64,000 nucleotides of DNA, taken from NCBI RefSeq assembly GCF_025642975.1, contig NZ_JANZKJ010000014.1, positions 62,001-126,000 on the forward strand, written 5' to 3'. The translations under genes and the position numbers were made by a program. The notes under the pieces are model-generated. The model was not told the DNA's origin. It made no database searches and saw only the letters and a program-made list of their open reading frames with translations. Below, piece by piece: positions 1 through 64,000 of this stretch. The stretch's first letter is position 1. Every line of letters begins with the position of its first letter. This DNA comes from Pseudomonas sp. RIT-PI-S (GTDB lineage: Bacteria; Pseudomonadota; Gammaproteobacteria; Pseudomonadales; Pseudomonadaceae).

Positions 1-228
1 CAGGCGACCAAGCGTCCCGCAGCGTTTGGTTCCCGGGCGCTGCCCGGTCCCATAGGAGGGGGTGAGGTGGACTAAGGCACCAGGCGACGCGGCGACGCGC
101 CAGGCTCGGAGCGCGGAGGCGTGGCGGCATGACGGCATGACGGCGTGGGAGCTGGCGCTAGCCTGCGAACCAGGCGGCCAAGCTTCCCGCAGCGTTTGGT
201 TCCCGGGCGTTGCCCGGTCCCACAGGGG
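1..228. repeat. Pair of 58-bp direct repeats, 170 bp apart
   Basis: Positions 1-58 and 171-228 are nearly identical, with only a few substitutions. Each copy contains a short hairpin, CCGGGC-N3-GCCCGG, inside a stretch reading TTCCCGGGCG(C/T)TGCCCGG. The stretch 59-170 between them is GC-rich and contains a short GACGGCAT run, with no convincing gene. The hairpin and its GGTCCCA flank resemble REP-type intergenic elements of pseudomonads. This lies downstream of the minus-strand acyltransferase gene. Confidence 0.7.
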
Positions 229-236
229 TGACCCTT

Positions 237-326
237 TAGGGCATGGCTCCTGACGAGCCATCCTTGTAGAGCATGGGCTCCTCATGGGCCATCCATTAGG
301 GCATGGGGCTCCTGGGGCGCCGAGCC
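237..326. repeat. Three 30-bp tandem repeats
   Basis: Three imperfect copies start at 237, 267 and 297, an exact 30-bp period. Each has the core TAGGGCATGG followed by GCTCCT. They sit between the direct repeats above and the stop codon of the acyltransferase gene at 332. No open frame of interest crosses them, and their role is unknown. Confidence 0.6.
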
Positions 327-331
327 CGCCT

Positions 332-1303
332 TTAGCGCAACCCACACCGGTCGAAGAACCGTTCCCGGCTCTGCACCATGAGGGCGGCGCGTTTGTGCGG
401 GAAGTCGAATTCCTTTTCCTGCCAGAAGCCCAGCCGTTGCATATGACCGATCATCCGGGCGTTGTCGGCGCGGGGTTCGGCGACCACGCGCTGGGTACGG
501 CTGTCGTCCAGGAACAAATAGTGCACCAGGGCGGGCAGCCAGCTCTGGATCTTGTGCGGGCCGCGATGGTGCTCTTCGCCCACCAGCATATGAATGCCGC
601 GGTCGTAGTCGTCGACGGCGTAAAAGGGCGCGATGCGGTCTTCCTTGGCCCAGTAGGCTTCGAAATAGCCGAACGGTTCATCGTCGAAGCAGCCGATCAG
701 GCTGAACGCATGGGGGTCGGCGGCCTGGCGCTCGAGATAGGCGCGGTGTTGCGCCAAGCTGCCGGCTTCGTTCCAGAACGCATCCACCCGGGGATGGTTC
801 TGCCAGCGGTGGAACAGGGCCAGGTCCAGGTCGCGGTCCAGCACCCGCAGCGACACCCAGCTGCCGAGGGCAGCGTCAAAGCGCCGGTACACCTCGCCGC
901 TGGGCTTGGGCGGCCGCCGCGGGTGGCGGCGGCCGTCGCTGATCACCGGGCGCAACGGATAACCGTTGCTGGCGGCAGTGCGCAGCCATGGCGATGGCAC
1001 CTGCCAGAAGGCAGCGCGCTCCAGGTGCCAGCATCCCGCCTCGGCCGGGTGCAACAGGCCTTGCTGCAGCAGCGCGGCGGGCGCCTGCGCCAGCCGCAGA
1101 GTAATGGCCTGGCAGCCCGCGTCCGCGGCAAAACAGCTGTAAGCCAACGCCCACACCGCCAGGACGGGCTCCGCGGCGGCGCTCAGGCGCCATGTGTCGC
1201 CCTCCCGGCGTGCCAGCGAGCCATCGTCCAGGGCCAGGGTGCCAGCGCTCAGGTCCAGGTGCAGGGTATGGCCGTTCGGGCACGGCAACGACAGGCTGGC
1301 CAT
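332..1303 (-). CDS. GNAT acyltransferase of pyoverdine side chain (probable N5-hydroxyornithine acetyltransferase)
   Basis: This 323-residue protein has a C-terminal half (about residues 145-323) of the siderophore-biosynthesis GNAT type (IucB/AlcB/RimJ-like), with HPRVDAFWNE near the start of the domain and GLHM-like and DNARMIGHMQRLGF segments typical of the acetyl-CoA fold. The N-terminal 140 residues resemble the poorly defined leader domain of the same siderophore enzymes. Its ATG lies 3 bp after the pvdA stop codon, so the two are almost certainly co-transcribed and translationally coupled. The likely reaction is transfer of an acetyl group to N5-hydroxyornithine made by PvdA, giving the hydroxamate iron ligand used by the pyoverdine synthetases. 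A formyl or other acyl donor cannot be excluded from sequence alone. It corresponds in role to the PvdYII-type acetylase. Confidence 0.85.
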   Translation of the reverse strand: MASLSLPCPNGHTLHLDLSAGTLALDDGSLARREGDTWRLSAAAEPVLAVWALAYSCFAADAGCQAITLRLAQAPAALLQQGLLHPAEAGCWHLERAAFWQVPSPWLRTAASNGYPLRPVISDGRRHPRRPPKPSGEVYRRFDAALGSWVSLRVLDRDLDLALFHRWQNHPRVDAFWNEAGSLAQHRAYLERQAADPHAFSLIGCFDDEPFGYFEAYWAKEDRIAPFYAVDDYDRGIHMLVGEEHHRGPHKIQSWLPALVHYLFLDDSRTQRVVAEPRADNARMIGHMQRLGFWQEKEFDFPHKRAALMVQSRERFFDRCGLR

Positions 1304-1306
1304 GGT

Positions 1307-2632
1307 TCAGGCCGTCTGCCGGGCGAGCGCTTGCGGCTGGCGCGCGCCGGCCTGCCAATACTCGAACAACGAGGTGGCGATCTCTTCGGCCCGCGCCGGG
1401 AGCACGGACAGCAGCGTATCGCTCAGGCCGTGGCTGGCTTGGCTGAAGCCTTGCAGGTAGACCGCCGCCTTGAGCTGCGGCGCCGCTTGCACTCGGTAAT
1501 CGCGACCTACGCTGAGGTCACCCAGGCTTTCCAGCAGAGGTGCCAGCAGCTGGCGGTGGGAGGTGCGCTCGTAGCCCGTGGCGAGAATCACCAGGTCGTA
1601 ACGCTGGCGGTGAATGTCGCCGGTGGCGGTATCGCGCAGGGTGAGTTCGATACCCTCGGCCGAAGCTTCACCGCGCTCGATGTGACGGCGGCAGAGGAAG
1701 CCATGGCGCGCCTGGCGAGCCACTTTCTGACGGTAGAAAATGCCGTAGATGCGCTCGATCAGGCCCAGGTCCACCACCGAGTAGTTGGTGTTCTGGAACT
1801 CGGCGATCAGTTGCTCGCGTTCGCTGTCCGGCTCGTTGAAAACCAGGTCGGTGTAGGCCGGAGAGAAGATGTCGTTGACGAAGGGGCTGTCGTCGGCGGG
1901 CTTGAGCACCGCCGCGCGCAGAATCATGTCCACCTGCACCGAGGGGTAGCTGTCGTTGAGGTCGATGAACGCCTCGGCCGCGCTCTGCCCGCCACCGACC
2001 ACGGCAATGCGCATCGGCTCGTGGCGGGTGCACGGCTGCTGTGCCATGCGCTCCAGGTACTGGGCGTGGTGGAACACCCGGGCATCGCCGCGCAGGTGGG
2101 CGAACTGCTGCGGAATACGCGGCGTGCCGCCGGTGCTCAGCACTACCGAACGGGTCAATTGCTGCTGCTCGCGGCCCTGGGCATCCACGCTGTGCACGCG
2201 CAGGGTGTCGATGCCGTTGGCGCCGGCCACCGGCTCCACCGCCGTGACCGTGTGCCCGTAGGCGGCCTGGCTGGCGAAGCGCTCGGCGACCCAGCGCAGG
2301 TAGTCGTTGAACTCCATCCGGCAGGGGTAGAAGGTGCCCAGGTTGATGAAGTCCACCAGGCGGCCTTCTTCGCGCAGATAGTTCACGAAGCTGTAGGGGC
2401 TGGTGGGGTTGCGCAGGGTCACCAGGTCCTTGAGGAAGGAAATCTGCAGCTCACTCTGGTTCACCAGGGTGTTGCCGTGCCAGCGGTAGTCCTGCTGCTT
2501 GTCCAGGAACAGCGCCCGATAGTGGTGCCCCCGCGCCGCGCCCTGCTCCTGCAAGGCAATGGCCAGCGCCAGGTTGGAGGGGCCGAAGCCGATGCCGACG
2601 ACATCGTAGGGCGCAGCGTTGAAGGCGGTCAT
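1307..2632 (-). CDS. pvdA: L-ornithine N5-monooxygenase PvdA
   Basis: This 441-residue flavin- and NADPH-dependent N-hydroxylase converts L-ornithine to N5-hydroxyornithine, the first committed step for the hydroxamate ligands of pyoverdine. The FAD-binding motif GIGFGPSNL is at residues 13-21, and the NADPH motif VVGGGQSAAE sits near the middle. The segment FLKDLVTLRNPTSPYSF is typical of siderophore ornithine hydroxylases. The length matches the family (about 440). ATG at 2632 is the start. An exact PvdS promoter site lies 59 bp upstream (2691-2714), and the acyltransferase gene follows after 3 bp. Expression should therefore rise under iron starvation. Confidence 0.97.
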   Translation of the reverse strand: MTAFNAAPYDVVGIGFGPSNLALAIALQEQGAARGHHYRALFLDKQQDYRWHGNTLVNQSELQISFLKDLVTLRNPTSPYSFVNYLREEGRLVDFINLGTFYPCRMEFNDYLRWVAERFASQAAYGHTVTAVEPVAGANGIDTLRVHSVDAQGREQQQLTRSVVLSTGGTPRIPQQFAHLRGDARVFHHAQYLERMAQQPCTRHEPMRIAVVGGGQSAAEAFIDLNDSYPSVQVDMILRAAVLKPADDSPFVNDIFSPAYTDLVFNEPDSEREQLIAEFQNTNYSVVDLGLIERIYGIFYRQKVARQARHGFLCRRHIERGEASAEGIELTLRDTATGDIHRQRYDLVILATGYERTSHRQLLAPLLESLGDLSVGRDYRVQAAPQLKAAVYLQGFSQASHGLSDTLLSVLPARAEEIATSLFEYWQAGARQPQALARQTA

Positions 2633-2690
2633 GCACGAATCCTCTAAGCGATGGGCAGTTACCCGGCGGCGCGGGTGCTATGTGCAACTG

Positions 2691-2714
2691 ACGAAGGCCT
2701 GGTTGAGAAATTTA
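2691..2714 (-). promoter_or_regulatory. PvdS (iron-starvation sigma factor) promoter of pvdA
   Basis: Read on the minus strand, the site is TAAAT (2714-2710), 16 bases, then CGT (2693-2691). This is an exact match to the known TAAAT-N16-CGT iron-starvation box recognised by PvdS. It lies 59 bp upstream of the pvdA start codon. Confidence 0.9.
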
Positions 2715-2750
2715 CAGGCGCCCGTCGCGGCAAGGCGGCGTACACCCCCT

Positions 2751-3088
2751 CCCGTGGCAGCTGGGGCTGCCCGCGACAACGTCTCGCCCGCGTTGCGTCC
2801 GGGCGTCGGCGAGCCGGGCTGATACAGGCACCAAGCCCTCTCCCGTGGCAGCCGGGCTGCCCGCGGCAACGTCTCGCCCGCGTTGCGTCCGGTTGCCGGC
2901 GAGCCGGGCTGATACAGGCACCAAGCCCTCTCCCGTGGCAGCCAGACTGCCCGCGGCAACGTCTCGCCCGCGTTGCGCCCGGTTGCCGGCGAGCCGGGCT
3001 ACGGGCACCAAGCCCTCTCCCGTACCAGCCAGACTGCCCGCGACAACGTCTCGCCCGCGTTGCGCCCGGTCGGCGGCGAGCCGGGCTG
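2751..3088. repeat. Four-copy ~90-bp tandem repeat between pvdA and pvdP
   Basis: Four imperfect copies start near 2751, 2842, 2932 and 3019 (spacing 91, 90 and 87 bp). Each contains GTCTCGCCCGCGTTGCG and GGCGAGCCGGGCTG. The repeat fills almost the whole gap between the pvdA promoter and the pvdP stop codon. Both flanking genes are on the minus strand, so the array lies just downstream of pvdP and upstream of the pvdA promoter. The GCCGGCGAGCCGGGCTG segment is self-complementary, suggesting stacked hairpins like those of REP arrays. Open frames across it are low-complexity translations of the repeat and are not credited as genes. Confidence 0.8.
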
Positions 3089-4684
3089 CTAGGGCTGGAG
3101 CCTTGCGTACCACGGGCGCGGGGGGGAGCGGTCTAGCCAGCGGGCCAAGGTGTTTTCTTCGCTGAACACCACGCGCAAGGCCAGCTTCATGGTTTCCACG
3201 TCCAGGGCCACGTCGGCGCTGGCGGCTTGCAGGTCGGACAACCCGCAGCCGTGGGTCGCCGGGCCCAGCCAGGGGTCGTCTACCTCTACCCAGCGCCCAG
3301 GCGCGAACCAGGGCACGCCTTGCCATTCCAGCCGGCGCACTTCCCCGGGATGGTAACGGTCATGGGCGCGGTACCAGTCTTCGATGCGCGCGTCGATCCA
3401 GCCGTGGAAGTACCAGAACACCGGGTTCACATGGGAGGAAAACGGGTCACCGAGGAAGTCGTTTTCCGGCCCGAACCAACGTGGGCTGAAATCGCTCGGG
3501 GTACGGTCACTGGTGACCGCGGCGCCACTGGACGGGTCGCGGGTGACCGAGGCCCAACGCATGTGCAGCCAGTCGTGCATGCCCAGCTCCACCTCGGAGC
3601 CGAACTGCCCCAGGGTCAGCGTGGCCAGGTAGGCGGGGTCCTGGTAACGGGATTCCCACACCAGAAAGTTGGCATGGTAGGCCGCCTCGCTTTTCAAACC
3701 CCACAGCCACTGGCTGTACTCGTCGTCATCGGCGGCGACCCAGGCCGGAGGCACCGAGAAGCCATCGAGGTTATCCAGGTAACGGACGAAGCCTGCACGG
3801 TCATGCTGCAAGGGCGCACAGGGCGCCGGCAGGCGCTCCCAGGCGGGCAGCGGCTGGAGCGCGCGGGCCTGTTGCAGCATGCGCCGGTGCATGAAGAAAA
3901 AATCCACGCCCGAGCCGTTACGGTCCTTCAACGGGCCCCGGGCATCACGCTCGTGGTCGAGCGGCCCGGGCTGCCAGCCCACGCCGCGCAGGGCGTTGCG
4001 CTGGGCCGGGCTGAGCCGGTGCCATTTGTCTCGGGCGGCGTGCCACAGCTGGTGGAACAGCCGGTGCCGGGGCGCGATAAGCTCGGCCAGCAGCGGTGAG
4101 CTCAAGCCGATGCGCTCCCGCGCCAGGGGGAATGCGCGCTTGGTGGCGACGAAGGCGTCCGGCAGCCGTTCGGCCGATAGTGGCCGGGCCAGCGGCAGCA
4201 GACGGCCACTGAGGCTCCCCGCGCCGGTGTTGGCGGCGCTGTCCCACACCTCATCGAACACCGCCTGTGCTTCATAGGCGGGAACGATGCCGGTGCCAGG
4301 GTAAACGCGCCAGCTTACCGCCCCCCCCTCCTCGCCAGGCAGATCGCCGAGCACGCGGTAGGGCGGCGGTTCAACGCCCCGCAGCTGTGCTGGCGTACCG
4401 ATGAACCCTTGCAGGGCCCGCCCCTGAGGCGCCACGTCCAGCACCATCTCTGCGCCTGTTGCCGGCAACCCCGGCAATGGCACACCGAGCAGCTCGATCC
4501 GCCACAGCCCGCGCAGGCGGTCACCGAAGCGCGCCAGGGCGGTGGGCGCCAGGTCAAGGCTGGCTTCGTCGGGGCTGGCGGGTGGGTCCAGCGCCAGGCG
4601 ACGGCGCGCCATGTCGCCCGCGGGCAGCGCGGCGGCGCCGGTGAGCGCCAGGGCGCTGACGAAGGTACGTCGAGAAAACTTCAT
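3089..4684 (-). CDS. pvdP: Pyoverdine maturation tyrosinase PvdP
   Basis: This 531-residue periplasmic copper enzyme oxidises the tyrosine-derived part of ferribactin during formation of the pyoverdine chromophore. The N-terminus has a twin-arginine signal (SRRTFVSALALTGAAALPA). Copper-site motifs of the tyrosinase fold are visible: FFFMHRRML in the central part, and HDWLHMRW and SHVNPVFWYFHGWID in the C-terminal third. The length is close to that of known PvdP (about 540). It diverges from pvdM and has its own exact PvdS site 41 bp upstream. A single-gene unit on the minus strand is likely, since the 90-bp repeat array follows its stop codon. Confidence 0.93.
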   Translation of the reverse strand: MKFSRRTFVSALALTGAAALPAGDMARRRLALDPPASPDEASLDLAPTALARFGDRLRGLWRIELLGVPLPGLPATGAEMVLDVAPQGRALQGFIGTPAQLRGVEPPPYRVLGDLPGEEGGAVSWRVYPGTGIVPAYEAQAVFDEVWDSAANTGAGSLSGRLLPLARPLSAERLPDAFVATKRAFPLARERIGLSSPLLAELIAPRHRLFHQLWHAARDKWHRLSPAQRNALRGVGWQPGPLDHERDARGPLKDRNGSGVDFFFMHRRMLQQARALQPLPAWERLPAPCAPLQHDRAGFVRYLDNLDGFSVPPAWVAADDDEYSQWLWGLKSEAAYHANFLVWESRYQDPAYLATLTLGQFGSEVELGMHDWLHMRWASVTRDPSSGAAVTSDRTPSDFSPRWFGPENDFLGDPFSSHVNPVFWYFHGWIDARIEDWYRAHDRYHPGEVRRLEWQGVPWFAPGRWVEVDDPWLGPATHGCGLSDLQAASADVALDVETMKLALRVVFSEENTLARWLDRSPPRPWYARLQP

Positions 4685-4724
4685 GCCCTGGCTCGAGCCT
4701 CTGTGCGGCGGTCATCCCGCAAGA

Positions 4725-4748
4725 ACGTAGCCCTGGCGCGCAAATTTA
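4725..4748 (-). promoter_or_regulatory. PvdS promoter of pvdP
   Basis: On the minus strand this reads TAAAT (4748-4744), 16 bases, CGT (4727-4725), an exact iron-starvation box. It ends 41 bp from the pvdP ATG. Together with the site at 4771-4794 it forms a divergent promoter pair only 22 bp apart. Confidence 0.9.
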
Positions 4749-4770
4749 CCGGCCGCCGCGGCAGCACGGT

Positions 4771-4794
4771 TAAATTCCCCCGTCACCGGCTCGT
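4771..4794 (+). promoter_or_regulatory. PvdS promoter of pvdMNO
   Basis: TAAAT (4771-4775), 16 bases, CGT (4792-4794) is an exact iron-starvation box on the plus strand. It lies 63 bp before the pvdM ATG and points into the pvdM-pvdN-pvdO unit. Confidence 0.9.
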
Positions 4795-4857
4795 TCCTTC
4801 CCACACCAGCACGCCGGCGAGCCGGGCTGGGCATCCGCACACCCGACCGAGACGGCC

Positions 4858-6189
4858 ATGAGTCCACCCCGCGCCAAAGCCTTGATATTGACCGCCCTGC
4901 TAGTTGTGATCGTTGCCATCGCCGCGGCGTTGGCCTGGGCCCGTTGGCCCAGCCCGCAGGGCTACGCGCCCTCGGTAATGGCCCACGCCCGGGAATTGCA
5001 CGAGCACATCATCGCCTTCGACAGCCGGATCACCGTGCCGCTGGACTTCGGCACCCAGGGCGCGGAAGCCGACCGGGACGGCCCCGGCCAGTTCGACCTG
5101 GTCAAGGCCGGGCGCGGGCGGCTCTCTGGCGCGGCGCTGGCGATCTTCGGCTGGCCCGAACTGTGGAACGGGCCCAATGCGCCGCATCACCCCACCCCGG
5201 GCTTCGTCGAGGAAGCGCGCGAACAGCAGGAAAGCCGCTATCGCATTCTCACCGGCATGGTGCGGGACTTCCCCGAGCAGGTCGGGTTCGCCTATTCGCC
5301 CGAGGACTTTCGCCGGCTCGCCATGGAGGGCAAGTTCGCCATCGTGATGAGCCTGCTCAACGCCTACCCGCTGGGGGACGACCTGAGCGCGCTGGACCGT
5401 TGGCATGCCCGCGGCATGCGCATGTTCGGCTTCAACTATGTGGGCAACAACGCCTGGGCCGACTCGTCGCGGCCCCTGCCGTTTTTCAACGACTCACCCG
5501 ACGCCCTTGGCGGGCTGTCGCCGCTGGGCCGCCAGGCCGTGGCCCGGCTCAACGACCTGGGCGTGGTGATCGATGTGTCGCAAATGAGCACCCAAGCGCT
5601 GGAGCAGGTGGCGCAATTGACCCGCGCGCCTATCGTGGCCTCTCACTCAGCGCCACGGGCGCTGGTGGACATCAAGCGCAACCTCTCCGACCACGAGCTG
5701 CAATTGATCGCCAACAGCGGCGGGGTGATCCAGGTCGTAGGTTTTTCGGGCTACCTGCGCCCGCCCAGCGCGGCGACCCTGGGCAAGCTCAACGCCCTGC
5801 GCGAGCAGTTCGCCCTGCCGCCCCTGGCCGGCCTGGACAACGCCCTGATGCCTGGCGACCCGATCATTGCCATCTGGCCGCAAGCGCGCTTCGGCGCCTA
5901 CGCCAGCCAGCTGTATGCCCTGCTCGAGGAAGACCCCAAGGCGACCCTCGGGCAATACCTCGATGCCATCGACTACACCGTGAAGAAGGTCGGCATCGAC
6001 CATGTGGGCATCAGCTCAGACTTCAACGACGGCGGCGGCCTGCAGGGCTGGAAGGACGTCAGCGAAGCCCGCAATCTGACCGCCGCGTTGATCGAACGCG
6101 GCTACTCGGACGCCGACATCGCCAAGCTGTGGGGCGGCAATTTCCTCCGCGCCTGGCAACAGGTGCAAGCGGTGGCCCGTCATGACTGA
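4858..6189 (+). CDS. pvdM: Pyoverdine maturation protein PvdM (renal-dipeptidase fold)
   Basis: This 443-residue protein of the M19 membrane-dipeptidase family begins with a hydrophobic anchor or signal segment (residues 9-25) and acts in the periplasm during ferribactin-to-pyoverdine maturation, where PvdM is known to be needed for the oxidation step done by PvdP. Several zinc ligands of true M19 dipeptidases seem absent. The usual HxD near the start of the fold is replaced by AFDSRITVP, and the usual DxSH is DVSQMS. SHSAPRALVD and HVGISSDFNDGG are retained. This argues against ordinary dipeptidase activity. The last 8 bp overlap pvdN, so the two are translationally coupled. Confidence 0.93.
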   Translation: MSPPRAKALILTALLVVIVAIAAALAWARWPSPQGYAPSVMAHARELHEHIIAFDSRITVPLDFGTQGAEADRDGPGQFDLVKAGRGRLSGAALAIFGWPELWNGPNAPHHPTPGFVEEAREQQESRYRILTGMVRDFPEQVGFAYSPEDFRRLAMEGKFAIVMSLLNAYPLGDDLSALDRWHARGMRMFGFNYVGNNAWADSSRPLPFFNDSPDALGGLSPLGRQAVARLNDLGVVIDVSQMSTQALEQVAQLTRAPIVASHSAPRALVDIKRNLSDHELQLIANSGGVIQVVGFSGYLRPPSAATLGKLNALREQFALPPLAGLDNALMPGDPIIAIWPQARFGAYASQLYALLEEDPKATLGQYLDAIDYTVKKVGIDHVGISSDFNDGGGLQGWKDVSEARNLTAALIERGYSDADIAKLWGGNFLRAWQQVQAVARHD

Positions 6190-7465
6190 CCGTCGCAGCT
6201 TCCTTAAGCACGCAGGCCTTCTCGCCGCCGCGCCCTGGTTCGGTGCCGGAGCTGGTGCATCGGCCGCGGCCGGGTTAACGCCGCCCGCGCCTGGCGACTG
6301 GCAAGCGCTGCGCGCGCAGTTCGACCTGGACCCGCGCTATCTGCACATGACGCTGTTCCTGCTCGCCTCCCACCCGCGGCCGGTCCAGCAGGCAATCGAC
6401 CAGCTGCGCCAGCGCTTCAACCGCAACCCGGCCGAAGCGGTGGACTGGCACCGTGAAGAGATCTGGCAGTACGAAGACCAGGTGCGCGCCCGTGCGGGTG
6501 CTTACTTCGGCGTAACGCCAGGCCAAGTAGCGCTCACCGGCAGCACCAGCGATGGCCTGGCGGCGATCTACGGCGGGCTGGTGGTGCCAGCGGAAAAGGA
6601 GATCCTCACCTCCGCCCACGAGCATTACGCCACCTACACCCGCCTCGCCTACCGCCAGCGCTTGATGGGCACGCGCCTGCGCGAAGTGCCGCTGTTTCGT
6701 AGCGCCGCGCAGGCGTCGGTGGACGAAATCGTCGGCAACCTCAAGGCCGCCCTGCGCCCGGACACCCGCGTGCTCGGGCTGACCTGGGTGCATTCGGGCA
6801 GCGGGGTGAAGTTGCCAATGCAAGAGATTGCCGCGCTGGTGCGCGACACCAACCGCGACCGCGACGAGGCGGACCGGCTGATCTACGTGGTCGATGGCGT
6901 GCACGGCTTCGGCGTGGAGAACGCCAACTTCGCCGACTTCGGCTGCGACTACTTTATTGCCGGCACCCATAAATGGTTGTTCGGCCCACGTGGCACCGGG
7001 GTGATCATCGGCGCCCAGGGCCAGATGCCGGACCACCTGGTGCCGACCGTGCCCACCTTCAGCCGCGACGACAGCTTCGGCACCACCATGACCCCCGGCG
7101 GCTACCATGCCTTCGAGCACCGCCTGGCGCTGGGCAGCGCGTTCGACCTGCACCTGGCGCTGGGCAAGGCCCAGGTGCAGGCACGGATTCACCAGCTCAA
7201 CGCCGACCTGAAGGCACGCCTGGCCCAATACCCGAAGGTGGAGCTGGTGACGCCGCGCGCGGCGGCGTTGTCCAGCGGGTTCACGTTCTTCCGGGTGCGC
7301 GGGCGCGGCTGCGATGCCGTGGCGGACCATCTGCTGGCGCAGCGCGTGCTGGCCGACGCGGTGGAACGCGACGCTGGGCCGGTGGTGCGCCTGGCACCCG
7401 GGCTGCTCAACGACGAAACCGAGCTGGATGTGCTGATGCGCAGGCTGGCCCCGATGCTCACCTGA
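6182..7465 (+). CDS. pvdN: PLP-dependent pyoverdine side-chain enzyme PvdN
   Basis: This 427-residue fold-type I PLP enzyme is exported by the twin-arginine pathway (signal DRRSFLKHAGLLAAAPWFGAG). In the periplasm PvdN converts the chromophore-bound glutamate of pyoverdine into the succinamide form. The PLP lysine is predicted at residue 264 in GTHKWLFGPRG, and the aspartate contacting the PLP ring nitrogen is in VVDGVHGFG. Its start overlaps the end of pvdM by 8 bp, and pvdO follows after 29 bp. The length matches the family. Confidence 0.94.
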   Translation: MTDRRSFLKHAGLLAAAPWFGAGAGASAAAGLTPPAPGDWQALRAQFDLDPRYLHMTLFLLASHPRPVQQAIDQLRQRFNRNPAEAVDWHREEIWQYEDQVRARAGAYFGVTPGQVALTGSTSDGLAAIYGGLVVPAEKEILTSAHEHYATYTRLAYRQRLMGTRLREVPLFRSAAQASVDEIVGNLKAALRPDTRVLGLTWVHSGSGVKLPMQEIAALVRDTNRDRDEADRLIYVVDGVHGFGVENANFADFGCDYFIAGTHKWLFGPRGTGVIIGAQGQMPDHLVPTVPTFSRDDSFGTTMTPGGYHAFEHRLALGSAFDLHLALGKAQVQARIHQLNADLKARLAQYPKVELVTPRAAALSSGFTFFRVRGRGCDAVADHLLAQRVLADAVERDAGPVVRLAPGLLNDETELDVLMRRLAPMLT

Positions 7466-7494
7466 TTCTTAACACCCGCGAACGAGTGCCCCTT

Positions 7495-8349
7495 ATGCCC
7501 CTGTTACCTGCCCTGCCCCTGGCGGCGCTGCTGCTCACCGCCGCCACCGCCCAGGCCGCGCCCACCCGTCAACCCGGTGAGGTGTTCAAGGACTGCAAGG
7601 ACTGCCCCGAGATGGTGGTGCTGCCCGCGGGCAGTTTCGTCATGGGCACCCCGGCGGACGAGCCTGGGCGTCAGCCCGACGAGGGGCCGCAGCATACGGT
7701 CACCTTCGCCCGCCCGTTCGCCATCAGCCGTTACCAGGTCACCGCCGCCGAGCTGCGGGCCTGGCTGAAAGCGAGTGGCACCCGCCTGGCTGACGGTGAC
7801 ACCCGCCCGGGGCGCGAATGCAAGGCCGGGGTGCCGCGCTACCCGCAGGGCCCGCGGCAACCGGCCGTGTGCGTGGATTACCACGACGTGCAGCACTATG
7901 CCGCCTGGCTCGGCAAGCACACCCACCATCCCTACCGGATGCTCAGCGAAGCAGAGCGCGAATACGCCGCCCGCGCTGGCAGCACCGGGCCCTTTCCATT
8001 CCCGATGGACCCGGGCCCCGGCTATGGCATCGCCAAGCACGCCAACACCTACGGCGCGGCGGATGGCTACAGCTACACGTCGCCGGTGGGCAGCTTCGCA
8101 CCCAATGCCTTCGGCGTGTACGACATGCACGGCAACCTGTACGAGTGGGTCGCCGACTGCGCCCACGACGACTACAAGGGCGCGCCCAGCGATGGCAGCC
8201 CGTGGATGGAAGCACAGTGCGACCTGGTGCAGATCCGTGGCAACGACTGGGGCGAGCCGCCGATTTTCTCCCGCTCCGGCAACCGCAACAACGCCTACCC
8301 CACGGACCGTGGCGACTGGATCGGCTTTCGGGTAGCGCGGGAGCTGTAA
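7495..8349 (+). CDS. pvdO: Pyoverdine maturation protein PvdO (formylglycine-generating-enzyme fold)
   Basis: This 284-residue secreted protein has a signal peptide (residues 1-20, cut near ATAQAAP) and an FGE-sulfatase fold, visible in EMVVLPAGSFVMGT near the start, YRMLSEAEREYAARAG in the middle, FGVYDMHGNLYEWVADC, and IGFRVAREL at the end. PvdO is known to act in the final oxidation of dihydropyoverdine in the periplasm. The chosen ATG at 7495 gives a clean signal peptide. Longer upstream readings would run through pvdN in another frame. It is the last gene of the pvdMNO unit. Confidence 0.93.
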   Translation: MPLLPALPLAALLLTAATAQAAPTRQPGEVFKDCKDCPEMVVLPAGSFVMGTPADEPGRQPDEGPQHTVTFARPFAISRYQVTAAELRAWLKASGTRLADGDTRPGRECKAGVPRYPQGPRQPAVCVDYHDVQHYAAWLGKHTHHPYRMLSEAEREYAARAGSTGPFPFPMDPGPGYGIAKHANTYGAADGYSYTSPVGSFAPNAFGVYDMHGNLYEWVADCAHDDYKGAPSDGSPWMEAQCDLVQIRGNDWGEPPIFSRSGNRNNAYPTDRGDWIGFRVAREL

Positions 8350-8487
8350 CGCCACCAGGGGCACGCCCCCGTGGGACCGGGCAGCCTGGGAATGGCGACG
8401 GTGCAATAAAACAAGCCGCCTGTGAGTGCGCTTTCGCAGGCTTGGCCTACTCCCATAGGGGCCGCGCAGGCATTTCGCCATATTTCT

Positions 8488-8511
8488 TAAATTTTTCGTT
8501 CGCTGCCTCGT
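8488..8511 (+). promoter_or_regulatory. PvdS promoter of pvdE-fpvA
   Basis: TAAAT (8488-8492), 16 bases, CGT (8509-8511) is an exact iron-starvation box, 60 bp upstream of the pvdE ATG. It shows that pvdE starts a new transcript rather than reading through from pvdO. The surrounding gap 8350-8571 otherwise holds only a short GC-rich hairpin just after pvdO. Confidence 0.9.
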
Positions 8512-8571
8512 TTTCAGGGCAACACGCGCGCCGGCCCATGGCGCTTCGTTACAGCCCACCGAGGTATCGCC

Positions 8572-10251
8572 ATGTTCGCCCCACCCGCCAGCGCTCATCG
8601 CGAGTTGCTGAGAATCCTTCAGCCGTTCTGGAAGGTCCTGGCCGGCTCCATCGTGCTAGGTGCCGTCGGCGGTGTCGCCGTCACCGCGCTGCTGACCTCC
8701 ATCAACCGAATTCTCAACGCCGAGGGCGGCGTGGGCGGCGGCATGCTGGCGGCCTTCGCCGGGCTCTGCGCCGTCGCGCTGGCCAGTTCCATCCTGAGCA
8801 ACCTGGGCACCAACTATGTGGGCCAGAAGGTCATCGCCCACCTGCGGCAGAGCCTGGGGGCCAAGGTGCTGTGCGCACCTATCGAGCAACTTGAGCGCTA
8901 CCGCACCCACCGGCTGATTCCGGTGCTGACGCACGACATCGACACCGTCAGCGACTTGGCCTTCGGCCTGCCACAGTTGGTGATCGCTTCCACCGTGACC
9001 CTGGGTTGCCTGGGTTACCTGGCCAGCCTCTCGCTCGGCATGTTCGGCGTCACCGCCGCGGCGGTGGTACTCGGCAGCGCCATCCAGTACCTGGCCCGGG
9101 GGCGCGCCATCGTCGGCTTCGAAGCGGCCCGCGAAGGCGAAGACCGCCTGCAGCAGTACTACCGCAGCCTGGCCGAGGGCGCCAAGGAGCTGCGCATGCA
9201 TCGCCCGCGCCGGCAGCGCCTGTTCCGCGAGCAACTGAGCACCACGGTAGAGCGGATCTGCGGTTTGCAAATCCGCTCGGCCAACGTGTTTCTCACCGCC
9301 AACACGCTAGGGTCGCTGCTGTTCTTCATCGTCATCGCCGTGGCCCTGGCCTTGCAGGGCTGGTGGGCGCATGGCGACCGCGCCGTGCTCAGCGGCTTTG
9401 TGATGACCCTGCTGTTTATGAAAGGCCCGCTGGAAAGCGTGCTCAGCTTGCTGCCGCTAATCAGCCGCAACCGCATCGCCCTGCGCCGCATCGCCGACCT
9501 CAGCGCGCGCTTCTCTACCCCGGAAGCCAACCTGCTCGATCCCGCGCCCGCAGTGGATCGCCCCGCCCCCAGGCAACTGGAGCTGCGCGACGTGCGCTAC
9601 GCCTACCCCGCCGCTGGGGAGGCGCAGCCGTTCGTGCTGGGGCCGCTGAACCTGACGCTCGAGGCTGGGCAGATCTTGTTCATCGTTGGCCCCAACGGGG
9701 GTGGCAAGACCTCGCTGATCAAATTGCTGCTGGGCCTTTACGCCCCTCATGACGGGCAGATCCTGCTCGATGGCCGGCCGGTGACCGCCAACAGCCGCGA
9801 CGATTACCGCCAGCTGTTCACTACCGTGTTCGCGGACTTCTTCCTCTTCGATGACCTGCTGGGCGACAACGTGGATGTGCCGGCCGCGGCGGCGGGCTAC
9901 CTCAAGCGCCTGGAGATCGACCATAAGGTCGAGGTCAAGGATGGCAATTTCAGCACCACCGACCTCTCCACCGGCCAGCGCAAGCGCCTGGCCCTGGTGC
10001 ACGCCTGGCTGGACCAGCGGCCCATCCTGGTGTTCGACGAATGGGCCGCCGACCAGGATCCGGCCTTCCGCCACCTGTTCTACACCGAGCTGCTGCCGGA
10101 CCTGAAGCGCCAGGGCAAGACCCTGATCGTGATCTCCCACGACGACCGCTACTTCCATATCGCCGACCGCCGCGTGCGCATGGAGCACGGGCGGCTGATC
10201 GACGAGCAGGCCGTGGCCAGCAGCCCCGAGGCCGTGCCGAGCCCTACCTGA
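8572..10251 (+). CDS. pvdE: Pyoverdine precursor exporter PvdE (ABC transporter)
   Basis: This 559-residue inner-membrane ABC exporter half-transporter moves the acylated ferribactin precursor from cytoplasm to periplasm. The membrane domain occupies roughly residues 15-310, with several hydrophobic helices. The ATPase domain follows, with Walker A GPNGGGKTS at about residue 373, the signature LSTGQRKRLAL and Walker B ILVFDEWAADQDP. The unusual tail of Walker B (EWAADQDP) is typical of PvdE/SyrD-like cyclic peptide exporters. It has its own PvdS site and is followed 68 bp later by fpvA with no clear terminator between, so co-transcription is likely. Confidence 0.95.
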   Translation: MFAPPASAHRELLRILQPFWKVLAGSIVLGAVGGVAVTALLTSINRILNAEGGVGGGMLAAFAGLCAVALASSILSNLGTNYVGQKVIAHLRQSLGAKVLCAPIEQLERYRTHRLIPVLTHDIDTVSDLAFGLPQLVIASTVTLGCLGYLASLSLGMFGVTAAAVVLGSAIQYLARGRAIVGFEAAREGEDRLQQYYRSLAEGAKELRMHRPRRQRLFREQLSTTVERICGLQIRSANVFLTANTLGSLLFFIVIAVALALQGWWAHGDRAVLSGFVMTLLFMKGPLESVLSLLPLISRNRIALRRIADLSARFSTPEANLLDPAPAVDRPAPRQLELRDVRYAYPAAGEAQPFVLGPLNLTLEAGQILFIVGPNGGGKTSLIKLLLGLYAPHDGQILLDGRPVTANSRDDYRQLFTTVFADFFLFDDLLGDNVDVPAAAAGYLKRLEIDHKVEVKDGNFSTTDLSTGQRKRLALVHAWLDQRPILVFDEWAADQDPAFRHLFYTELLPDLKRQGKTLIVISHDDRYFHIADRRVRMEHGRLIDEQAVASSPEAVPSPT

Positions 10252-10319
10252 GCCGGCTCGACCTCATTCGAACGACCAACACTCACAACCTTAGAACGCA
10301 ACACGTGGAGAAACGATTG

Positions 10320-12734
10320 ATGACAGCGCCCACTATCCGCTGCTCGAAACTGGCCCAAGGCATTCGCCAAGGGCTGCGGCGCAACGGGCTGGCCCGCCCT
10401 GCCCTGGCATTGGCCCTGCTGGGCGCAGGCTTCACCGCGCAGGCCGCGCCCGTGGCGGTGAACATCCCCGCGCAGTCCTTGACGGCAGCGCTCAACGAGT
10501 TCGCCCGCCAGACCGGTGTGCAACTGGTGTACTCGGCAGACAGCCTGTTCGGCTTGCGCTCGCATGCGGTAGCCACCACCGCCGAACCCGCCGACTCGCT
10601 GGGGGTGCTGTTGCAGGGCAGTGGCGTGCGCTACCAGGTCGATAACGGGATGATCACCCTCACCCCCGCGCCCTCCGTGGGCCGCGACGTGGTAGAACTC
10701 GGAGCGGTCACCATTTCCGGCAAGGCGCCCGGCTCCACCACCGAAGGCACCGGTTCCTACACCACCGAATCCTCCAGCAGCTCTACCCGGCTGAACCTGA
10801 CCCCGGCCGAAACCCCGCAAACGGTAACGGTGCTGACCCGACAGCGGTTAGATGATCAGCGGTTGGAGAACGTGACCGATGCGTTGGATGCGACGCCGGG
10901 GATCACCGTGGTGCGCGAAGGCGTAGGTGCAGATACCGATGCCTTCTATTCTCGCGGTTTCGCCATCAACAATTATGAGATCGACGGCGTACCGACCTCG
11001 AGTTCGCTCGCCACTTACCGCCTCAGTACCGCAATGTATGACCGGGTGGAGATCGTGCGCGGCGCCACCGGCCTTATCAGTGGCCTGGGTACCCCCTCGG
11101 CGACCATCAACCTGATTCGCAAGCGCCCGACCAAGGACTTCCAGTTCAGCGCCACCGGCCAAGCCGGTAGCTGGGATCGCTATGGCACCGGCTTCGATGT
11201 GTCGGGGCCGCTCAACGATGCGGGCAACGTACGCGGTCGCCTGGTCGCGGACTACAAGAACCAGCATTCTTGGGTCGATCGTTTCCAGCAGGAAACCGGC
11301 ACACTCTACGGCATCACCGAATTCGACCTGAGCGAAGACACGCTGCTTACCCTCGGTTTCAGCCACTTGACCGACAACGTTGATTCTCCTCTGCGCAACG
11401 GCTTCCCATTGTTTTATAGCAACGGTCAGCGCTTTGACTTCAAGCGCAGCGCAAACAACGCGCCGGATTGGTCTTACTTCGATAACCAGATCGACAACGT
11501 CTTCGCCTCGGTCGAACACCACTTCAGCCATGGCTGGAGCGGCAAGTTGGAGTTCAACCATACCGAATACAAATACGATGGCACTGTCGCGTACCTGAAC
11601 AACACCGGCATTGATCAAGCCACGGGGGCAGGCACTTCTATTTCAGCACCGCACTGGAAAGCCCAACCCCAACAGGACAGTGTTGATGCCTACCTTACAG
11701 GCCCCTTTTCGCTGTTCGGGCGCGAGCACGAGTTGATCGCCGGCGTCACCCTGTCGCAATTCAGTGAACAAAACACTAATCAATACAATGGTTCCAGCTG
11801 GGTTGACACCGGCCCCATTCCGGATATCAACCACTGGGACGGCCACACTGCCGCGCCGGTATTTACTAAAACCGGTGAGAGCGACACGCGTGAATATCAA
11901 TACGCCGCCTACCTGACCTCGCGCTTCCACCTGAACGACGACTTGAGCTTGATCCTAGGCAGCCGCGTGCTCGACTGGAAACGTGGCATCGACACCAGCA
12001 GCCTGGACGGTACCAAGTCGAAGGCGCAAAACCGCGAAAGCGGCGTGTTTATCCCTTATGCGGGCCTGGTCTACGCCTTGGATGACACCTGGTCGATCTA
12101 CACCAGTTACACCAAGATATTCAACCCACAGGGTTACTGGGTACGCGACGCGAACAACCAGCCCTTGGAGCCTGAAGAAGGCACCAGCTACGAAGCGGGT
12201 ATCAAGGGCAGTTTCAACGATGGCCTGCTGACTGGCAGCCTGGCGGTGTTCAAGACCGAGCAGGACAACTACGCGAACCTAGACCCGAACACCTATGTTT
12301 ATACGTCCGAGCAAGGCTTCACCACCAAGGGCCTGGAGTTGGAACTCAACGGTGAACTGGCGACAGGCTGGCAGGTAGCGGCGGGCTATGCGTACGCCTT
12401 GACTGAAGACAGCGATGATCGTCGTCAAGTAACCCAAGTGCCGCGCAACAGCGTGAAGACTTTCACCACTTATCGCTTGCCGGGCCAGTTCGACAAGTTC
12501 ACGGTCGGTGGTGGCTTCGACTGGCAAAGCAAGACCGGCTACAACCTAAGCAACTACAGCCAGGGTAGTTATACGCTGGTCAACCTAATGACGCGTTACG
12601 ACATCAATGACCACTTGTCTGCCACCGTCAACCTCAACAACGTCTTCGACAAGGAATACTTTTCCAGTGCCAGCGCCTATGGCGTCTACGGCGCACCCCG
12701 CAACCTGATGACCACCCTCAAGTACACCTACTGA
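10320..12734 (+). CDS. fpvA: TonB-dependent ferripyoverdine receptor/transducer FpvA
   Basis: This 804-residue outer-membrane receptor has a signal peptide (cut near residue 42, AQAAP), then an STN signalling domain (about 45-117), a plug (about 160-270) and a 22-strand barrel ending in the aromatic tail LKYTY. The STN domain marks it as a transducer receptor that reports ferripyoverdine binding to an anti-sigma factor (FpvR type), which controls PvdS and FpvI. Neither regulator is in the window. ATG at 10320 follows a GTGGAG ribosome-binding site. The barrel-coding part (about 11,000-12,730) uses visibly more AT-ending codons than pvdE, consistent with the known diversification of these receptors. 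Confidence 0.93.
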   Translation: MTAPTIRCSKLAQGIRQGLRRNGLARPALALALLGAGFTAQAAPVAVNIPAQSLTAALNEFARQTGVQLVYSADSLFGLRSHAVATTAEPADSLGVLLQGSGVRYQVDNGMITLTPAPSVGRDVVELGAVTISGKAPGSTTEGTGSYTTESSSSSTRLNLTPAETPQTVTVLTRQRLDDQRLENVTDALDATPGITVVREGVGADTDAFYSRGFAINNYEIDGVPTSSSLATYRLSTAMYDRVEIVRGATGLISGLGTPSATINLIRKRPTKDFQFSATGQAGSWDRYGTGFDVSGPLNDAGNVRGRLVADYKNQHSWVDRFQQETGTLYGITEFDLSEDTLLTLGFSHLTDNVDSPLRNGFPLFYSNGQRFDFKRSANNAPDWSYFDNQIDNVFASVEHHFSHGWSGKLEFNHTEYKYDGTVAYLNNTGIDQATGAGTSISAPHWKAQPQQDSVDAYLTGPFSLFGREHELIAGVTLSQFSEQNTNQYNGSSWVDTGPIPDINHWDGHTAAPVFTKTGESDTREYQYAAYLTSRFHLNDDLSLILGSRVLDWKRGIDTSSLDGTKSKAQNRESGVFIPYAGLVYALDDTWSIYTSYTKIFNPQGYWVRDANNQPLEPEEGTSYEAGIKGSFNDGLLTGSLAVFKTEQDNYANLDPNTYVYTSEQGFTTKGLELELNGELATGWQVAAGYAYALTEDSDDRRQVTQVPRNSVKTFTTYRLPGQFDKFTVGGGFDWQSKTGYNLSNYSQGSYTLVNLMTRYDINDHLSATVNLNNVFDKEYFSSASAYGVYGAPRNLMTTLKYTY

Positions 12735-12742
12735 CCCGCCCC

Positions 12743-12771
12743 GCCCCCACCGGCATTGCACCGGTGGGGGC
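12743..12771. terminator. Shared hairpin terminator between fpvA and hppD
   Basis: The 11-bp perfect stem GCCCCCACCGG (12743-12753) and CCGGTGGGGGC (12761-12771) encloses a 7-base loop. It sits in the 43-bp gap between the convergent stop codons of fpvA and hppD and can serve both. There is a short T-rich tail on the plus side only. Confidence 0.8.
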
Positions 12772-12777
12772 GCCTTC

Positions 12778-13860
12778 TTACTTCGCCTCGGTGCTCAACA
12801 CGCCGCGGCGCACCTGGTCCCGCTCGATGGATTCGAACAGGGCCTTGAAGTTGCCCTCGCCGAAGCCGTCGTCGCCCTTGCGCTGAATGAACTCGAAGAA
12901 CACCGGCCCGAGCAGGGTTTCGGAGAAGATCTGCAGCAGCAAGCGCCGATCACCCGCTTCGCTGGCGCCGTCGAGCAGAATGCCGCGGCTGCGCAGCTCG
13001 CCCGTGGGCTCGCCGTGGTCGGGCAGGCGCTCTTCGAGCATTTCGTAGTAAGTCGCCGGCGGCGCCGTCATGAAGCGCATGCCCAGCCCCTTGAGGGCAT
13101 CCCAGGTCTTGAGCAGGTCGTCGGTGAGGAAGGCCACGTGCTGGATGCCTTCGCCGTTGAACTTGAGCAGGAACTCTTCGATCTGCCCGGCGCCGCGCGA
13201 AGATTCTTCGTTCAACGGGATGCGGATCAGCCCGTCGGGGGCGGTCATCGCCTTGGAAGTCAGGCCGGTGTATTCACCGGTGATGTCGAAGTAACGGATC
13301 TCGCGGAAGTTGAACAGCTTCTCGTAGAACCCTGCCCAGTAGGTCATCCGCCCGCGATACACGTTGTGGGTGAGGTGGTCGATCACCTTGAGCCCGGCAC
13401 CTTGGGGGTGGCGGTCCACGCCTTCGAGGAACACGAAGTCGATGTCGTAGATCGAGCTGCCTTCGCCGTAGCGGTCGATCAGGTACAGCGGCGCGCCGCC
13501 GATGCCCTTGATCGCCGGCAGGCGCAGCTCCATGGGGCCGGTGGGAATGTCGATCGGCTGGGCACCGAGCGCCAGCGCCCGGGCATAGGCTTGCTGGGCG
13601 TTTGCCACGCGGAACGCCATGCCGCAGACCGACGGGCCGTGCTCGGCGGCGAAGTACGAACCTACGCTGTGAGGTTCATTGTTGAGGATCAGGTTGATCT
13701 CGCCCTGGCGGTACAGCTTCACGTTCTTGGAACGGTGATTGGCGACGTGGGTGAAACCCATCATCGCGAACACGGGCTCGAGGGTGTTGGGGGTCGGCGC
13801 GGCAAGTTCGATGAACTCGAAGCCCATCAGGCCCATGGGGTTTTCGAAAATATCAGGCAT
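12778..13860 (-). CDS. hppD: 4-hydroxyphenylpyruvate dioxygenase
   Basis: This 360-residue Fe(II) dioxygenase converts 4-hydroxyphenylpyruvate to homogentisate in tyrosine breakdown. The three iron ligands are visible: His162 ([10 protein letters not shown]), His241 (IQHVAFL) and Glu323 ([18 protein letters not shown]). The length matches pseudomonad enzymes. It appears to be a single-gene unit ending at the shared terminator. The 272-bp gap upstream (13,861-14,132) holds a possible operator at 14020-14046. No homogentisate pathway genes are adjacent. Confidence 0.96.
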
Positions 13861-14019
13861 GGCAGTGATCTCGTGGCGAATGGAAATAACGACGCTTAGC
13901 GAGGATCGAAGGGGGGCGCGCCAGAGACGCCGCGGGTACTACGGGCGAGGTAAGCGCCGAGCAGGAGCTGAAAGCCGAACGGGTGCATGCGCACGCCTCC
14001 GCCTGGGATTATTGTTGTA

Positions 14020-14046
14020 TGCGTAAATCGATTCTACGCAGCGTAA
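14020..14046. promoter_or_regulatory. Possible operator: repeated GCGTAA with an inverted arm
   Basis: TGCGTA (14020-14025) and TACGCA (14035-14040) form a 6-bp inverted repeat with a 9-base spacer. GCGTAA also recurs in direct orientation at 14021 and 14041, exactly 20 bp or two helical turns apart. The stretch is AT-rich for this genome and lies between the divergent hppD and the small lipoprotein gene, where a regulator would be expected. The regulator is unknown. Confidence 0.4.
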
Positions 14047-14132
14047 TTGAATTTGTCGCTGCCCTTTTCGCCGCAACCATGCGGGCGGCTGCCGGTCAGA
14101 GTAGCGAACCCTTCAACTGGAGCGCACCGCTT

Positions 14133-14282
14133 ATGAAAACCCTGGCCACCGCCGCACTGGCGACCTGTCTTGTAATGCTGGCAGGCTGTTTCGACAGCAG
14201 TGAAAAAAAGACGACACAACAGAACGCCGATAGCGCCCCAGCTTCGGTGCAAATGCAACAAAAAGACGAACAGAAGAAATGA
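14133..14282 (+). CDS. Small lipoprotein
   Basis: This 49-residue protein has a lipobox (VMLAGC, Cys at residue 19), then a short, charged, Gln/Lys-rich tail (KKTTQQNADSAP and similar). After lipidation the mature part would be only about 31 residues. The function is unrecognised. The frame is open upstream to 13,983, but the ATG at 14133 gives a clean signal sequence and has GGAGCG some 10 bases upstream. It is transcribed away from hppD. The EAL gene starts 127 bp downstream on the same strand. Confidence 0.7.
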   Translation: MKTLATAALATCLVMLAGCFDSSEKKTTQQNADSAPASVQMQQKDEQKK

Positions 14283-14409
14283 TCCGCCAGGCCCTGGGTC
14301 TATGCTGCTGCCTGCCGTCGAGCAATCGACTGCCCCAGTAGCCGTACCTGGCGCAGGGTTGCCGTGACGCTAGCCACCATCTAGCCAACCCCGCGCCCAG
14401 GAGCCTGGA

Positions 14410-15981
14410 ATGTTGCCACGCACACCGCAAGGAATCACCCAATGGCTGTGGGTGCTATTGGTCGCCTTGCTACCACTGATTCTCGGCCTGCCGTTGCTTG
14501 CCTGGCAGGCTGAACGCAGCCTCCAGGCGCAATCCGCGCGCGAGGTCACCCTGGCTGTGCAACAGGTGACCACCATCCTCGATAACGCCGCCAACGCCGC
14601 CCGCGCATTGGCGCCTTTGGCAGGCGTGGACTGCGCCGATGCAACCCTGCCACTGCGTGAGCAGGTCACTCGCAACCCCTACGTTCGCTCCACCAGCCTG
14701 GTAGCGGCGAACCGCTTGTATTGCAGTTCGCTGTACGGCCCGTTCGACGAGGGCTTCAGCCTCGAGAACTACACCGATGGCCGCTTGCGCCTCTTTGCGG
14801 CGGACGCGGTTACGCCCGGGCGCCCGTTGCTGGTCTATCGAGAAGCCGCTGCGGGCGGTTCTGCACTGGCCACCGTGGACGGCCAGCACCTGGCCAATGC
14901 GCTGGCCGCCGCCGAAGCGGATGCCCATATGCTGTTGCAGGTGGGCCCGGCCTGGATGACCGCGCAAGGCTTGGTGGACAGCGCGCCGCTCCCCCGCTTC
15001 GCTTCAGGCCAGGCGCAGGCGGCCTCTGGCCGCTACCCGTTCAGCGTCTACGCCGGCTACGACCAGCCAGCGCCCTGGCATCGCTTGCTTGGCGGGTACC
15101 CTACCCTGGCGCTGTTGGCTGCACTTGGCGTGGCCGCTGGCGTGGTTTGTTACCGACAGCAGCGCCGCGCGGGCTCGCCACGGCAAGAGCTCGGGCGGGC
15201 GCTCGATGCAGGCGAGTTCGTGCCGTTCTTCCAAACCGTGGTTGCCAGCACCGACGGCGCCTGCACCGGGGCCGAGGTGTTGATGCGCTGGCGCCACCCG
15301 CGCGATGGCCTGGTGCGCCCGGACCTGTTCATTCCATATGCCGAAGCATGCGGGCTGATCGTGCCGATGACCCGTAGCCTGATGCGTCAGGCCGCGGCGG
15401 CGCTCGCGCCCGTCGCGCACAGCCTCGAAGACGGCTTCCATGTGGGTATCAACGTGGCCGCCGCCCACTGCCGCGACCCATCGCTGGTGGCGGACTGCGA
15501 GGCCTTCCTGGCGATGTTCCCGCCGGGGCGGATTCAACTGGTGCTGGAGCTTACCGAGCGCGAGCTGGTCACCCCGGCGCCGGAGACCCTCGAGCTGTTC
15601 GGCCGCCTGCGGGCCATGGGCGTGCGGATCGCCCTGGACGACTTCGGCACCGGCCACTCGAGCTTGTCTTATTTGCACCAGTTCCGTGTGGATTACCTGA
15701 AGATCGACCAGAGCTTCGTGGCCATGATCGGCAGCCAGGCCCTGAGCCGGCATATTCTGGACAGCATTATCGAGCTGTGCGCCAAGCTCGAGCTGGGGGT
15801 GGTCGCCGAAGGTGTGGAAACCGAGGAGCAGCAGCGCTACCTCGCCGGCCACGGCGTGGGGTACCTGCAGGGTTATCTGTTCGCCCGGCCTATGCCGGCG
15901 GATGTTTTCCTTAGCCATGTGCGGGCATGCCGCCTGCACCGCGTGCCGGTGCCGCTGGTGTCGGCCGCCGAGCTGGGGTAA
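14410..15981 (+). CDS. Cyclic-di-GMP phosphodiesterase with CSS periplasmic sensor domain
   Basis: This 523-residue membrane protein has two membrane segments (about 11-33 and 229-248) that flank a periplasmic CSS domain, with the family motif Cys-Ser-Ser at residues 105-107. Proteins of this class sense redox state through a periplasmic disulfide. The C-terminal EAL domain (about 258-510) starts with AEVLMRW (EVL in place of EAL) and keeps the conserved INVAA, LELTERE, DDFGTGHSSL, LKIDQSF and EGVETEEQ motifs, so it is probably active and hydrolyses c-di-GMP. No GGDEF domain is present. It is a stand-alone gene. Confidence 0.92.
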   Translation: MLPRTPQGITQWLWVLLVALLPLILGLPLLAWQAERSLQAQSAREVTLAVQQVTTILDNAANAARALAPLAGVDCADATLPLREQVTRNPYVRSTSLVAANRLYCSSLYGPFDEGFSLENYTDGRLRLFAADAVTPGRPLLVYREAAAGGSALATVDGQHLANALAAAEADAHMLLQVGPAWMTAQGLVDSAPLPRFASGQAQAASGRYPFSVYAGYDQPAPWHRLLGGYPTLALLAALGVAAGVVCYRQQRRAGSPRQELGRALDAGEFVPFFQTVVASTDGACTGAEVLMRWRHPRDGLVRPDLFIPYAEACGLIVPMTRSLMRQAAAALAPVAHSLEDGFHVGINVAAAHCRDPSLVADCEAFLAMFPPGRIQLVLELTERELVTPAPETLELFGRLRAMGVRIALDDFGTGHSSLSYLHQFRVDYLKIDQSFVAMIGSQALSRHILDSIIELCAKLELGVVAEGVETEEQQRYLAGHGVGYLQGYLFARPMPADVFLSHVRACRLHRVPVPLVSAAELG

Positions 15982-16028
15982 CGTGCCGCCCCCGCCCTGT
16001 TCTGCCGCGTTCCAACAAGAGGTTCTGT

Positions 16029-16910
16029 GTGTCCCGAGGTATCGCTGCATCCGTTCTGGCATCGTCACTGTTTGCCCTGCTTTATTACTACACCTCGCTG
16101 CTGCAACCCTTGAGCGGCGAGGAAGTGTTCGGCTGGCGGATGCTGCTGACCCTGCCCTGCGTGACGCTGTTCCTGCTCCTGACCGGGGACTGGCGGTTGG
16201 CGGCGGGCGTGCTGCGGCGGATCGCGCAAAAACCGGTGCGCCTGGCCGGCTCCATGGCCACGGCGAGCCTGATGGGGGTGCAGCTGTGGTTGTTCCTCTG
16301 GGCGCCGCTGCATGGGCGCAGCCTGGAAGTGTCCATGGGCTACTTTCTGCTGCCCTTGGCCATGGTGCTGACCGGCAAGCTGCTGTGGGGCGAATCGCTG
16401 TCCCGGGCGCAAACCCTGGCGGTGATCCTGGCCGCGCTGGGAGTGGGGCACGAACTGCTGCGCCATGGCAGCTTCGCCTGGGAAACCTTGCTGGTCACCC
16501 TTGGCTACCCGCTGTACTTCATCCTGCGCCGGCGCTTGCGCACCGATCACCTCGGCGGGCTATGGACCGACATGGCGCTGATGACCCCGGCGGCACTGTA
16601 TTTCGTGATCACCGGGCCGTTGTCCGCGCAGGACCTGGCCCAGCATCCAGCGCTCTGGGGGCTGATCCCCGGCCTTGGGGTGATCAGCGCGCTGGCGCTG
16701 GTCAGCTATGTGGTCGCCAGCCGGCAGCTGCCGTTCAGTCTGTTCGGGCTGCTCAGCTACGTGGAGCCGGTGCTGCTGGTGGCCGTGTCGCTGCTGCTGG
16801 GTGAAACCATCACCGCCGAGCAGTGGCCGACTTATGCGGCCATCTGGGCGGCGGTGGCGGTGCTGGTGCTGGAGGGCCTGCGGCACCTGCTCAGGCGCGG
16901 GTGGCGCTGA
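16029..16910 (+). CDS. rarD: RarD-type EamA-family membrane transporter
   Basis: This 293-residue protein has about ten predicted membrane helices and belongs to the drug/metabolite transporter superfamily, RarD branch (annotated elsewhere as chloramphenicol-sensitivity protein). Supporting features are the opening helix with LLYYYTSLLQPLSGEEVFGWR and the second-repeat segment FGLLSYVEPVLL. Its true substrate is unknown. The start was set at GTG 16029 because AAGAGG lies 9 bp upstream and the upstream in-frame stretch overlaps the preceding gene and is not protein-like. Confidence 0.85.
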   Translation: MSRGIAASVLASSLFALLYYYTSLLQPLSGEEVFGWRMLLTLPCVTLFLLLTGDWRLAAGVLRRIAQKPVRLAGSMATASLMGVQLWLFLWAPLHGRSLEVSMGYFLLPLAMVLTGKLLWGESLSRAQTLAVILAALGVGHELLRHGSFAWETLLVTLGYPLYFILRRRLRTDHLGGLWTDMALMTPAALYFVITGPLSAQDLAQHPALWGLIPGLGVISALALVSYVVASRQLPFSLFGLLSYVEPVLLVAVSLLLGETITAEQWPTYAAIWAAVAVLVLEGLRHLLRRGWR

Positions 16911-16929
16911 AGTTCTTACCGTCAGGGCC

Positions 16930-17025
16930 TTAACCGGGCTTGCCGCGATCCCACGCAGCCCCGTGTAACGCCTGTCGTCGGCGAGCCGCGCTGCCACGGG
17001 TTGCACCGTGCGAACCACCACGGAA
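16930..17025. repeat. Single diverged copy of the 46-kb palindromic repeat
   Basis: This stretch aligns with the repeat units at 46300-46905. It shares the order GGGCTTGCC, CGCGAT, CCACGCAGC, CGTGTAACGCC, GTCGTCGGCGAGCCG, GCTGC and the tail GGTTGCACCGTGCG. It lies in the 214-bp gap between rarD and pqiA. The remaining part of that gap, 17026-17124, holds the probable pqi promoter region with no clear motif. Confidence 0.55.
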
Positions 17026-17124
17026 CCTGAAGCGCGCCGGGATATTTTCCGCGGCGCCGCTTTCCAAGCACTAACCACGGCCCGCGATGGACAGGGCGCA
17101 GCAGTTTGACGAGAATGCACCCCC

Positions 17125-17772
17125 ATGTCATCGACCCGCCGCGCGCCACCTTCCAGCACCATGACCGACGCCCCCCACTGGCTGATCTGCGAACACTGCG
17201 ACACCTTGTATCGCCCAGTGGCGTTGCATCGTGGCCAGGCTTCGACCTGCGACCGTTGTGGCGCGGTGCTCGAACGCGCCCGGCGTTTATCGGTGCAGCA
17301 GCACTTCGCCCTGGCGCTGACCGCGGCCATCCTGTTTGTCTTCGCCAACGCGTTTCCGGTCATCGGCATCAGCCTCGAGGGGCTGAGCAATGCGGCGACC
17401 TTGCTGCAGTCGGTGCAGGCACTGAACCATGGCCGGATCACGCCCATGGCCGCGGTCACCGGGCTGACCATCATCCTGGCGCCGCTGCTGCAGGTCGCGT
17501 TGCTGTGCTGGGTGCTGGGCTTCGCCTGTTGGGGCCGAGTGGCCCCGGCCTTCCGCCTGTGCATGCGAACGCTCGAGCATCTGCGCCCCTGGAGCATGCT
17601 CGAGGTCTGCCTGTTGGGCATCCTGGTGGCGATCATCAAGCTTGGCGGCATGCTCGACGTTCACCCTGGCGTGGGCCTGTGGGCACTGGCAATGCTGACC
17701 GTGCTGCTGATTACCATCAGTGGCCGGGACGTGCGCTACCTGTGGGCCGACTTCGCCGGGCGGTTGCGGTGA
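17125..17772 (+). CDS. pqiA: PqiA-type membrane protein (first half)
   Basis: This 215-residue inner-membrane protein of the PqiA/LetA family starts with a zinc-ribbon-like CEHCDTL and CDRCGAVL pair, then has about four membrane helices. E. coli PqiA carries two such halves in one chain; here they are two genes. With the next three genes it should form the inner-membrane part of a lipid-transport machine spanning the envelope. The stop overlaps the next start (GTGA), giving translational coupling. An ATG 36 bp downstream (17161) is an alternative start that would also keep the first cysteine pair. Confidence 0.9.
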   Translation: MSSTRRAPPSSTMTDAPHWLICEHCDTLYRPVALHRGQASTCDRCGAVLERARRLSVQQHFALALTAAILFVFANAFPVIGISLEGLSNAATLLQSVQALNHGRITPMAAVTGLTIILAPLLQVALLCWVLGFACWGRVAPAFRLCMRTLEHLRPWSMLEVCLLGILVAIIKLGGMLDVHPGVGLWALAMLTVLLITISGRDVRYLWADFAGRLR

Positions 17773-18383
17773 ATCGCCTGCCCTATGCCGCCGAGGCCGG
17801 GCTGCTGCTCTGCCATGTATGCGGCGGCGCCTGCGCCGACACCACCGACCGCTGCCCGCGCTGCGAGTCGGCGCTGCATCGGCGCAAGCCCAACAGCCTG
17901 GCCCGCACCTGCGCCTACCTGGTGGCCGCGCTCATCCTTTATATCCCGGCCAACCTGCTGCCGGTCATGCACACCAACATGTTCGGCAATGCCAGCGAAA
18001 ACACCATCATCAGTGGCGTGATCGAGTTCTGGAAAGGCGGCTCCTGGGACATCGCCCTGCTGATCTTCTTCGCCAGCGTGGTGGTCCCTTGCCTGAAGTT
18101 CTTCGCCCTTGGCCTGCTGCTGGTAACGGTGCGCAAGCGCAGTCGCTGGGCCATGCGCGAGCGCTCGAAGTTGTTCCGCTTTATCGAGCTGATCGGTTAT
18201 TGGTCCATGCTGGACGTGCTGGTGGTCGCGCTGGTCGCGGCCCTGGTGCAGTTCCATTCGCTCAGTTCCATCGAGCCCCGGCTTGGCATTCTGTTTTTCG
18301 GTTTGGTGGTCGTGTTGACGATGCTTGCCGCCATGAGTTTCGATCCCCGGTTGATCTGGGACGCAGAGGTAGATGATGACTGA
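17769..18383 (+). CDS. pqiA: PqiA-type membrane protein (second half)
   Basis: This 204-residue membrane protein is homologous to the second half of PqiA, with a cysteine pair CHVCGGAC and CPRCESAL, then helices including LVAALILYIPANLLPVM, a signature of the family. The GTG start at 17769 overlaps the stop of the first PqiA gene by 4 bp. The gene also overlaps pqiB by about 10 bp, so all are made as one operon. Confidence 0.9.
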   Translation: MNRLPYAAEAGLLLCHVCGGACADTTDRCPRCESALHRRKPNSLARTCAYLVAALILYIPANLLPVMHTNMFGNASENTIISGVIEFWKGGSWDIALLIFFASVVVPCLKFFALGLLLVTVRKRSRWAMRERSKLFRFIELIGYWSMLDVLVVALVAALVQFHSLSSIEPRLGILFFGLVVVLTMLAAMSFDPRLIWDAEVDDD

Positions 18384-20049
18384 GCAAGGACACCCTGCCG
18401 CGCCAGGTGAGGTACCCACCCCTACCGTGCGCAAGCGCCGCTTCAATGTGTCGCTGGTGTGGCTGGTACCGATCGCCGCCGCCCTGGTAGGGCTTTCGAT
18501 GCTGGTGCACGACACCCTGTCGGCCGGGCCGCAGATCACCGTGCAGTTCCAGACCGCCGAGGGCCTGGAAGCCAACAAGACCCAGGTCAAGTACAAGAAC
18601 GTGGTGATCGGCCGGGTGACCGACATCGAGTTGGCCCCGGACCGCACCCACGTGATCGCCAGCATCGCGCTCAATGCGTCCGCCTCCAGCTTCACCGCGG
18701 CGGACTCGATCTACTGGGTGGTGCGCCCGAGGATCGGCGCACAGGGGATCACCGGCGTGGACACGCTGCTGTCCGGGGCCTTCATCGGGGCCGACGCCGG
18801 TTCGTCGAAAGACACCCGCAAGGATTTCGTCGGGCTGGAAACGCCGCCGCCGATCACTTATGGCCAGCAAGGCCGGCGCTTCAACCTGCATACCGACGAC
18901 CTTGGGTCGCTGGATATCGGCTCGCCGGTGTACTACCGCAGGATTCAAGTCGGCCAGGTGATCTCTTATTCCCTGGCGGACGATGGCAAGGGCGTAGACC
19001 TGGAAGTGTTCGTCAACGCCCCCAGCGACAAGTTCGTCACCTCCGACACGCGCTTCTGGAATGCCAGCGGCGTGGACGTCTCCCTTGGTGCCAATGGGCT
19101 GAAGGTCAATACCCAGTCGATGTCGGCGATCCTCGCCGGGGGCATCGCCTTCGTCGAGCCGCGCTGGAGCCCGGACGCCACGCCGGCGGATGAACACGCC
19201 CGCTACGAACTCTACCGGGACCAAGACTCGGCCCTGGCACCGCCCGACGGCGAGCCGCGGTACATCCGCATGCGCTTCGACCAGGCGCTGCGGGGCCTTG
19301 CGGTGAATGCGCCGGTTGAATTCCACGGGGTGAACCTGGGCCGGGTGGTGTCTGTGGACCTGGACTACGACCTGGACAAAAAAACCTTCCCCACCATGGT
19401 CGGCGCGGTGATCTACCCTGCCCGCCTGGGCAAGGCCCACGAGAAGATCCTGTCCCAGTGGGGCGCCGAAGACGACGCCCGCTCGGCGCAATTGATGGCC
19501 GCGTTCGTCAAGCAGGGCCTGCGCGCCCAGGCCCGCACCGCCAACCTGATCACCGGGCAGCTGTATATTTCGCTGGATTTCATCCCCAAGGCGCCGCCGG
19601 TGAATTTCGACACCGCCGCCCGGCCGCTGCTGGTCCCGACCGTACCGGGCAGCCTGGACAAGCTGCAAGAGCAGTTGCAGGCGATCGTGGACAAGTTCAG
19701 CAAGCTGCCGATGGACCAGATAGCCACCAACCTCGCGGGCAGCCTGGGCGAAATGAACAAGACCTTGCAACAGGTCAATACGCGCATGCTGCCGCAGCTT
19801 AACGACACCCTCGAGCAGACCCGCAAGACCCTGGCCGCCGCGGAACAGACCCTCGGCGAGGATTCGCCGCAGCGCCAGCAACTAGGCGATGCGCTAGGCG
19901 AGGTGGAACGCACTGCCAAGTCTGTGCGGGCCCTGACCGATTACCTCGGGCGCCATCCTGAGTCCTTGATCCGCGGGCGAACCCGTGAAGGGCAACCCGA
20001 TGCCTACCGCTCCAGTTCACCGACCTCCAGGGAATCCGAAGCCCGATGA
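18373..20049 (+). CDS. pqiB: PqiB-type MCE-domain lipid transport protein
   Basis: This 558-residue periplasmic protein is anchored by one N-terminal helix (about residues 28-46) and followed by three MCE domains, the first starting near TVQFQTAEGLEANKTQVKYK. The C-terminal part (about 430-530) is helical with coiled-coil character (QQVNTRMLPQLNDTLEQTRK). The length matches PqiB (about 546) rather than the longer seven-domain LetB. It should form a channel between the membranes for phospholipids. Two in-frame ATGs (18373 and 18376) are possible starts. It overlaps pqiC by 4 bp. Confidence 0.93.
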   Translation: MMTEQGHPAAPGEVPTPTVRKRRFNVSLVWLVPIAAALVGLSMLVHDTLSAGPQITVQFQTAEGLEANKTQVKYKNVVIGRVTDIELAPDRTHVIASIALNASASSFTAADSIYWVVRPRIGAQGITGVDTLLSGAFIGADAGSSKDTRKDFVGLETPPPITYGQQGRRFNLHTDDLGSLDIGSPVYYRRIQVGQVISYSLADDGKGVDLEVFVNAPSDKFVTSDTRFWNASGVDVSLGANGLKVNTQSMSAILAGGIAFVEPRWSPDATPADEHARYELYRDQDSALAPPDGEPRYIRMRFDQALRGLAVNAPVEFHGVNLGRVVSVDLDYDLDKKTFPTMVGAVIYPARLGKAHEKILSQWGAEDDARSAQLMAAFVKQGLRAQARTANLITGQLYISLDFIPKAPPVNFDTAARPLLVPTVPGSLDKLQEQLQAIVDKFSKLPMDQIATNLAGSLGEMNKTLQQVNTRMLPQLNDTLEQTRKTLAAAEQTLGEDSPQRQQLGDALGEVERTAKSVRALTDYLGRHPESLIRGRTREGQPDAYRSSSPTSRESEAR

Positions 20050-20690
20050 AAGCCAAGCCCCTACGCGCCCTGGCGCTGTTCGCCCCGCTGGCCCTGCTCG
20101 CCGCGTGCGCCTCGGCGCCCACCGGTTACTACACGCTGCTGGCGCCACAGGCGGTGCCCGACCGGTTGCCACTGAGCGCGCCGGCCTACCAGTTCGAAAT
20201 GCAGCAGGTGCGCATGCCGGTGCAGGTCGATCAACCGCAGCTGGTGGTGCGCCAGGGCCAGGGTAGCCTGGCGATACTGGAAGGCGACCGCTGGGGCGCT
20301 CCCCTGGCCGACGAGTTCCACGATGCGCTGACCCAGCGCCTGGAACAGCGCCTGGGCACCCGGGACGTCGCTGGCCTGCCGCGCGCGCCCGGGGTTGCGG
20401 TGTTGTCGCTGCGCACCGATGTGCGGCGCTTCGAAACCGTGCTGGGGCAGTATGCGCTGGTGGATGTGGTGTGGAGCCTGGGCCTGTCGGACCCCGGCAC
20501 CCCGCAGCGGCGCAGCCTGACCTGCTCCACGCTGCTGCGACAAGATTCCAGCGGAGGGCTGAATGAGCTGGTGCTGGCCCACCAGCAACTGATCGACCGC
20601 CTGGCCATGACCATCGCCGGCACCATCAACCACTGGGTGAACGACCACACGAGCACCTGCCCGGCTGTGGCGGGGGCCAAGTCTGCCTGA
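20046..20690 (+). CDS. pqiC: PqiC-type outer-membrane lipoprotein
   Basis: This 214-residue ABC-type transport auxiliary lipoprotein has the lipobox LLAAC with the lipidated Cys near residue 21, followed by ASAPTGYYTLLAP. PqiC connects the PqiB channel to the outer membrane. It overlaps pqiB by an ATGA junction and is the last gene of the operon. The frame ends at 20690, and the minus-strand terminator of the next gene follows. Confidence 0.9.
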   Translation: MKAKPLRALALFAPLALLAACASAPTGYYTLLAPQAVPDRLPLSAPAYQFEMQQVRMPVQVDQPQLVVRQGQGSLAILEGDRWGAPLADEFHDALTQRLEQRLGTRDVAGLPRAPGVAVLSLRTDVRRFETVLGQYALVDVVWSLGLSDPGTPQRRSLTCSTLLRQDSSGGLNELVLAHQQLIDRLAMTIAGTINHWVNDHTSTCPAVAGAKSA

Positions 20691-20744
20691 GGCAATGGTG
20701 ATAGAGGTTGGCCAGAACGGCCGTGGAAATCAGGCCGGTAGGCC

Positions 20745-20778
20745 CAAAAAAGCCGAGCCCGGCAACCAGTGCCGGGCT
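20745..20778 (-). terminator. Rho-independent terminator of the repeat-protein gene
   Basis: The 7-bp stem GCCCGGC (20757-20763) / GCCGGGC (20771-20777) has a 7-base loop. On the minus strand it is followed by a T tract (plus-strand A run 20746-20751). It lies 21 bp past the stop codon of the 20799-21083 gene and may also stop transcripts from pqiC. Confidence 0.85.
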
Positions 20779-20798
20779 TGTTCGGGCTGGAACAGCGC

Positions 20799-21083
20799 TT
20801 AGCCCGCGGTGTTCAACTGGCGGCTGGCGCCATCCTGGGCAACGGTGTTGAGCTGACGTTCCGCGCCATCCTGGGCAACGCTGTTCAGCTGGCGCTCGGC
20901 GCCGTCCTGGGCAACGCTGTTGAGCTGACGTTCGGCGCCGTCACGGGCCACGCTCTGGCTGTACGGAGCGACGCTGTCGGCGCTGGTGACGCGATCCAGC
21001 GGGTGTTGAGCCTGGGAACGGGCGAAGGCGCTACCGCTAGCCATCAGGGTCAGGGCAATACTCAAAACAAGTTGGCGTTTCAT
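20799..21083 (-). CDS. Secreted small protein made of 12-residue repeats
   Basis: This 94-residue protein has a signal peptide (residues 1-22, MKRQLVLSIALTLMASGSAFA). The mature part ends in four tandem copies of a 12-residue unit of the form (S/T)VAQDGAERQLN, with variants ARDG and DGAS. At DNA level this is a 36-bp repeat between about 20805 and 20950. Small secreted proteins with such DG-(A/S)-(E/D)-R repeats occur across Pseudomonas, some under the unsupported name 'phage infection protein'. The function is unknown. It is monocistronic with its own terminator. No cysteine or lipid site is present. Confidence 0.85.
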   Translation of the reverse strand: MKRQLVLSIALTLMASGSAFARSQAQHPLDRVTSADSVAPYSQSVARDGAERQLNSVAQDGAERQLNSVAQDGAERQLNTVAQDGASRQLNTAG

Positions 21084-21406
21084 GATCTGGCTTCCTTTGC
21101 AGGGGGGTATGTGTGTTCTGTGAAGCCAATGCTACGCCCCTGGCCGGAATACGGAATTTCATTGATGCAATGGTAAGAATCATCAAAATTGATACAACGC
21201 CAGGGATCGTTCCGTAGGGGGTGAAGTCGAACGACGCTCGCCGGCCTGCCTTTCTCTCCGCACCCTCTGCTGCGACAGCCAATCGCAAAAATAACCTCCC
21301 CGGCAGGGGTTTGTTGCTCAACAGCCGCTTCGCCGGCCAACCTTTGCAAAAATTTACCGAGCCGCTGCCGTAGCATGAGCAACTTCAACTGACCGGAAGC
21401 TGCCCC

Positions 21407-22813
21407 ATGACACCCTTGGCCGCTGCAACCCAAACCCCGCACCGCGCCGCGGGCATTTCTGCTCGCATCGATCGCCTGCCTTCGGTCGCCACGTTGTGGC
21501 GGCTGGTCGCTCTGTTGTCGATCGGCGGGTTCTTCGAACTCTACGACCTCTTCCAGACGGCCTATATCAGCCCAGGGCTGTTCGACGCGGGGATCTTCAA
21601 AAAAGGCGCGGATGGCGCGTTCGGGGTTTCCGACCAGGCGGCCTTCGCCTCGTCTACCTTCCTCGGCCTGTTCGTCGGCGCCAGTGTGCTTAGCCCGATC
21701 GCCGACCGCTTCGGCCGCCGGGCGATCTTTACCTTCGCACTGGTGTGGTACACCGCCGCCACCGTGCTGATGGGCCTGCAAAGCAGCGCCATGGGCATCA
21801 TCCTGTGCCGCTTCGTGGTAGGGGTCGGCCTTGGCATCGAACTGGTCACCATCGACACCTACCTCAGCGAACTGGTGCCTAAACACCTGCGCAGCACGGC
21901 GTTCGCCTTTGCGTTCTTCGTGCAGTTCCTGTCAGTGCCGGCAGTGGCGCTGATGTCCTGGTGGCTGGTGCCCCAGGCGCCATTCGGTATCGCTGGCTGG
22001 CGCTGGGTGGTGCTGGCCAGCGCGGCGTTCGCGTTGTTCATCTGGTGGCTGCGCAAGCGCCTGCCCGAGTCTCCGCGCTGGCTGGCGCAACACGGCCGGC
22101 TGGATGAAGCCGAGCAGGCACTGTTGCAGATCGAACAGCGCTGCCAGCAGGACCTGGGCCGGCCACTGCCAGCCCCCCAGGCGCAGGCCATAACCGTCGA
22201 AGCCAAGGGGCGCTTCGCCGATATCTGGAAGGCGCCTTATCGCCGGCGCGCGGTGATGCTGATCGTGTTCAATATCTTCCAGGCCATCGGTTTCTTCGGC
22301 TTCGGCAACTGGCTGCCGGCGCTGCTCAACGGCCAGGGCATGGCCACGGCACACAGCCTGGGCTACGCCTTTATCATCACCCTCGCTTACCCGTTGGGGC
22401 CGCTGCTGTGCATGGGCCTGGCCAACCGCGTTGAAAACAAATGGGGCATCGTCGGCTCGGCGCTGTGCACGGTGATCTTCGACTCGCTGTTCGCCTACCA
22501 ATCCAGCGCCCTCGGGCTGGTGCTCTGCGGGATCATGGTGACCTTCGCCAATGCCTGGCTGACCTTCAGCTACCACGCCTACCAGAGCGAAATGTTCCCT
22601 ACGCACATCCGTGCGCGGGCGGTGGGCTTCTGTTATTCGTTCAGCCGCCTCTCCACGGTGTTCAGCAGCCTGATCATCGGCTTCTTCCTAGAGCATTGGG
22701 GCACACCGGGAGTGCTGGCGTTCATCGTCGCCAGCATGTTGATCGTGATGGTCACCATCGGCGCGTTCGGCCCGCGCACGCGCAACCTGGCACTCGAGGA
22801 CATCGCACGCTGA
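21407..22813 (+). CDS. MFS transporter of the sugar/organic-acid type
   Basis: This 468-residue protein has twelve predicted membrane helices. Family marks are DRFGRRAIF in the loop between helices 2 and 3 and LPESPRWLAQHGRLDEAEQ after helix 6, as in the sugar porter and aromatic-acid/H+ symporter branches. It is intact, unlike the MFS remnant 220 bp downstream. The long gap upstream (21,084-21,406) shows no clear promoter motif. The substrate is unknown. The neighbouring LysR gene may control it. Confidence 0.85.
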   Translation: MTPLAAATQTPHRAAGISARIDRLPSVATLWRLVALLSIGGFFELYDLFQTAYISPGLFDAGIFKKGADGAFGVSDQAAFASSTFLGLFVGASVLSPIADRFGRRAIFTFALVWYTAATVLMGLQSSAMGIILCRFVVGVGLGIELVTIDTYLSELVPKHLRSTAFAFAFFVQFLSVPAVALMSWWLVPQAPFGIAGWRWVVLASAAFALFIWWLRKRLPESPRWLAQHGRLDEAEQALLQIEQRCQQDLGRPLPAPQAQAITVEAKGRFADIWKAPYRRRAVMLIVFNIFQAIGFFGFGNWLPALLNGQGMATAHSLGYAFIITLAYPLGPLLCMGLANRVENKWGIVGSALCTVIFDSLFAYQSSALGLVLCGIMVTFANAWLTFSYHAYQSEMFPTHIRARAVGFCYSFSRLSTVFSSLIIGFFLEHWGTPGVLAFIVASMLIVMVTIGAFGPRTRNLALEDIAR

Positions 22814-22838
22814 ACATCCCAGGCGCTAGCACCTACCA

Positions 22839-23033
22839 CTAGGTTTCCAGCTGCACGCCCACGTTGGAGCCATGGCGCTGGGAGCCGAACGCACCGCTGT
22901 CGGACAGCGCCGAGCCTGGTTCCGCTGCCAGTTGCGCGGCGCGGTTCCAGCGGGCATAGGTGTAATACAGTCGCAACTCGGGCCGCGCCATGAACGCGCG
23001 GCCCATGCTGAGCAAGGGAGCGATAGTGAAAGA
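22839..23033 (-). pseudogene. C-terminal remnant of a LamB-type carbohydrate porin
   Basis: Reading the minus strand from about 23033 down to a TAG at 22841-22839 gives a run of about 64 residues including FTIAPLLSMGRAF, RPELRLYYTYARWN and RHGSNVGVQLET. This matches the closing strands of LamB/ScrY-type sugar porins. Nothing upstream continues the frame. At about 23030 it runs straight into the opposite-strand MFS remnant. The expected terminal aromatic residue is also missing. It is best explained as the tail left by a deletion. Confidence 0.7.
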
Positions 23034-23771
23034 GCGCTTCCGCCAGCTCGGCGGCGACCTGCCCGCTCCTGCGGGCGAACCACTGCGGCTACATGCCCGC
23101 GATCACACCCCGCTTGGGGAGGTATTGACCACGCTGTTCGTGGCGCATCGGCGGCGCACGGTGGTGGGGCTGACGCTGCTGACCGCGCAGGCGTTCTTCT
23201 ACAACGCAATTTTCTTCACCTATGCCTTGGTGCTCACGAACTTCTACAACGTGGCTTCCACGCACATCGGCTGGTATGTGCTGCCCTTCGCCCTCGGCAA
23301 CTTCTGCGGCCCGCTGCTGGGGCGGCTGTTCGACGTGATTGGCCGCAAGGTAATGGTCGGCACGACCTACTTGCTCTCCGGCGTGCTGCTGGCGATTTCC
23401 GGCTACCTCTTCGAACAACAGCTGCTCACGGTCGTGCAGCAACCCTCGCCTGGATGGTGATTTTCTTCTTCGCCAGTGCCGCGGCCAGCTCGGCGTACCT
23501 CACGGTGGCCGAAACCCTCCCGCTGGAAATTCGCGCCCTGGCCATTGCCGTGTTCTACGCCTTCGGCACCGGCCTGAGCGGCATCGTTGGGCCCATGCTG
23601 TTCGGGCAGTTGATCGAGAGCCATGGCCGCACCAATATGTTTATCGGCTACCTGATCGGTGCGGCGCTGATGCGGGTGGCGGGCCTCGTTCAAGCTCGCT
23701 GGGGCGTCGCCGCCGAGCGCCAACCTCTGGAACAGGTGGCGCGGCCATTGTCCCAGGCGCGGGCGCCCTGA
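23026..23771 (+). pseudogene. Truncated and frameshifted MFS transporter
   Basis: The stretch encodes the central loop and C-terminal half of an MFS transporter (GEPLRLHARDHTPLGEVL, then helices 7-12). The N-terminal six helices are absent. Near 23440 the frame shifts: the first frame ends at a TGA at 23458-23460 after LLTVVQQPSPGW, while the family sequence continues in another frame as ATLAWMVIFFFASAAASSAYL to the stop at 23771. Both the missing 5' half and the frameshift mark it as non-functional. It adjoins the porin remnant head to head. Confidence 0.85.
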
Positions 23772-23863
23772 GCGCCCCTTTCAACAGAGCACCCGCAGTC
23801 TAGCGAAGGCGCCGGAGCACTGTCATGATTCGTGACATCTTCGTCTCCAACGCAGGGACCGCC

Positions 23864-24814
23864 ATGAATCGCAACGATCTGCGCCGCGCCGACATCAATC
23901 TGTTGATCGTCTTCGAAACACTCATGCACGAGCGTAACGTGACGCGCACGGCGGAAAAGCTCTTTCTCGGCCAGCCAGCGATCAGCGCGGCACTCAACCG
24001 CCTGCGGGCCCTGTTCGATGACCCCTTGTTCATCCGCACAGGCCGCTATATGGAGCCGACGGCCCGTGCCGAGGAGATCCTCGTGCAACTATCGCCTGCC
24101 CTGGATGCCATGAGTTCGGCGCTCAGTTGCAGCTCAGGGTTCGATCCTGGCACCAGCCAGGCGACCTTCCGCATAGGGCTGTCCGATGACGTCGAGTACG
24201 GGCTGCTGCCTGCGTGCATGCGCCAGCTGCGCCGGGTGGCCCCGGATATCACCTTGGTGGTGCGCCGAGTGGACTACTGGCAAATGCCTCATCTGTTGGC
24301 CTCAGGGGAGATCTCCGTGGGCGTGAGCTATACCCGGGACCTTCCGGCGAACGCCAAGCGCAAGTTCCTGCGCTACCAGCGGCCCACGCTGTTGCGCTCG
24401 GAGGACCACGGCCCGCCGTTGACCCTGGATCAATACTGCGAGCGGCCGCATGCCCTGGTGTCTTATGCCGGCGACCTGAGTGGATTCATCGATACCGAAC
24501 TGGAAAAACTAGGGCGCAGCCGCCGGGTGAAACTGGCGGTGCCGCAGTTCAGCTCCTTGCCCATCCTGCTCGCGGGCTGTGAGCTGATCGCCACTGTGCC
24601 GGGCTACGTAGCCGAAGCCATGGTAGCCAACGGTGGCGTACGCGCCGAACCGTTGCCTTTCGAAGCGCCTCAGTTCGAGGTGTCCATGGCCTGGCGCGGC
24701 GCGCTCGACACCGACCCTGCCGAGCGCTGGCTGCGCAACCAACTGGCGCAGATGATGCGTGAAGTGACGCCGACCGGGGAGGCAGTATCGGCTCCGGTAC
24801 CTCAGCTGTCATGA
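23864..24814 (+). CDS. LysR-family transcriptional regulator
   Basis: This 316-residue protein has the N-terminal winged helix-turn-helix at about residues 6-65 (LLIVFETLMHERNVTRTAEKLFLGQPAISAALNRLR), followed by a two-lobe effector domain. The ATG at 23864 was preferred over 23825 because LysR helices normally start within about ten residues of the N-terminus, and MNRNDLRRADINLL fits. It probably once controlled the adjoining porin/MFS genes, and perhaps still controls the intact MFS at 21407. The effector is unknown. Its end overlaps the convergent small gene by 6 bp. Confidence 0.9.
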   Translation: MNRNDLRRADINLLIVFETLMHERNVTRTAEKLFLGQPAISAALNRLRALFDDPLFIRTGRYMEPTARAEEILVQLSPALDAMSSALSCSSGFDPGTSQATFRIGLSDDVEYGLLPACMRQLRRVAPDITLVVRRVDYWQMPHLLASGEISVGVSYTRDLPANAKRKFLRYQRPTLLRSEDHGPPLTLDQYCERPHALVSYAGDLSGFIDTELEKLGRSRRVKLAVPQFSSLPILLAGCELIATVPGYVAEAMVANGGVRAEPLPFEAPQFEVSMAWRGALDTDPAERWLRNQLAQMMREVTPTGEAVSAPVPQLS

Positions 24815-24919
24815 GCTGCCAGGCGGTATGCCGTCTTTGTTGTAGTCCTTGAGCCGTTCCTGCTCTTCGGGCCGCGAATGGGCGGGCGTATCGTCTTTTT
24901 GCTTCTTATCGTCCGGCAT
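24809..24919 (-). CDS. Small hydrophilic protein (36 residues)
   Basis: This short, very charged protein (MPDDKKQKDDTPAHSRPEEQ then ERLKDYNKDGIPPGSS) has no signal peptide or helix. A good ribosome-binding site (AGAGGAAAG) sits 5 bases before the ATG on the minus strand. Its stop codon overlaps the 3' end of the LysR gene by 6 bp on the opposite strand. The function is not recognised; the DYNKDGIPPG tail looks like a calcium-loop-type or unstructured segment but is too short to judge. Confidence 0.6.
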   Translation of the reverse strand: MPDDKKQKDDTPAHSRPEEQERLKDYNKDGIPPGSS

Positions 24920-25017
24920 GGTGCTTTCCTCTGGGCTTTTGCGTTGGGCCCACCTGCGCGGGGTGGAGTTCCGCGGCGGTGGTTAGCTCCGTTTGGAATA
25001 AGCAAATTCGATAACAA

Positions 25018-25031
25018 TATAGGCCGCTATA
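25018..25031. promoter_or_regulatory. Small AT-rich palindrome before the TauE gene
   Basis: TATAG (25018-25022) and CTATA (25027-25031) form a perfect 5-bp inverted repeat with a 4-base spacer inside an AT-rich stretch, 51 bp before the start of the TauE-family gene. It could be an operator or part of the promoter. There is no further support. Confidence 0.25.
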
Positions 25032-25082
25032 TAGTTTGTGGTTATGCTGCCCGCCGGTTTGGTTATAGGCAGGTAGCGCCCG

Positions 25083-25868
25083 ATGGATTCAAGTTTCTTA
25101 GCGTTCAGCTTCGCGGGCCTGCTGGTGGGGTTTATCGTCGGCATGACCGGTGTAGGCGGCGGATCGCTGATGACGCCCATTCTGCTGTGGTTCGGCATCA
25201 ACCCTGCGACGGCGGTGGGCACCGACCTTCTCTATGCGGCCATCACTAAATGCAGCGGGGTATGGGTCCACGGGCGCAACCGTAATATCGATTGGCGCAT
25301 CACCGGCTGGCTAGCGCTGGGCAGTGTGCCAGCTGCCGCGGCAACCTTGTGGCTGCTCCAGGGGCTGCATGCCGACACCCAGGCGCTGAATGCGCTGATC
25401 AAGAATGCCCTCGCCTACGTGCTCTTCCTCACCGCCCTGGCGATCAGCTTCCGGCCTCGCTTGCTGGCGTTCGCCAGCCGACAGACCGGTGGCCGCTACA
25501 GCCTTGGCCCGCGCGCGCTCAATGGCTGCACAGCCGCGACGGGGGTCATCCTCGGCGCCATGGTTTCATTGACGTCCATTGGTGCCGGCGCGCTAGGCAC
25601 GGTGGCGCTGTTCATGCTCTATCCCATGCTGGCGACCCGTCGCCTGGTGGGCACGGAAATCGCTCACGCAGTGCCGCTGACGCTCGTCGCCGGCCTGGGG
25701 CATGCGGGCATGGGAAATATGGACTGGCCCCTGCTGGGGCATTTGCTGATCGGCTCGCTACCTGGGATCTACCTGGGCAGCCACCTTTCGGGCCGGGTGC
25801 CGGATACGCTGTTACGTCCCTGCCTGGCAGTAATGCTGGGGTTGATCGGCCTCAAGCTGCTGCACTGA
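25083..25868 (+). CDS. TauE/SafE-family sulfite or anion exporter
   Basis: This 261-residue inner-membrane protein has about eight helices and two related halves. The first half begins with GFIVGMTGVGGGSLMTPIL, the glycine-rich signature of the TauE/SafE family. The second half repeats it as ILGAMVSLTSIGAGALGTVAL. Members export sulfite, sulfoacetate or related organosulfur anions. No sulfur-metabolism gene is next to it, so the substrate remains open. It is a single gene. Confidence 0.85.
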   Translation: MDSSFLAFSFAGLLVGFIVGMTGVGGGSLMTPILLWFGINPATAVGTDLLYAAITKCSGVWVHGRNRNIDWRITGWLALGSVPAAAATLWLLQGLHADTQALNALIKNALAYVLFLTALAISFRPRLLAFASRQTGGRYSLGPRALNGCTAATGVILGAMVSLTSIGAGALGTVALFMLYPMLATRRLVGTEIAHAVPLTLVAGLGHAGMGNMDWPLLGHLLIGSLPGIYLGSHLSGRVPDTLLRPCLAVMLGLIGLKLLH

Positions 25869-25881
25869 GCATGACGGCGGG

Positions 25882-26118
25882 TTAAAGCGAACGAAGGATC
25901 CAGGCCAGGCTGCGCCAGGGGTATTGCTCGCCCAAGGCACTGGCAGCGCAGGTCGGGTCGTGCATGAATGAGCGGTCGGCTTGGGTCGCGAGCTGTACAC
26001 CGTGGCAGTAAGGGCACCGCACCATGTCTGCCTCGAGGCGCCATTGCCGCCCCCACTCGGAGAGTTCCTCGGCCATCCGTTGGTGGCCGGCTCGACGCTC
26101 GTCGTTGCTGAACTTCAC
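25882..26118 (-). CDS. Small protein with a putative zinc site
   Basis: This 78-residue protein contains CPYCHG and, 21 residues further on, HDPTC, which together could bind one zinc ion. The rest is basic and helical at the N-terminus. The start is GTG at 26118, chosen because AAGGAGGG lies five bases upstream. The function is not recognised. The TauE gene converges on it from the left, with 13 bp between stops. Confidence 0.7.
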   Translation of the reverse strand: MKFSNDERRAGHQRMAEELSEWGRQWRLEADMVRCPYCHGVQLATQADRSFMHDPTCAASALGEQYPWRSLAWILRSL

Positions 26119-26203
26119 TCACGCCCTCCTTGACTGCCCGGTGGTCCCTGGATGCCCACGCGGAGCGTACAGCAAGGCGTAACAATAACCTAGCCGCTGC
26201 GCT

Positions 26204-26258
26204 GTAGCAGCCGGCCGTGACCGCGATAACGCCGGCCGCCGGCAAACCGGGCTGCTAC
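26204..26258. repeat. Palindromic element with GTAGCAGC/GCTGCTAC ends
   Basis: GTAGCAGC (26204-26211) and GCTGCTAC (26251-26258) are perfect inverted ends around an internal CCGGC...GCCGGC stretch. The same ends bound the units at 46637-46708, and diverged ends bound the other units of that block. It is a short (55 bp) non-coding dispersed element, REP- or MITE-like. Confidence 0.65.
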
Positions 26259-26294
26259 CGCGACCGGGTGACGCAAAGCCCTATCCGATAAGCG

Positions 26295-26627
26295 TTACAG
26301 GCAATCCTTGGCCATGTCGGTCCAGCCATTGGTACCTGCCCACTCCGGCGGCAGGAATACCCTCACATGGGCCCCCTCGTTGGCGCGGTCGATCTGTGCC
26401 CAGGCGGGCGAGGCGCTGTAGGCGGCTTCAACGGTCAGCTTATAGCCGTTTTCGGTGTCCTCCTTGCGCAAACCCGGCTTGAATGCCGCCCACTTCGGTT
26501 CCAGGCACTGGGCGTAACTCTCGGCACTCTTGGCCGTGGTTGCATCCAGGGGTGCCCTGGGATCGACCGCCTTGCCAGCGCAACCCGCCAACGCCAGCAC
26601 ACCTATCATTGTTATCAGCCGCCGCAT
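26295..26627 (-). CDS. Lipoprotein, paralogue of the 33405-33758 gene
   Basis: This 110-residue lipoprotein (lipobox LALAGC, Cys 16) shares its pattern with the one encoded at 33405-33758. Both have YxQCL after the linker, then an NGYK motif, a stretch rich in small residues, and a final cysteine near the C-terminus (KDCL here, TECI there). The conserved cysteines beyond the lipid one could form a disulfide. The function is unknown. Confidence 0.75.
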   Translation of the reverse strand: MRRLITMIGVLALAGCAGKAVDPRAPLDATTAKSAESYAQCLEPKWAAFKPGLRKEDTENGYKLTVEAAYSASPAWAQIDRANEGAHVRVFLPPEWAGTNGWTDMAKDCL

Positions 26628-26786
26628 GTAACTTTCTCCCTGTGTATTGATCTGTGCACTCTAGCAGGCCCAGTGAGCCTGGGCTTCGCCTGTTCTGATC
26701 CGCTTTTTTATCGTCGATCTGCCGCTGTTATGCATTGCCCCGGCGGCGCATGATGCGAGCCTCTTCTTGGCTCAGAGGGCAGCGAA

Positions 26787-26876
26787 ATGGACGGTATCAT
26801 CATGGTCGCCATCGTGGCGGGCACCTTAGGCTCCTTTGCCTACGTCATGTACCTGGTTCACAAAGAAAACCGCTAA
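26787..26876 (+). CDS. Single-helix small membrane protein (29 residues)
   Basis: This 29-residue protein starts MDGIIMVAIVAGTLG and is nearly all one hydrophobic helix, ending in a positively charged tail (HKENR). AGAGGG lies six bases before the ATG, a good ribosome-binding site. Such one-helix proteins often stabilise membrane complexes, but no partner is adjacent. It is too short for normal gene finding. Confidence 0.55.
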   Translation: MDGIIMVAIVAGTLGSFAYVMYLVHKENR

Positions 26877-26901
26877 GCCACCCCCGCCTTGGCGCCGCGC
26901 C

Positions 26902-27204
26902 CTAACGGCGCGGCCACACGCCCTGGCGCTGCTCTGCGGCGAACCATTCCTGGTTCGCCTGCAGCTCTTGTCGAAGTTCGGCCACCAGGTTGGAAATCGC
27001 CCGGATATTGGTCAGCGGCGCCAACGGCACCCCCACCACCAGCAAGTCGATATGACCATTGGCCGGGTCGGTCACCTCAATGGTCATGGTCCCGCCATCG
27101 TGCAACATGCAGGTGCAGTGCAGGGGCAGGAAACTGGATTGAATGATCTTGAGAACTTCATGCTTTGGAATCACCTGCACTACTCCCCTGACGGCTTCGC
27201 ACAC
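26902..27204 (-). CDS. DUF1652-like small protein
   Basis: This 100-residue protein shows the pattern of a Pseudomonas-restricted family: an N-terminal helix (EVLKIIQSSFLPL), then HCTCMLHDGGTMTIEVTD, a VVGVPLAPL strand, and a closing helix with LVAELRQELQ. The function is unknown. A later in-frame GTG (before IPKHEV) is an alternative start. A possibly related gene lies at 36974. Confidence 0.75.
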   Translation of the reverse strand: MCEAVRGVVQVIPKHEVLKIIQSSFLPLHCTCMLHDGGTMTIEVTDPANGHIDLLVVGVPLAPLTNIRAISNLVAELRQELQANQEWFAAEQRQGVWPRR

Positions 27205-27378
27205 GGCCGCGTAAAGGCGACTGCGTAGGCTACATAAGAGTGTTTTGGCCGATCACCGTTCCGTAAGCCAAGCGGCTATAGGCCAGCGTAGTGGCAAAAT
27301 GAAAAACGGCCAGCTGCCCCGTGAGGAGCAACCGGCGTGAGGTGGGCGAATGCGAGCTGTTAGCGGCCCACTGCCCGG

Positions 27379-28941
27379 TCAGGCGGGGGCAGAGGTGCGG
27401 ATCAAGTGGTCGAAGGCCGCAAGCGAAGCCTTCGCGCCCTCGCCCATGGCGATGATGATCTGCTTGTACGGCACGGTAGTGACATCCCCCGCCGCAAAGA
27501 TCCCTGGCAGGTCCGTTTCACCACGGGCATCAACCATCACCTCGCCCCGGTTCGACAGTTCGATGGCGCCCTTGAGCCAGTCGGTGTTGGGCAACAGGCC
27601 GATCTGCACGAAGATGCCTTCGAGCGCGACCTTGTGCAGCTCACCGGTCTGCCGATCCTTGTAGGTCAGCCCGTTGACCTTCTGGCCGTCACCGTTGACC
27701 TCGGTGGTCAGCGCACTGGTGATGACCGTCACGTTCGGCAGGCTGGTCAGCTTGCGTTGCAACACCGCGTCGGCGCGCAGTTGGCTGTCGAACTCGATCA
27801 AGGTCACGTGCGCTACGATGCCCGCCAAGTCGATGGCCGCTTCCACGCCGGAGTTGCCGCCACCGATGACCGCAACGCGCTTGCCTTTGAACAAAGGGCC
27901 GTCACAGTGTGGGCAGTACGCAACGCCACGGTTACGGTATTCCTGCTCGCCGGGTACATTCATTTCGCGCCAGCGGGCGCCGGTCGCGATGATCACGGCC
28001 TTGGCCTTGAGCGAGGCGCCGCCGGCGAAGCGTACTTCGTGCAGGTCGCCGTGCCGCCCTGGGATCAGCTGCTCGGCGCGCTGCAGGTTCATGATGTCGA
28101 CTTCGTACTGCTTGACGTGTTCTTCCAACGCCATGGCCAGCTTCGGCCCTTCGGTTTCCTTCACCGAAATGAAGTTCTCGATCGCCAGGGTGTCCAGTAC
28201 CTGGCCACCGAAGCGCTCAGCCGCCACGCCGGTACGAATGCCCTTGCGCGCGGCGTAGATTGCCGCGGCAGAGCCCGCCGGGCCGCCACCGATCACCAGC
28301 ACGTCGAATGGCGCCTTGCCGTTGAGTTTCTCGGCCTGGCGGGCACCGGCGTTGGTGTCGAGCTTGGCGAGGATCTCCTCGAGGCCCATGCGGCCTTGGC
28401 CGAACGGTTCGCCGTTGAGGTACACGCTAGGCACAGCCATTACCTGGCGCTCGTCGACTTCAGCCTGGAACAGCGCACCGTCGATGGCCACGTGCTGAAC
28501 GGCCGGGTTGATCACTGCCATCAGGTTCAACGCCTGGACCACATCCGGGCAGTTCTGGCACGACAGCGAGAAGTAGGTCTCGAAGCGGAACTCGCCTTGC
28601 AGCGCGGCGATTTGCTCAAGGGTTTCGGCGCTCGCCTTGGACGGGTGACCGCCCACCTGCAGCAGCGCCAGCACCAGAGAAGTAAATTCGTGCCCCATGG
28701 GGATGCCAGCGAAGCGCAGGCTGATCTGGCCATTCGGGCGGTTGACGCTGAACGATGGCGTGCGCGCATCGGTGCCGTCGTCGCGCAAGGTAATGAGCGC
28801 GGACAGGCCTTGGATTTCCTGGAGCAACTCCAGCATTTCACGGGATTTCGCACCGTCATCGAGCGAAGCGATCAGCTCGATCGGTTGGGTGACCCGTTCC
28901 AGGTACGACTTGAGCTGGGATTTGAGATTGGCGTCCAACAT
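27379..28941 (-). CDS. ahpF: Alkyl hydroperoxide reductase flavoprotein AhpF
   Basis: This 520-residue FAD/NADH disulfide reductase passes electrons to AhpC. The N-terminal part holds two thioredoxin-like folds with the redox pair Cys128-Cys131 (CQNC). The FAD motif [12 protein letters not shown] follows. The thioredoxin-reductase-type active site Cys343-Cys346 (YCPHCDG) and an NAD motif [12 protein letters not shown] come next. It lies 125 bp downstream of ahpC on the same strand, with a hairpin between. Confidence 0.96.
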
Positions 28942-28970
28942 ACGGGCGATTTCCTTTGTACTTGATTCAG

Positions 28971-29010
28971 AAACAACAACGCCCAGGCGAATATCGCCCG
29001 GGCGTTTTTG
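28971..29010. terminator. Hairpin between ahpC and ahpF
   Basis: CGCCCAGGCG (28980-28989) pairs with CGCCCGGGCG (28995-29004) with one mismatch and a 5-base loop. On the minus strand it is followed by a T-rich stretch, and on the plus strand by TTTTT. It should cut most ahpC transcripts before ahpF, allowing more AhpC than AhpF. Confidence 0.75.
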
Positions 29011-29066
29011 TGGGCGGTGGTGTCGCTTAAGAGAGGCGGCTCACCGCCACGGACCTTTTCAAGGCC

Positions 29067-29630
29067 TTAGATCTTGCCGACCAGGTCCAGAGACGGAGCC
29101 AGGGTAGCTTCGCCTTCTTTCCACTTGGCTGGGCACACTTCGCCCGGGTGAGCGGCAACGTACTGGGCAGCCTTGACCTTGCGCAGCAGCTCCAGGGCGT
29201 CACGGCCCACGCCGCCGTCGGTGATTTCGACGATCTTGATCTGGCCTTCCGGGTTGACCACGAAGGTGCCGCGGTCAGCCAAGCCTGCTTCTTCGATCAA
29301 CACGTCGAAGTTGCGGGAAATGGCCAGGGTTGGGTCGGCGATCATCGGGTACTGGATCTTGCCGATGGTTTCCGAAGTGTCGTGCCACGCTTTGTGGGTG
29401 AAGTGGGTGTCGGTGGACACGCTGTAGATTTCCACGCCCAGCTTCTGGAACTCGGCGTAGTTGTCAGCCAGGTCGCCCAGTTCGGTCGGGCAGACGAAAG
29501 TGAAGTCGGCAGGGTAGAAGAACACCACAGACCACTTGCCTTTCAGGGTGGCTTCGGTCACTTCAACGAACTTGCCGCTGTGGAAGGCCTGGGCTTTGAA
29601 GGGTTTGATCTGGCTGTTGATGATGGGCAT
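29067..29630 (-). CDS. ahpC: Alkyl hydroperoxide reductase peroxiredoxin AhpC
   Basis: This 187-residue typical 2-Cys peroxiredoxin reduces organic peroxides and hydrogen peroxide. The peroxidatic cysteine is Cys47 (FTFVCPTE) and the resolving cysteine is Cys166 (GEVCPAKW). The ATG at 29630 was chosen over an upstream in-frame start because AGGAG sits at the right distance and the family starts here. A tandem OxyR-like site lies 67-103 bp upstream. AhpF downstream regenerates it. Confidence 0.97.
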
Positions 29631-29696
29631 CGGTGAATCTCCTTGGTAGTGAAAACTGACTGGGGGAATCCTAGCCACGATTGCCCTGGCATGCTC

Positions 29697-29733
29697 ATTG
29701 GCAATACACATGCTGACCATTGGTTTTGCCTAT
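29697..29733. promoter_or_regulatory. Tandem OxyR-like binding site of ahpC
   Basis: Two 15-base half sites, 29697-29711 and 29719-29733, are separated by exactly 7 bases. The OxyR pattern is ATAG-N-T-NNN-A-N-CTAT twice with a 7-base gap. The half nearer 29733 (ATTGGTTTTGCCTAT) fits 8 of 10 defined bases, and the other fits 6 of 10. Its place upstream of ahpC agrees with peroxide induction. Confidence 0.65.
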
Positions 29734-30068
29734 GGGCGACTCGGCACGATAGGCCATGACAGGGAAAAGGGCGCGGCAGCGCAGGCTTTGTATATCACCG
29801 CCGCGCTTGCGTAAAGCATCTTACGGCTGGCTATCGATTGTTCGAGCCTCGGCGGCGTATGAATGTTTTCCCGCCCTGCCTAATGCCAAGCCCCCTTACA
29901 GGGCCTCCCCTGAGCTGTTGATTTTTCTAGAGTTTCTTGGTGCCTTTTCCTACACAGCGCTGGACGAGCCCACTTTAAGGTGACCGCAACTGAACGGCGT
30001 GATGAACGCACCTCGTTTGGATCCTTCAACTCTTGCGACCGTCATCTGAATTAACAGGGAGCACCGCG
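29734..30068. other. Intergenic stretch with no gene seen
   Basis: This 335-bp gap separates the minus-strand ahpC promoter region from the plus-strand HTH gene. A run of about 75 codons is open in one frame but has no good start signal or family resemblance. I found no remnant of an autoinducer-binding domain that would extend the HTH protein upstream. It is moderately AT-rich near 29,910-29,980. Confidence 0.5.
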
Positions 30069-30314
30069 ATGTCGAGCAATGTCTTGAGCGCCTATGTACA
30101 CCAGCTGGAACCCGTCCGCCTGACCAAGAAAGAAACCGCTGCCTTGCAGTGGAGCGCCCGGGGCAAGTCCTCATGGGAAATTTCGCGGATACTCGGCTGC
30201 AGCGAATCGGCGATCAACTTCCACTTCTGCAACATCCGCCGCAAGTTCGGTGTGAAATCCCGCCATGTGGCTGTGCTGCTTGCGCTCGAACACAACCTCA
30301 TCGACCTCCACTAA
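30069..30314 (+). CDS. HTH-only LuxR-type DNA-binding protein
   Basis: This 81-residue protein consists almost entirely of a GerE/LuxR helix-turn-helix (LTKKETAALQWSARGKSSWE, then ISRILGCSESAINFH). The sequence, with GKSxxEI and INFHxxNIxRK, resembles the HTH of autoinducer-responsive LuxR proteins more than that of response regulators, but no ligand-binding domain is present. ATG at 30069 follows a GGGAGC site. A response regulator gene follows 32 bp downstream, and the two may form one transcript. Confidence 0.8.
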   Translation: MSSNVLSAYVHQLEPVRLTKKETAALQWSARGKSSWEISRILGCSESAINFHFCNIRRKFGVKSRHVAVLLALEHNLIDLH

Positions 30315-30346
30315 GCCCGCCGCCCGTCGCCCGCGCAGGAGTTGTA

Positions 30347-30991
30347 ATGGCCTTAAGTATCGCTATCGCCGATGACCATCCAGTGCTGCTGCATGGCTTG
30401 CGCCAGCAGCTGCAGAGCACGTCACGCAAACGCTTCGAGGTCTGCGCCAGCGTGACCAGTGGCCAGGCGCTGCTGCGCAGCCTGCGCGGCCTGACATGCG
30501 ACCTTGCCCTGGTGGACTGGCACATGCCGGCACACGAAGGGCCCACTGGTGGCGAGCTGCTGCTGTGCTTGCGCGAGGCCTTCCCCCGGGTAGCCCTGGT
30601 GGTCATGACGGCCTCGCAACAGCCTACCCTGCTCGGCGCCTGCCTGGCGGCCGGCGCGAAAGGGCTATACGACAAACGCGGAGACAGCGAGCAGTTGCAG
30701 CGCATATTGATCCAGGCCGCTCACGGCAAAACCTCGGTGAGCCCGGGCTTTGAAGCGGTTCTCGAGCGGCACTATCTAAGCCGTCGCCATTGGGGCCAGG
30801 AAAACCGGCAACTGCTTAGCCCCCGCGAACGCGAAGTGATCAATCTCAGTGCCGAAGGCTACAGCGGGCGTGAAATTGCCGCTCGGTTAGCGCGCAGCGA
30901 AAAGACCATCAGCCGCCAACGCCGTTCGGCGCTGGACAAGCTTGGCCTTCACGCCGACGCGCTGCCGCTGTATGAGCCTTCGCTGCCATAA
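30347..30991 (+). CDS. NarL/FixJ-type response regulator
   Basis: This 214-residue protein has a receiver domain (about residues 3-125) with the acidic pair in IAIADDHPVLLHGL, the phosphorylation aspartate in LALVDWHMP and a lysine in LYDKRGD. Its C-terminal LuxR-type helix-turn-helix (about 148-205) contains LSPREREVINLSAEGYSGRE. The layout resembles RcsB-like regulators. No histidine kinase gene is near. The ATG at 30347 is preceded by GGAG, while the open frame upstream is the shadow of the HTH gene. Confidence 0.88.
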   Translation: MALSIAIADDHPVLLHGLRQQLQSTSRKRFEVCASVTSGQALLRSLRGLTCDLALVDWHMPAHEGPTGGELLLCLREAFPRVALVVMTASQQPTLLGACLAAGAKGLYDKRGDSEQLQRILIQAAHGKTSVSPGFEAVLERHYLSRRHWGQENRQLLSPREREVINLSAEGYSGREIAARLARSEKTISRQRRSALDKLGLHADALPLYEPSLP

Positions 30992-30997
30992 GCAGCC

Positions 30998-32353
30998 TTA
31001 CTCGCCCACAGCGGTACGCATGGTCACGAACTCTTCGGCTGCGGTCGGATGCACGCCGATGGTATCGTCGAAAATCGCCTTGGTTGCGCCGGCTTTCAAG
31101 GCTACGCCCAGCCCTTGAATGATTTCCCCGGCGTCGGGCCCAACCATGTGGCAACCCAGGACCTTGTCCGATCCCGCATCGACTATCAGCTTCATGTAAA
31201 TACGTTCGGGATTGTCGGTGAGGGTCAGCTTCATCGGCCGGAAGCGGCTTTCGAATATCCGCACCTTATGCCCAGCCTTCAGTGCCTGCGCCTCGGTCAA
31301 GCCGACGGTGCCGATGCTTGGCTGGCTAAACACCGCCGTAGGGATGTTCTGGTAATCCACCGGGCGATAGTGTTCGGGCTTGTAGAGCCGGCGCGCGATG
31401 GCCATGCCTTCGGCCAATGCCACCGGAGTCAGTTGCACGCGACCTATCACATCGCCAAGGGCGAGGATCGAAGGCTCATGGGTCTGGTAGTTATCGTCCA
31501 CGGCAATGAACCCCTCGTCGTTGAGGGTGACCGCGGTGTGCTCCAGGCCCAGGTTGTCCAGCATGGGCCGGCGCCCAGTGGCGTACAGGATGCAGTCGGC
31601 TTCCAGCACCTCGCCGCTCTTGAGGGTGGCCTGCAGCACGCCGTCGCGTTTGTCTATGCGGGCGATGTCCGCGTTGAAGCGCAGGTCGAGGCCTTTCTTG
31701 GTGAACTCTTCGGCCAAATGCGTGCGCACTCCGTCATCGAAGCCGCGCAAGAACAGCTCCCGGCGATACAGCTGGGTCGTTTGCGCGCCAAGGCCGTGGA
31801 AAATACCGGCAAATTCGACGGCGATATAGCCACCACCCACCACGATCACCCGCTTGGGCAATTGCTCGAGGAAGAACACCTCGTTGGAGCTGATGGCGTG
31901 CTCACGCCCGGGGATGTCTGGGATAGACGGCCAACCGCCAGTCGCGATCAGGATGCGCTCACAGCTGTGACGTATGCCTCCCACCTCGACGGTATGCGGG
32001 TCGACGATGCGCGCGTGGCCGTCGAGCAGGGTGACCCCGCTGTTGCCCAGCATGGTGCGGTAGATGCCATTGAGGCGCTCGATTTCCCGGTTTTTGTTGG
32101 CGATCAATGTGCGCCAGTCAAAGCTCGGCGTGCCGGTCTCCCAGCCGAATGCCTGCGCGGTGGCGAAGTCTTCATGAAAATGCGCGCCATACACCAGCAG
32201 CTTTTTCGGCACGCAACCAACGTTCACACAGGTGCCGCCCAAATAGCGGCTTTCGGCGATAGCTACCTTGGCGCCAAACCCTGCGGAGAAGCGCGCCGCG
32301 CGTACCCCGCCGGAACCGGCGCCGATGACGAACAAATCAAAATCGTATGTCAT
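30998..32353 (-). CDS. gor: Glutathione-disulfide reductase
   Basis: This 451-residue FAD/NADPH enzyme keeps glutathione reduced. The FAD motif [14 protein letters not shown] starts the chain. The redox pair is Cys42-Cys47 ([13 protein letters not shown]), the NADPH motif [13 protein letters not shown] is in the middle, and the catalytic His-Glu segment is [10 protein letters not shown] near the end. The length is as expected. It follows galU on the minus strand, but a strong terminator separates the two. The response regulator converges on it with 6 bp between stops. Confidence 0.96.
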
Positions 32354-32370
32354 GAAAAAACTCCTGATGC

Positions 32371-32400
32371 GAAAACGCCGCCATTATGACAATGGCGGCG
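32371..32400 (-). terminator. Terminator after galU
   Basis: A 10-bp perfect stem, CGCCGCCATT (32376-32385) and AATGGCGGCG (32391-32400), with a 5-base loop is followed on the minus strand by a T run (plus-strand A run 32372-32375). It lies 24 bp after the galU stop codon and just before the gor start. Confidence 0.85.
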
Positions 32401-32423
32401 TTCGGTCTACCCGGGCCTGCAGT

Positions 32424-33260
32424 TTACAGCTGGCCTTTCTTGTAGAAGTTCTCGAAGCAGTAGTTGGTAGCGTCGATATAACCTTCGGCGCTGCCGCAAT
32501 CGAAACGCTGGCCCTTGAACTTGTAAGCCAGCACGCAACCGTCCTTGGCTTGCTTCATCAGCGCATCGGTGATCTGGATTTCGCCACCCTTGCCCGGTTC
32601 GGTCTGCTCGATCAGGTCGAAGATATCCGGCGTCAGGATATAGCGTCCAATGATCGCCAGGTTCGACGGTGCGTCTTCAGGCTTTGGTTTTTCCACCATG
32701 CTATGAACGCGATAGATGTCGTCGCGGATCATTTCGCCGGCGATCACCCCATACTTGCTGGTTTCTTGCGGATCGACTTCCTGGATAGCCACGATCGAGC
32801 AGCGGAACTGCTTGTACAGCTTGACCATCTGCTCCAGCACACCATCGCCTTCGGGGTTGACGCACAGGTCGTCCGCCAGCACCACGGCGAAAGGTTCGTC
32901 ACCGATCAGCGAACGGCCGCTGAGGATCGCGTGGCCCAAGCCTTTCATTTCGATCTGGCGGGTGTAGGAGAAGGTGCACTCGTCGAGCAGCTTGCGAATC
33001 CCGACCAGGTATTTTTCCTTGTCGGTGTTGCGGATCTGGTTTTCCAGCTCGTAGCTGATGTCGAAGTGGTCTTCGAGTGCCCGCTTGCCACGCCCGGTAA
33101 CGATCGCAATACCGTTCAAGCCTGCTTCCAACGCTTCTTCAACGCCGTACTGGATCAGTGGCTTGTTAACCACCGGCAGCATTTCCTTGGGCATTGCCTT
33201 GGTAGCCGGCAAGAAGCGGGTACCGTAGCCGGCTGCCGGGAACAAGCATTTCTTGATCAT
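32424..33260 (-). CDS. galU: UTP-glucose-1-phosphate uridylyltransferase GalU
   Basis: This 278-residue nucleotidyltransferase makes UDP-glucose from UTP and glucose-1-phosphate for lipopolysaccharide and exopolysaccharide. The nucleotide-binding motif is GYGTRFLPATKAMPKEMLP at the N-terminus. Further marks are ADDLCVNPEG and the EVKG-free but typical FKGQRFDCGSAEGYIDATN near the C-terminus. The length matches bacterial GalU. The substrate supplier, pgm, lies 6 kb away in the same window. Confidence 0.96.
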   Translation of the reverse strand: MIKKCLFPAAGYGTRFLPATKAMPKEMLPVVNKPLIQYGVEEALEAGLNGIAIVTGRGKRALEDHFDISYELENQIRNTDKEKYLVGIRKLLDECTFSYTRQIEMKGLGHAILSGRSLIGDEPFAVVLADDLCVNPEGDGVLEQMVKLYKQFRCSIVAIQEVDPQETSKYGVIAGEMIRDDIYRVHSMVEKPKPEDAPSNLAIIGRYILTPDIFDLIEQTEPGKGGEIQITDALMKQAKDGCVLAYKFKGQRFDCGSAEGYIDATNYCFENFYKKGQL

Positions 33261-33404
33261 GAAGTGTCCTTGGTTCTTAGGGCGTTACGTACAAGTTCGG
33301 CGCAGTCTAATCACGCGCATCGAGGCTTACAATGGGGCCTGCGAAGCGGCTGCTGCATAAGTAGAAAAAAACCTTGCGGGTAAGTTCCGCGACGCTGACG
33401 GTAA

Positions 33405-33758
33405 TCATCCCGAGATACATTCCGTGGCCGCGGCTTGTACATCCTTGAAGCGTAGCGGCAGGTTCGAAAGTCGCTCATGAACCTTGATCGTGCTACCACC
33501 GGAGCGCTCTTGGATGTCCACTACCGCAGCAGGCCCCGAAGCGAGTTTGCGCGGAACGATCACCTTGTAGCCGTTGGCGGTTTTATCGATGGCCACCGGC
33601 CCACGGCTAGCCGAGAGTTTGCGGGCGAGGCATTGAGTATAGTCCTGGGGATCCTTGCCAGACATAACATCCATGGTCTCGTGGGTTTGTTCTATTTCAG
33701 CAACCGTGGCGCAGCCACCGAGCGTGAGCATGCCTAGCAACAACCCAACTACCTTCAT
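33405..33758 (-). CDS. Lipoprotein, paralogue of the 26295-26627 gene
   Basis: This 117-residue lipoprotein (lipobox LTLGGC, Cys 16) has the same layout as the one at 26295: YTQCLARK, then TANGYKVIVP, a stretch with SGPAAVVDIQ, and a late cysteine in TECISG. ATG 33758 was chosen because the frame open upstream of it carries no signal sequence. The function is unknown. It lies divergently from the DUF1883 gene. Confidence 0.75.
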   Translation of the reverse strand: MKVVGLLLGMLTLGGCATVAEIEQTHETMDVMSGKDPQDYTQCLARKLSASRGPVAIDKTANGYKVIVPRKLASGPAAVVDIQERSGGSTIKVHERLSNLPLRFKDVQAAATECISG

Positions 33759-33872
33759 GTTGATCTCCAAAAAAGAACCTAGGACCGTCACCGGCCAGGA
33801 ACGTTCGCAGCGCCCGTGCTTGCCCGGTGCTGGCGTGCTATCGTTCGGCCCTTGCCGATATCTGGAGCCAGC

Positions 33873-34175
33873 ATGAAATTCGTTCACCAGCGCGAACATC
33901 TCAATGAAGACGATGTGGTCGTTATCGAGTGTTCCCAGCGCTGTAATATCCGCCTGATGAGCGATGCCAACTTCCGCGCGTTCAAGAACGGCGCGCGCCA
34001 CACCTACCACGGCGGCGCCTTCGACCGCTTCCCCGCCAGGATTACCGTTCCCAGTACCGGCTACTGGAACATCACCCTGGACACCGCCGGCAGCACACTT
34101 AATAACGCGGCGAAAAAGGCCCCGTTCAAACACTCGATCAAACTGATCCGCCGTTCGCCGTCTTCCTTCAGCTGA
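33873..34175 (+). CDS. DUF1883 domain protein
   Basis: This 100-residue soluble protein begins MKFVHQREHLNEDDVVVIEC and contains CNIRLM, NFRAFKNG and YHGGAFDRFPARITVP, the pattern of the DUF1883 beta-sandwich family. In some bacteria this domain is fused to TIR domains, but here it stands alone. The function is unknown. The start at 33873 was selected because the family begins there. The stop is 3 bp before the next small gene. Confidence 0.8.
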   Translation: MKFVHQREHLNEDDVVVIECSQRCNIRLMSDANFRAFKNGARHTYHGGAFDRFPARITVPSTGYWNITLDTAGSTLNNAAKKAPFKHSIKLIRRSPSSFS

Positions 34176-34178
34176 GGT

Positions 34179-34349
34179 ATGCCTGTGTCACGCTACGTCA
34201 TTCACTACACCCTCGATGGCCAGCGGCGCTGGGATTTCGCCCATCTCGAACATGGTTCGGTCGAAGAAGCGGTGCAGGCCCTGTTGGCCATCCACGGCGA
34301 AGCGCAGGCCGAAGCGCTCAAGGACATTCGCGTAACGCGCGCGCTTTAG
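34179..34349 (+). CDS. Small protein following the DUF1883 gene (56 residues)
   Basis: This 56-residue protein (MPVSRYVIHYTLDGQRRWDF at the start, IRVTRAL at the end) has one predicted helix rich in Ala/Glu. Its ATG lies 3 bp after the DUF1883 stop with GAGG overlapping that stop, so the two are coupled. The strand-helix-strand pattern suggests a small folded domain. It is not recognised. Confidence 0.6.
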   Translation: MPVSRYVIHYTLDGQRRWDFAHLEHGSVEEAVQALLAIHGEAQAEALKDIRVTRAL

Positions 34350-34352
34350 AGG

Positions 34353-35005
34353 TTCGCAGGCTGGCGCCAGCTCCTACGGGAGATGCTGCTTAGCCTGTGG
34401 GGTGCGGGCGCAGTCTGTGGCCTGGGCGCCTGGGGTTCGCAGGCTGCGCCAGCTCCTACGAGAGATGCTGCCCAGCCTGTGGGGTGCGGGCGCAGTCTGT
34501 GGCCTGGGCGCCTGGGGTTCGCAGGCTGCGCCAGCTCCTACGGGAGATGCTGCCCAGCCCTGTGGGGTGCGGCGCAGTCTGTGGCCTGGGTGTCTGGGGT
34601 TCGCAGGCTGCGCCAGCTCCTACGGGAGATGCTGCCCAGCCTGTGGGGTGCGGGTGCAGTCTGTGGCCTGGGTGTCTGGGGTTCGCAGGCTGCGCCAGCT
34701 CCTACGGGAGATGCTGCCCAGTCCTGTGGGGTGCGGCGCAGTCTGTGGCCTTGGCGCCTGGGGTTCGCAGGCTGCGCCAGCTCCTACGGGAGATGCTGCC
34801 CAGTCCTGTGGGGTGCGGCGCAGTCTGTGGCCTGGGTGTCTGGGGTTCGCAGGCTGCGCCAGCTCCTACGGGAGATGCTGCCCAGCCATGTGGGGTGCGG
34901 CGCAGTCTGTGACTTGGGTGCGTAAGGTTCGCAGGCTGCGCCAGCTCCTACAGGAGATGCTGCCCAGCCTTGTGGGAGGCGGGCGCAGCCCGCGAACCGG
35001 CTTGG
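34353..35005. repeat. Eight-copy 82-bp tandem repeat
   Basis: Eight units start at 34353, 34436, 34518, 34600, 34682, 34764, 34846 and 34928. After the first unit (83 bp) the period is exactly 82 bp. Each begins TTCGCAGGCTGCGCCAGCTC, continues with CTACGGGAGATGCTGCCCAG and ends with GTCTGTGGCCTGGG. The first halves resemble the REP palindromes of P. putida. The array lies between the 56-residue gene and the chemoreceptor stop codon. Because 82 is not a multiple of 3, long open frames in all plus-strand frames are artefacts of the repeat. Confidence 0.9.
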
Positions 35006-35006
35006 A

Positions 35007-36632
35007 TCAGGTGCGGAACCGCGCCACCATCTCGTTGAGGGCTTCGGCCAGGCGGGACAGGTCCTCGCTGGCGAGGCTGGTCTGCCGAGCACCGTTGGCG
35101 GTGCTGCCTGCCAGGTCGCGGATATTGACCAGGTTACGGTCCACTTCCCGCGCCACCTGGGCCTGCTCGGCCGAAGCGCTGGCTATCACCATGTTGCGTT
35201 CATTGATCTGAGCGATGGCCGCGGTGATCTGGCCCAACGCAACGCCCGCCTCGCGGGCCTTCTCCAAGGTGTGTTGGCTGCGCTGCGTGCTCAACTGCAT
35301 GGACTGCACGGCGTTGCCGGTCCCTGATTGAATCCCTGCAACCATCTGCTCGATTTCCCGGGTCGACTGCTGGGTGCGATGGGCCAATGCCCGCACCTCA
35401 TCGGCCACCACCGCAAAGCCACGGCCAGCCTCGCCGGCACGGGCAGCCTCGATGGCGGCGTTAAGCGCGAGCAGGTTGGTCTGTTCAGCGATGGCGCGAA
35501 TCACGTCTAACACCTGGCCAATGTCCCGGCCCTGTGCCGCCAGGCCCTCGATCAGGCGCGCGGTGGCCTCGACCTCCCCGCTCATGGCCTGGATCGCGTC
35601 CACCGTCTCGCTCACCCGATCGCGGCCCTGGTCGGCGATGCGGCTGGAATTCTCAGAGGCCTCGGAGGTAGACACCGCGTTGCGGGCCACCTCCTCCACA
35701 GCGGCAGTCATTTGGTTCACCGCAGTCGCGGCTTGTTCGATCTCATCATGCTGGCGGCCAAGCCCCAGGTTGGCATCGGCGGTGGTAACGCTCAGTTGGC
35801 CGGCGGCAGACGCCAGGCGGGTCGCCGAGCCGGAGATCTGTTCGATGGTCTGGCGCAGGCTTGCCTGCATCCGCCCCAGCGCCCCCATCAAACGGGCCGG
35901 CTCGTCATTGCCGGACGAGTCGATGGCCTGGCTGAGATTACCCTGAGCGATGCCATCGGCCACACGCACCGCATGGGCCAGGGGCGTGACGATGCTGCGG
36001 GTCAGCCACAGCGCCAGAATGACCGTGAGCGCGCACGCCAGCACGGATACACCTATGACCGTCCAGACCGCCGCCTCGTAGCGCGCGCCGGCTACTGAGC
36101 TGGCCGCCACGGCGTCGGCCTTGTTGATCGAGACCAAATCGCGCAGTTGATCGCCCATCTGGTCGGTACCTGCCTTGATCCGCCCGTTGATCAAAGCGCG
36201 CAATTCTTCAAGACGGTTGTCACGAGACAATGCCAACATGGTTTGCTGGGCATCCAGGTAATCCGTGAGGGTACTTTCGAATTGCTTGAACGCCGCCGCT
36301 TCTTTATCCCCCTTGGGCATGGCCGCATAACGCGTGCGCGCCTCGGCGACCTTATCCATCAGCGTGGCGATCCGAGTACCCGTTTCGGCCAACGCAGCGG
36401 GTTCCCGGTTGACTAGCACTCGGAAGGAAGTAATGCGCAGCCGCAACACGTTTTCCATCAGGTCGCCGATATACCCGATGCTGGGCAGCTGGGTTTGCTC
36501 CATGTCCGCGGCTGCGGCGCGAATCACGGCTAACCGATTTACCGAAAAGGCACCGAGCGCCAACAGCAAAGCTGCAATGAAGGCAAACCCGAGGAAGGCG
36601 CGAGGAGCAATATTGAGCGTTCTTATAGCCAT
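35007..36632 (-). CDS. Methyl-accepting chemotaxis protein
   Basis: This 541-residue chemoreceptor has a transmembrane segment at about 12-32 and a periplasmic helical bundle of about 150 residues (four-helix type). A second membrane segment sits near 188-210, followed by HAMP and the cytoplasmic signalling domain with the hairpin tip [20 protein letters not shown]. The ligand is unknown. A possible flagellar-sigma promoter lies upstream at 36705-36731. Its stop codon abuts the 82-bp repeat array. Confidence 0.93.
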
Positions 36633-36704
36633 GGGCGTATCTCGTTAAAACGCGGCGACCTGCCGCGCGGCCGGCGGCGCACACACAGCGCTGCCCTCAC
36701 GGCT

Positions 36705-36731
36705 TTATCGGCGATGGCATAGAGAACTGAA
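36705..36731 (-). promoter_or_regulatory. Possible sigma-28 (FliA) promoter of the chemoreceptor gene
   Basis: On the minus strand, GCCGATAA (36712-36705) is an exact match to the -10 consensus of the flagellar sigma factor. It is preceded by an 11-base spacer and TTCAGTTC, which fits 5 of 8 bases of the TAAAGTTT -35 element. It is 73 bp upstream of the receptor ATG. The rest of the gap 36633-36973 (341 bp) is AT-rich near 36,830 and holds no other recognised feature. Confidence 0.5.
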
Positions 36732-36973
36732 GTGCAACATAAGAGTTTTAAACTGGGAGCGGTATGCAGAAGTATCAAAGTGACACTATCGCCCCACGCT
36801 AATAACGAAACGGGCACTCGTGACCGCGATCAATAATTCACAAAAAAGTGCCAATCCATTCAAAAAAAACATGATGCCCGGCATCGCGCGGTGCTATGGT
36901 CTTTGAACTCCCCAGTAAACAACCCGGCACTTCCAGGGCTGGTTACTGCATGCATGATGCAGAGGTACGCACC

Positions 36974-37234
36974 ATGAACAAAATGACATTCCCTAATGCT
37001 TGCCAAGTGATGCGCTGGCACTTCCATCCCCTGGGTTTCGAAGCGAGCATGGACGCGCCCAGCAGCATGGTGGCCCGGTTGTTCGATCGCGGCACGGGCG
37101 AAACGCTGATCGCCATTGCGGGCATCCCCTGCGCCACGGTGATGAACGCAGCGGATGTGGAACGCATGATCGAAGCCGTCGAAGCCGAGCTCGAAGCCTT
37201 TATCCCCCCGCAGACCCTCTGCGCCTGTAACTGA
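36974..37234 (+). CDS. Small protein, possibly DUF1652-like
   Basis: This 86-residue protein begins MNKMTFPNACQVMRWHFHPL and ends in an acidic helix (AADVERMIEAVEAELEAFIP). The layout of helix, MVARLFDRGTGE strand, IAGIPCATV and closing helix parallels the protein at 26902-27204, so membership in the same Pseudomonas family is plausible but tentative. GAGG lies eight bases before the ATG. The neighbouring helicase converges on it from the right with 8 bp between. Confidence 0.65.
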   Translation: MNKMTFPNACQVMRWHFHPLGFEASMDAPSSMVARLFDRGTGETLIAIAGIPCATVMNAADVERMIEAVEAELEAFIPPQTLCACN

Positions 37235-37242
37235 TCGCCCCC

Positions 37243-39525
37243 TTATCGTCGCTTATCCTCGAACAACGCCTCGGCTCCCGCCGTGCGCGCCAAGGCACCC
37301 GGCTGCGCTGGTTTGCCGGAGGTACGCTCCACGTACCAATGCACTTCCCGCGCCGCACGGGTAATGCCCACATAGGCCAGCCGCAGGGCTTCGTCCGCCT
37401 GGGCACGGTCGTAGGCATCGGCGCCTGAATAACCGGTGCTTTCGGCAAGTGCATACAGCCGGTTACGTGCGCTTGAAGCAGGGCGGGCAACACAGTCACC
37501 GATCAATATCACAACATCCGCCTCCAACCCCTTTGCACCATGAATGGTCATGCAGCGCAGCCGGCGCTGTTCCGCCGGCAACCGGGCCTGGTGTTCGAAC
37601 AGCTCCGCCACCGGCGCCAGTTGTCGCGGATCATCCTTGGCCTGGCGATAGAGCATCAATACGGCGAGCCCGGCTCCGAGACTTTCCTGGGCAACCTGGG
37701 CGATAAGTGCCGGGTCTTTCCAACGAAGTTGTATTTTCTTCGGTTGGGTTGTAGCAGTGATTATCCCAGCGGCCAGCGCTTTCTTCCCCGGGATGGATTG
37801 AGTCGAGCGAACGATATATTCCGCGCCATCAATGATTTGCTGCGTGCTTCTGAAGTTTTCCTTCAACAGTAAGCGTTGATGTTTGGGTGAGGGAAATGCT
37901 TGTGCGAAGTGCATGAAGAACGCTGGAGAACTTCCGCGCCAGCCATAAATGGATTGCCAGTCGTCGCCTACGCACATAAAGCTGGCCGGCGTGGAGGCGT
38001 CGCGCCGAAGACGTTCGGCCAAGCCGGCGCGCAGCCAGCGTGCGATCTGCGGCGAAATGTCCTGGAATTCATCGACCAGCAGATGGCGAATCGCAGTGAG
38101 CTTGGCATCAGGCAAACGCTTCAAGGCCCCACCATGGGGATCGCTAAAGATCGCGAACATCCGGTTATAGCTGAGCACCGGCGGCGCCAGCGCCAAGAGC
38201 TGCCGCTCTAACGCCGGCCAATAACGCCCCAGGGCCTGGAAAAACACGCCGTCTTCGCTGTCCGCGAGCGTGGCGGCGGCCGTTGGTACCTCAAGGCCCA
38301 GATTCTCGATAAAGCTGGCCGTGGCCACGAAGGCATCCAGTAACGGCTGGGGGCCGGCCTCTCCAGCCAAGGCGTAGTCCAACCCGGGGCCCTGCATCTC
38401 AGGGCCGGCGCTGAGCATGCGGATGCTGTCGAACGAATCAAGCCAGATCAGTGGCTTATCGAAGAAAGCTTGGAACAACGTGCGCTTGACGGCCCATTCG
38501 GCCCTTACCGGCAGCTTGGCGCCAGGTCGTGCCAACTCCCCCAAGGAAGGGTCGGCCCCCAGAACGACCCATGCGCCCGTGGATTCCAACCGACCGTGGC
38601 AACGAAACACCTGCCCGCCGACCCGGTGTTCGCTGCAGTGCTCGACAACCCCAGGCAAGGGCCAGTGCCCAGCCTGGCGCCAATGCTGTGCGATCAACTC
38701 GCATAGGGCCGCGTCTCGCTGCGCCGCGGGCACCAGCGCGGCCATTCGCCGCTGCACCTCGGGGTGGCCCTCTGGTAAAGGAGGCAACTGGCTCGCTCGC
38801 ACCCTCAGCGCCTGCATCACAGTGGCGAACTCAGGATCACTGGCCAGCAGCGCCTGATAACAGTGGTTCAACTGCTGGCGCTGGCCTTCGTTGATGCGCA
38901 GTTGAAACGGGTTGGCACCGCCTTCGCCGGCCCCGAGGCTTTCGAACGCCTGCAATTGGACAAACCCGGGCAAGGTTCGCGCCCAAGTGAGGACGGTGGC
39001 GTGGAAGGTGGTTACCCGGGCCCGCGCCTGGCTTAGCGTCAGCGGCTGCCCCCAGAGCGCGAAGAGGCGCACCAGCCGCTCGGCAAAATCAGCCCGGGAA
39101 GCTCGGGTAAAGGTCACCACGCTGATGTCTTCGAGCGGCACCCCCAGGTACTGGGTCAGCACAACGATGCGCAATACCAGCGAACTGGATTTCCCCGAGC
39201 CCGCGCCAGCGACCACACAAGTGCTGATGGCGTTGCCAAGAATCAGCTTCCATTGCCCCGGCGACGGCTGTGCATGCGCCGGAAGCAGGCGGGCGACGTC
39301 CGCCCTGATCCGCTTGCGCAGGGCCGGGGTGATCGCCAAGGGCAGGTCCGCGAAGAGGCTTTCGCCTGCCGCCGGCGAGGCGGCCTCAATAGCCTTCGCC
39401 GGGCGCGGCTGCCGAGCCTTGCGCGGAGTCGCCCGGGCGCGTTTAGGCTTGGCAGGAGGTTGGGCTCGCCCGGGCCAGCAGCGCTGAAGCAGCCGAACCC
39501 AAAGTTGATGTAGTTTCGAGATCAC
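37243..39525 (-). CDS. UvrD/Rep-family DNA helicase
   Basis: This 760-residue superfamily 1 helicase shows all main motifs: Walker A GAGSGKSS (about residues 107-114), motif Ia VVTFTRAS, Walker B LLVDEFQDIS, motif III VGDDWQSIYGWRGS, motif IV FRSTQQII, motif V MTIHGAKGLEADVV and motif VI RLAYVGITRAAREVH. The first 50 residues are very basic and proline-rich, an unusual leader. It is not UvrD, Rep or PcrA itself, judging by the long N-terminus and divergent insert of about 200 residues between motifs Ia and II. Start GTG 39525 has a weak ribosome-binding site. The role is unknown; DNA repair or defence are both possible. Confidence 0.85.
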   Translation of the reverse strand: MISKLHQLWVRLLQRCWPGRAQPPAKPKRARATPRKARQPRPAKAIEAASPAAGESLFADLPLAITPALRKRIRADVARLLPAHAQPSPGQWKLILGNAISTCVVAGAGSGKSSSLVLRIVVLTQYLGVPLEDISVVTFTRASRADFAERLVRLFALWGQPLTLSQARARVTTFHATVLTWARTLPGFVQLQAFESLGAGEGGANPFQLRINEGQRQQLNHCYQALLASDPEFATVMQALRVRASQLPPLPEGHPEVQRRMAALVPAAQRDAALCELIAQHWRQAGHWPLPGVVEHCSEHRVGGQVFRCHGRLESTGAWVVLGADPSLGELARPGAKLPVRAEWAVKRTLFQAFFDKPLIWLDSFDSIRMLSAGPEMQGPGLDYALAGEAGPQPLLDAFVATASFIENLGLEVPTAAATLADSEDGVFFQALGRYWPALERQLLALAPPVLSYNRMFAIFSDPHGGALKRLPDAKLTAIRHLLVDEFQDISPQIARWLRAGLAERLRRDASTPASFMCVGDDWQSIYGWRGSSPAFFMHFAQAFPSPKHQRLLLKENFRSTQQIIDGAEYIVRSTQSIPGKKALAAGIITATTQPKKIQLRWKDPALIAQVAQESLGAGLAVLMLYRQAKDDPRQLAPVAELFEHQARLPAEQRRLRCMTIHGAKGLEADVVILIGDCVARPASSARNRLYALAESTGYSGADAYDRAQADEALRLAYVGITRAAREVHWYVERTSGKPAQPGALARTAGAEALFEDKRR

Positions 39526-39604
39526 AGAACAAAAATCAGCATTTTCAATTAGTTAACTGAATATATTGAGAAAGAGAATTAAATTTGGACAGGACGGTTC
39601 CCGT

Positions 39605-39634
39605 GCGTTGCCGCTCCTGTGGAGGGGGCAACGC
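39605..39634. terminator. Hairpin downstream of pgm
   Basis: GCGTTGCC (39605-39612) and GGCAACGC (39627-39634) form a perfect 8-bp stem. CTCC-TGT-GGAG is nested inside. It lies 11 bp past the pgm stop codon. On the minus strand no clear T run follows at once, so termination may be weak, or this may be a REP-like element like those near position 40 and 210. Confidence 0.55.
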
Positions 39635-39644
39635 CCGGGTGAGG

Positions 39645-41285
39645 TCAGCTGATCGCGCTGTCGACCAACTGCTGTGCTTCACTGACGAGCGCCTGCAGGT
39701 GCGCTTCGCCTTTGAAGCTTTCGGCGTAGATCTTATAGATGTCTTCCGTTCCAGAAGGCCGCGCGGCGAACCAACCGTTGGCGGTCATGACCTTCAAACC
39801 GCCGATGGCTTGGTCGTTACCTGGCGCCTTGCTGAGGATCTGCTCGATCGGCTCGCCGGCCAGGGACGTGGACGTGATCTGCTGCGCCGACAACTTGCCT
39901 AGCGCGGCTTTCTGCGCGGGGTTGGCCTTGGCGTCGACCCGGGTAGCGAAAGGCTCACCCAGGTCTGCAATCATGTCCTGGTAAAGCTGGTGCGGGTCCT
40001 TACCCAGGCGCGCGGTCATTTCCGCGGCCAGCAGCGCTGGAATCAGGCCATCCTTGTCGGTGCTCCACACGGTGCCGTCACGGCGCAGGAACGAGGCCCC
40101 GGCGCTTTCTTCGCCACCGAAGCCCAGCGTGCCGTTGAACAGGCCCTCGGCGAAATACTTGAAGCCCACCGGCACCTCATAAAGGGTGCGCTGCAAGCGC
40201 TTGGCCACCCGGTCGATCAGCCCACTGCTGACCACGGTCTTGCCGACTGCGGCGTCGGCGCGCCACTGGGGCCGGTTACGGAACAGGTAGTCGATGCTCA
40301 CGGCCAGGTAGTTGTTCGGCGCCATCAGGCCGCCACTGCGGGTCACGATGCCGTGGCGGTCGTGGTCCGGGTCACAGGCGAAGGCCACGTCGTAGCGGTC
40401 CTTCAGGCCGATCAGGCCCTGCATGGCGTCGCGGGAAGATGGGTCCATGCGGATCTGGCCGTCCCAGTCCACGCTCATGAAGCGGAACGTGGGGTCGGTA
40501 TGCGGGTTGACCACATCCAGGTCCAGCTTGTAGTGCTCGGCGATGGCCGGCCAATAGCGGACACCTGCCCCGCCAAGCGGGTCCACGCCCAGGCGCAGGC
40601 CGGCACCGCGAATCACGTCCAGGTCGATCACATTGTGCAGGTCTGCCACGTAGGTGTTGAGGAAGTCATGGCGGTGCGTGGTGCCAGCCTTCAGCGCGCG
40701 TTCGTACGGCATGCGCTTGACGCCGGCCAGCTTGCCCTCGAGCAGCTCGTTGGCCTTGGCCTCGATCCACTTGGTGACATCGCTGTCTGCGGGCCCGCCG
40801 TTTGGCGGGTTGTACTTGAACCCGCCGCTCTGAGGCGGGTTGTGCGACGGGGTGATCACCACGCCGTCGGCCAGGCCGCTGCTGCGGCCTCGGTTGTAAC
40901 AGATGATCGCGTGGGACAGCGCTGGCGTGGGGGTGTACTCGTCGTTGGTCGCGAGCATGACCTCAACGCCGTTGGCGGCGAACACTTCCAGGGCACTGGC
41001 GCCCGCGGGCGTGGACAGCGCATGGGTGTCGATGCCGAGGAACAGCGGGCCGTCGATGCCCTTGCCCTTCCGGTACAGGCAAATGGCTTGGCTGATGGCC
41101 AACACATGGTCTTCGTTGAAGCTGTTATCGAACGAGGTGCCCCGGTGCCCGGAGGTACCGAAGGCCACCCGATGGGTCGGGACCGATGCGTCGGGTTGCC
41201 GGGTGAAGTAGGCGGTCACCAGGCTGGGAATGTCGATCAGCAATTCGGCCGGCGCCGGCTTGCCCGCTAGCGGACTGTGCTTCAT
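39645..41285 (-). CDS. pgm: Phosphoglucomutase (alpha-D-glucose phosphate-specific)
   Basis: This 546-residue enzyme interconverts glucose-1-phosphate and glucose-6-phosphate. The N-terminal [15 protein letters not shown], the catalytic phosphoserine in the [15 protein letters not shown] loop, the metal-binding DPDHDRHG, and [15 protein letters not shown] near the C-terminus are all as expected. It feeds GalU (32424) with glucose-1-phosphate. It is a single gene. Confidence 0.97.
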
Positions 41286-41369
41286 GCAAAACCTCGGATG
41301 GGTAACGAACGGTGGCAGTTTACTGACAGTTCGACCGCCACGCGACGGGATTGATCCAAGGCAGGCGGC

Positions 41370-43646
41370 TCATCCCGCCACTGGCTCGGCTGCCGGCCAC
41401 CAGCCAGGCAGCAGGCGCTGCACCTGAGGCTGAGCGTAGCGGTCGTCGATCAGCACGATGGTGCCCTGATCGGCCTCATGGCGGATCACCCTCCCCGCCG
41501 CCTGCACTACCTTGTGCAACCCGGGAAACAGGTAGACGTAGTCATGCCCGCTGCCAAAGCGCGCCTGCATGCGCCGCTTGAAGTTTTCGTTGACCGGGTT
41601 GACCTGGGCCATGCCCAGCGTGGCCACGAACGCGCCGATCAGCCGTGCGCCGGGCAAGTCGATGCCTTCGCCGAAGGCACCGCCAAGCACCGCAAAACCG
41701 ATGCCGCAACCGTCGGCCGTGAAACCATCGATGAACGCCTGCCGTTCGCCTTCATCCATGGCGCGGCGCTGGCAGCGCAGCGGCACCTCGGGACAGCTGG
41801 CGGCCAGGCGCTCGGCCACCTGCCCCAGGTAATCGAAACTGCTGAAGAACGCCAGGTAGTTGCCTGGGCGGCGCTGATACTGCTCGGCGATGATCCGCGC
41901 CACGCTCGCCAGGGATTGTTGGCGGTCGGCATAGCGGGTCGACACCTGCGCCGCCAGGCGCACATGCAGCTGGCTGGCCCGGAACGGCGACGGTACGTCC
42001 AGCCAGGCCCAGCCGTCCGGCAGGCCCAGCAGGTCAGCGAAGTAATGCGCAGGGCTCAGGGTGGCGGAGAACAGCACGCAGCTGCGGGCGCTCTTGAAGC
42101 GCGGCGTCAACAATGGCGCGGGGACCACATTGCGCAGGTTCAGCCGTGCGCGCAGGCCGCGCCGGGCCGGGTAGACCTCCAGGTCGAACACGAAGGCATC
42201 GCTGAACAGCTCCGCCACCCGGGTGAACTGCAGCGCCTGGAAGTAGAAGTCCAGCCACTGCGGCGCAACCGCCGCGGGGTCCTGGTTCAGTTGATCGCTG
42301 ACAATGCTCATGCAGCGCTGCAAGGCAGCCAGCCACTGGGCCGGCAACCCCGGTTGGCTGTGGTAACCCTCGCCCTGGGCCTTGGCCAGGGCGCTCCAGT
42401 GCCGGCCGAGGGTGCGCAAGGCATTGCTCGCCCCGGCCAACGGCGCCTCGCGCAAGGTCGCCAGCAACCGTTGATCGAGGCTGGCGCTGTACATCCCACG
42501 GGCGCGCTCGACCAGGTTGTGCGCTTCGTCCACCAACACCGCGAACCGCCACTCCTGCGCCTGCGCCAGCGCGAACAGCCAGCCACTGAGGTCGAAGTAA
42601 TAGTTGTAGTCGCCAATGATCACATCGGCCCAGCGGGCCATTTCCTGGCTCAGGTAGTAGGGGCACACCTGATGGGCCAGGGCCAGTTCGCGCAGGGCAG
42701 CGCGGTCCAGCCAGCCCCGCTCTGCCGCTGCCACCCGGGCGGCCGGCAGCCGATCGTAGAAGCCACGCGCCAGCGGGCAGGCATCGCCGTGGCAGGCGGT
42801 GCCCGGGTACTCGCAGGCCTTTTCACGGGCGGTGAGCTCAAGCACCCGCAGCGGCTGCGGCTCGCCCTGCACCGGCTCCGGCTGCAGCTGCTGCAAGGCG
42901 TCCAGCGCCAACCGCCGCCCGGGGGTCTTGGCGGTGAGGAACAGAATGCGTTGCAACTGTTGCCGTGGCATCGCCTTGAGCAGCGGGAACAGCGTACCGA
43001 GGGTTTTGCCGATGCCGGTAGGGGCCTGCGCCAGCACAGCGCGGCCCATGCTGGCGGCCTTATAGACGGTTTCGGCCAATTGCCGTTGGCCGGGTCGCAT
43101 CGCCTCGTGGGGGAAGGCCAGGGCCTGCAAGAAGCCATCCCGCCGCTGCAGGTGCGCGCGCTCGCGGGCCGCCCAGTCGAGGAACGCCTCGCACTGGGCG
43201 TGGAAGAACGCCTGCAAGGCGTCGGCGCCGTGGTCGGCCTCGAAGCGTGTTTCGCTCTCGCTGTCCACGTTCCAATATACCAGCGCCACCTTGACTCGCG
43301 GCAACCCCTGCTCCTCACACAGCAAGCTGGCATACACCTTGGCCTGGGCCCAGTGCAGGGCGCGCTGGTTGGCCGGCTGCCGCTTGAGGTCGCCGCGATG
43401 GGTTTTCACCTCTTCCAGGCACTGGCGCTCAGGGTCGAAGCCGTCTGCACGGCCGCGCACCTGCAACCCTTTGTGCTCCCCGGCCAGGCTGATTTCCCGC
43501 CGATAGGTTGGGCCACGCCGGTCGCTGACCTTGCGGTGCCCGGCCATGCCTTCCAGCGCGCTGGGCGACGGCGTGAAGCGCAAATCCAGGTCGCCCTCGC
43601 GCGCGGTGAACTCGCACAGGGCCCGCACCGCGACGGTCAGCGTCAT
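41370..43646 (-). CDS. PD-(D/E)XK nuclease fused to XPD/DinG-type helicase
   Basis: This 758-residue protein has an N-terminal domain (about 60-135) with a Cas4/RecB-like nuclease pattern: GRADGFD (Asp 69 or 71), EEVK (Glu79, Lys81) and QAKVYA (Gln101, Tyr105). A superfamily 2 helicase of XPD/DinG type follows: Walker A APTGIGKT (208-215), four cysteines at 278, 285, 290 and 328 that should hold a 4Fe-4S cluster, DEAH at 373-376, SATLSP, and a C-terminal GRVIRHEADQG arginine motif. It overlaps the FAN1 gene by 4 bp (ATGA), so both proteins are made together. The ATG at 43646 was set by that overlap; longer frames run through FAN1. A role in unwinding and trimming damaged DNA is inferred. Confidence 0.85.
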   Translation of the reverse strand: MTLTVAVRALCEFTAREGDLDLRFTPSPSALEGMAGHRKVSDRRGPTYRREISLAGEHKGLQVRGRADGFDPERQCLEEVKTHRGDLKRQPANQRALHWAQAKVYASLLCEEQGLPRVKVALVYWNVDSESETRFEADHGADALQAFFHAQCEAFLDWAARERAHLQRRDGFLQALAFPHEAMRPGQRQLAETVYKAASMGRAVLAQAPTGIGKTLGTLFPLLKAMPRQQLQRILFLTAKTPGRRLALDALQQLQPEPVQGEPQPLRVLELTAREKACEYPGTACHGDACPLARGFYDRLPAARVAAAERGWLDRAALRELALAHQVCPYYLSQEMARWADVIIGDYNYYFDLSGWLFALAQAQEWRFAVLVDEAHNLVERARGMYSASLDQRLLATLREAPLAGASNALRTLGRHWSALAKAQGEGYHSQPGLPAQWLAALQRCMSIVSDQLNQDPAAVAPQWLDFYFQALQFTRVAELFSDAFVFDLEVYPARRGLRARLNLRNVVPAPLLTPRFKSARSCVLFSATLSPAHYFADLLGLPDGWAWLDVPSPFRASQLHVRLAAQVSTRYADRQQSLASVARIIAEQYQRRPGNYLAFFSSFDYLGQVAERLAASCPEVPLRCQRRAMDEGERQAFIDGFTADGCGIGFAVLGGAFGEGIDLPGARLIGAFVATLGMAQVNPVNENFKRRMQARFGSGHDYVYLFPGLHKVVQAAGRVIRHEADQGTIVLIDDRYAQPQVQRLLPGWWPAAEPVAG

Positions 43647-45295
43647 GCCGGCTGCGCGCTCGTGGCCGGCACTTGCCAGCGAACGTGGCAAACGCTCACT
43701 GGCAGGCCGTGCGCCTGGCAGAACGCGATCCATCGCAGCTGGTTGTCTTGCAGGCGGTCCCCCGGCCCCTTGACCTCGATCATCTGATAGCCAGCGGTGG
43801 CGGGGAAGAACTGGATCAGGTCTGGCATGCCGGCACGGTTGGCTTTCACGTCCTGCAACAGGCGTTCGAAGCACAGCCGTAGGTGCTCCGCCGGAATGCA
43901 CGCCAAGGCCAGCCGCAGCAGCGGCTCGTCGACCGCCCCCCAGTGCACGAACGGGTTGGCGAGGCCGAACTTGCTGGCGAAACGGTCGAGGATAGTGGCC
44001 CGGTAGGCATCGCTGTGCAGTTGTGCCAGGCAAGCGGCCAGTTCGGCCTCGCGCCGTTGGGCGAAATCCGCTTGATGCAAATCCAGCGGGGCCGCCTGGA
44101 AAGGGTGGAAGAAGGCGCCCGGCACGGGGGCGAATAACGCCGGCCAGCAGAGCAAGCCGAACAAGGCGTTGAACAGGGTATTTTCCACGTACATCACCGG
44201 GGCCTGCTCGGCGTTCAAGGCTTCGCACACCGCCCGTTCCACGCTGCGCTGGGGCGGCAGGCAGAGGTCCAGGCGAACCACGGCCTGGCTGGCCCGCCGG
44301 ACCCGCACCTTGTCTCCCAGCGCGCGGCGCAGCCTCGGTAACAACCGCTCCAGGCCCTGCGCTTCGGCAGCGTTCTCCGGGGCCTGGCTGGCCTGCTCGG
44401 CCAAGGCCATCGCTTCGCCGAAGCGTTCGCTGCGCTCCAGCATGCGCAAACGGCGCAAGCGGGCGCCCGGCCAGCGGCAATCGGCATAGAGGTTGGCGGC
44501 CTGGGGCCAGTCTCCACTGCGCTCGCAGCGCTGCGCCAGGCGGAACAGTGTCTTCTGCCGGCGGCTAGCCAGCCATGGGTTGTCCGACACCAGGGCAGTG
44601 AGCGCCTGCAACAGCACGGCGGTATCCGCGCCCTCCTCCAAGGCCTGGGCGCACTCGGCCAGGCCGAGCGCTACGTCGAGATCCTGGCGGTGGCGGAACG
44701 CCCGGGAATGCGGCGCGAAGTCCACGCTTTCGAACCGCTGGATGCCCAATTCCACCACCACGAACTGCGACCAGTCCTGGCGCAGGTTGCCGAAAAACAG
44801 CAAGCGCAGCCGCTCGCACAAAGGGCGTACCGCCAGCTGCCACACCGCGTCCTCATGCCCAGGCCACCACTCGCTCAGCGGCGCGATGCGCCCATGCAGG
44901 GGCGCCAATGCCTCGAACCATTCGCCTTTACGGGCGGTCGCCGGCAGCGCGTGCTCGGCGAAGCCTTGGCGCAGTTCAGCCTTGCCGAACAACGTGAACA
45001 GGTCGGCCAGGCTCAGGGCGGCGTCGGCCACCAGCCAACCCCGGCTCAGCAGCGGCGCAGCAGCCTGGCTGGCATCGCCGATTTCCTCATAAGCGAGCTT
45101 GCCGCGGCGAAAGTGCGCGCCCTTGCGCATCACCAACCGCACCAGCAGGGCCCGCGCGCCTTGGGGCAGGTGCGCGAACCCCTCGATGAACTCCCGCTCG
45201 GCCGCATCGAGCACATCGTCGTAGCGCAGGCGCAGCCAAGCCAGCGCCTGTTCGAAGTTGCTCAGGTAATAAAAGGGGTTGTCGAGGGCGTTCAC
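43643..45295 (-). CDS. fan1: FAN1-type VRR-NUC structure-specific nuclease
   Basis: This 550-residue homologue of the Fanconi-associated nuclease FAN1 has its catalytic VRR-NUC domain at the C-terminus, with MPDLIQF (Asp492), IEVKG (Glu507, Lys509) and the following DNQLRW; the spacing of these residues equals that in the known P. aeruginosa enzyme. FAN1 cuts 5' flaps and unhooks interstrand crosslinks. The GTG at 45295 (VNALDNPFYYLSNFEQ) is preferred to a TTG 60 bp upstream because related proteins begin with this helix. Its ribosome-binding site is weak, so the start is uncertain. The helicase-nuclease gene follows with a 4-bp overlap. Confidence 0.9.
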   Translation of the reverse strand: MNALDNPFYYLSNFEQALAWLRLRYDDVLDAAEREFIEGFAHLPQGARALLVRLVMRKGAHFRRGKLAYEEIGDASQAAAPLLSRGWLVADAALSLADLFTLFGKAELRQGFAEHALPATARKGEWFEALAPLHGRIAPLSEWWPGHEDAVWQLAVRPLCERLRLLFFGNLRQDWSQFVVVELGIQRFESVDFAPHSRAFRHRQDLDVALGLAECAQALEEGADTAVLLQALTALVSDNPWLASRRQKTLFRLAQRCERSGDWPQAANLYADCRWPGARLRRLRMLERSERFGEAMALAEQASQAPENAAEAQGLERLLPRLRRALGDKVRVRRASQAVVRLDLCLPPQRSVERAVCEALNAEQAPVMYVENTLFNALFGLLCWPALFAPVPGAFFHPFQAAPLDLHQADFAQRREAELAACLAQLHSDAYRATILDRFASKFGLANPFVHWGAVDEPLLRLALACIPAEHLRLCFERLLQDVKANRAGMPDLIQFFPATAGYQMIEVKGPGDRLQDNQLRWIAFCQAHGLPVSVCHVRWQVPATSAQPA

Positions 45296-45444
45296 GCAGC
45301 AGAGGTCCAAGGTCGCCTGGCTGCTGGTTATACATACAGTTTTGGCAAGCTTCAACCGCGCACAGCCCAGCGGTCGGTAAAGGCGGTTTGAGCCCTACCC
45401 AGTGGGCCTGTTACCCTCGGCGTTTTGCCTTGCCGGATGCGCTT

Positions 45445-46107
45445 ATGCTCACTGCCCTGCTGTTCGACCTCGATGGAACCCTGACCGACACCGACAAGCT
45501 GCACCTGGTGGCCATCCAGCAGCTGCTGTGGGAAGAAGACAACCGCCCTTTTACCGAGGCCCAGTTTGAGGCGCTGTGTAGCGGCCGGGCCAACGCCGAG
45601 CTGTGCGCGCTGTTGTTTCCCGAGCGCAGCGTGGAGCACCACCGGGCCTTCGCCGACCGCAAGGAGGCACGTTTCCGGGCGCTGTCGCAAACGCTGGAAC
45701 CCATTGCCGGGCTTACCGACCTGCTCGCATATGCCCACACGCACGGCATCGGCCGTGTGGTGGTGACCAATGCACCGAGGGCCAATGCCGACCATATGCT
45801 CGCCGCCCTGGGCTTGGCCGACGCCTTCGCCAGCGTGGTGGTGGCCGAGGAGCTGGCACGGGCCAAGCCCGACCCACTGCCCTACCTGACCGGGCTGGAG
45901 CGCCTGGGGGCCGAGGCAGGTACCGCGCTTGCCTTCGAGGATTCGATTCCCGGGCTGACCGCGGCCAAGGCAGCCGGGCTATTCACCGTGGGCCTGGCGA
46001 CCAGTCAGAGCGCCGCGGCCCTGCTGGCCGCTGGTGCGGACCTGGTCATCGATGACTTCACCGACGCGCGGTTGTGGCAGGTGATCGAGGCGCGGCGGCA
46101 AGGGTAG
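45445..46107 (+). CDS. HAD-family phosphatase (subfamily IA)
   Basis: This 220-residue haloacid-dehalogenase-type hydrolase has motif I LLFDLDGTLTDTD at the N-terminus, motif II VVVTNAPR, the motif III lysine in ARAKPDPLPY and motif IV AFEDSIPGLTAAKAAG. The layout matches beta-phosphoglucomutase-like or phosphoglycolate-phosphatase-like enzymes. The substrate is unknown. The ATG at 45445 fits the family start; the frame upstream has no similarity. It is transcribed divergently from the FAN1 gene. Confidence 0.9.
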   Translation: MLTALLFDLDGTLTDTDKLHLVAIQQLLWEEDNRPFTEAQFEALCSGRANAELCALLFPERSVEHHRAFADRKEARFRALSQTLEPIAGLTDLLAYAHTHGIGRVVVTNAPRANADHMLAALGLADAFASVVVAEELARAKPDPLPYLTGLERLGAEAGTALAFEDSIPGLTAAKAAGLFTVGLATSQSAAALLAAGADLVIDDFTDARLWQVIEARRQG

Positions 46108-46164
46108 CCACACCTAATCCGGCCGTTCGCAGGCTTCGCCAGAAGCCTACACGCCAGGGCCATA

Positions 46165-46299
46165 GGGGGAATGCGGGCGCAAGCCCGCGAACCAGCGGCG
46201 CCAGGCCGTAGGGGGAATGCGGGCGCAAGCCCGCGAACCAGCGGCGCCAGGCCGTAGGGGGAATGCGGGCGCAAGCCCGCGAACCAGCGGCGCCAGGCC
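46165..46299. repeat. Three 46-bp tandem repeats
   Basis: Three units begin at 46165, 46211 and 46257, an exact 46-bp period. Each contains GGGGGAATGCGGGCGCAAGC, then CCGCGAACCAGCGGCGCCAG. GCGGGCGCAAGCCCGC is a hairpin of the REP type. The stretch 46108-46164 before it holds a further short hairpin (TTCGCAGGCTTCGCCAGAAG). The next block repeats the same REP core within longer units. Confidence 0.85.
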
Positions 46300-46905
46300 G
46301 TAGCAGCTGGGCTCGCCCGCGATCATACGCAGCTCCGCGTAACACCCGTCGCCGGCAAGCCGTGCTGCTGCGCGTTGGAGCGTGCGGGCAACCAAAGAAC
46401 CTCCCACAGAAATCCTGCCCGCCCCTGTGGGAGGCGGGCACAAGCCCGCGAACCAGCGGCGCCAAGGCCGTAGCAGCCGGGCTCGCCCGCGATCGGGCAG
46501 GTCCGCGTAACACCGTCGCCGGCAAGCCGTGCTGCTGCGCGTTGGAGCGTGCGGGCAACCAAAGAACCTTCCACAGAAGTCCTGCCTGCCCCTGTGGGAG
46601 GCGGGCGCAAGCCCGCGAACCAGCGGCGCCAGGGCCGTAGCAGCCGGCCTTGTCCGCGATCTTACGCAGCTCCGCATAACACCCGTCGCCGACAAACCGT
46701 GCTGCTACGGGTTAGCGCTTGCGGGCAACCAAAGAATCTCCCGCAGAAGTCCTGCCCGCCCCTGTGGGAGGCGGGCGCAAGCCCGCGAACCAGCGGCGCC
46801 AGGGCCGTAGCAGCTGGGCTTGCCCGCGATCATACGCAGCTCCGCGCAACACCCGTCGCCGGCAAGCCGTGCTGCTGCGCGTTGGAGCGTGCGGGCAATC
46901 ATGGA
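46300..46905. repeat. Four-copy ~168-bp tandem repeat with palindromic cores
   Basis: Units start at GTAGCAGC in 46300, 46470, 46637 and 46807 (spacing 170, 167 and 170 bp). Each has a 72-bp palindromic part beginning GTAGCAGC(C/T)GG and closing GTGCTGCT, followed by GCGGGCAA(C/T)CA and, except in the last, a Pseudomonas REP core GGCGGGC(G/A)CAAGCCCGCGAA. The third unit (46637-46708) has perfect GTAGCAGC/GCTGCTAC ends. It fills the gap between the phosphatase and eutC, both of which end toward it. Many short open frames here are repeat artefacts. Confidence 0.85.
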
Positions 46906-46943
46906 ACTTCCTCAAGAACGGGCCCAGCCCGCGAACGCCGGTG

Positions 46944-47765
46944 TCAACCGGGCGGCAGTAGAAAATTGCCCGGGCTGGCGCCGGTACCCGCCTCTACCAC
47001 CGGCACCTGGGCTTCATCCTTGAGGTTCACGCCTGAGAGCTGGCGCTTGCAGGCTTCGCGCATCAGATAGGCCAGCTTGTGCACAGCGGTGGCGTAGCTC
47101 AGGCCTTGCGGGCGTACGTTGGAAATGCAGTTGCGCGCCGCATCGGTCAGGCCCACCCGCGGCGCCCAGGTGAAATACAGCCCAAGGCTATCGGGCGAGC
47201 TCAGGCCAGGACGTTCACCGATCAGGTTGACCACCATGCGCGCGCCCAAGCGCTGCGCGACTTCATCGGCCACCGCCACCCGGCCCTGCTCCACGACGAC
47301 CACCGGCGCCAGGCGCCACCCTTCCTCCACGGCCAGCGCGGCGATACGGGCGAACATTGGCGCGGCATGGCGCTGCACCGCCAGCGAGGACAATCCATCG
47401 GCGATTACCACGGCCAGGTCAAACCCCTGCTCACCGGTGGCGGCGTAAGCGTCCAATCGGGCGGCGCCAGGGGCGTCCAGCTTACGGCCCAGGTCTGGGC
47501 GCTGCAGGTAGACCAGCCGATCGCTGGCGGCGCTGTGCACGTGCAGCACCTCGGCGCCTTCGGCAGCCAGCACCGTCGCCAGGGCGGGCACGTCGAGCGG
47601 CAGGTGCACAGCATCGCGCGCCTGGGCGTGGGCGAATTGAAAATCCAGCTGGGCCGCGGTCGGCAGGCTGGTGCCAGCGCGGCCCAAGGCGATGCGTGCC
47701 GGGGTCAGCCCGCGCAGCGCCTGCCAGGGGTCGGCTTGCGCGGGGTTACGGGGTTCATCGCTCAT
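46944..47765 (-). CDS. eutC: Ethanolamine ammonia-lyase small subunit
   Basis: This 273-residue small subunit of the adenosylcobalamin-dependent ethanolamine ammonia-lyase works with EutB to split ethanolamine into acetaldehyde and ammonia. Family stretches include [17 protein letters not shown] at the N-terminus, [24 protein letters not shown] and [10 protein letters not shown]. It follows eutB by 8 bp. There are no microcompartment genes, as is usual in Pseudomonas. The repeat block lies just after its stop codon. Confidence 0.95.
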
Positions 47766-47773
47766 AGTCGTCC

Positions 47774-49168
47774 TTATCGCAACTGCCCAATGGCCCTGGC
47801 GAAAGTGGCCGGAACCTCGGCACCGAGCCGCAGGCTATGGCCTTGCTGTTGGAGGATCCCGGTGCGCGCCAGCCAGGCCTCGAACTCGGGAGCGGGCCGC
47901 AGGCCCAGAACCTGGCGCACGTAGAGCGCGTCGTGGAAGGACGTGGTCTGGTAGTTGAGCATCACGTCGTCGGAACCGGGAATGCCCATGATGAAGTTCA
48001 CCCCGGCGGCGCCCAACAGGGTCAGCAGGGTGTCCATGTCGTCCTGGTCCGCCTCGGCGTGGTTGGTGTAGCAGATGTCGCAGCCCATGGGCACGCCGAG
48101 CAGCTTGCCGCAGAAATGATCCTCCAGCCCGGCGCGGATGATCTGCTTGCCGTTGTAGAGGTATTCAGGGCCGATGAAACCGACCACCGTGTTGACCAGA
48201 AACGGCTTGAACCGCCGCGCCACCGCATAGGCCCGGGCTTCGCAGGTCTGCTGGTCGACCCCATGATGGGCGTTGGCGGAAAGCGCGCTGCCCTGGCCGG
48301 TCTCGAAGTACATCAGGTTCTGGCCAAGGGTGCCGCGCTTGAGGCTCAGCCCGGCTTCATAGCCCTCGCGAAGGATCTCAAGGCTGACCCCGAAGCTGGC
48401 ATTGGCCGCCTCGGTGCCGGCGATGGACTGGAACACCAGGTCTAGCGGCGCGCCGCGCTCGATGGCCGCAATCGACGACGTCACATGGGTGAGCACACAG
48501 GCCTGGGTGGGGATGTGATAGCGCTGGATGACCCCGTCGAGCATCTTCAGCAGTTCGATGATCGCCGGCAGGCTGTCGCTCGCCGGGTTGATCCCAAACA
48601 TCGCGTCGCCGTTACCGTAGAGCAGGCCGTCGAGCAGGCTGGCGGCGATACCGGCGGGGTCATCGGTAGGGTGGTTGGGCTGCAGTCGGGTCGACATCCG
48701 CCCGGGCAGCCCGAGCGTGCCGCGGAAGGCTGTGACCACACGGACCTTGCGCGCCACCAGGATCAGGTCCTGCACGCGCATCAGCTTGGACACCGCAGCG
48801 ACCATTTCCGGGGTAAGCCCCGGCGCCAAGGCGGCCAATGCGGCCCCGGTAGCGGCCTCGCCCAACAGCCAGTCACGGAAACCGCCCACCGTCAGATGGC
48901 GTACAGGGGCGAAGGCCGTGGCGTCATGGCTGTCGATGATCAGCCGGGTGACTTCGTCGGCCTCATAAGGGATGACCGCCTCGTCGAGAAAATGCGCCAA
49001 GGGCACGTCGGCCAGTGCCATTTGCGCCGCCGCACGCTCGGCGTCGCTGCTGGCGGCGACCTCAGCCAGGTAGTCACCGGAGCGCGCCGGGCTGGCCTTG
49101 GCCAGCAGGCGGCGCAGGCTCTCGAACGTCCAGGTGATGCCGCCAATGGTCTGGCTGAACGCCGCCAT
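47774..49168 (-). CDS. eutB: Ethanolamine ammonia-lyase large subunit
   Basis: This 464-residue catalytic (TIM-barrel) subunit has [56 protein letters not shown] and [20 protein letters not shown], all typical of EutB. It binds the cobalamin cofactor together with EutC. The stop is 8 bp before eutC, and its ATG starts 3 bp after the permease stop, so the three form one operon. Confidence 0.96.
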
Positions 49169-49171
49169 AGG

Positions 49172-50533
49172 TCACCCCTCGCTAGTGGCAATGGCCAGGC
49201 CGGGGGTACGCCCGCGCACCAGCTTGCAGTAAATGGAACCCAGCACCATCAGGGCAAGAAACACCAGCCCCACTTGCAGGTTGAACCAGATCATCGCGAT
49301 CAGGCACACCACCGCCAGCACCAGCGCGATGCCCGGCACGATCGGGTAGCCAGGGGCCATGAAGCTACGCTCCAGCCCTGGCTCGCTGCGGCGCAGCTTG
49401 AACAGGCTGAGCATGCTGATGATGTACATCACGATGGCCCCGAACACCGACATGGTGATCATCGCCGCCGTGAGCGTCATGCCCTGAAGGTTGATCAGGC
49501 CGTCGCTGAAAATCGCCGCGATGCCCACCACGCCGCCGGCGATGATCGCCCGATGCGGCGTTTGGAACCGCGACAGCCGCGCCAGCGCCGGCGGCAGAAA
49601 GCCTGCACGGGCCAGGGCGAAGAACTGCCGGGAGTAACCCAGGATGATCCCGTGGAAGCTCGCCACCAGGCCGAACAGGCCAATCCATACCAGCATGTGC
49701 ATCCAGTTCGAGTTATCGCCCACTACGGCCTTCATGGCCTGCGGCAGCGGGTCGTTGATGTTGGACAGCGCGCGCCAGTCGCCCACGCCGCCCGCGAAGA
49801 TCATCACCCCCAGGGCGAGCACCACCAGGGTGAGGATGCCCGCGATGTAGGCCGTGGGAATGGTGCGCTTGGGGTCTTTGGCTTCTTCGGCCGCCATGGC
49901 TGCTCCTTCGATGGCGAGGAAGAACCAGATCGCGAACGGGATGGCAGCGAAGATCCCCGAGAGGGTGGCGCTGCTGAAGCTGTTTTCCCCTGCCCAACCG
50001 CCAGCCGCGAAGTTGGCGAAGCTGAAGCCTGGCGCGACCACGCCCATGAACACCAGCAGTTCCAGCACCGCCAGCACGGTGACCACCAACTCGAAGGTGG
50101 CGGCGATGCTCACCCCCAGGATGTTGAGGGTCATGAACACCACATAGGCGCCGACCGCGGCCCATTTCGGCTCCAGCCCGGGAAACTGCACGTTAAGGTA
50201 AGCACCGATCGCCATGGCGATGGCCGGCGGGGCGAACACGAACTCGATCAGCGTCGCCAGCCCGGCGATGGTACCGCCCGTAACACCAAAGGCCCGCAGG
50301 CTGTAGGCAAACGGGCCACCTGCGTTAGGAATAGCAGTAGTCAGCTCGGTAAAGCTGAAAATGAAGCAGGTGTACATCACGGCGACCAGCAACGTGGTCA
50401 CCAAGAAGCCCAAGGTGCCGGCCGTGCCCCAGCCATAGCTCCAGCCGAAGTATTCGCCCGAGATTACCAACCCAACGGCGATCCCCCACAAGTGCAAGGT
50501 GCCCAGGGTCGGTTTGAGTGTGTTCGCGCTCAT
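49172..50533 (-). CDS. eat: Ethanolamine permease (APC family)
   Basis: This 453-residue amino acid/polyamine/organocation-type transporter has about 12 helices. It has GLVISGEYFGWSYGW near the N-terminus, as in ethanolamine permeases, and GAMAAEEAKDPKRTIP-like text after helix 6 (AMAAEEAKDPKR). It is the first gene of the operon with eutB and eutC and imports ethanolamine. The 243-bp gap upstream holds a perfect inverted repeat, likely the binding site of the divergent AraC regulator. Confidence 0.93.
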   Translation of the reverse strand: MSANTLKPTLGTLHLWGIAVGLVISGEYFGWSYGWGTAGTLGFLVTTLLVAVMYTCFIFSFTELTTAIPNAGGPFAYSLRAFGVTGGTIAGLATLIEFVFAPPAIAMAIGAYLNVQFPGLEPKWAAVGAYVVFMTLNILGVSIAATFELVVTVLAVLELLVFMGVVAPGFSFANFAAGGWAGENSFSSATLSGIFAAIPFAIWFFLAIEGAAMAAEEAKDPKRTIPTAYIAGILTLVVLALGVMIFAGGVGDWRALSNINDPLPQAMKAVVGDNSNWMHMLVWIGLFGLVASFHGIILGYSRQFFALARAGFLPPALARLSRFQTPHRAIIAGGVVGIAAIFSDGLINLQGMTLTAAMITMSVFGAIVMYIISMLSLFKLRRSEPGLERSFMAPGYPIVPGIALVLAVVCLIAMIWFNLQVGLVFLALMVLGSIYCKLVRGRTPGLAIATSEG

Positions 50534-50600
50534 CAGTCACCTTCCAGTTCATGGCCGAGAATGGCTTTTCCCGAGCATAGCCAGCGCACACGCGCAAGAC

Positions 50601-50638
50601 TTGACCGCAGAACACTCAAGCCGAGCCCCTGCGGTCAA
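50601..50638. promoter_or_regulatory. Perfect 10-bp inverted repeat between permease and regulator
   Basis: TTGACCGCAG (50601-50610) and CTGCGGTCAA (50629-50638) are exact inverted copies separated by 18 bp. The site lies 68 bp upstream of the permease start and 139 bp upstream of the AraC-type gene, inside the divergent promoter region. It is a strong operator candidate for ethanolamine control. Arm-centre spacing is 28 bp, a little under three helical turns. Confidence 0.65.
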
Positions 50639-50776
50639 ATCGCCGGCCACGCTCCGGCAAGGCGCGGCCAAGGCCCAGGTTGCACCAGGCTGGCGCGGAA
50701 AACGCCCGGGCAGCCGTGGGAAATCGGGAACGGCTCTTGCTTGTTCAGCCTATCAGCCTTCGCAAGGTAACCGACC

Positions 50777-51826
50777 GTGACGCGCTCGCCTGCCCACCCT
50801 GCCCTGCAGTCCGCCGCGCCGCGCCAGCATCAGGGCGTGCTATCCGCCGCCGCCAGTGGCCTGGACGCCTTTATCACCGACCATGGCGGGGACCTGGACC
50901 GGGTATTCGGCCGCGCCGGCATCGACCCCGAGCAACTGGCCCACCCTACCTTGAGCCTGGCCCTGCCCAATTACTGCGAGGTGCTGGAAGAGGCCGCCCG
51001 GCAAACCGGTTGTGAGCATTTTGGCCTGCGCTATGGCGAACAGTTCAAACCGCAGGCACTGGGGCTGCTGGGCTATGTGGGGCTGTGCTCGCCGACCCTC
51101 GAGGCGGCGCTGGTCAATTTTGCCGAGGCGTTCCCGTTTCACCAGCACAGCACCCTCATCCAGTTGGTAGACGCCGGCGAGTGCTACCGCTTCGACTACC
51201 AGATCCGCCATGCGTCCATCCGCGAGCGCCGCCATGATGCCGAGCTCACCATGGGCATGGCGATGAACCTGGTGCGCCATGTGCTGGGCGATGGCTGGCA
51301 CCCCCGGGAGGTGCTGTTCGAGCACAGCCGGCCGGATGACGGCGAACAACACCGCCAGGTGTTCGGCGCCCAAGTGCGTTTCGACCAGCCGTGCAACGGA
51401 TTGCTGATCCCCAAAGCGGACATCGCCGACCACCGCATGCCGGGCAGCGATCCGGTGCTGCTGATGCTGGTCAAGGATGCCATCCGCCAACTGGGCGCCA
51501 GCGCGGGCGACGATGGGCTGTTCGCCCGGGTGGAGGCGGCTATCGTCGGGCAACTGCCGGCGGGCGAGCCGACCCTGGAAGCGGTGGCGCTGGCGGTCGA
51601 CCTTGGCCCCGCTACCCTGCAGCGCCGGCTACGCGAGCACGGTTGCTGCTTCAGCCAGCTGATCGAGCAGGTTCGCCAGCGCCTGGCGCAGCGCTACCTG
51701 CGCGAAGGTGTGACCTCGGTCACCCAGCTGGCCGGCTTGCTCGGCTATTCGGAAACCAGCGCCTTCTCCCGGGCGTTCCGCCGCTGGCATGGGGTAAGCC
51801 CACGGCAATGGCGGTCGCTGGGCTGA
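50777..51826 (+). CDS. AraC-family regulator, probably of the ethanolamine operon
   Basis: This 349-residue protein has an N-terminal domain (about 20-210) of the type found in OruR/ArgR-like pseudomonad regulators (LARQT-like segment EEAARQTGCEHFGLRYGE, then LGLLGYVGLCSPTLEAAL). The C-terminal AraC helix-turn-helix pair (about 260-345) has VALAVDLGPATLQRRLRE and LAGLLGYSETSAFSRAFRRW. Divergence from the ethanolamine permease suggests it activates that operon. Its stop codon directly abuts the GFA gene on the other strand. Confidence 0.9.
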   Translation: MTRSPAHPALQSAAPRQHQGVLSAAASGLDAFITDHGGDLDRVFGRAGIDPEQLAHPTLSLALPNYCEVLEEAARQTGCEHFGLRYGEQFKPQALGLLGYVGLCSPTLEAALVNFAEAFPFHQHSTLIQLVDAGECYRFDYQIRHASIRERRHDAELTMGMAMNLVRHVLGDGWHPREVLFEHSRPDDGEQHRQVFGAQVRFDQPCNGLLIPKADIADHRMPGSDPVLLMLVKDAIRQLGASAGDDGLFARVEAAIVGQLPAGEPTLEAVALAVDLGPATLQRRLREHGCCFSQLIEQVRQRLAQRYLREGVTSVTQLAGLLGYSETSAFSRAFRRWHGVSPRQWRSLG

Positions 51827-52312
51827 TCAACGCTCGAGCTTGAGCCGCTGGTGCCAGTCGGCGATGGACTCCTTCGGGTATTCGTCGAACTGCTGGTCGC
51901 CGGGCTTGGCCTCGACCTCGACCCAGCTCGCCTTGGAGTTCAGCAGCAGGTGCGTATGCTCCGGTGGCACCGGCAGCTCGGTGTCGATAGCGCTGGCGAA
52001 GGGGTGGATCAGCTCCGGCCACTCCGGGCTGTAGAGCCACAGCGCCGTGCCGCAGAACTTGCAGAAGTGCCGCTCGGCGCTACTGGCCTCAAAGCCGCCA
52101 TGGCCATCGGGCATGCGTGCATGGTAAATGCTGATCGCCTTCTCGCCCGTCACCTTCAGCGTCTTCGCCTCGCCGCCCAGGTTGATGGCAAAACCTCCGC
52201 CACCTTGGGTCTTGCGGCAGATGGAGCAGTAGCAGCGCTGATACGGATAGGGATGGGCACTGTTCAAGCTGAAGCGGACTTGGCCGCAGTGGCAGGAGCC
52301 TTCGAGGTGCAT
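51827..52312 (-). CDS. GFA (glutathione-dependent formaldehyde-activating)-type zinc protein
   Basis: This 161-residue protein has the zinc-binding cysteine sets of the GFA fold: SCHCGQVRF, RCYCSICRK and FCKFCGT. It is of the CENP-V/GFA superfamily and more likely a small metal-binding or S-adduct-handling protein than a true formaldehyde enzyme. The ATG at 52312 is chosen because MHLEGSCHCG is the usual start; an upstream in-frame ATG adds 24 unrelated residues. It ends against the AraC gene. Confidence 0.85.
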   Translation of the reverse strand: MHLEGSCHCGQVRFSLNSAHPYPYQRCYCSICRKTQGGGGFAINLGGEAKTLKVTGEKAISIYHARMPDGHGGFEASSAERHFCKFCGTALWLYSPEWPELIHPFASAIDTELPVPPEHTHLLLNSKASWVEVEAKPGDQQFDEYPKESIADWHQRLKLER

Positions 52313-52420
52313 GGGCGTTCTCCGTGGTATGTAAGCTGTCAAATCTCGGTAGGCGCTGGCAACAGCCTGCGAGCCTCGAGGCATCGCCGGATGGCCCCGC
52401 TCCTTGCCTCCGAGCGAACC

Positions 52421-53569
52421 TCAGCGCAAATAGCGTGCGCTGGCGCTTACGAACAATAGCAGCAGCACCAGGCTGCCTAGCGCCCAGGAGAGGTCGATCC
52501 AGTGCGCCAGGAAACCGATGGTGGCCGGCCCCAGCAGGATGCCGGCATAGCCCAGGGAAACCATCGCCGGAATCGCCGAGCTTTGCGGCATGCGCTGCTG
52601 TCGGCCCACGGCCGAGAACAGCACCGGCACGATGTTCGAGCAACCGGCGCCGACCAGGGCGAAGCCGACCAGCGCCGCTGGCCAGCCGGGCAGCAGCAGC
52701 GCAATGGCCAGGCCGGCCGCGGCGCAGGCACCCCCCAGCAGCACGATTCGCACGCCGCCGAGGCGGTTGACCAGCACATCGCCGGTCAGCCGGCCGATCG
52801 TCATGGTCACCGCGAAAGCGGCATAGCCCAGGCCTGCCAGGGCGGGGTCCATGCTTCGAACGGATACCAGGAACACCGCGCTCCAATCGAGCATGGCGCC
52901 TTCGGTGAGGAACACGATAAAGCACAGCACCCCGAGGAACAGCACGATGCCGCGAGGCATGGCGAACAGCGGGCCGTCCCGCTCCGAGCCGTGGCGCAGG
53001 AAAGCCCCAGCTGCCTGCCACAAGGCCGCCAATACGATCGCCACCACGATCAGCGAAGCCGGCAAGGGGGCCATGCCCAGGCTAAGCAAGGCGGTCATCC
53101 CCGCCGCCCCGGCGATCCCGCCCACGCTGTACATGCCATGGAAACCCGACATCACGGCGTCGTCGCTGGCCTTCTCCACCAGCACGGCCTGGATGTTCAT
53201 GGCGCAGTCCAGCAGGCCCATGCAGGCACCGAACAGCACCAGGCCAACGGCCAGCCACGCAATGGAAGGCGCACCGGCGAGCACCGGGAGCAGCAAGCAG
53301 AGCAGCAACGCGCTGCGCACCATGGTCCAGCGGCAGCCGCGGTGGGCAGTGAGGTAACCGGCGAACGGCATCGCCAGGATCGAGCCACCGCCCAGCCCCA
53401 ACAGCAGAAGGCCAAGGGTGCCGTCGTCCAGCCCGATGCGGGCCTTGGCCAAGGGCACCATGGGCGCCCAGGCCGACATGACGAAACCGGCGATGAAAAA
53501 CACTACCCGGGTGGACATCCGTTGCGCCCGCCCGACCGCTGCGACCGCGAACGCTGAAGTGGCACTCAT
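52421..53569 (-). CDS. YbjJ-like MFS transporter
   Basis: This 382-residue protein has about 12 helices. It is similar in layout to the YbjJ branch of the MFS: SAWAPMVPLAKARIGLDD early, then MGLLDCAMNIQAVLVE and MSGFHGMYSVGG in helix 4-5, the pattern that marks this branch. The transported compound is unknown. It lies 96 bp upstream of the end of garD on the same strand but is not clearly part of that operon. Confidence 0.85.
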   Translation of the reverse strand: MSATSAFAVAAVGRAQRMSTRVVFFIAGFVMSAWAPMVPLAKARIGLDDGTLGLLLLGLGGGSILAMPFAGYLTAHRGCRWTMVRSALLLCLLLPVLAGAPSIAWLAVGLVLFGACMGLLDCAMNIQAVLVEKASDDAVMSGFHGMYSVGGIAGAAGMTALLSLGMAPLPASLIVVAIVLAALWQAAGAFLRHGSERDGPLFAMPRGIVLFLGVLCFIVFLTEGAMLDWSAVFLVSVRSMDPALAGLGYAAFAVTMTIGRLTGDVLVNRLGGVRIVLLGGACAAAGLAIALLLPGWPAALVGFALVGAGCSNIVPVLFSAVGRQQRMPQSSAIPAMVSLGYAGILLGPATIGFLAHWIDLSWALGSLVLLLLFVSASARYLR

Positions 53570-53665
53570 GGCTGACCTTGGATCCCTGTCATCGTAGAGC
53601 GCTTACCTTGCAGGCCCGCCCAGGCAAAAGCAAGGCGACGGCGGCAGCCGTGGAAGGTTCCGGCC

Positions 53666-55219
53666 TCAGGTAATGGGCGCGGGGTTGAACAGCACGATGT
53701 CGTTATGCAGCTTGTGCTGCTCGGCCCAGGTTCGTTGGCGCCCACTTGCCACGTCCAGGTAATAGTGGAACAGCTCCCAGCCCAGCTCCTCGATGGTCGC
53801 GCGGCCCGTAGCGATGCGCCCGGCGTCGACGTCGATCAGGTCCGGCCAGCGCTGGGCGAGCTCGGTGCGGGTGGCCACTTTCACCACGGGGGCCATCGCC
53901 AGCCCATAGGGCGTGCCGCGGCCGGTGGTGAACACGTGCAGGTTCATCCCCGCCGCCAGCTGCAGCGTTCCGCACACGAAATCGCTGGCGGGGGTCGCGC
54001 AGTAGATCAGCCCCTTGCCGGTGACGCGTTCGCCCGGGCCGACCACGCCGTTGATGGCTGAACTGCCGGACTTGACGATCGACCCCAGGGATTTTTCCAC
54101 GATGTTGGACAACCCGCCTTTCTTGTTGCCTGGCGTGGTATTGGCGCTGCGGTCGGCGGCGCCGCGCTCCAGGTAATGGTCGTACCAATCCATCTCACGC
54201 ACCAACGCCTGGGCGACGTCCTGGTTCTGTGCGCGGGAGGTCAGCATATAGATGGCGTCGCGCACCTCGGTGACTTCGGAAAACATCACCGTAGCCCCGG
54301 CGCGGATCAGCAGGTCCGAGGCATAGCCCAGCGCTGGGTTAGCAGTGATCCCGGAAAATGCGTCGCTGCCGCCGCACTGCATGCCGAGGATGAGCTCGGC
54401 GGCGGGTACGGTCTCGCGCCGACGCTGGTCGAGCTTCTGCAGCCGCGTTTCGGCCAGGGCCATGATCTGCTCGATCATTTCGCCAAAGCCGTGGCTGGCA
54501 TCCTGCAAGCGGTACAGCCAGGGCTCGCTGAGGTCCACCGAGGGGTCGTTGTTGTGCATGACCTGGCCGGCCTGGAGCTTTTCGCAGCCCAGGCTGATAA
54601 CCAGCGCCTCGCCGCCCAGGTTGGGGTTGCGGGCCAGGTTGCGCACGGTACGGATCGGAATGTAGGCATCACGGGCGTTGATCGCCACGCCGCAGCCGTA
54701 GCTGTGGGTCAGGGCGACCACATCGTCCACGTGCGGGTAGCGCGGCAACAGCTCCTCGCGGATGCGCTTGACCGCGTGGTCGAGCACGCCGGTCACGCAC
54801 TGCACCGTGGTGGTGATCCCTAGGATGTTGCGGGTGCCCACCGTGCCGTCGGCGTTGCGGTAACCCTCGAAGGTAAAGCCTTCGAGCGGCGGCAAGGGCG
54901 CGGGCACCGCGTCACACATGGGCAGGCTGGCGAGCGGCGGCGCCGAGGGCATGGCCAGCTGGTTTTCCTTTACCCAGCTGCCACGGCGCAGATCTTCGAG
55001 GGCGTAGCCAATGATCTGCCCGTAGCGGCGCACTTCGCCGCCTTTGGGAATATCCACCAGCGCCACCTTGTGGCTTTGCGGTACCCCTTCGACGGTAACC
55101 AGGCCATCGGGGAACACGCTGCCTTCGGTCACGCCTTGGTCGTTGACCACGACCACCACATTGTCGGCCTCGTGCAGGCGCACGTAGCGGGGGGAATCGG
55201 AATGTTCGATCAACTGCAT
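53666..55219 (-). CDS. garD: Galactarate dehydratase
   Basis: This 517-residue dehydratase of the UxaA/GarD family removes water from galactarate (mucate) to give 5-dehydro-4-deoxy-glucarate. It has an N-terminal SAF-type domain ([16 protein letters not shown]), [15 protein letters not shown] and [19 protein letters not shown], and the C-terminal [10 protein letters not shown]. The ATG at 55219 is preferred over 55243 because AAGGGG lies 7 bases upstream and the family starts [12 protein letters not shown]. The gene follows its transporter by 23 bp. The next enzyme of the pathway is not in the window. Confidence 0.92.
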
Positions 55220-55242
55220 GGGGTTAGCCCCTTGTATTTTCA

Positions 55243-56592
55243 TCAGGCTTGTACGGGTGTGGGTTCGGCCAACGGACGGCCGTTGGCGTCATGCAATTGC
55301 ACGCGGCGGATCGGCCCCACGATGACCAGGTAGCTCAGCACGGCGACCAAGGCGTTGGCGCCCACATAAACCAGGGCCCATTTGAACGAGCCGGTGGTGG
55401 AAATCAGGTACCCGATGACGATAGGCGTGGTGATCGAGGCAATGTTGCCGAACATGTTGAACAGCCCGCCGCTGATGCCGGCAATCTGCCGGGGCGAGGT
55501 GTCGGCCATGACCGCCCAGCCCAAGGCGCCCACGCCCTTGCCGAAGAACGCCAGCGCCATGAGGCTGACCACCAGCCAGTCCAGCTGCACATAGTTGCAC
55601 AGCACCATGGTGGTCGACAGCAGCAGGCCACACACGATCGGGGCCTTGCGGGCGAAGGTCAGCGAGTGGCCGCGGCGCAGCAGCCAGTCGGAAATCACCC
55701 CGCCGAGCACGCCGCCGATGAACCCGCAGATCGCCGGCAACGAAGCGACGAAACCGGCCTTGAGGATGGTCATGCCGCGCTCTTGCACCAGGTATACCGG
55801 GAACCAGGTAAGGAAAAAGTACGTAATGCCGTTGATGCAGTATTGGCCAAGGTAGATGCCTAGCATCATGCGGCTGGACAACAGCTGGCGGACGTAGCCC
55901 CATTGCGGGCCTGCGCGCTTCTGCCCGGGCTGGTCCATGTCGACCACCCCGCCGTTATCGGCGATCAACCGATACTCCTGCTCGCCTATCAGCGGATGCT
56001 GGCCGGGATTGTGTACGAACTTCAGCCACACCGCCGCGAACGCAATGCCCAGCACGCCCATCACCACGAACACATGCTCCCAACCCCAGGCGTGAACGAT
56101 CCAGCCCATCAGCGGAGCGAACAGCACGGTGGCGAAGTACTGCGCGGAATTGAAGATCGCCGAGGCGGTGCCGCGCTCGGCCGTGGGGAACCAGGCGGCG
56201 ACCACGCGCGCGTTGCCCGGGAACGAAGGCGCTTCGGCAAAGCCGACCATGAAGCGCAGGGTAAACAGCGCCATGACCGCGGTGGCCACCGGCATGAAGC
56301 CCACGAAGCCCTGCAAGATAGTGAACACGGACCAGGTGAAAATGCTGGCGGCATAAATTTTCTTGGAGCCGAAGCGGTCCAGCAACCAGCCGCCTGGGAT
56401 CTGCCCGGCCACATAGGCCCAGCCGAAGGCGGAGAAGATGAAACCTAAGGTAAGCGGGTCAATGCCCAGGGCCTTCTGGATGCTGGAACCGGCGATGGAA
56501 ATCGTCGCGCGGTCGGCATAGTTGATCGTGGTAACCACGAACAACAGGAACAGGATCAGATAACGCACATGCGTTTTCTTATTGGCATGCAT
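55243..56592 (-). CDS. Galactarate/glucarate MFS transporter
   Basis: This 449-residue protein of the anion:cation symporter branch (GudP/GarP/ExuT-like) starts with [20 protein letters not shown], the family opening. It has [19 protein letters not shown] and [20 protein letters not shown]. It supplies the garD enzyme, which follows by 23 bp. The ATG at 56592 has GGGAG upstream; the frame open to 56667 is not family-like. A palindrome upstream is a possible operator. Confidence 0.88.
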
Positions 56593-56650
56593 GCAGGTGT
56601 ACTCCCACTTCTTGTCTTTATACGGGCACTCGCCTAAGGGGGCGTGCAGA

Positions 56651-56672
56651 ACTACGTTATCGTACAAGTAGT
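56651..56672. promoter_or_regulatory. Possible operator upstream of the galactarate transporter
   Basis: ACTAC (56651-56655) and GTAGT (56668-56672) are inverted with 12 bases between. The minus strand reads CTTGTACGATAACG in the middle, close to the TNGTNNNACNA pattern bound by GntR/FadR-type regulators that commonly control sugar-acid genes. It is 59 bp upstream of the transporter start. No regulator gene is adjacent. The remaining gap 56593-56945 (353 bp) is otherwise unremarkable. Confidence 0.4.
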
Positions 56673-56945
56673 GACCGCGCTACACCTTGATGAAGAAATT
56701 CATGGAGCAGGCGGTGGCGGCTATACAGGCACAAGCCGTTTGAGTGGCATTCAGGTTGTCTGACAGGACGAAAAGAACGATAGCATAACGCCACTAGACT
56801 GGACAGTCAGATTAGAACGCGACAGCAACTTTCGTTCACGGTTCCAGGATTGTCACTGGACAGCGACAGCCGGCAGGGATATGTTTCCAAGGTCGAACGG
56901 CGCCATGGAGGCGTCGCGACGCAATTGGAATGCAGAGGTGGAATC

Positions 56946-57998
56946 ATGAGAACCAGGGCTGCGCTGGCGCTCGTCGTGGGTTATCCGTTGCTAAGTGGTT
57001 GCGTTCAAGGCCCTCCGCTTCAATACACCGCCTTCTCCGATGGCGGTAATGGCTCGCAGGAAGACTACTCCGGCCTCACCAAATTCACCCTTGCCCGTAG
57101 CCTGCTGCTGGTACAGGCCAGCAAGGGGCAGCCGGCCACCGTGGCCGCAGTCCCTGCCGAAGCCATCGGCAGCGGCACCGACTTCGGTATCCGCCAACTG
57201 CAGGGCACGTCTCACCTGGCGCTGCAGCTTACGAAAATCGGCAACAGCAACCTGGTGCGGTCCTTGGCTTTGCGCTCGGCGGCGAACCCCAGCGTGCCCG
57301 CGGCCGACAGCGTCGAGCAGGTGACGGCCAGCGGCCCGGCCAACCTCGGCAACCTGGCGCTTGCCATCGACGTGCAGGCCTTGCTGGACACGCCTCGGCC
57401 GGGGCGCGTGCCTCTGGCCGGGCTTGCTCAGAGCGCCAATAGCGAGTTCGCCTTCGATATCGTCTTCGACCCGGTTCCGGCCGATGCCATCCAGACCCGT
57501 CAGCTGGATCTGCAGCGAACCGGCAACCTGTATTTCTATTCGGCCTGCCGTACCGCTACCCTCACCTTCCTCAACGCCCCTTTGGCCCAGCAACGCTTCA
57601 CCGTCACCGTTGCCGACCCTAATTTCGTGCAGACGGTGGCGATCGGCGCGGACCGCACCATCGCCAGCCATTCTTCCTGTGGCGTGGACGTACTGGCCGG
57701 GGCCATGGCCAGTGGCGATCCCGGGCTCGCGCGACAGGTGGACCAGGCCCGCAACCTGAGCGCGTCCTGGACTACCCGTTCGATGGTAGACGCCGCCAGC
57801 GCACTGGCCGCGCTCAAGCCGAGCGAGCCGGTGAAGCGCCCCCGGCGCAAGCCTCGCCCTGCCGCCGTCGAGCCCGCCCCGGCTCAAGCCCAAGCCCAGG
57901 CAGAGGCCAGCCCAGCCCAAGTACCTGCCGAGGGGCCCCTGCGCAATGCGCAGATTCGCGTGCCTGGCCCACCGCCGCGCGAGTCCTTCGCCTTCTAG
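56946..57998 (+). CDS. Lipoprotein of unknown function with Pro/Ala-rich tail
   Basis: This 350-residue lipoprotein (lipobox PLLSGC, Cys 19) has a body of alternating strands without a recognised domain. Later cysteines are in SACRTAT and SSCGVD. The last 50 residues or so are basic and Pro/Ala/Gln-rich (RPRRKPRP, then EPAPAQAQAQ), likely disordered. AGAGGTGG lies five bases before the ATG, which decides the start over an upstream in-frame one. It could sit on the cell surface or in the periplasm. No functional hint comes from its neighbours. Confidence 0.75.
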   Translation: MRTRAALALVVGYPLLSGCVQGPPLQYTAFSDGGNGSQEDYSGLTKFTLARSLLLVQASKGQPATVAAVPAEAIGSGTDFGIRQLQGTSHLALQLTKIGNSNLVRSLALRSAANPSVPAADSVEQVTASGPANLGNLALAIDVQALLDTPRPGRVPLAGLAQSANSEFAFDIVFDPVPADAIQTRQLDLQRTGNLYFYSACRTATLTFLNAPLAQQRFTVTVADPNFVQTVAIGADRTIASHSSCGVDVLAGAMASGDPGLARQVDQARNLSASWTTRSMVDAASALAALKPSEPVKRPRRKPRPAAVEPAPAQAQAQAEASPAQVPAEGPLRNAQIRVPGPPPRESFAF

Positions 57999-58276
57999 CC
58001 CGCCGGTGCCGGGTTCGCACGATATTCTCCGCGCCTCATGAGCCCGCCCGCACCACCGGGCGAGCCGGCGCCGCTGGCAACCCGGCCGATAGGGCAACGA
58101 ACTCCTCGCCGCCCACTACACTCACAGTACGTCGCCTGAACGAGCCTCTGCTCAGCGGGGGACGCAGGGCGTTCCGCCCAGGCGGAAAGTGCCGTTCAAG
58201 CGCAACTCAACGCGGCGTGTGCTTATGCACCAGGCCCCCTTGTGTGGCCTGTGTGCAGTGCGCATCTGGAGTGAGA

Positions 58277-59266
58277 ATGATCGAAACGACCGATGGCACG
58301 GATGCTTTGCTCGACAACCTATATCGCGACATCATCGCTGCGCATTCGGCGATGCGCCCCGCCGTTGCAGTCACCCCCCTGGCCTATAGCGAACGCTTGT
58401 CAGCGGCGACCGGGTGCGAGGTGTATCTCAAGTGCGAGCATCAGCAGCACACCGGCTCATTCAAATATCGCGGTGCGTACAACAAGCTGCGGCTGTTATC
58501 CACCGAGGAGCGCAAGCGCGGCGTGATTGCAGCGACCTCCGGTAACCACGGCCAGGGCATCGCCTTGGCCGGGCGGCTGGCCTCGGTACCGGTGACCATC
58601 TATACCCCAAACCGAACCTCCCCCTACAAGGTCGAGGCCATGCGGGCCCTCGGCGCTACGGTGATACAGGTTCCCGGGGCCTCGGTGGACGCCGAACTCG
58701 AAGCGCAGCGCCAGGGCCTTGAACAGGGCAAGCCCTATGTGTCGCCCTACAACGACCTGGCGGTCATCGCCGGCCAGGGCACTGTGGGGGTGGAGATCAA
58801 CGAACAGCAACCCGACATCGACGCCGTGTTTGCCTCGGTCGGCGGTGGTGGGCTGATCTCCGGCATCGGGGCAGCGTTGCTGCGGCTCAACCCGGGTGCG
58901 CAGATCATCGGCTGCTGGCCAGAGGAAGCGGCGCCGCTGTATCACGCGCTGCAGGCCAAACAGATCCCGGCCGTCGCCCAGGCGCAAAAGGGCTCATATG
59001 GCACGGCCGATGGGGTGGTGCCCGGCGCGGTGACCTTCGAGCTCTGCCAGCGGTTGATAGACCGCACCGTGCTGGTCAGCGAGGAGGAAATACGCTGGGC
59101 CATGCGCGCGGTGGCGGTGGACGAACACTGGATCGTCGAAGGCGCCGCGGGCGCTTCCCTGGCCAGCGCCCTTAAAGTGGCCCACACGCTGCGCGGCAAG
59201 CGCATTGCCGTGGTGCTGTGCGGGCGGAATATCGACTGGCCGGTGTTCCTCGAAGCAGTGTCGTGA
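58277..59266 (+). CDS. Threonine/serine dehydratase-like PLP enzyme
   Basis: This 329-residue fold-type II PLP enzyme deaminates threonine or serine, or possibly a related hydroxy amino acid. The PLP lysine is Lys63 in TGSFKYRGA. The phosphate-binding loop is SVGGGGLISG near residue 193, and GNHGQGIA is the conserved Asn-containing loop. It lacks the C-terminal regulatory domain of IlvA, so it is a catabolic-type single-domain enzyme. The ATG at 58277 fits MIETTDGTD with GAGTGA upstream. The gap 57999-58276 before it has one GC-rich hairpin and no gene. Confidence 0.88.
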   Translation: MIETTDGTDALLDNLYRDIIAAHSAMRPAVAVTPLAYSERLSAATGCEVYLKCEHQQHTGSFKYRGAYNKLRLLSTEERKRGVIAATSGNHGQGIALAGRLASVPVTIYTPNRTSPYKVEAMRALGATVIQVPGASVDAELEAQRQGLEQGKPYVSPYNDLAVIAGQGTVGVEINEQQPDIDAVFASVGGGGLISGIGAALLRLNPGAQIIGCWPEEAAPLYHALQAKQIPAVAQAQKGSYGTADGVVPGAVTFELCQRLIDRTVLVSEEEIRWAMRAVAVDEHWIVEGAAGASLASALKVAHTLRGKRIAVVLCGRNIDWPVFLEAVS

Positions 59267-59284
59267 GGCACCGGGCTTGGGGCG

Positions 59285-60619
59285 CTAGAACAGCGCCTCG
59301 ACCTGGCTAAGCACCTGGCGATCCATCTGCCCGGTATGCACGTGCAGGTCCACGTAGCTTTGCAGCATGTCTAGCTTGGCGTTGAGCAGGTCCCGGCGGG
59401 CCTCGAACAGCCGTTGCTGGGCGTCCAGGATATCCACGGTGGAGCGAACCCCGCCCTGGAAGCCTTTTTCAGTCGACACCAACGCGCGTTGGTTAGACTC
59501 CACCGCGCGCTGGGTCGCGCGGCATTTGGCATAGCCGGCGACCACACCGGCGTAGGCCGTTTCCACATCTTCGGTCAGTTGCTGGCGCTGAGCGTCGGCA
59601 TCGGCCTGGGCGCCGGCCAGGGCTTCGGTGGCCTTGCGCACCGAGGCGCTGGTGGCGCCGCCGCGGTAGAGCGGAATATCCAGCGCAAGGCCTACGTAGT
59701 AGCTGTCCTGACGAGGCGAATATTCCTGATACTGGCTGTTCTCCCGGCGGGTCAGCTGGGTGGTCAGCGACAGCGTGGGGTAATGGCCAGCTTTCTCGGC
59801 CTCTGCCTCGGTCTCCGCCACCTTCACCTGGGCCAGGCGAGCGGCCAGCTCCGGGCTGGTATCCCGGGCCAGGGCCGTCCAGTAGGGCAGGTCATGCTCC
59901 TCGCTCAGCGGGTTGGTGTCGGGCGGCAATTCGCGCATCGGCTCGATTTCCAGCAGCGGCAAGCTGCCACGGCCGGACAGCGTACGCAATGCGGCCACCC
60001 GCTGGGCCTGGTTCTCCGCTTCCTGGGCCTGCACCAGATCGTAGCGAGCGCGCGCTTCGTCCACGTCGGTAATCGCCCCCTGCCCTTTATCGAACAGGCG
60101 CTGGCTTTGCTCGACCAGCCCGGCAATCGCGGCCTTCTGCTGGGCAATGAGCTTGAGTTCGTTTTCTACCCGGGCCACAGCGAAGTAGGCCTTGGCCACG
60201 CGGTCGAACAGCTCCTGGGTGGCGACTTCGTATTGCACCTCGCCCAACTGGCCCCGCGCCTTGCCCTGCTGGTACGCCGACCAACGCCCCTTGTCATAGA
60301 TCGGCTGCTGGGCCACCAAGGACACGCTGTTGGACTGATAGTCATCGCTGTCCACATAGCTGGCGTCGGTGCCACCGTCGGTGCGCCCGCCCTTGCCGTA
60401 ACGCGAACTCAAGGAAAGCTGGGGCAACAGGCCGCCCCGGCCAATGGCCTCCTCGTTCTGGGCCGCGCGGTGGGAGTAATCCGCCGAGCGCATGACCGGG
60501 TCGTTCAAGCGCGAAGCATCGTAGAGTTGCAGCAAGGTCAAGCGGTCCGAGTCCGGAGACTGGGCGTGAGCCTGCACGGCCAGGCACAGGAGCGCGAGCG
60601 GTAGCCAGCGGTTGCTCAT
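59285..60619 (-). CDS. TolC-family outer-membrane protein of a type I secretion system
   Basis: This 444-residue protein has a signal peptide (cut near AVQAHAQ) and two repeats of long amphipathic helices, as in TolC, AprF and PrtF (ADYSHRAAQNEEAIGRGGLLPQ, then DPVMRS-type and ALDIPLYRGGATSASVRKA). It forms the outer-membrane exit channel. It is the last gene of the three-gene operon, and its ATG overlaps the end of the HlyD gene. The threonine dehydratase converges from the left. Confidence 0.93.
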   Translation of the reverse strand: MSNRWLPLALLCLAVQAHAQSPDSDRLTLLQLYDASRLNDPVMRSADYSHRAAQNEEAIGRGGLLPQLSLSSRYGKGGRTDGGTDASYVDSDDYQSNSVSLVAQQPIYDKGRWSAYQQGKARGQLGEVQYEVATQELFDRVAKAYFAVARVENELKLIAQQKAAIAGLVEQSQRLFDKGQGAITDVDEARARYDLVQAQEAENQAQRVAALRTLSGRGSLPLLEIEPMRELPPDTNPLSEEHDLPYWTALARDTSPELAARLAQVKVAETEAEAEKAGHYPTLSLTTQLTRRENSQYQEYSPRQDSYYVGLALDIPLYRGGATSASVRKATEALAGAQADADAQRQQLTEDVETAYAGVVAGYAKCRATQRAVESNQRALVSTEKGFQGGVRSTVDILDAQQRLFEARRDLLNAKLDMLQSYVDLHVHTGQMDRQVLSQVEALF

Positions 60620-61972
60620 TCATTCTTCCTTGAATGCTGCGAGCAAGCGCTCGCGCAAGGGTTTCATCAGGTAGTTGACCAAGGTTCGCTCGCCGGTGAT
60701 CACGGTCACATCCGCCATCATCCCGGGCTTGATCGGCAAACCGGCAGCCTGCAGCTTGGGCAAGGTATCGGCTGGCAGCTCCACCTTGGCCGAGAAGTAC
60801 GGCTGGTGGGTTTGCTCGTCGAGCAGCTGGTCGGCCGAAACAGTAGCCACCGTGCCATGCACCGTGGGGGTGTCCACGCGCTGCAGCGCGGTGAAGTGCA
60901 CCTGCACCGGCAGCCCGGGGCGCAGCTTGTTCGCCAACATCGGCGGGAAGCGCGCGGTGATGCCCAGCGGAGTATCCCCCGGCACTACCTCCATCAAGGC
61001 CTGGCCAGCGGTCGCCACGCCGCCGATGGTATGCACCGCCAGGTTGAGCACTTCGCCAGCTACCGGGGCGCGCAGCGATCCGTTATCGACTTCGAACTGC
61101 AACGCGCGGATCTGATCGGCGTAACCGGAGGCTTCGGCGGCCACGTCACTGAGCTGGCTTTCCGCGTCGCGGCGGAACTCCTGCTCCTGCTGCATGGCCT
61201 TGAGCTTGCTTTCGTTGATGGACTGCTCGGTCTTGCCGATGTCACCAATGGATGAAGCGATCTGCCCGGACAGCTGAGACGTGTTGCGCTCGGCCTCGAA
61301 GAGCTTGGCCCGCGGCACATAGCCGTCCTTGGCAAGGTCGCGCAGGCCGTTGAGTTCCTCCTGCTGGAAGCTCATCTGTGCGTCGTAATTGCTTTTGACC
61401 TGGCGGTACGCGCTCAGCTGCTGGGTGAGCGACGCCACTTCGTGGTCGACGATCCCCTGGCGGCTGGCAAGCTCGGCCTTGCGGGTGAGGAAGAGGTTTT
61501 CCTGCAAGGCCATGGCGGCCTTGGCGCGCGGGTCTGCCGCGTGCTCCAGCAGGTCTTTGGGCCACTCGATGGCGTTCTGGCGCAGGCGCTCGGCGGTCAG
61601 CCGGGCTTCGGTGGCGCGAGCGGTCAGCAGCTTCCCCAGGGTGACTTCCAGCTGGGACTGCGCCTGCACGGTGTTGAGCTGCACGAGCAGCTGGCCCTGG
61701 CTGACCAAGTCCCCCTCGCTGACCAGGATCTTTTCTATTACACCGCCCACCAGTGGCTGCACGGTCTTGCGCTCGCCGGCAACCACCACCTTGCCCTGCC
61801 CGACCATGCCTTGGTCCAGCGGTGCGATAAAGGCCCACAGCAAGAAGCCGCCAAAGGCGATGAGCAGGAACCACAAGCCCTTGCGAGCGGTGCTGCCCGC
61901 GTCGGCGTTGGCGCTGTCGTTACTGAGCGGGGTGACCGGCGCCAGCGGGCGCCGTGCGGTAACGTCACGCAT
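60620..61972 (-). CDS. HlyD-family periplasmic adaptor of a type I secretion system
   Basis: This 450-residue membrane-fusion protein has one N-terminal membrane segment (about residues 35-55), a lipoyl-like domain (VVAGERKTVQPLVGGVIEKI), a long coiled coil (about 120-290), then a second lipoyl half (LRAPVAGEVLNLAVHT) and a C-terminal beta-barrel part. It bridges the ABC protein and the TolC-like channel. It overlaps the ABC gene by 8 bp and abuts the TolC-type gene. Confidence 0.95.
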   Translation of the reverse strand: MRDVTARRPLAPVTPLSNDSANADAGSTARKGLWFLLIAFGGFLLWAFIAPLDQGMVGQGKVVVAGERKTVQPLVGGVIEKILVSEGDLVSQGQLLVQLNTVQAQSQLEVTLGKLLTARATEARLTAERLRQNAIEWPKDLLEHAADPRAKAAMALQENLFLTRKAELASRQGIVDHEVASLTQQLSAYRQVKSNYDAQMSFQQEELNGLRDLAKDGYVPRAKLFEAERNTSQLSGQIASSIGDIGKTEQSINESKLKAMQQEQEFRRDAESQLSDVAAEASGYADQIRALQFEVDNGSLRAPVAGEVLNLAVHTIGGVATAGQALMEVVPGDTPLGITARFPPMLANKLRPGLPVQVHFTALQRVDTPTVHGTVATVSADQLLDEQTHQPYFSAKVELPADTLPKLQAAGLPIKPGMMADVTVITGERTLVNYLMKPLRERLLAAFKEE

Positions 61973-63710
61973 CGGAACGTGCCTCCTTTACCTGAGGGTT
62001 CTGGTTCGAGGCCGGCGCCGCGGCGTTAGCCGGCGGCAATACCGCCTTGAGCACCTGGTCGCGGCTGCCGAACAGTTGCTGGCGGCCATCGTTGAGCAGC
62101 AGGATCTTGTCTACCACGCCCAGCACGCTAGGCCGGTGGGTGATCATGATGATGGTGCTGCCGGCGCTTTTGAGCGCGCGCAAGGCATGCACCAACGCCT
62201 GCTCGCCCGCCTCGTCGAGGTTGGAGTTAGGTTCGTCCAACACAATCAGCGAAGGTTGCGCAAACACCGCCCGCGCAAGCCCGATACGTTGTTTCTGCCC
62301 GCCGGAAAGGCCCTGCCCGCCAGGGCCGAGGACGGTGTCATAACCTTGCGGGAAGCGCAGGATCATGTCGTGGATGCCGGCATGGCGGGCAGCCTGGATG
62401 ATCGGTTCCGATTCCAGGTCGCCGAACCTTGCGATGTTCTCGGCGATGCTGCCGTCGAACAGCTCGATGTCTTGCGGCAGGTAACCCAGGTAAGGGCCAA
62501 GGGCCTCGGGGGCCCATTGATCCAGCGGCGCGCCGTCCAACCGCACCGAGCCGGCCATGGGTGCCCAGATACCTACCAGGGCCCGTGCCAGGGTGGACTT
62601 GCCCGAGGCACTCGGGCCGATCACCGCGAGGATCTCGCCCTTGGCCAGTTCGAAATCCACCCCCCGAATGATGGGCTCTTCGGCACCAGGCGGGGCGACT
62701 TGCAACCGTTCCACCTTGAGCGCGCCAGTAGGCGGCGGCAAGGCCATTGGCGGAACAGTAGCGGGTTCTTCGGCCAGCAACTGGGTAAGCCGGTGGTAGC
62801 TCTGGCGTGCCCCGACGAATTGCTTCCAGGACCCAATGGCGATTTCCACTGGCGCCAGCGAGCGGCCCAGCAACAGCGACATGGCGATCATCATGCCGCC
62901 AGAGATCTGCCCTTCCAGCACCAGTAAAGCGCCCAGCCCGAGCGACAGCGACTGCGCGGCGATGCGCACGAAACGAGTCATTGCGCTGATCCGCGCGCCT
63001 CGGTCGCTGGCGGTCGCCTGCGCCGCGATCATGCCTTGCTGCAACCAGCTCCAGCGCTTGCGCAGCGCCGGCAGCATGCCCATGGCCTGGATGACCTCGG
63101 CGTTGTGCAGGCTACTGTTCACATACAGGTTGGCCTTCATGGACAGGCCGTTCGCCTGGGCCAGGCTGGGGCGGGTGGAAAGCTCACCCCACAACGCCAG
63201 CAGCACCAGGGTCAAGGCGACTATCAGCGAAAGCAGGCCGAACCAGGGGTGAAACAGGAAGGCGATGATCATGAACACCGGCAGCCAAGGCGCGTCGAGC
63301 ATGGCCAGCAGCCCTTGCCCGGTAATGAACTGGCGCACCTGGGTCAGGTCGCTGAAGACCTGCGCGGGGTTACTGTCCTGGCGCCGCAGGCTACGGGTAA
63401 AGGCGGCGTCGAACAAGCGCTGGGCGAGGCCCGCGTCGATGCCGGCGCTCATGCGGATCATCACTTGGCCACGCAACCATTCGATGGCACCACTGAGCAT
63501 GAACAGCCCCAGGGCGATCACGGTGAGCATCAGCAAAGTGGTTTCGTTCCGGCTGGTAAGTACCCGATCATACACTTGCATCATGTAGAGCGAAGGCACC
63601 AGCACCAGCAGGTTGATCACCCCGCTGAAAATCGCAAGGGCCCAGAAGACCCGGCGGTACTTGAGCAAGGCCGCATCGATGTCATTGCGAGGATCAAGTG
63701 TCAGGCGCAT
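61965..63710 (-). CDS. Type I secretion ABC transporter (PrtD/AprD type)
   Basis: This 581-residue exporter has six membrane helices (about 20-310) and an ATPase domain with Walker A GPSASGKST, signature LSGGQKQRIGLARA and Walker B LIVLDEPNSNLDE, the last being characteristic of PrtD/HasD/AprD proteins that export serralysin-type proteases, HasA or lipases. It lacks an N-terminal C39-like domain, so it is not of the LapB/HlyB type. It is the first gene of the operon. The substrate gene is not within the window. Confidence 0.95.
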   Translation of the reverse strand: MRLTLDPRNDIDAALLKYRRVFWALAIFSGVINLLVLVPSLYMMQVYDRVLTSRNETTLLMLTVIALGLFMLSGAIEWLRGQVMIRMSAGIDAGLAQRLFDAAFTRSLRRQDSNPAQVFSDLTQVRQFITGQGLLAMLDAPWLPVFMIIAFLFHPWFGLLSLIVALTLVLLALWGELSTRPSLAQANGLSMKANLYVNSSLHNAEVIQAMGMLPALRKRWSWLQQGMIAAQATASDRGARISAMTRFVRIAAQSLSLGLGALLVLEGQISGGMMIAMSLLLGRSLAPVEIAIGSWKQFVGARQSYHRLTQLLAEEPATVPPMALPPPTGALKVERLQVAPPGAEEPIIRGVDFELAKGEILAVIGPSASGKSTLARALVGIWAPMAGSVRLDGAPLDQWAPEALGPYLGYLPQDIELFDGSIAENIARFGDLESEPIIQAARHAGIHDMILRFPQGYDTVLGPGGQGLSGGQKQRIGLARAVFAQPSLIVLDEPNSNLDEAGEQALVHALRALKSAGSTIIMITHRPSVLGVVDKILLLNDGRQQLFGSRDQVLKAVLPPANAAAPASNQNPQVKEARSDA

Positions 63711-63958
63711 TAAAACGTTACCGAGTGTGGAAACCGAGTCTCAGACCGTGACAGTTCGATTTCATTCCGCCATCACTGCCCATCCGTTGTCATTTTTTTG
63801 TGCATCCTTGCCCCCACATCGGGAACGCACGCAGGGAGACTGTTATAAAAGTTGGCGTAACGCAAGGATGAAGCGCCGAGCCTCCTGCCTCCCCGTCATC
63901 TATTTGACGGATGGGCTAAAAAATCGGGCCTGTTCCACGCGCGGGGTGTCCACCAGGC
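63711..63958. promoter_or_regulatory. Upstream region of the type I secretion operon
   Basis: The 248-bp stretch upstream of the ABC gene contains an AT-rich segment (63,785-63,800), TTATAAAA near 63,843 on the plus strand, and a 5-bp inverted repeat CCGTC-N8-GACGG (63893-63910). No confident promoter or Fur box was assigned. It probably carries the operon's own promoter, unless transcription reads in from the gene beyond the window. Confidence 0.35.
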
Positions 63959-63996
63959 AAAAAAAAGCCCCGGGAGCCTTTCGGCTGCCAGGGCTG
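63959..63996 (-). terminator. Terminator of a minus-strand gene lying beyond the right edge
   Basis: AGCCC (63966-63970) pairs with GGGCT (63991-63995), and AGCC (63975-63978) with GGCT (63982-63985), around a TTT loop. On the minus strand the stem is followed by a T tract, which appears as the plus-strand A run 63959-63966. This places the 3' end of an unseen minus-strand gene at or just past 64000. Confidence 0.75.
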
Positions 63997-64000
63997 AAAA

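Follow-up and report, generated by a model that had tools for sequence, protein, structure and literature searches.

The window analysed here, a stretch of 64,000 nucleotides from Pseudomonas sp. RIT-PI-S, contains two overlapping genes on the minus strand. The upstream gene, fan1 (43643..45295), encodes a 550-residue FAN1/VRR-NUC nuclease, and the downstream gene (41370..43646) encodes a 758-residue protein that combines a PD-(D/E)XK nuclease domain with an XPD/DinG-type iron-sulfur helicase, assignments that draw on Pfam, the PaFAN1 structures and a match to structure 9kqh. Read directly from the sequence, the fan1 stop (43643) and the helicase ATG (43646) share an ATGA (43643..43646, minus strand), in agreement with the coordinates and the 4-bp overlap given in a preliminary description of this DNA. 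On sequence grounds, this arrangement suggests translational coupling of fan1 and the helicase, rather than the fixed product ratio proposed there. We took the GTG at 45295 as the fan1 start; an alternative upstream TTG at 45355 is possible and would place the conserved LexA-type box described below within the gene. The pair is flanked in the window by pgm, an HAD gene and eutBC, and domain scanning covered eight window proteins, namely the products of fan1, the helicase gene, pgm, eutB and eutC, a UvrD-like protein, an HAD protein and a chemoreceptor.

The fan1 product carries the complete FAN1-family domain set, with a FAN1-type HTH domain at residues 8-88 (45032..45274, minus strand; PF21315, E 1.3e-34), a SAP domain at residues 93-143 (44867..45019, minus strand; PF18081, E 6.4e-12) and a C-terminal VRR-NUC domain at residues 429-540 (43676..44011, minus strand; PF08774), all exceeding the Pfam cut-offs. 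The catalytic-type residues D492, E507 and K509 are intact, and across 57 distinct FAN1 proteins the Asp and Lys are invariant (57/57 each) and the Glu is kept in 56/57, the exception being L075. Judged by sequence, the protein is a close full-length relative of the crystallised PaFAN1 (P. aeruginosa PA1865; 4r89, 4r8a, 5y7g, 5y7q and 5z6w) and no new kind, with homology over residues 3-542 (E ~1e-175 for 4r89/5y7g) and the VRR-NUC Asp, Glu and Lys in common. Some distant FAN1 proteins are fused to a DnaQ-like exonuclease.

In the helicase, Helicase_C_2 and DEAD_2 exceed the Pfam cut-offs, and the motor residues are conserved across 70 distinct homologues: the Walker A motif TGIGKT (residues 210-215; 43002..43019, minus strand) retains K214 in 70/70, the DEAH box (residues 373-376; 42519..42530, minus strand) is present in 70/70, and the iron-sulfur cysteines C278, C285, C290 and C328 (42663..42815, minus strand) are kept in 70, 69, 70 and 70 of 70, respectively. 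This count comprises the window's helicase and 69 loci, leaving out L102 and L103 (the G196 gene in two pieces), L151 (the same gene as L134) and eight further genomes that bear the gene without locus sequence. The XPD-type iron-sulfur helicase of the preliminary description was thus borne out by Pfam, structure matches and four conserved cysteines, and the residues it named (D492, E507 and K509 in FAN1; E79, K81, Q101 and Y105 in the helicase) were correct.

A full-length model of the helicase was poor (mean pLDDT 66, five sequences) and was not used. Residues 1-170 (43137..43646, minus strand), which match no Pfam family at E values as high as 1, gave a confident AlphaFold2 model (mean pLDDT 87.6, four sequences) whose best fold matches were residues 3-179 of 9kqh (Z 18.1) and SSO0001 (Z 13.8), followed by Cas4, MGME1, LHK-Exo, EXO5, lambda exonuclease and RecE (Z 12.9 to 10.3). 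The model therefore predicts a RecE/Cas4/MGME1-type PD-(D/E)XK nuclease fold, consistent with the N-terminal nuclease domain proposed earlier. H37, E51, D68, E79, K81, Q101 and Y105 (43332..43538, minus strand) are invariant in 70/70 homologues, and in the model H37 lies in helix 28-44, E51 in strand 49-58, D68 in strand 61-71, and E79 and K81 in strand 76-83. The QxxxY motif goes with the RecB-like PD-(D/E)XK fold of Cas4, and Cas4 (8d3l) matches the modelled domain at Z 12.9, with Q101 and Y105 present in the latter. A Cas4 identity was rejected: the hallmark of Cas4 is an iron-sulfur cluster held by four cysteines of the nuclease domain (PMC4176176), and the cysteines of residues 1-170 (C11, C76, C110 and C152) are V, L, S and L in the Finegoldia magna relative. 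The earlier label "Cas4/RecB-like" accordingly holds at the level of the fold and does not extend to the Cas4 cysteines.

By its sequence features, the helicase is an EndoDinG, a named type and no new kind. The EndoDinG subgroup, represented by the Bdellovibrio bacteriovorus protein (Cheng 2025, PMC11981726, section 3.7), is described as having an N-terminal PD-(D/E)XK domain with H, E, D, E and K residues, DinG motor domains and a CCCC iron-sulfur site, all in common with the window protein, and the described placement of the His on a helix and of the E, D, E and K on successive strands was found in our model. Unpublished data cited in the same review point to endonuclease rather than exonuclease activity, and a word search of its main text returned neither FAN1 nor VRR nor RecB. 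A full-length match over both domains (E 1.9e-104) was obtained with F. magna DinG (9kqh, with ssDNA and ADPNP, released 2025-12-03), and the protein in the F. magna genome is 32% identical to the window helicase over the full length. The 9kqh chain reads GRAAG where the F. magna genome has GRADG, and so seems to have Ala at the nuclease Asp; no accompanying paper was found by entry id or among the literature matches listed. With a subgroup named in a 2025 review and a relative crystallised, the earlier remark that the joint working of the nuclease domain and the helicase appears little described was overstated.

We then consider how often the two genes travel together. Among 148 genomes of the host family, FAN1 was found in 118 and the helicase (E <= 1e-60) in 116, with both present in 116 and adjacent and co-directional in 115 of these; only two genomes of one genus (G044 and G056) have FAN1 without the helicase. 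The surveyed genomes are related, and neither these pairing counts nor the box counts below represent independent events. In a 299-genome sample of the phylum, the genomes from outside the host family included 12 with both genes, linked in 11, and 12 of the 24 FAN1 genomes outside it lacked EndoDinG. Within and outside the host family taken together, two genomes with both genes, G007 and G388, have them unlinked. None of the 23 sampled EndoDinG-bearing genomes of F. magna's phylum, nor the F. magna genome, has a FAN1 match in a search whose FAN1 control was recovered at 27% identity, so that more diverged FAN1s could escape it. The conserved pairing anticipated in the preliminary description is therefore near-fixed within the host family and not universal, each gene occurring alone elsewhere. 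As to phage carriage, of 10 IMG/VR loci three are close relatives at contig ends, and at L245 phage-type genes, read from translations, adjoin the gene.

Upstream of fan1 lies a LexA-type box, CTGTATGTATAACCAG (45324..45339, minus strand; 28 bases before the GTG), which is the sole match in the window at <=3 mismatches (0.10 expected). A promoter-like TTGAAG-17-TATAAC (45327..45355, minus strand), whose second hexamer would fall within the box, can be proposed by eye; a strict promoter scan found nothing. Using CTG-N10-CAG with >=10/16 consensus matches, we detected a box at -89 to -34 in 110 of the 118 host-family FAN1 genomes, as compared with a mean of 1.3 and a maximum of 4 in 50 mononucleotide shuffles of the upstream regions, and with 10 sites on the two strands of 282,306 bases from the downstream genes. 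Six partnered genomes miss the strict box: five have a version with a single end mismatch that agrees with the consensus at 11-14 of 16 positions, and G085 reaches only 10 of 16. In G126, whose FAN1 is 93% identical to PaFAN1, the box is CTGTATGCATGAACAG. Outside the host family, in a count that leaves out the paired genomes G213, G221, G280 and G315, four of eight FAN1 loci have the box (present at L062, L063, L069 and L074; absent at L064, L071, L072 and L073). Four genomes have the helicase alone: a box is present in G394 and missing from G347 and G365, and in G166 the sole site lies inside the gene. The same box type precedes putative recN and lexA genes in the host genome, where most of 19 LexA-like loci adjoin no recognised SOS gene and recA is not among them; the look-up covered 36 loci, six of them chosen as best-looking boxes, and left out 28 of 69 matches. 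The Firmicutes-type LexA box has the motif GAAC-N4-GTTC; of the 23 genomes from F. magna's phylum that bear EndoDinG, 15 were scanned for it ahead of the gene and none has it, a looser match at L162 being uncounted. Putative LexA sites before beta-proteobacterial "Helicase c2" genes were noted in 2012 (PMC3323433, section 7); our guess is that these genes are EndoDinGs.

Together, the LexA-type boxes make DNA-damage control of the pair likely. A UV-C study of PAO1 lists PA1865 and PA1866 among the induced genes; according to the same paper, ciprofloxacin also induces PA1865, hydrogen peroxide represses it, and it is not a known member of the LexA regulon (PMC12796719). We consider it probable that the pair is a LexA-controlled (SOS) repair operon, in which a flap nuclease and a helicase-nuclease act at blocked or crosslinked forks. 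Upon DNA damage, LexA would leave the box at 45324-45339, and fan1 and the downstream endoDinG would be transcribed together and translated in a coupled fashion. Where a fork has stalled or met a crosslink, EndoDinG may then load onto the adjacent single-stranded DNA and unwind in the 5' to 3' direction, as expected for its family, with the N-terminal RecE/Cas4/MGME1-type nuclease trimming or cutting the displaced strand; Dna2 and AddAB, which couple unwinding to cutting, are a model for this step. FAN1 could subsequently cut the resulting 5' flaps, at and past the lesion, which would unhook an interstrand crosslink or another block and let recombination rebuild the fork.

The operon may instead be SOS-induced without being crosslink-specific, acting broadly on stalled forks, gaps, R-loops or recombination intermediates; FAN1 would then serve as a flap endonuclease, and EndoDinG would have a Dna2-like role in resection. 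We regard this reading as possible, if unlikely. Of the agents that induce PA1865, neither UV-C nor ciprofloxacin is known mainly as a crosslinker, EndoDinG is found without FAN1, and the nuclease fold matches RecE, MGME1 and EXO5, which belong to replication and resection, with SSO0001 and Cas4 higher by Z. Plain 5' flaps are cut by FAN1 and PaFAN1 (PMC9635880); on the other hand, a guiding role in the unhooking of crosslinks is credited to PaFAN1 (PMC12796719, citing Gwon 2014 and Jin 2018), and the near-fixed partnership in the host family suggests a shared substrate. FAN1 and EndoDinG could also form one physical SOS-induced machine for interstrand-crosslink unhooking, a two-gene counterpart of the eukaryotic FAN1/XPD-family (FANCJ-like) branch, with the DnaQ-like domain fused to FAN1 supplying the second nuclease in some EndoDinG-less lineages; this we offer only tentatively and think unlikely to hold as a whole.

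Whether the two proteins need to cooperate at all bears on a further reading, in which they share an operon only as SOS genes and act independently on different lesions. In G007 and G388, where the genes are unlinked, each has a separate LexA-type box, so selection may act on their common regulation instead of on contact, and each gene occurs alone in other lineages. Set against this are the adjacency in 115 of 116 host-family co-occurrences and the finding that neither EndoDinG-less host-family genome (G044 and G056) has a box upstream of FAN1, which, in one genus, may be a single event; we find independent action doubtful. That the pair serves defence against phages or plasmids is very improbable, for although the helicase scores 403 bits on PADLOC PDLC01439 typeIV_DinG, FAN1 has no PADLOC match, the pair is common in the host family (116/148 genomes) and is flanked in the window by pgm, the HAD gene and eutBC, and repair fits the LexA-type box better. 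A type IV CRISPR-associated DinG was likewise rejected, the iron-sulfur cysteines being conserved as opposed to the pseudo iron-sulfur site of CasDinG (PMC11981726, section 2), and no csf partner genes were present among the eight window proteins scanned.

With a LexA-controlled repair operon as the preferred reading, bacterial FAN1, whose in-cell role we did not meet in the sections of the literature consulted, gains an almost constant partner and a predicted mode of regulation within the host family, and EndoDinG gains a likely pathway from its operon context. Direct LexA control would be a candidate cause of the UV induction of PA1865/PA1866, to which the 2026 study assigned none, and the putative SOS-type switch on the pair makes a DNA-repair role directly testable. 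As far as genome sequences can tell, what this analysis adds is the near-fixed pairing, the LexA-type boxes, the separate boxes of unlinked genes and the non-universality of the pairing.

Several known systems share elements of this pair. The passages on PaFAN1 in PMC12796719 and PMC9635880 mention neither a partner helicase nor a LexA-type box. VRR-NUC proteins of the T1p21 subfamily, set apart from FAN1, are likewise encoded upstream of helicases (PMC9635880, citing Iyer 2006), and a cyanobacterial VRR-NUC gene, located in a phage gene cluster, shares its operon with a DEAD/DEAH helicase-like gene (PMC7464499); the accounts of these loci in the two papers do not describe FAN1 with EndoDinG. 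No title or abstract opening naming the FAN1-EndoDinG pair was found in searches of one open-access library, and publication elsewhere is possible. Human FAN1 belongs to the same nuclease family as the window protein (8s5a, E 8e-24). The FANCJ link drawn in the preliminary description stands at the level of the helicase family (9ej9, E 1.6e-8), whereas orthology is unsupported because FANCJ is not known to have an N-terminal nuclease and 9kqh, archaeal XPD and human XPD all match better. Dna2, AddAB, AdnAB and RecBCD likewise combine a RecB-type nuclease domain with a helicase, with fold matches of Z 7.3 to 9.6 (weak below 8); these are superfamily 1 helicases, unlike the window helicase, which is of the superfamily 2 XPD/DinG type.

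The two genes lie on the minus strand of the window: fan1 runs from a GTG at 45295 to 43643 (550 aa), the endoDinG helicase gene from 43646 to 41370 (758 aa), and the window sequence has the end of the former and the start of the latter sharing ATGA. FAN1 carries HTH, SAP and VRR-NUC domains, and its residues 3–542 match the crystal structures of P. aeruginosa FAN1 (PaFAN1, PA1865) with E ~1e-175. The 758-aa protein belongs to the XPD/DinG-type helicases and has a Walker A motif, a DEAH box and four cysteines; the residues named for both proteins in the preliminary description were all correctly placed. Two genes downstream of the pair, also on the minus strand, a UvrD-like helicase (37243–39525, 760 aa) matches many UvrD-family NCBIfam models below cut-off, as well as GajB models. 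A tandem repeat with a period of 170 bp (46265–46898, 3.8 copies) sits between a HAD gene and eutC, together with a 46-bp array at 46152–46303.

The N-terminal part of the helicase had been described as an apparent nuclease domain. Residues 1–170 matched no Pfam family at E up to 1. An AlphaFold2 model of this segment (four sequences) had a pLDDT of 87.6, and its top structural match was residues 3–179 of PDB entry 9kqh (Z 18.1), followed by SSO0001 (13.8), Cas4 (12.9), MGME1 (12.6) and LHK-Exo (11.7), and further by EXO5 (10.8), lambda exonuclease (10.8) and RecE (10.3). The model and its matches to nuclease structures thus predict the proposed fold. H37, E51, D68, E79, K81, Q101 and Y105 are invariant in all 70 distinct helicase homologues; three of the four iron-sulfur cysteines are kept in 70 of 70, and C285 in 69. 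Entry 9kqh bears the title 'Crystal structure of Finegoldia magna DinG in complex with ssDNA and ADPNP'. One gene of F. magna DSM 20470 matches its chain at 98% identity. Because that gene reads GRADG where the crystal chain has GRAAG, the depositors probably took out the nuclease Asp. The window helicase (41370–43646) also scores 403 bits against the PADLOC model PDLC01439 (typeIV_DinG), so EndoDinG genes may be open to mislabelling by automated defence annotation.

Within the window's family (148 genomes; helicase cut-off E ≤ 1e-60), FAN1 was found in 118 genomes, the helicase in 116 and both in 116. No genome had the helicase without FAN1, and two genomes of one genus (G044 and G056) had FAN1 without the helicase. 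The pair is adjacent and co-directional in 115 of the 116, with alignment gaps of −16 to 88 bp, the exception being G007. In the phylum sample (299 genomes; E ≤ 1e-10 for FAN1 and E ≤ 1e-20 for the helicase), FAN1 occurred in 36 genomes and the helicase in 28; outside the family the numbers were 24 and 16, with both in 12 (linked in 11, unlinked in G388), the helicase only in 4 and FAN1 only in 12. At E ≤ 1e-20, F. magna DinG had matches in 23 of 249 genomes of its phylum, in some cases piecewise only, and none of these 23 matched FAN1, in a search that did detect a control-genome FAN1 27% identical; EndoDinG therefore does not need FAN1. Conserved pairing holds within the family, and across the two phyla sampled the partnership was seen in the window's only. 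Two genomes (G122:C1:4592529-4594135 and G138:C29:15806-17972) each have a second FAN1 copy, reported as two segments, and the match contains a TAG; the copy in G138 is followed by a helicase fragment. On an IMG/VR contig (L245), phage-type genes, judged by eye from translations, come immediately past endoDinG, as if a prophage adjoined.

A 16-bp LexA-type box, CTGTATGTATAACCAG, lies at 45339–45324 on the minus strand, shortly upstream of the fan1 GTG (45295). With up to 3 mismatches allowed, the window contains no other match; at least one such box arose in 9 of 100 shuffles of the window (mean 0.10). A promoter-like TTGAAG, 17 bp, TATAAC, read by hand and not called by a strict promoter scan, overlaps the box at 45339–45324. 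Elsewhere in the genome, going by names assigned by eye from translations and not by family search, the same box type stands upstream of recN and, doubled, upstream of lexA, and near-palindromic boxes lie between umuD-like and SRAP-like genes and before a short unnamed gene (L140 and L137). Most of the 19 LexA-like loci inspected had no recognised SOS gene alongside, and recA was not seen among them. CTGTA-N8-CAG occurs 69 times in this genome and the reversed pattern, used as a control, 27 times, with palindromes counted on both strands.

A CTG-N10-CAG box agreeing with the consensus at 10 or more of 16 positions was present upstream of FAN1 in 110 of 118 family regions, at −89 to −34 relative to the aligned start of FAN1; when these regions were shuffled 50 times at the mononucleotide level, a mean of 1.3 and at most 4 had a box. 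Five of the misses (G058, G066, G091, G099 and G113) have a box with a mismatch at one end and 11–14 matches; the remainder are G085 (best 10/16) and both FAN1-only genomes. Among eight FAN1 loci outside the family, four had a box (L062, L063, L069 and L074) and four had none (L064, L071, L072 and L073). Where the pair is unlinked (G007 and G388), FAN1 and the helicase each have their own box (11–14 matches). The four helicase-only genomes comprise one with a box (G394), two with none (G347 and G365) and one with a 10-match site within the gene (G166). Three genomes of family f3 (G192, G196 and G229; L269–L271) carry ATGGATnnATGAnCAG at about the expected spot upstream of FAN1 and no full box; this is possibly an operator that has decayed or changed.

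All eight distant FAN1s analysed (L257, L258, L259 and L263–L267; 7 genomes of families f41, f44 and f8) have a C-terminal DnaQ-like RNase_T exonuclease domain, suggesting that FAN1 may often travel with a second nuclease. Three of these distant sequences, viewed by eye, show VRR-NUC and DEDDh-type motifs. No EndoDinG match was found in the 7 genomes. Five FAN1-only genomes (G209, G241, G350, G382 and G391) speak against such a link being a strict rule; the FAN1s read among them are L255 (~546 aa) and L256 (~516 aa), and L255, the one scanned for domains, had no RNase_T match.

The FAN1 gene of G126, whose product shares 93% identity with PaFAN1, has the LexA-type box CTGTATGCATGAACAG (L030) and is followed by the helicase gene, with a secretin gene farther downstream. 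Since PA1868 is a secretin gene, this order suggests that PA1866 is the helicase. In PMC12796719, a group of 18 genes that respond to UV-C and have no known control by a LexA-like repressor includes PA1865 and PA1866; PA1865 is also induced by ciprofloxacin and is repressed by hydrogen peroxide. Putative LexA sites upstream of beta-proteobacterial 'Helicase c2' genes, which at a guess could be EndoDinG, are reported in section 7 of PMC3323433.

Together, these findings are most simply explained by an SOS-induced repair operon of a helicase-nuclease and FAN1. EndoDinG, a 5'-3' helicase that brings its own nuclease, would open and trim DNA at blocked forks, and FAN1 would cut the 5' flaps. Within this account the unhooking of crosslinks is the preferred special case, since that activity is cited for PaFAN1. 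Binding by LexA, the formation of a complex and the choice of lesion are inferred, and the 5'-3' direction of unwinding is that expected for the helicase family.

FAN1 and EndoDinG are themselves known families, and the N-terminal domain and conserved residues of the window helicase agree with the EndoDinG account in section 3.7 of PMC11981726. A VRR-NUC gene next to some helicase gene is not new per se, because PMC9635880 and PMC7464499 describe this for other VRR-NUC proteins. Added here are the near-fixed pairing of FAN1 with EndoDinG within the family and the LexA-type box.
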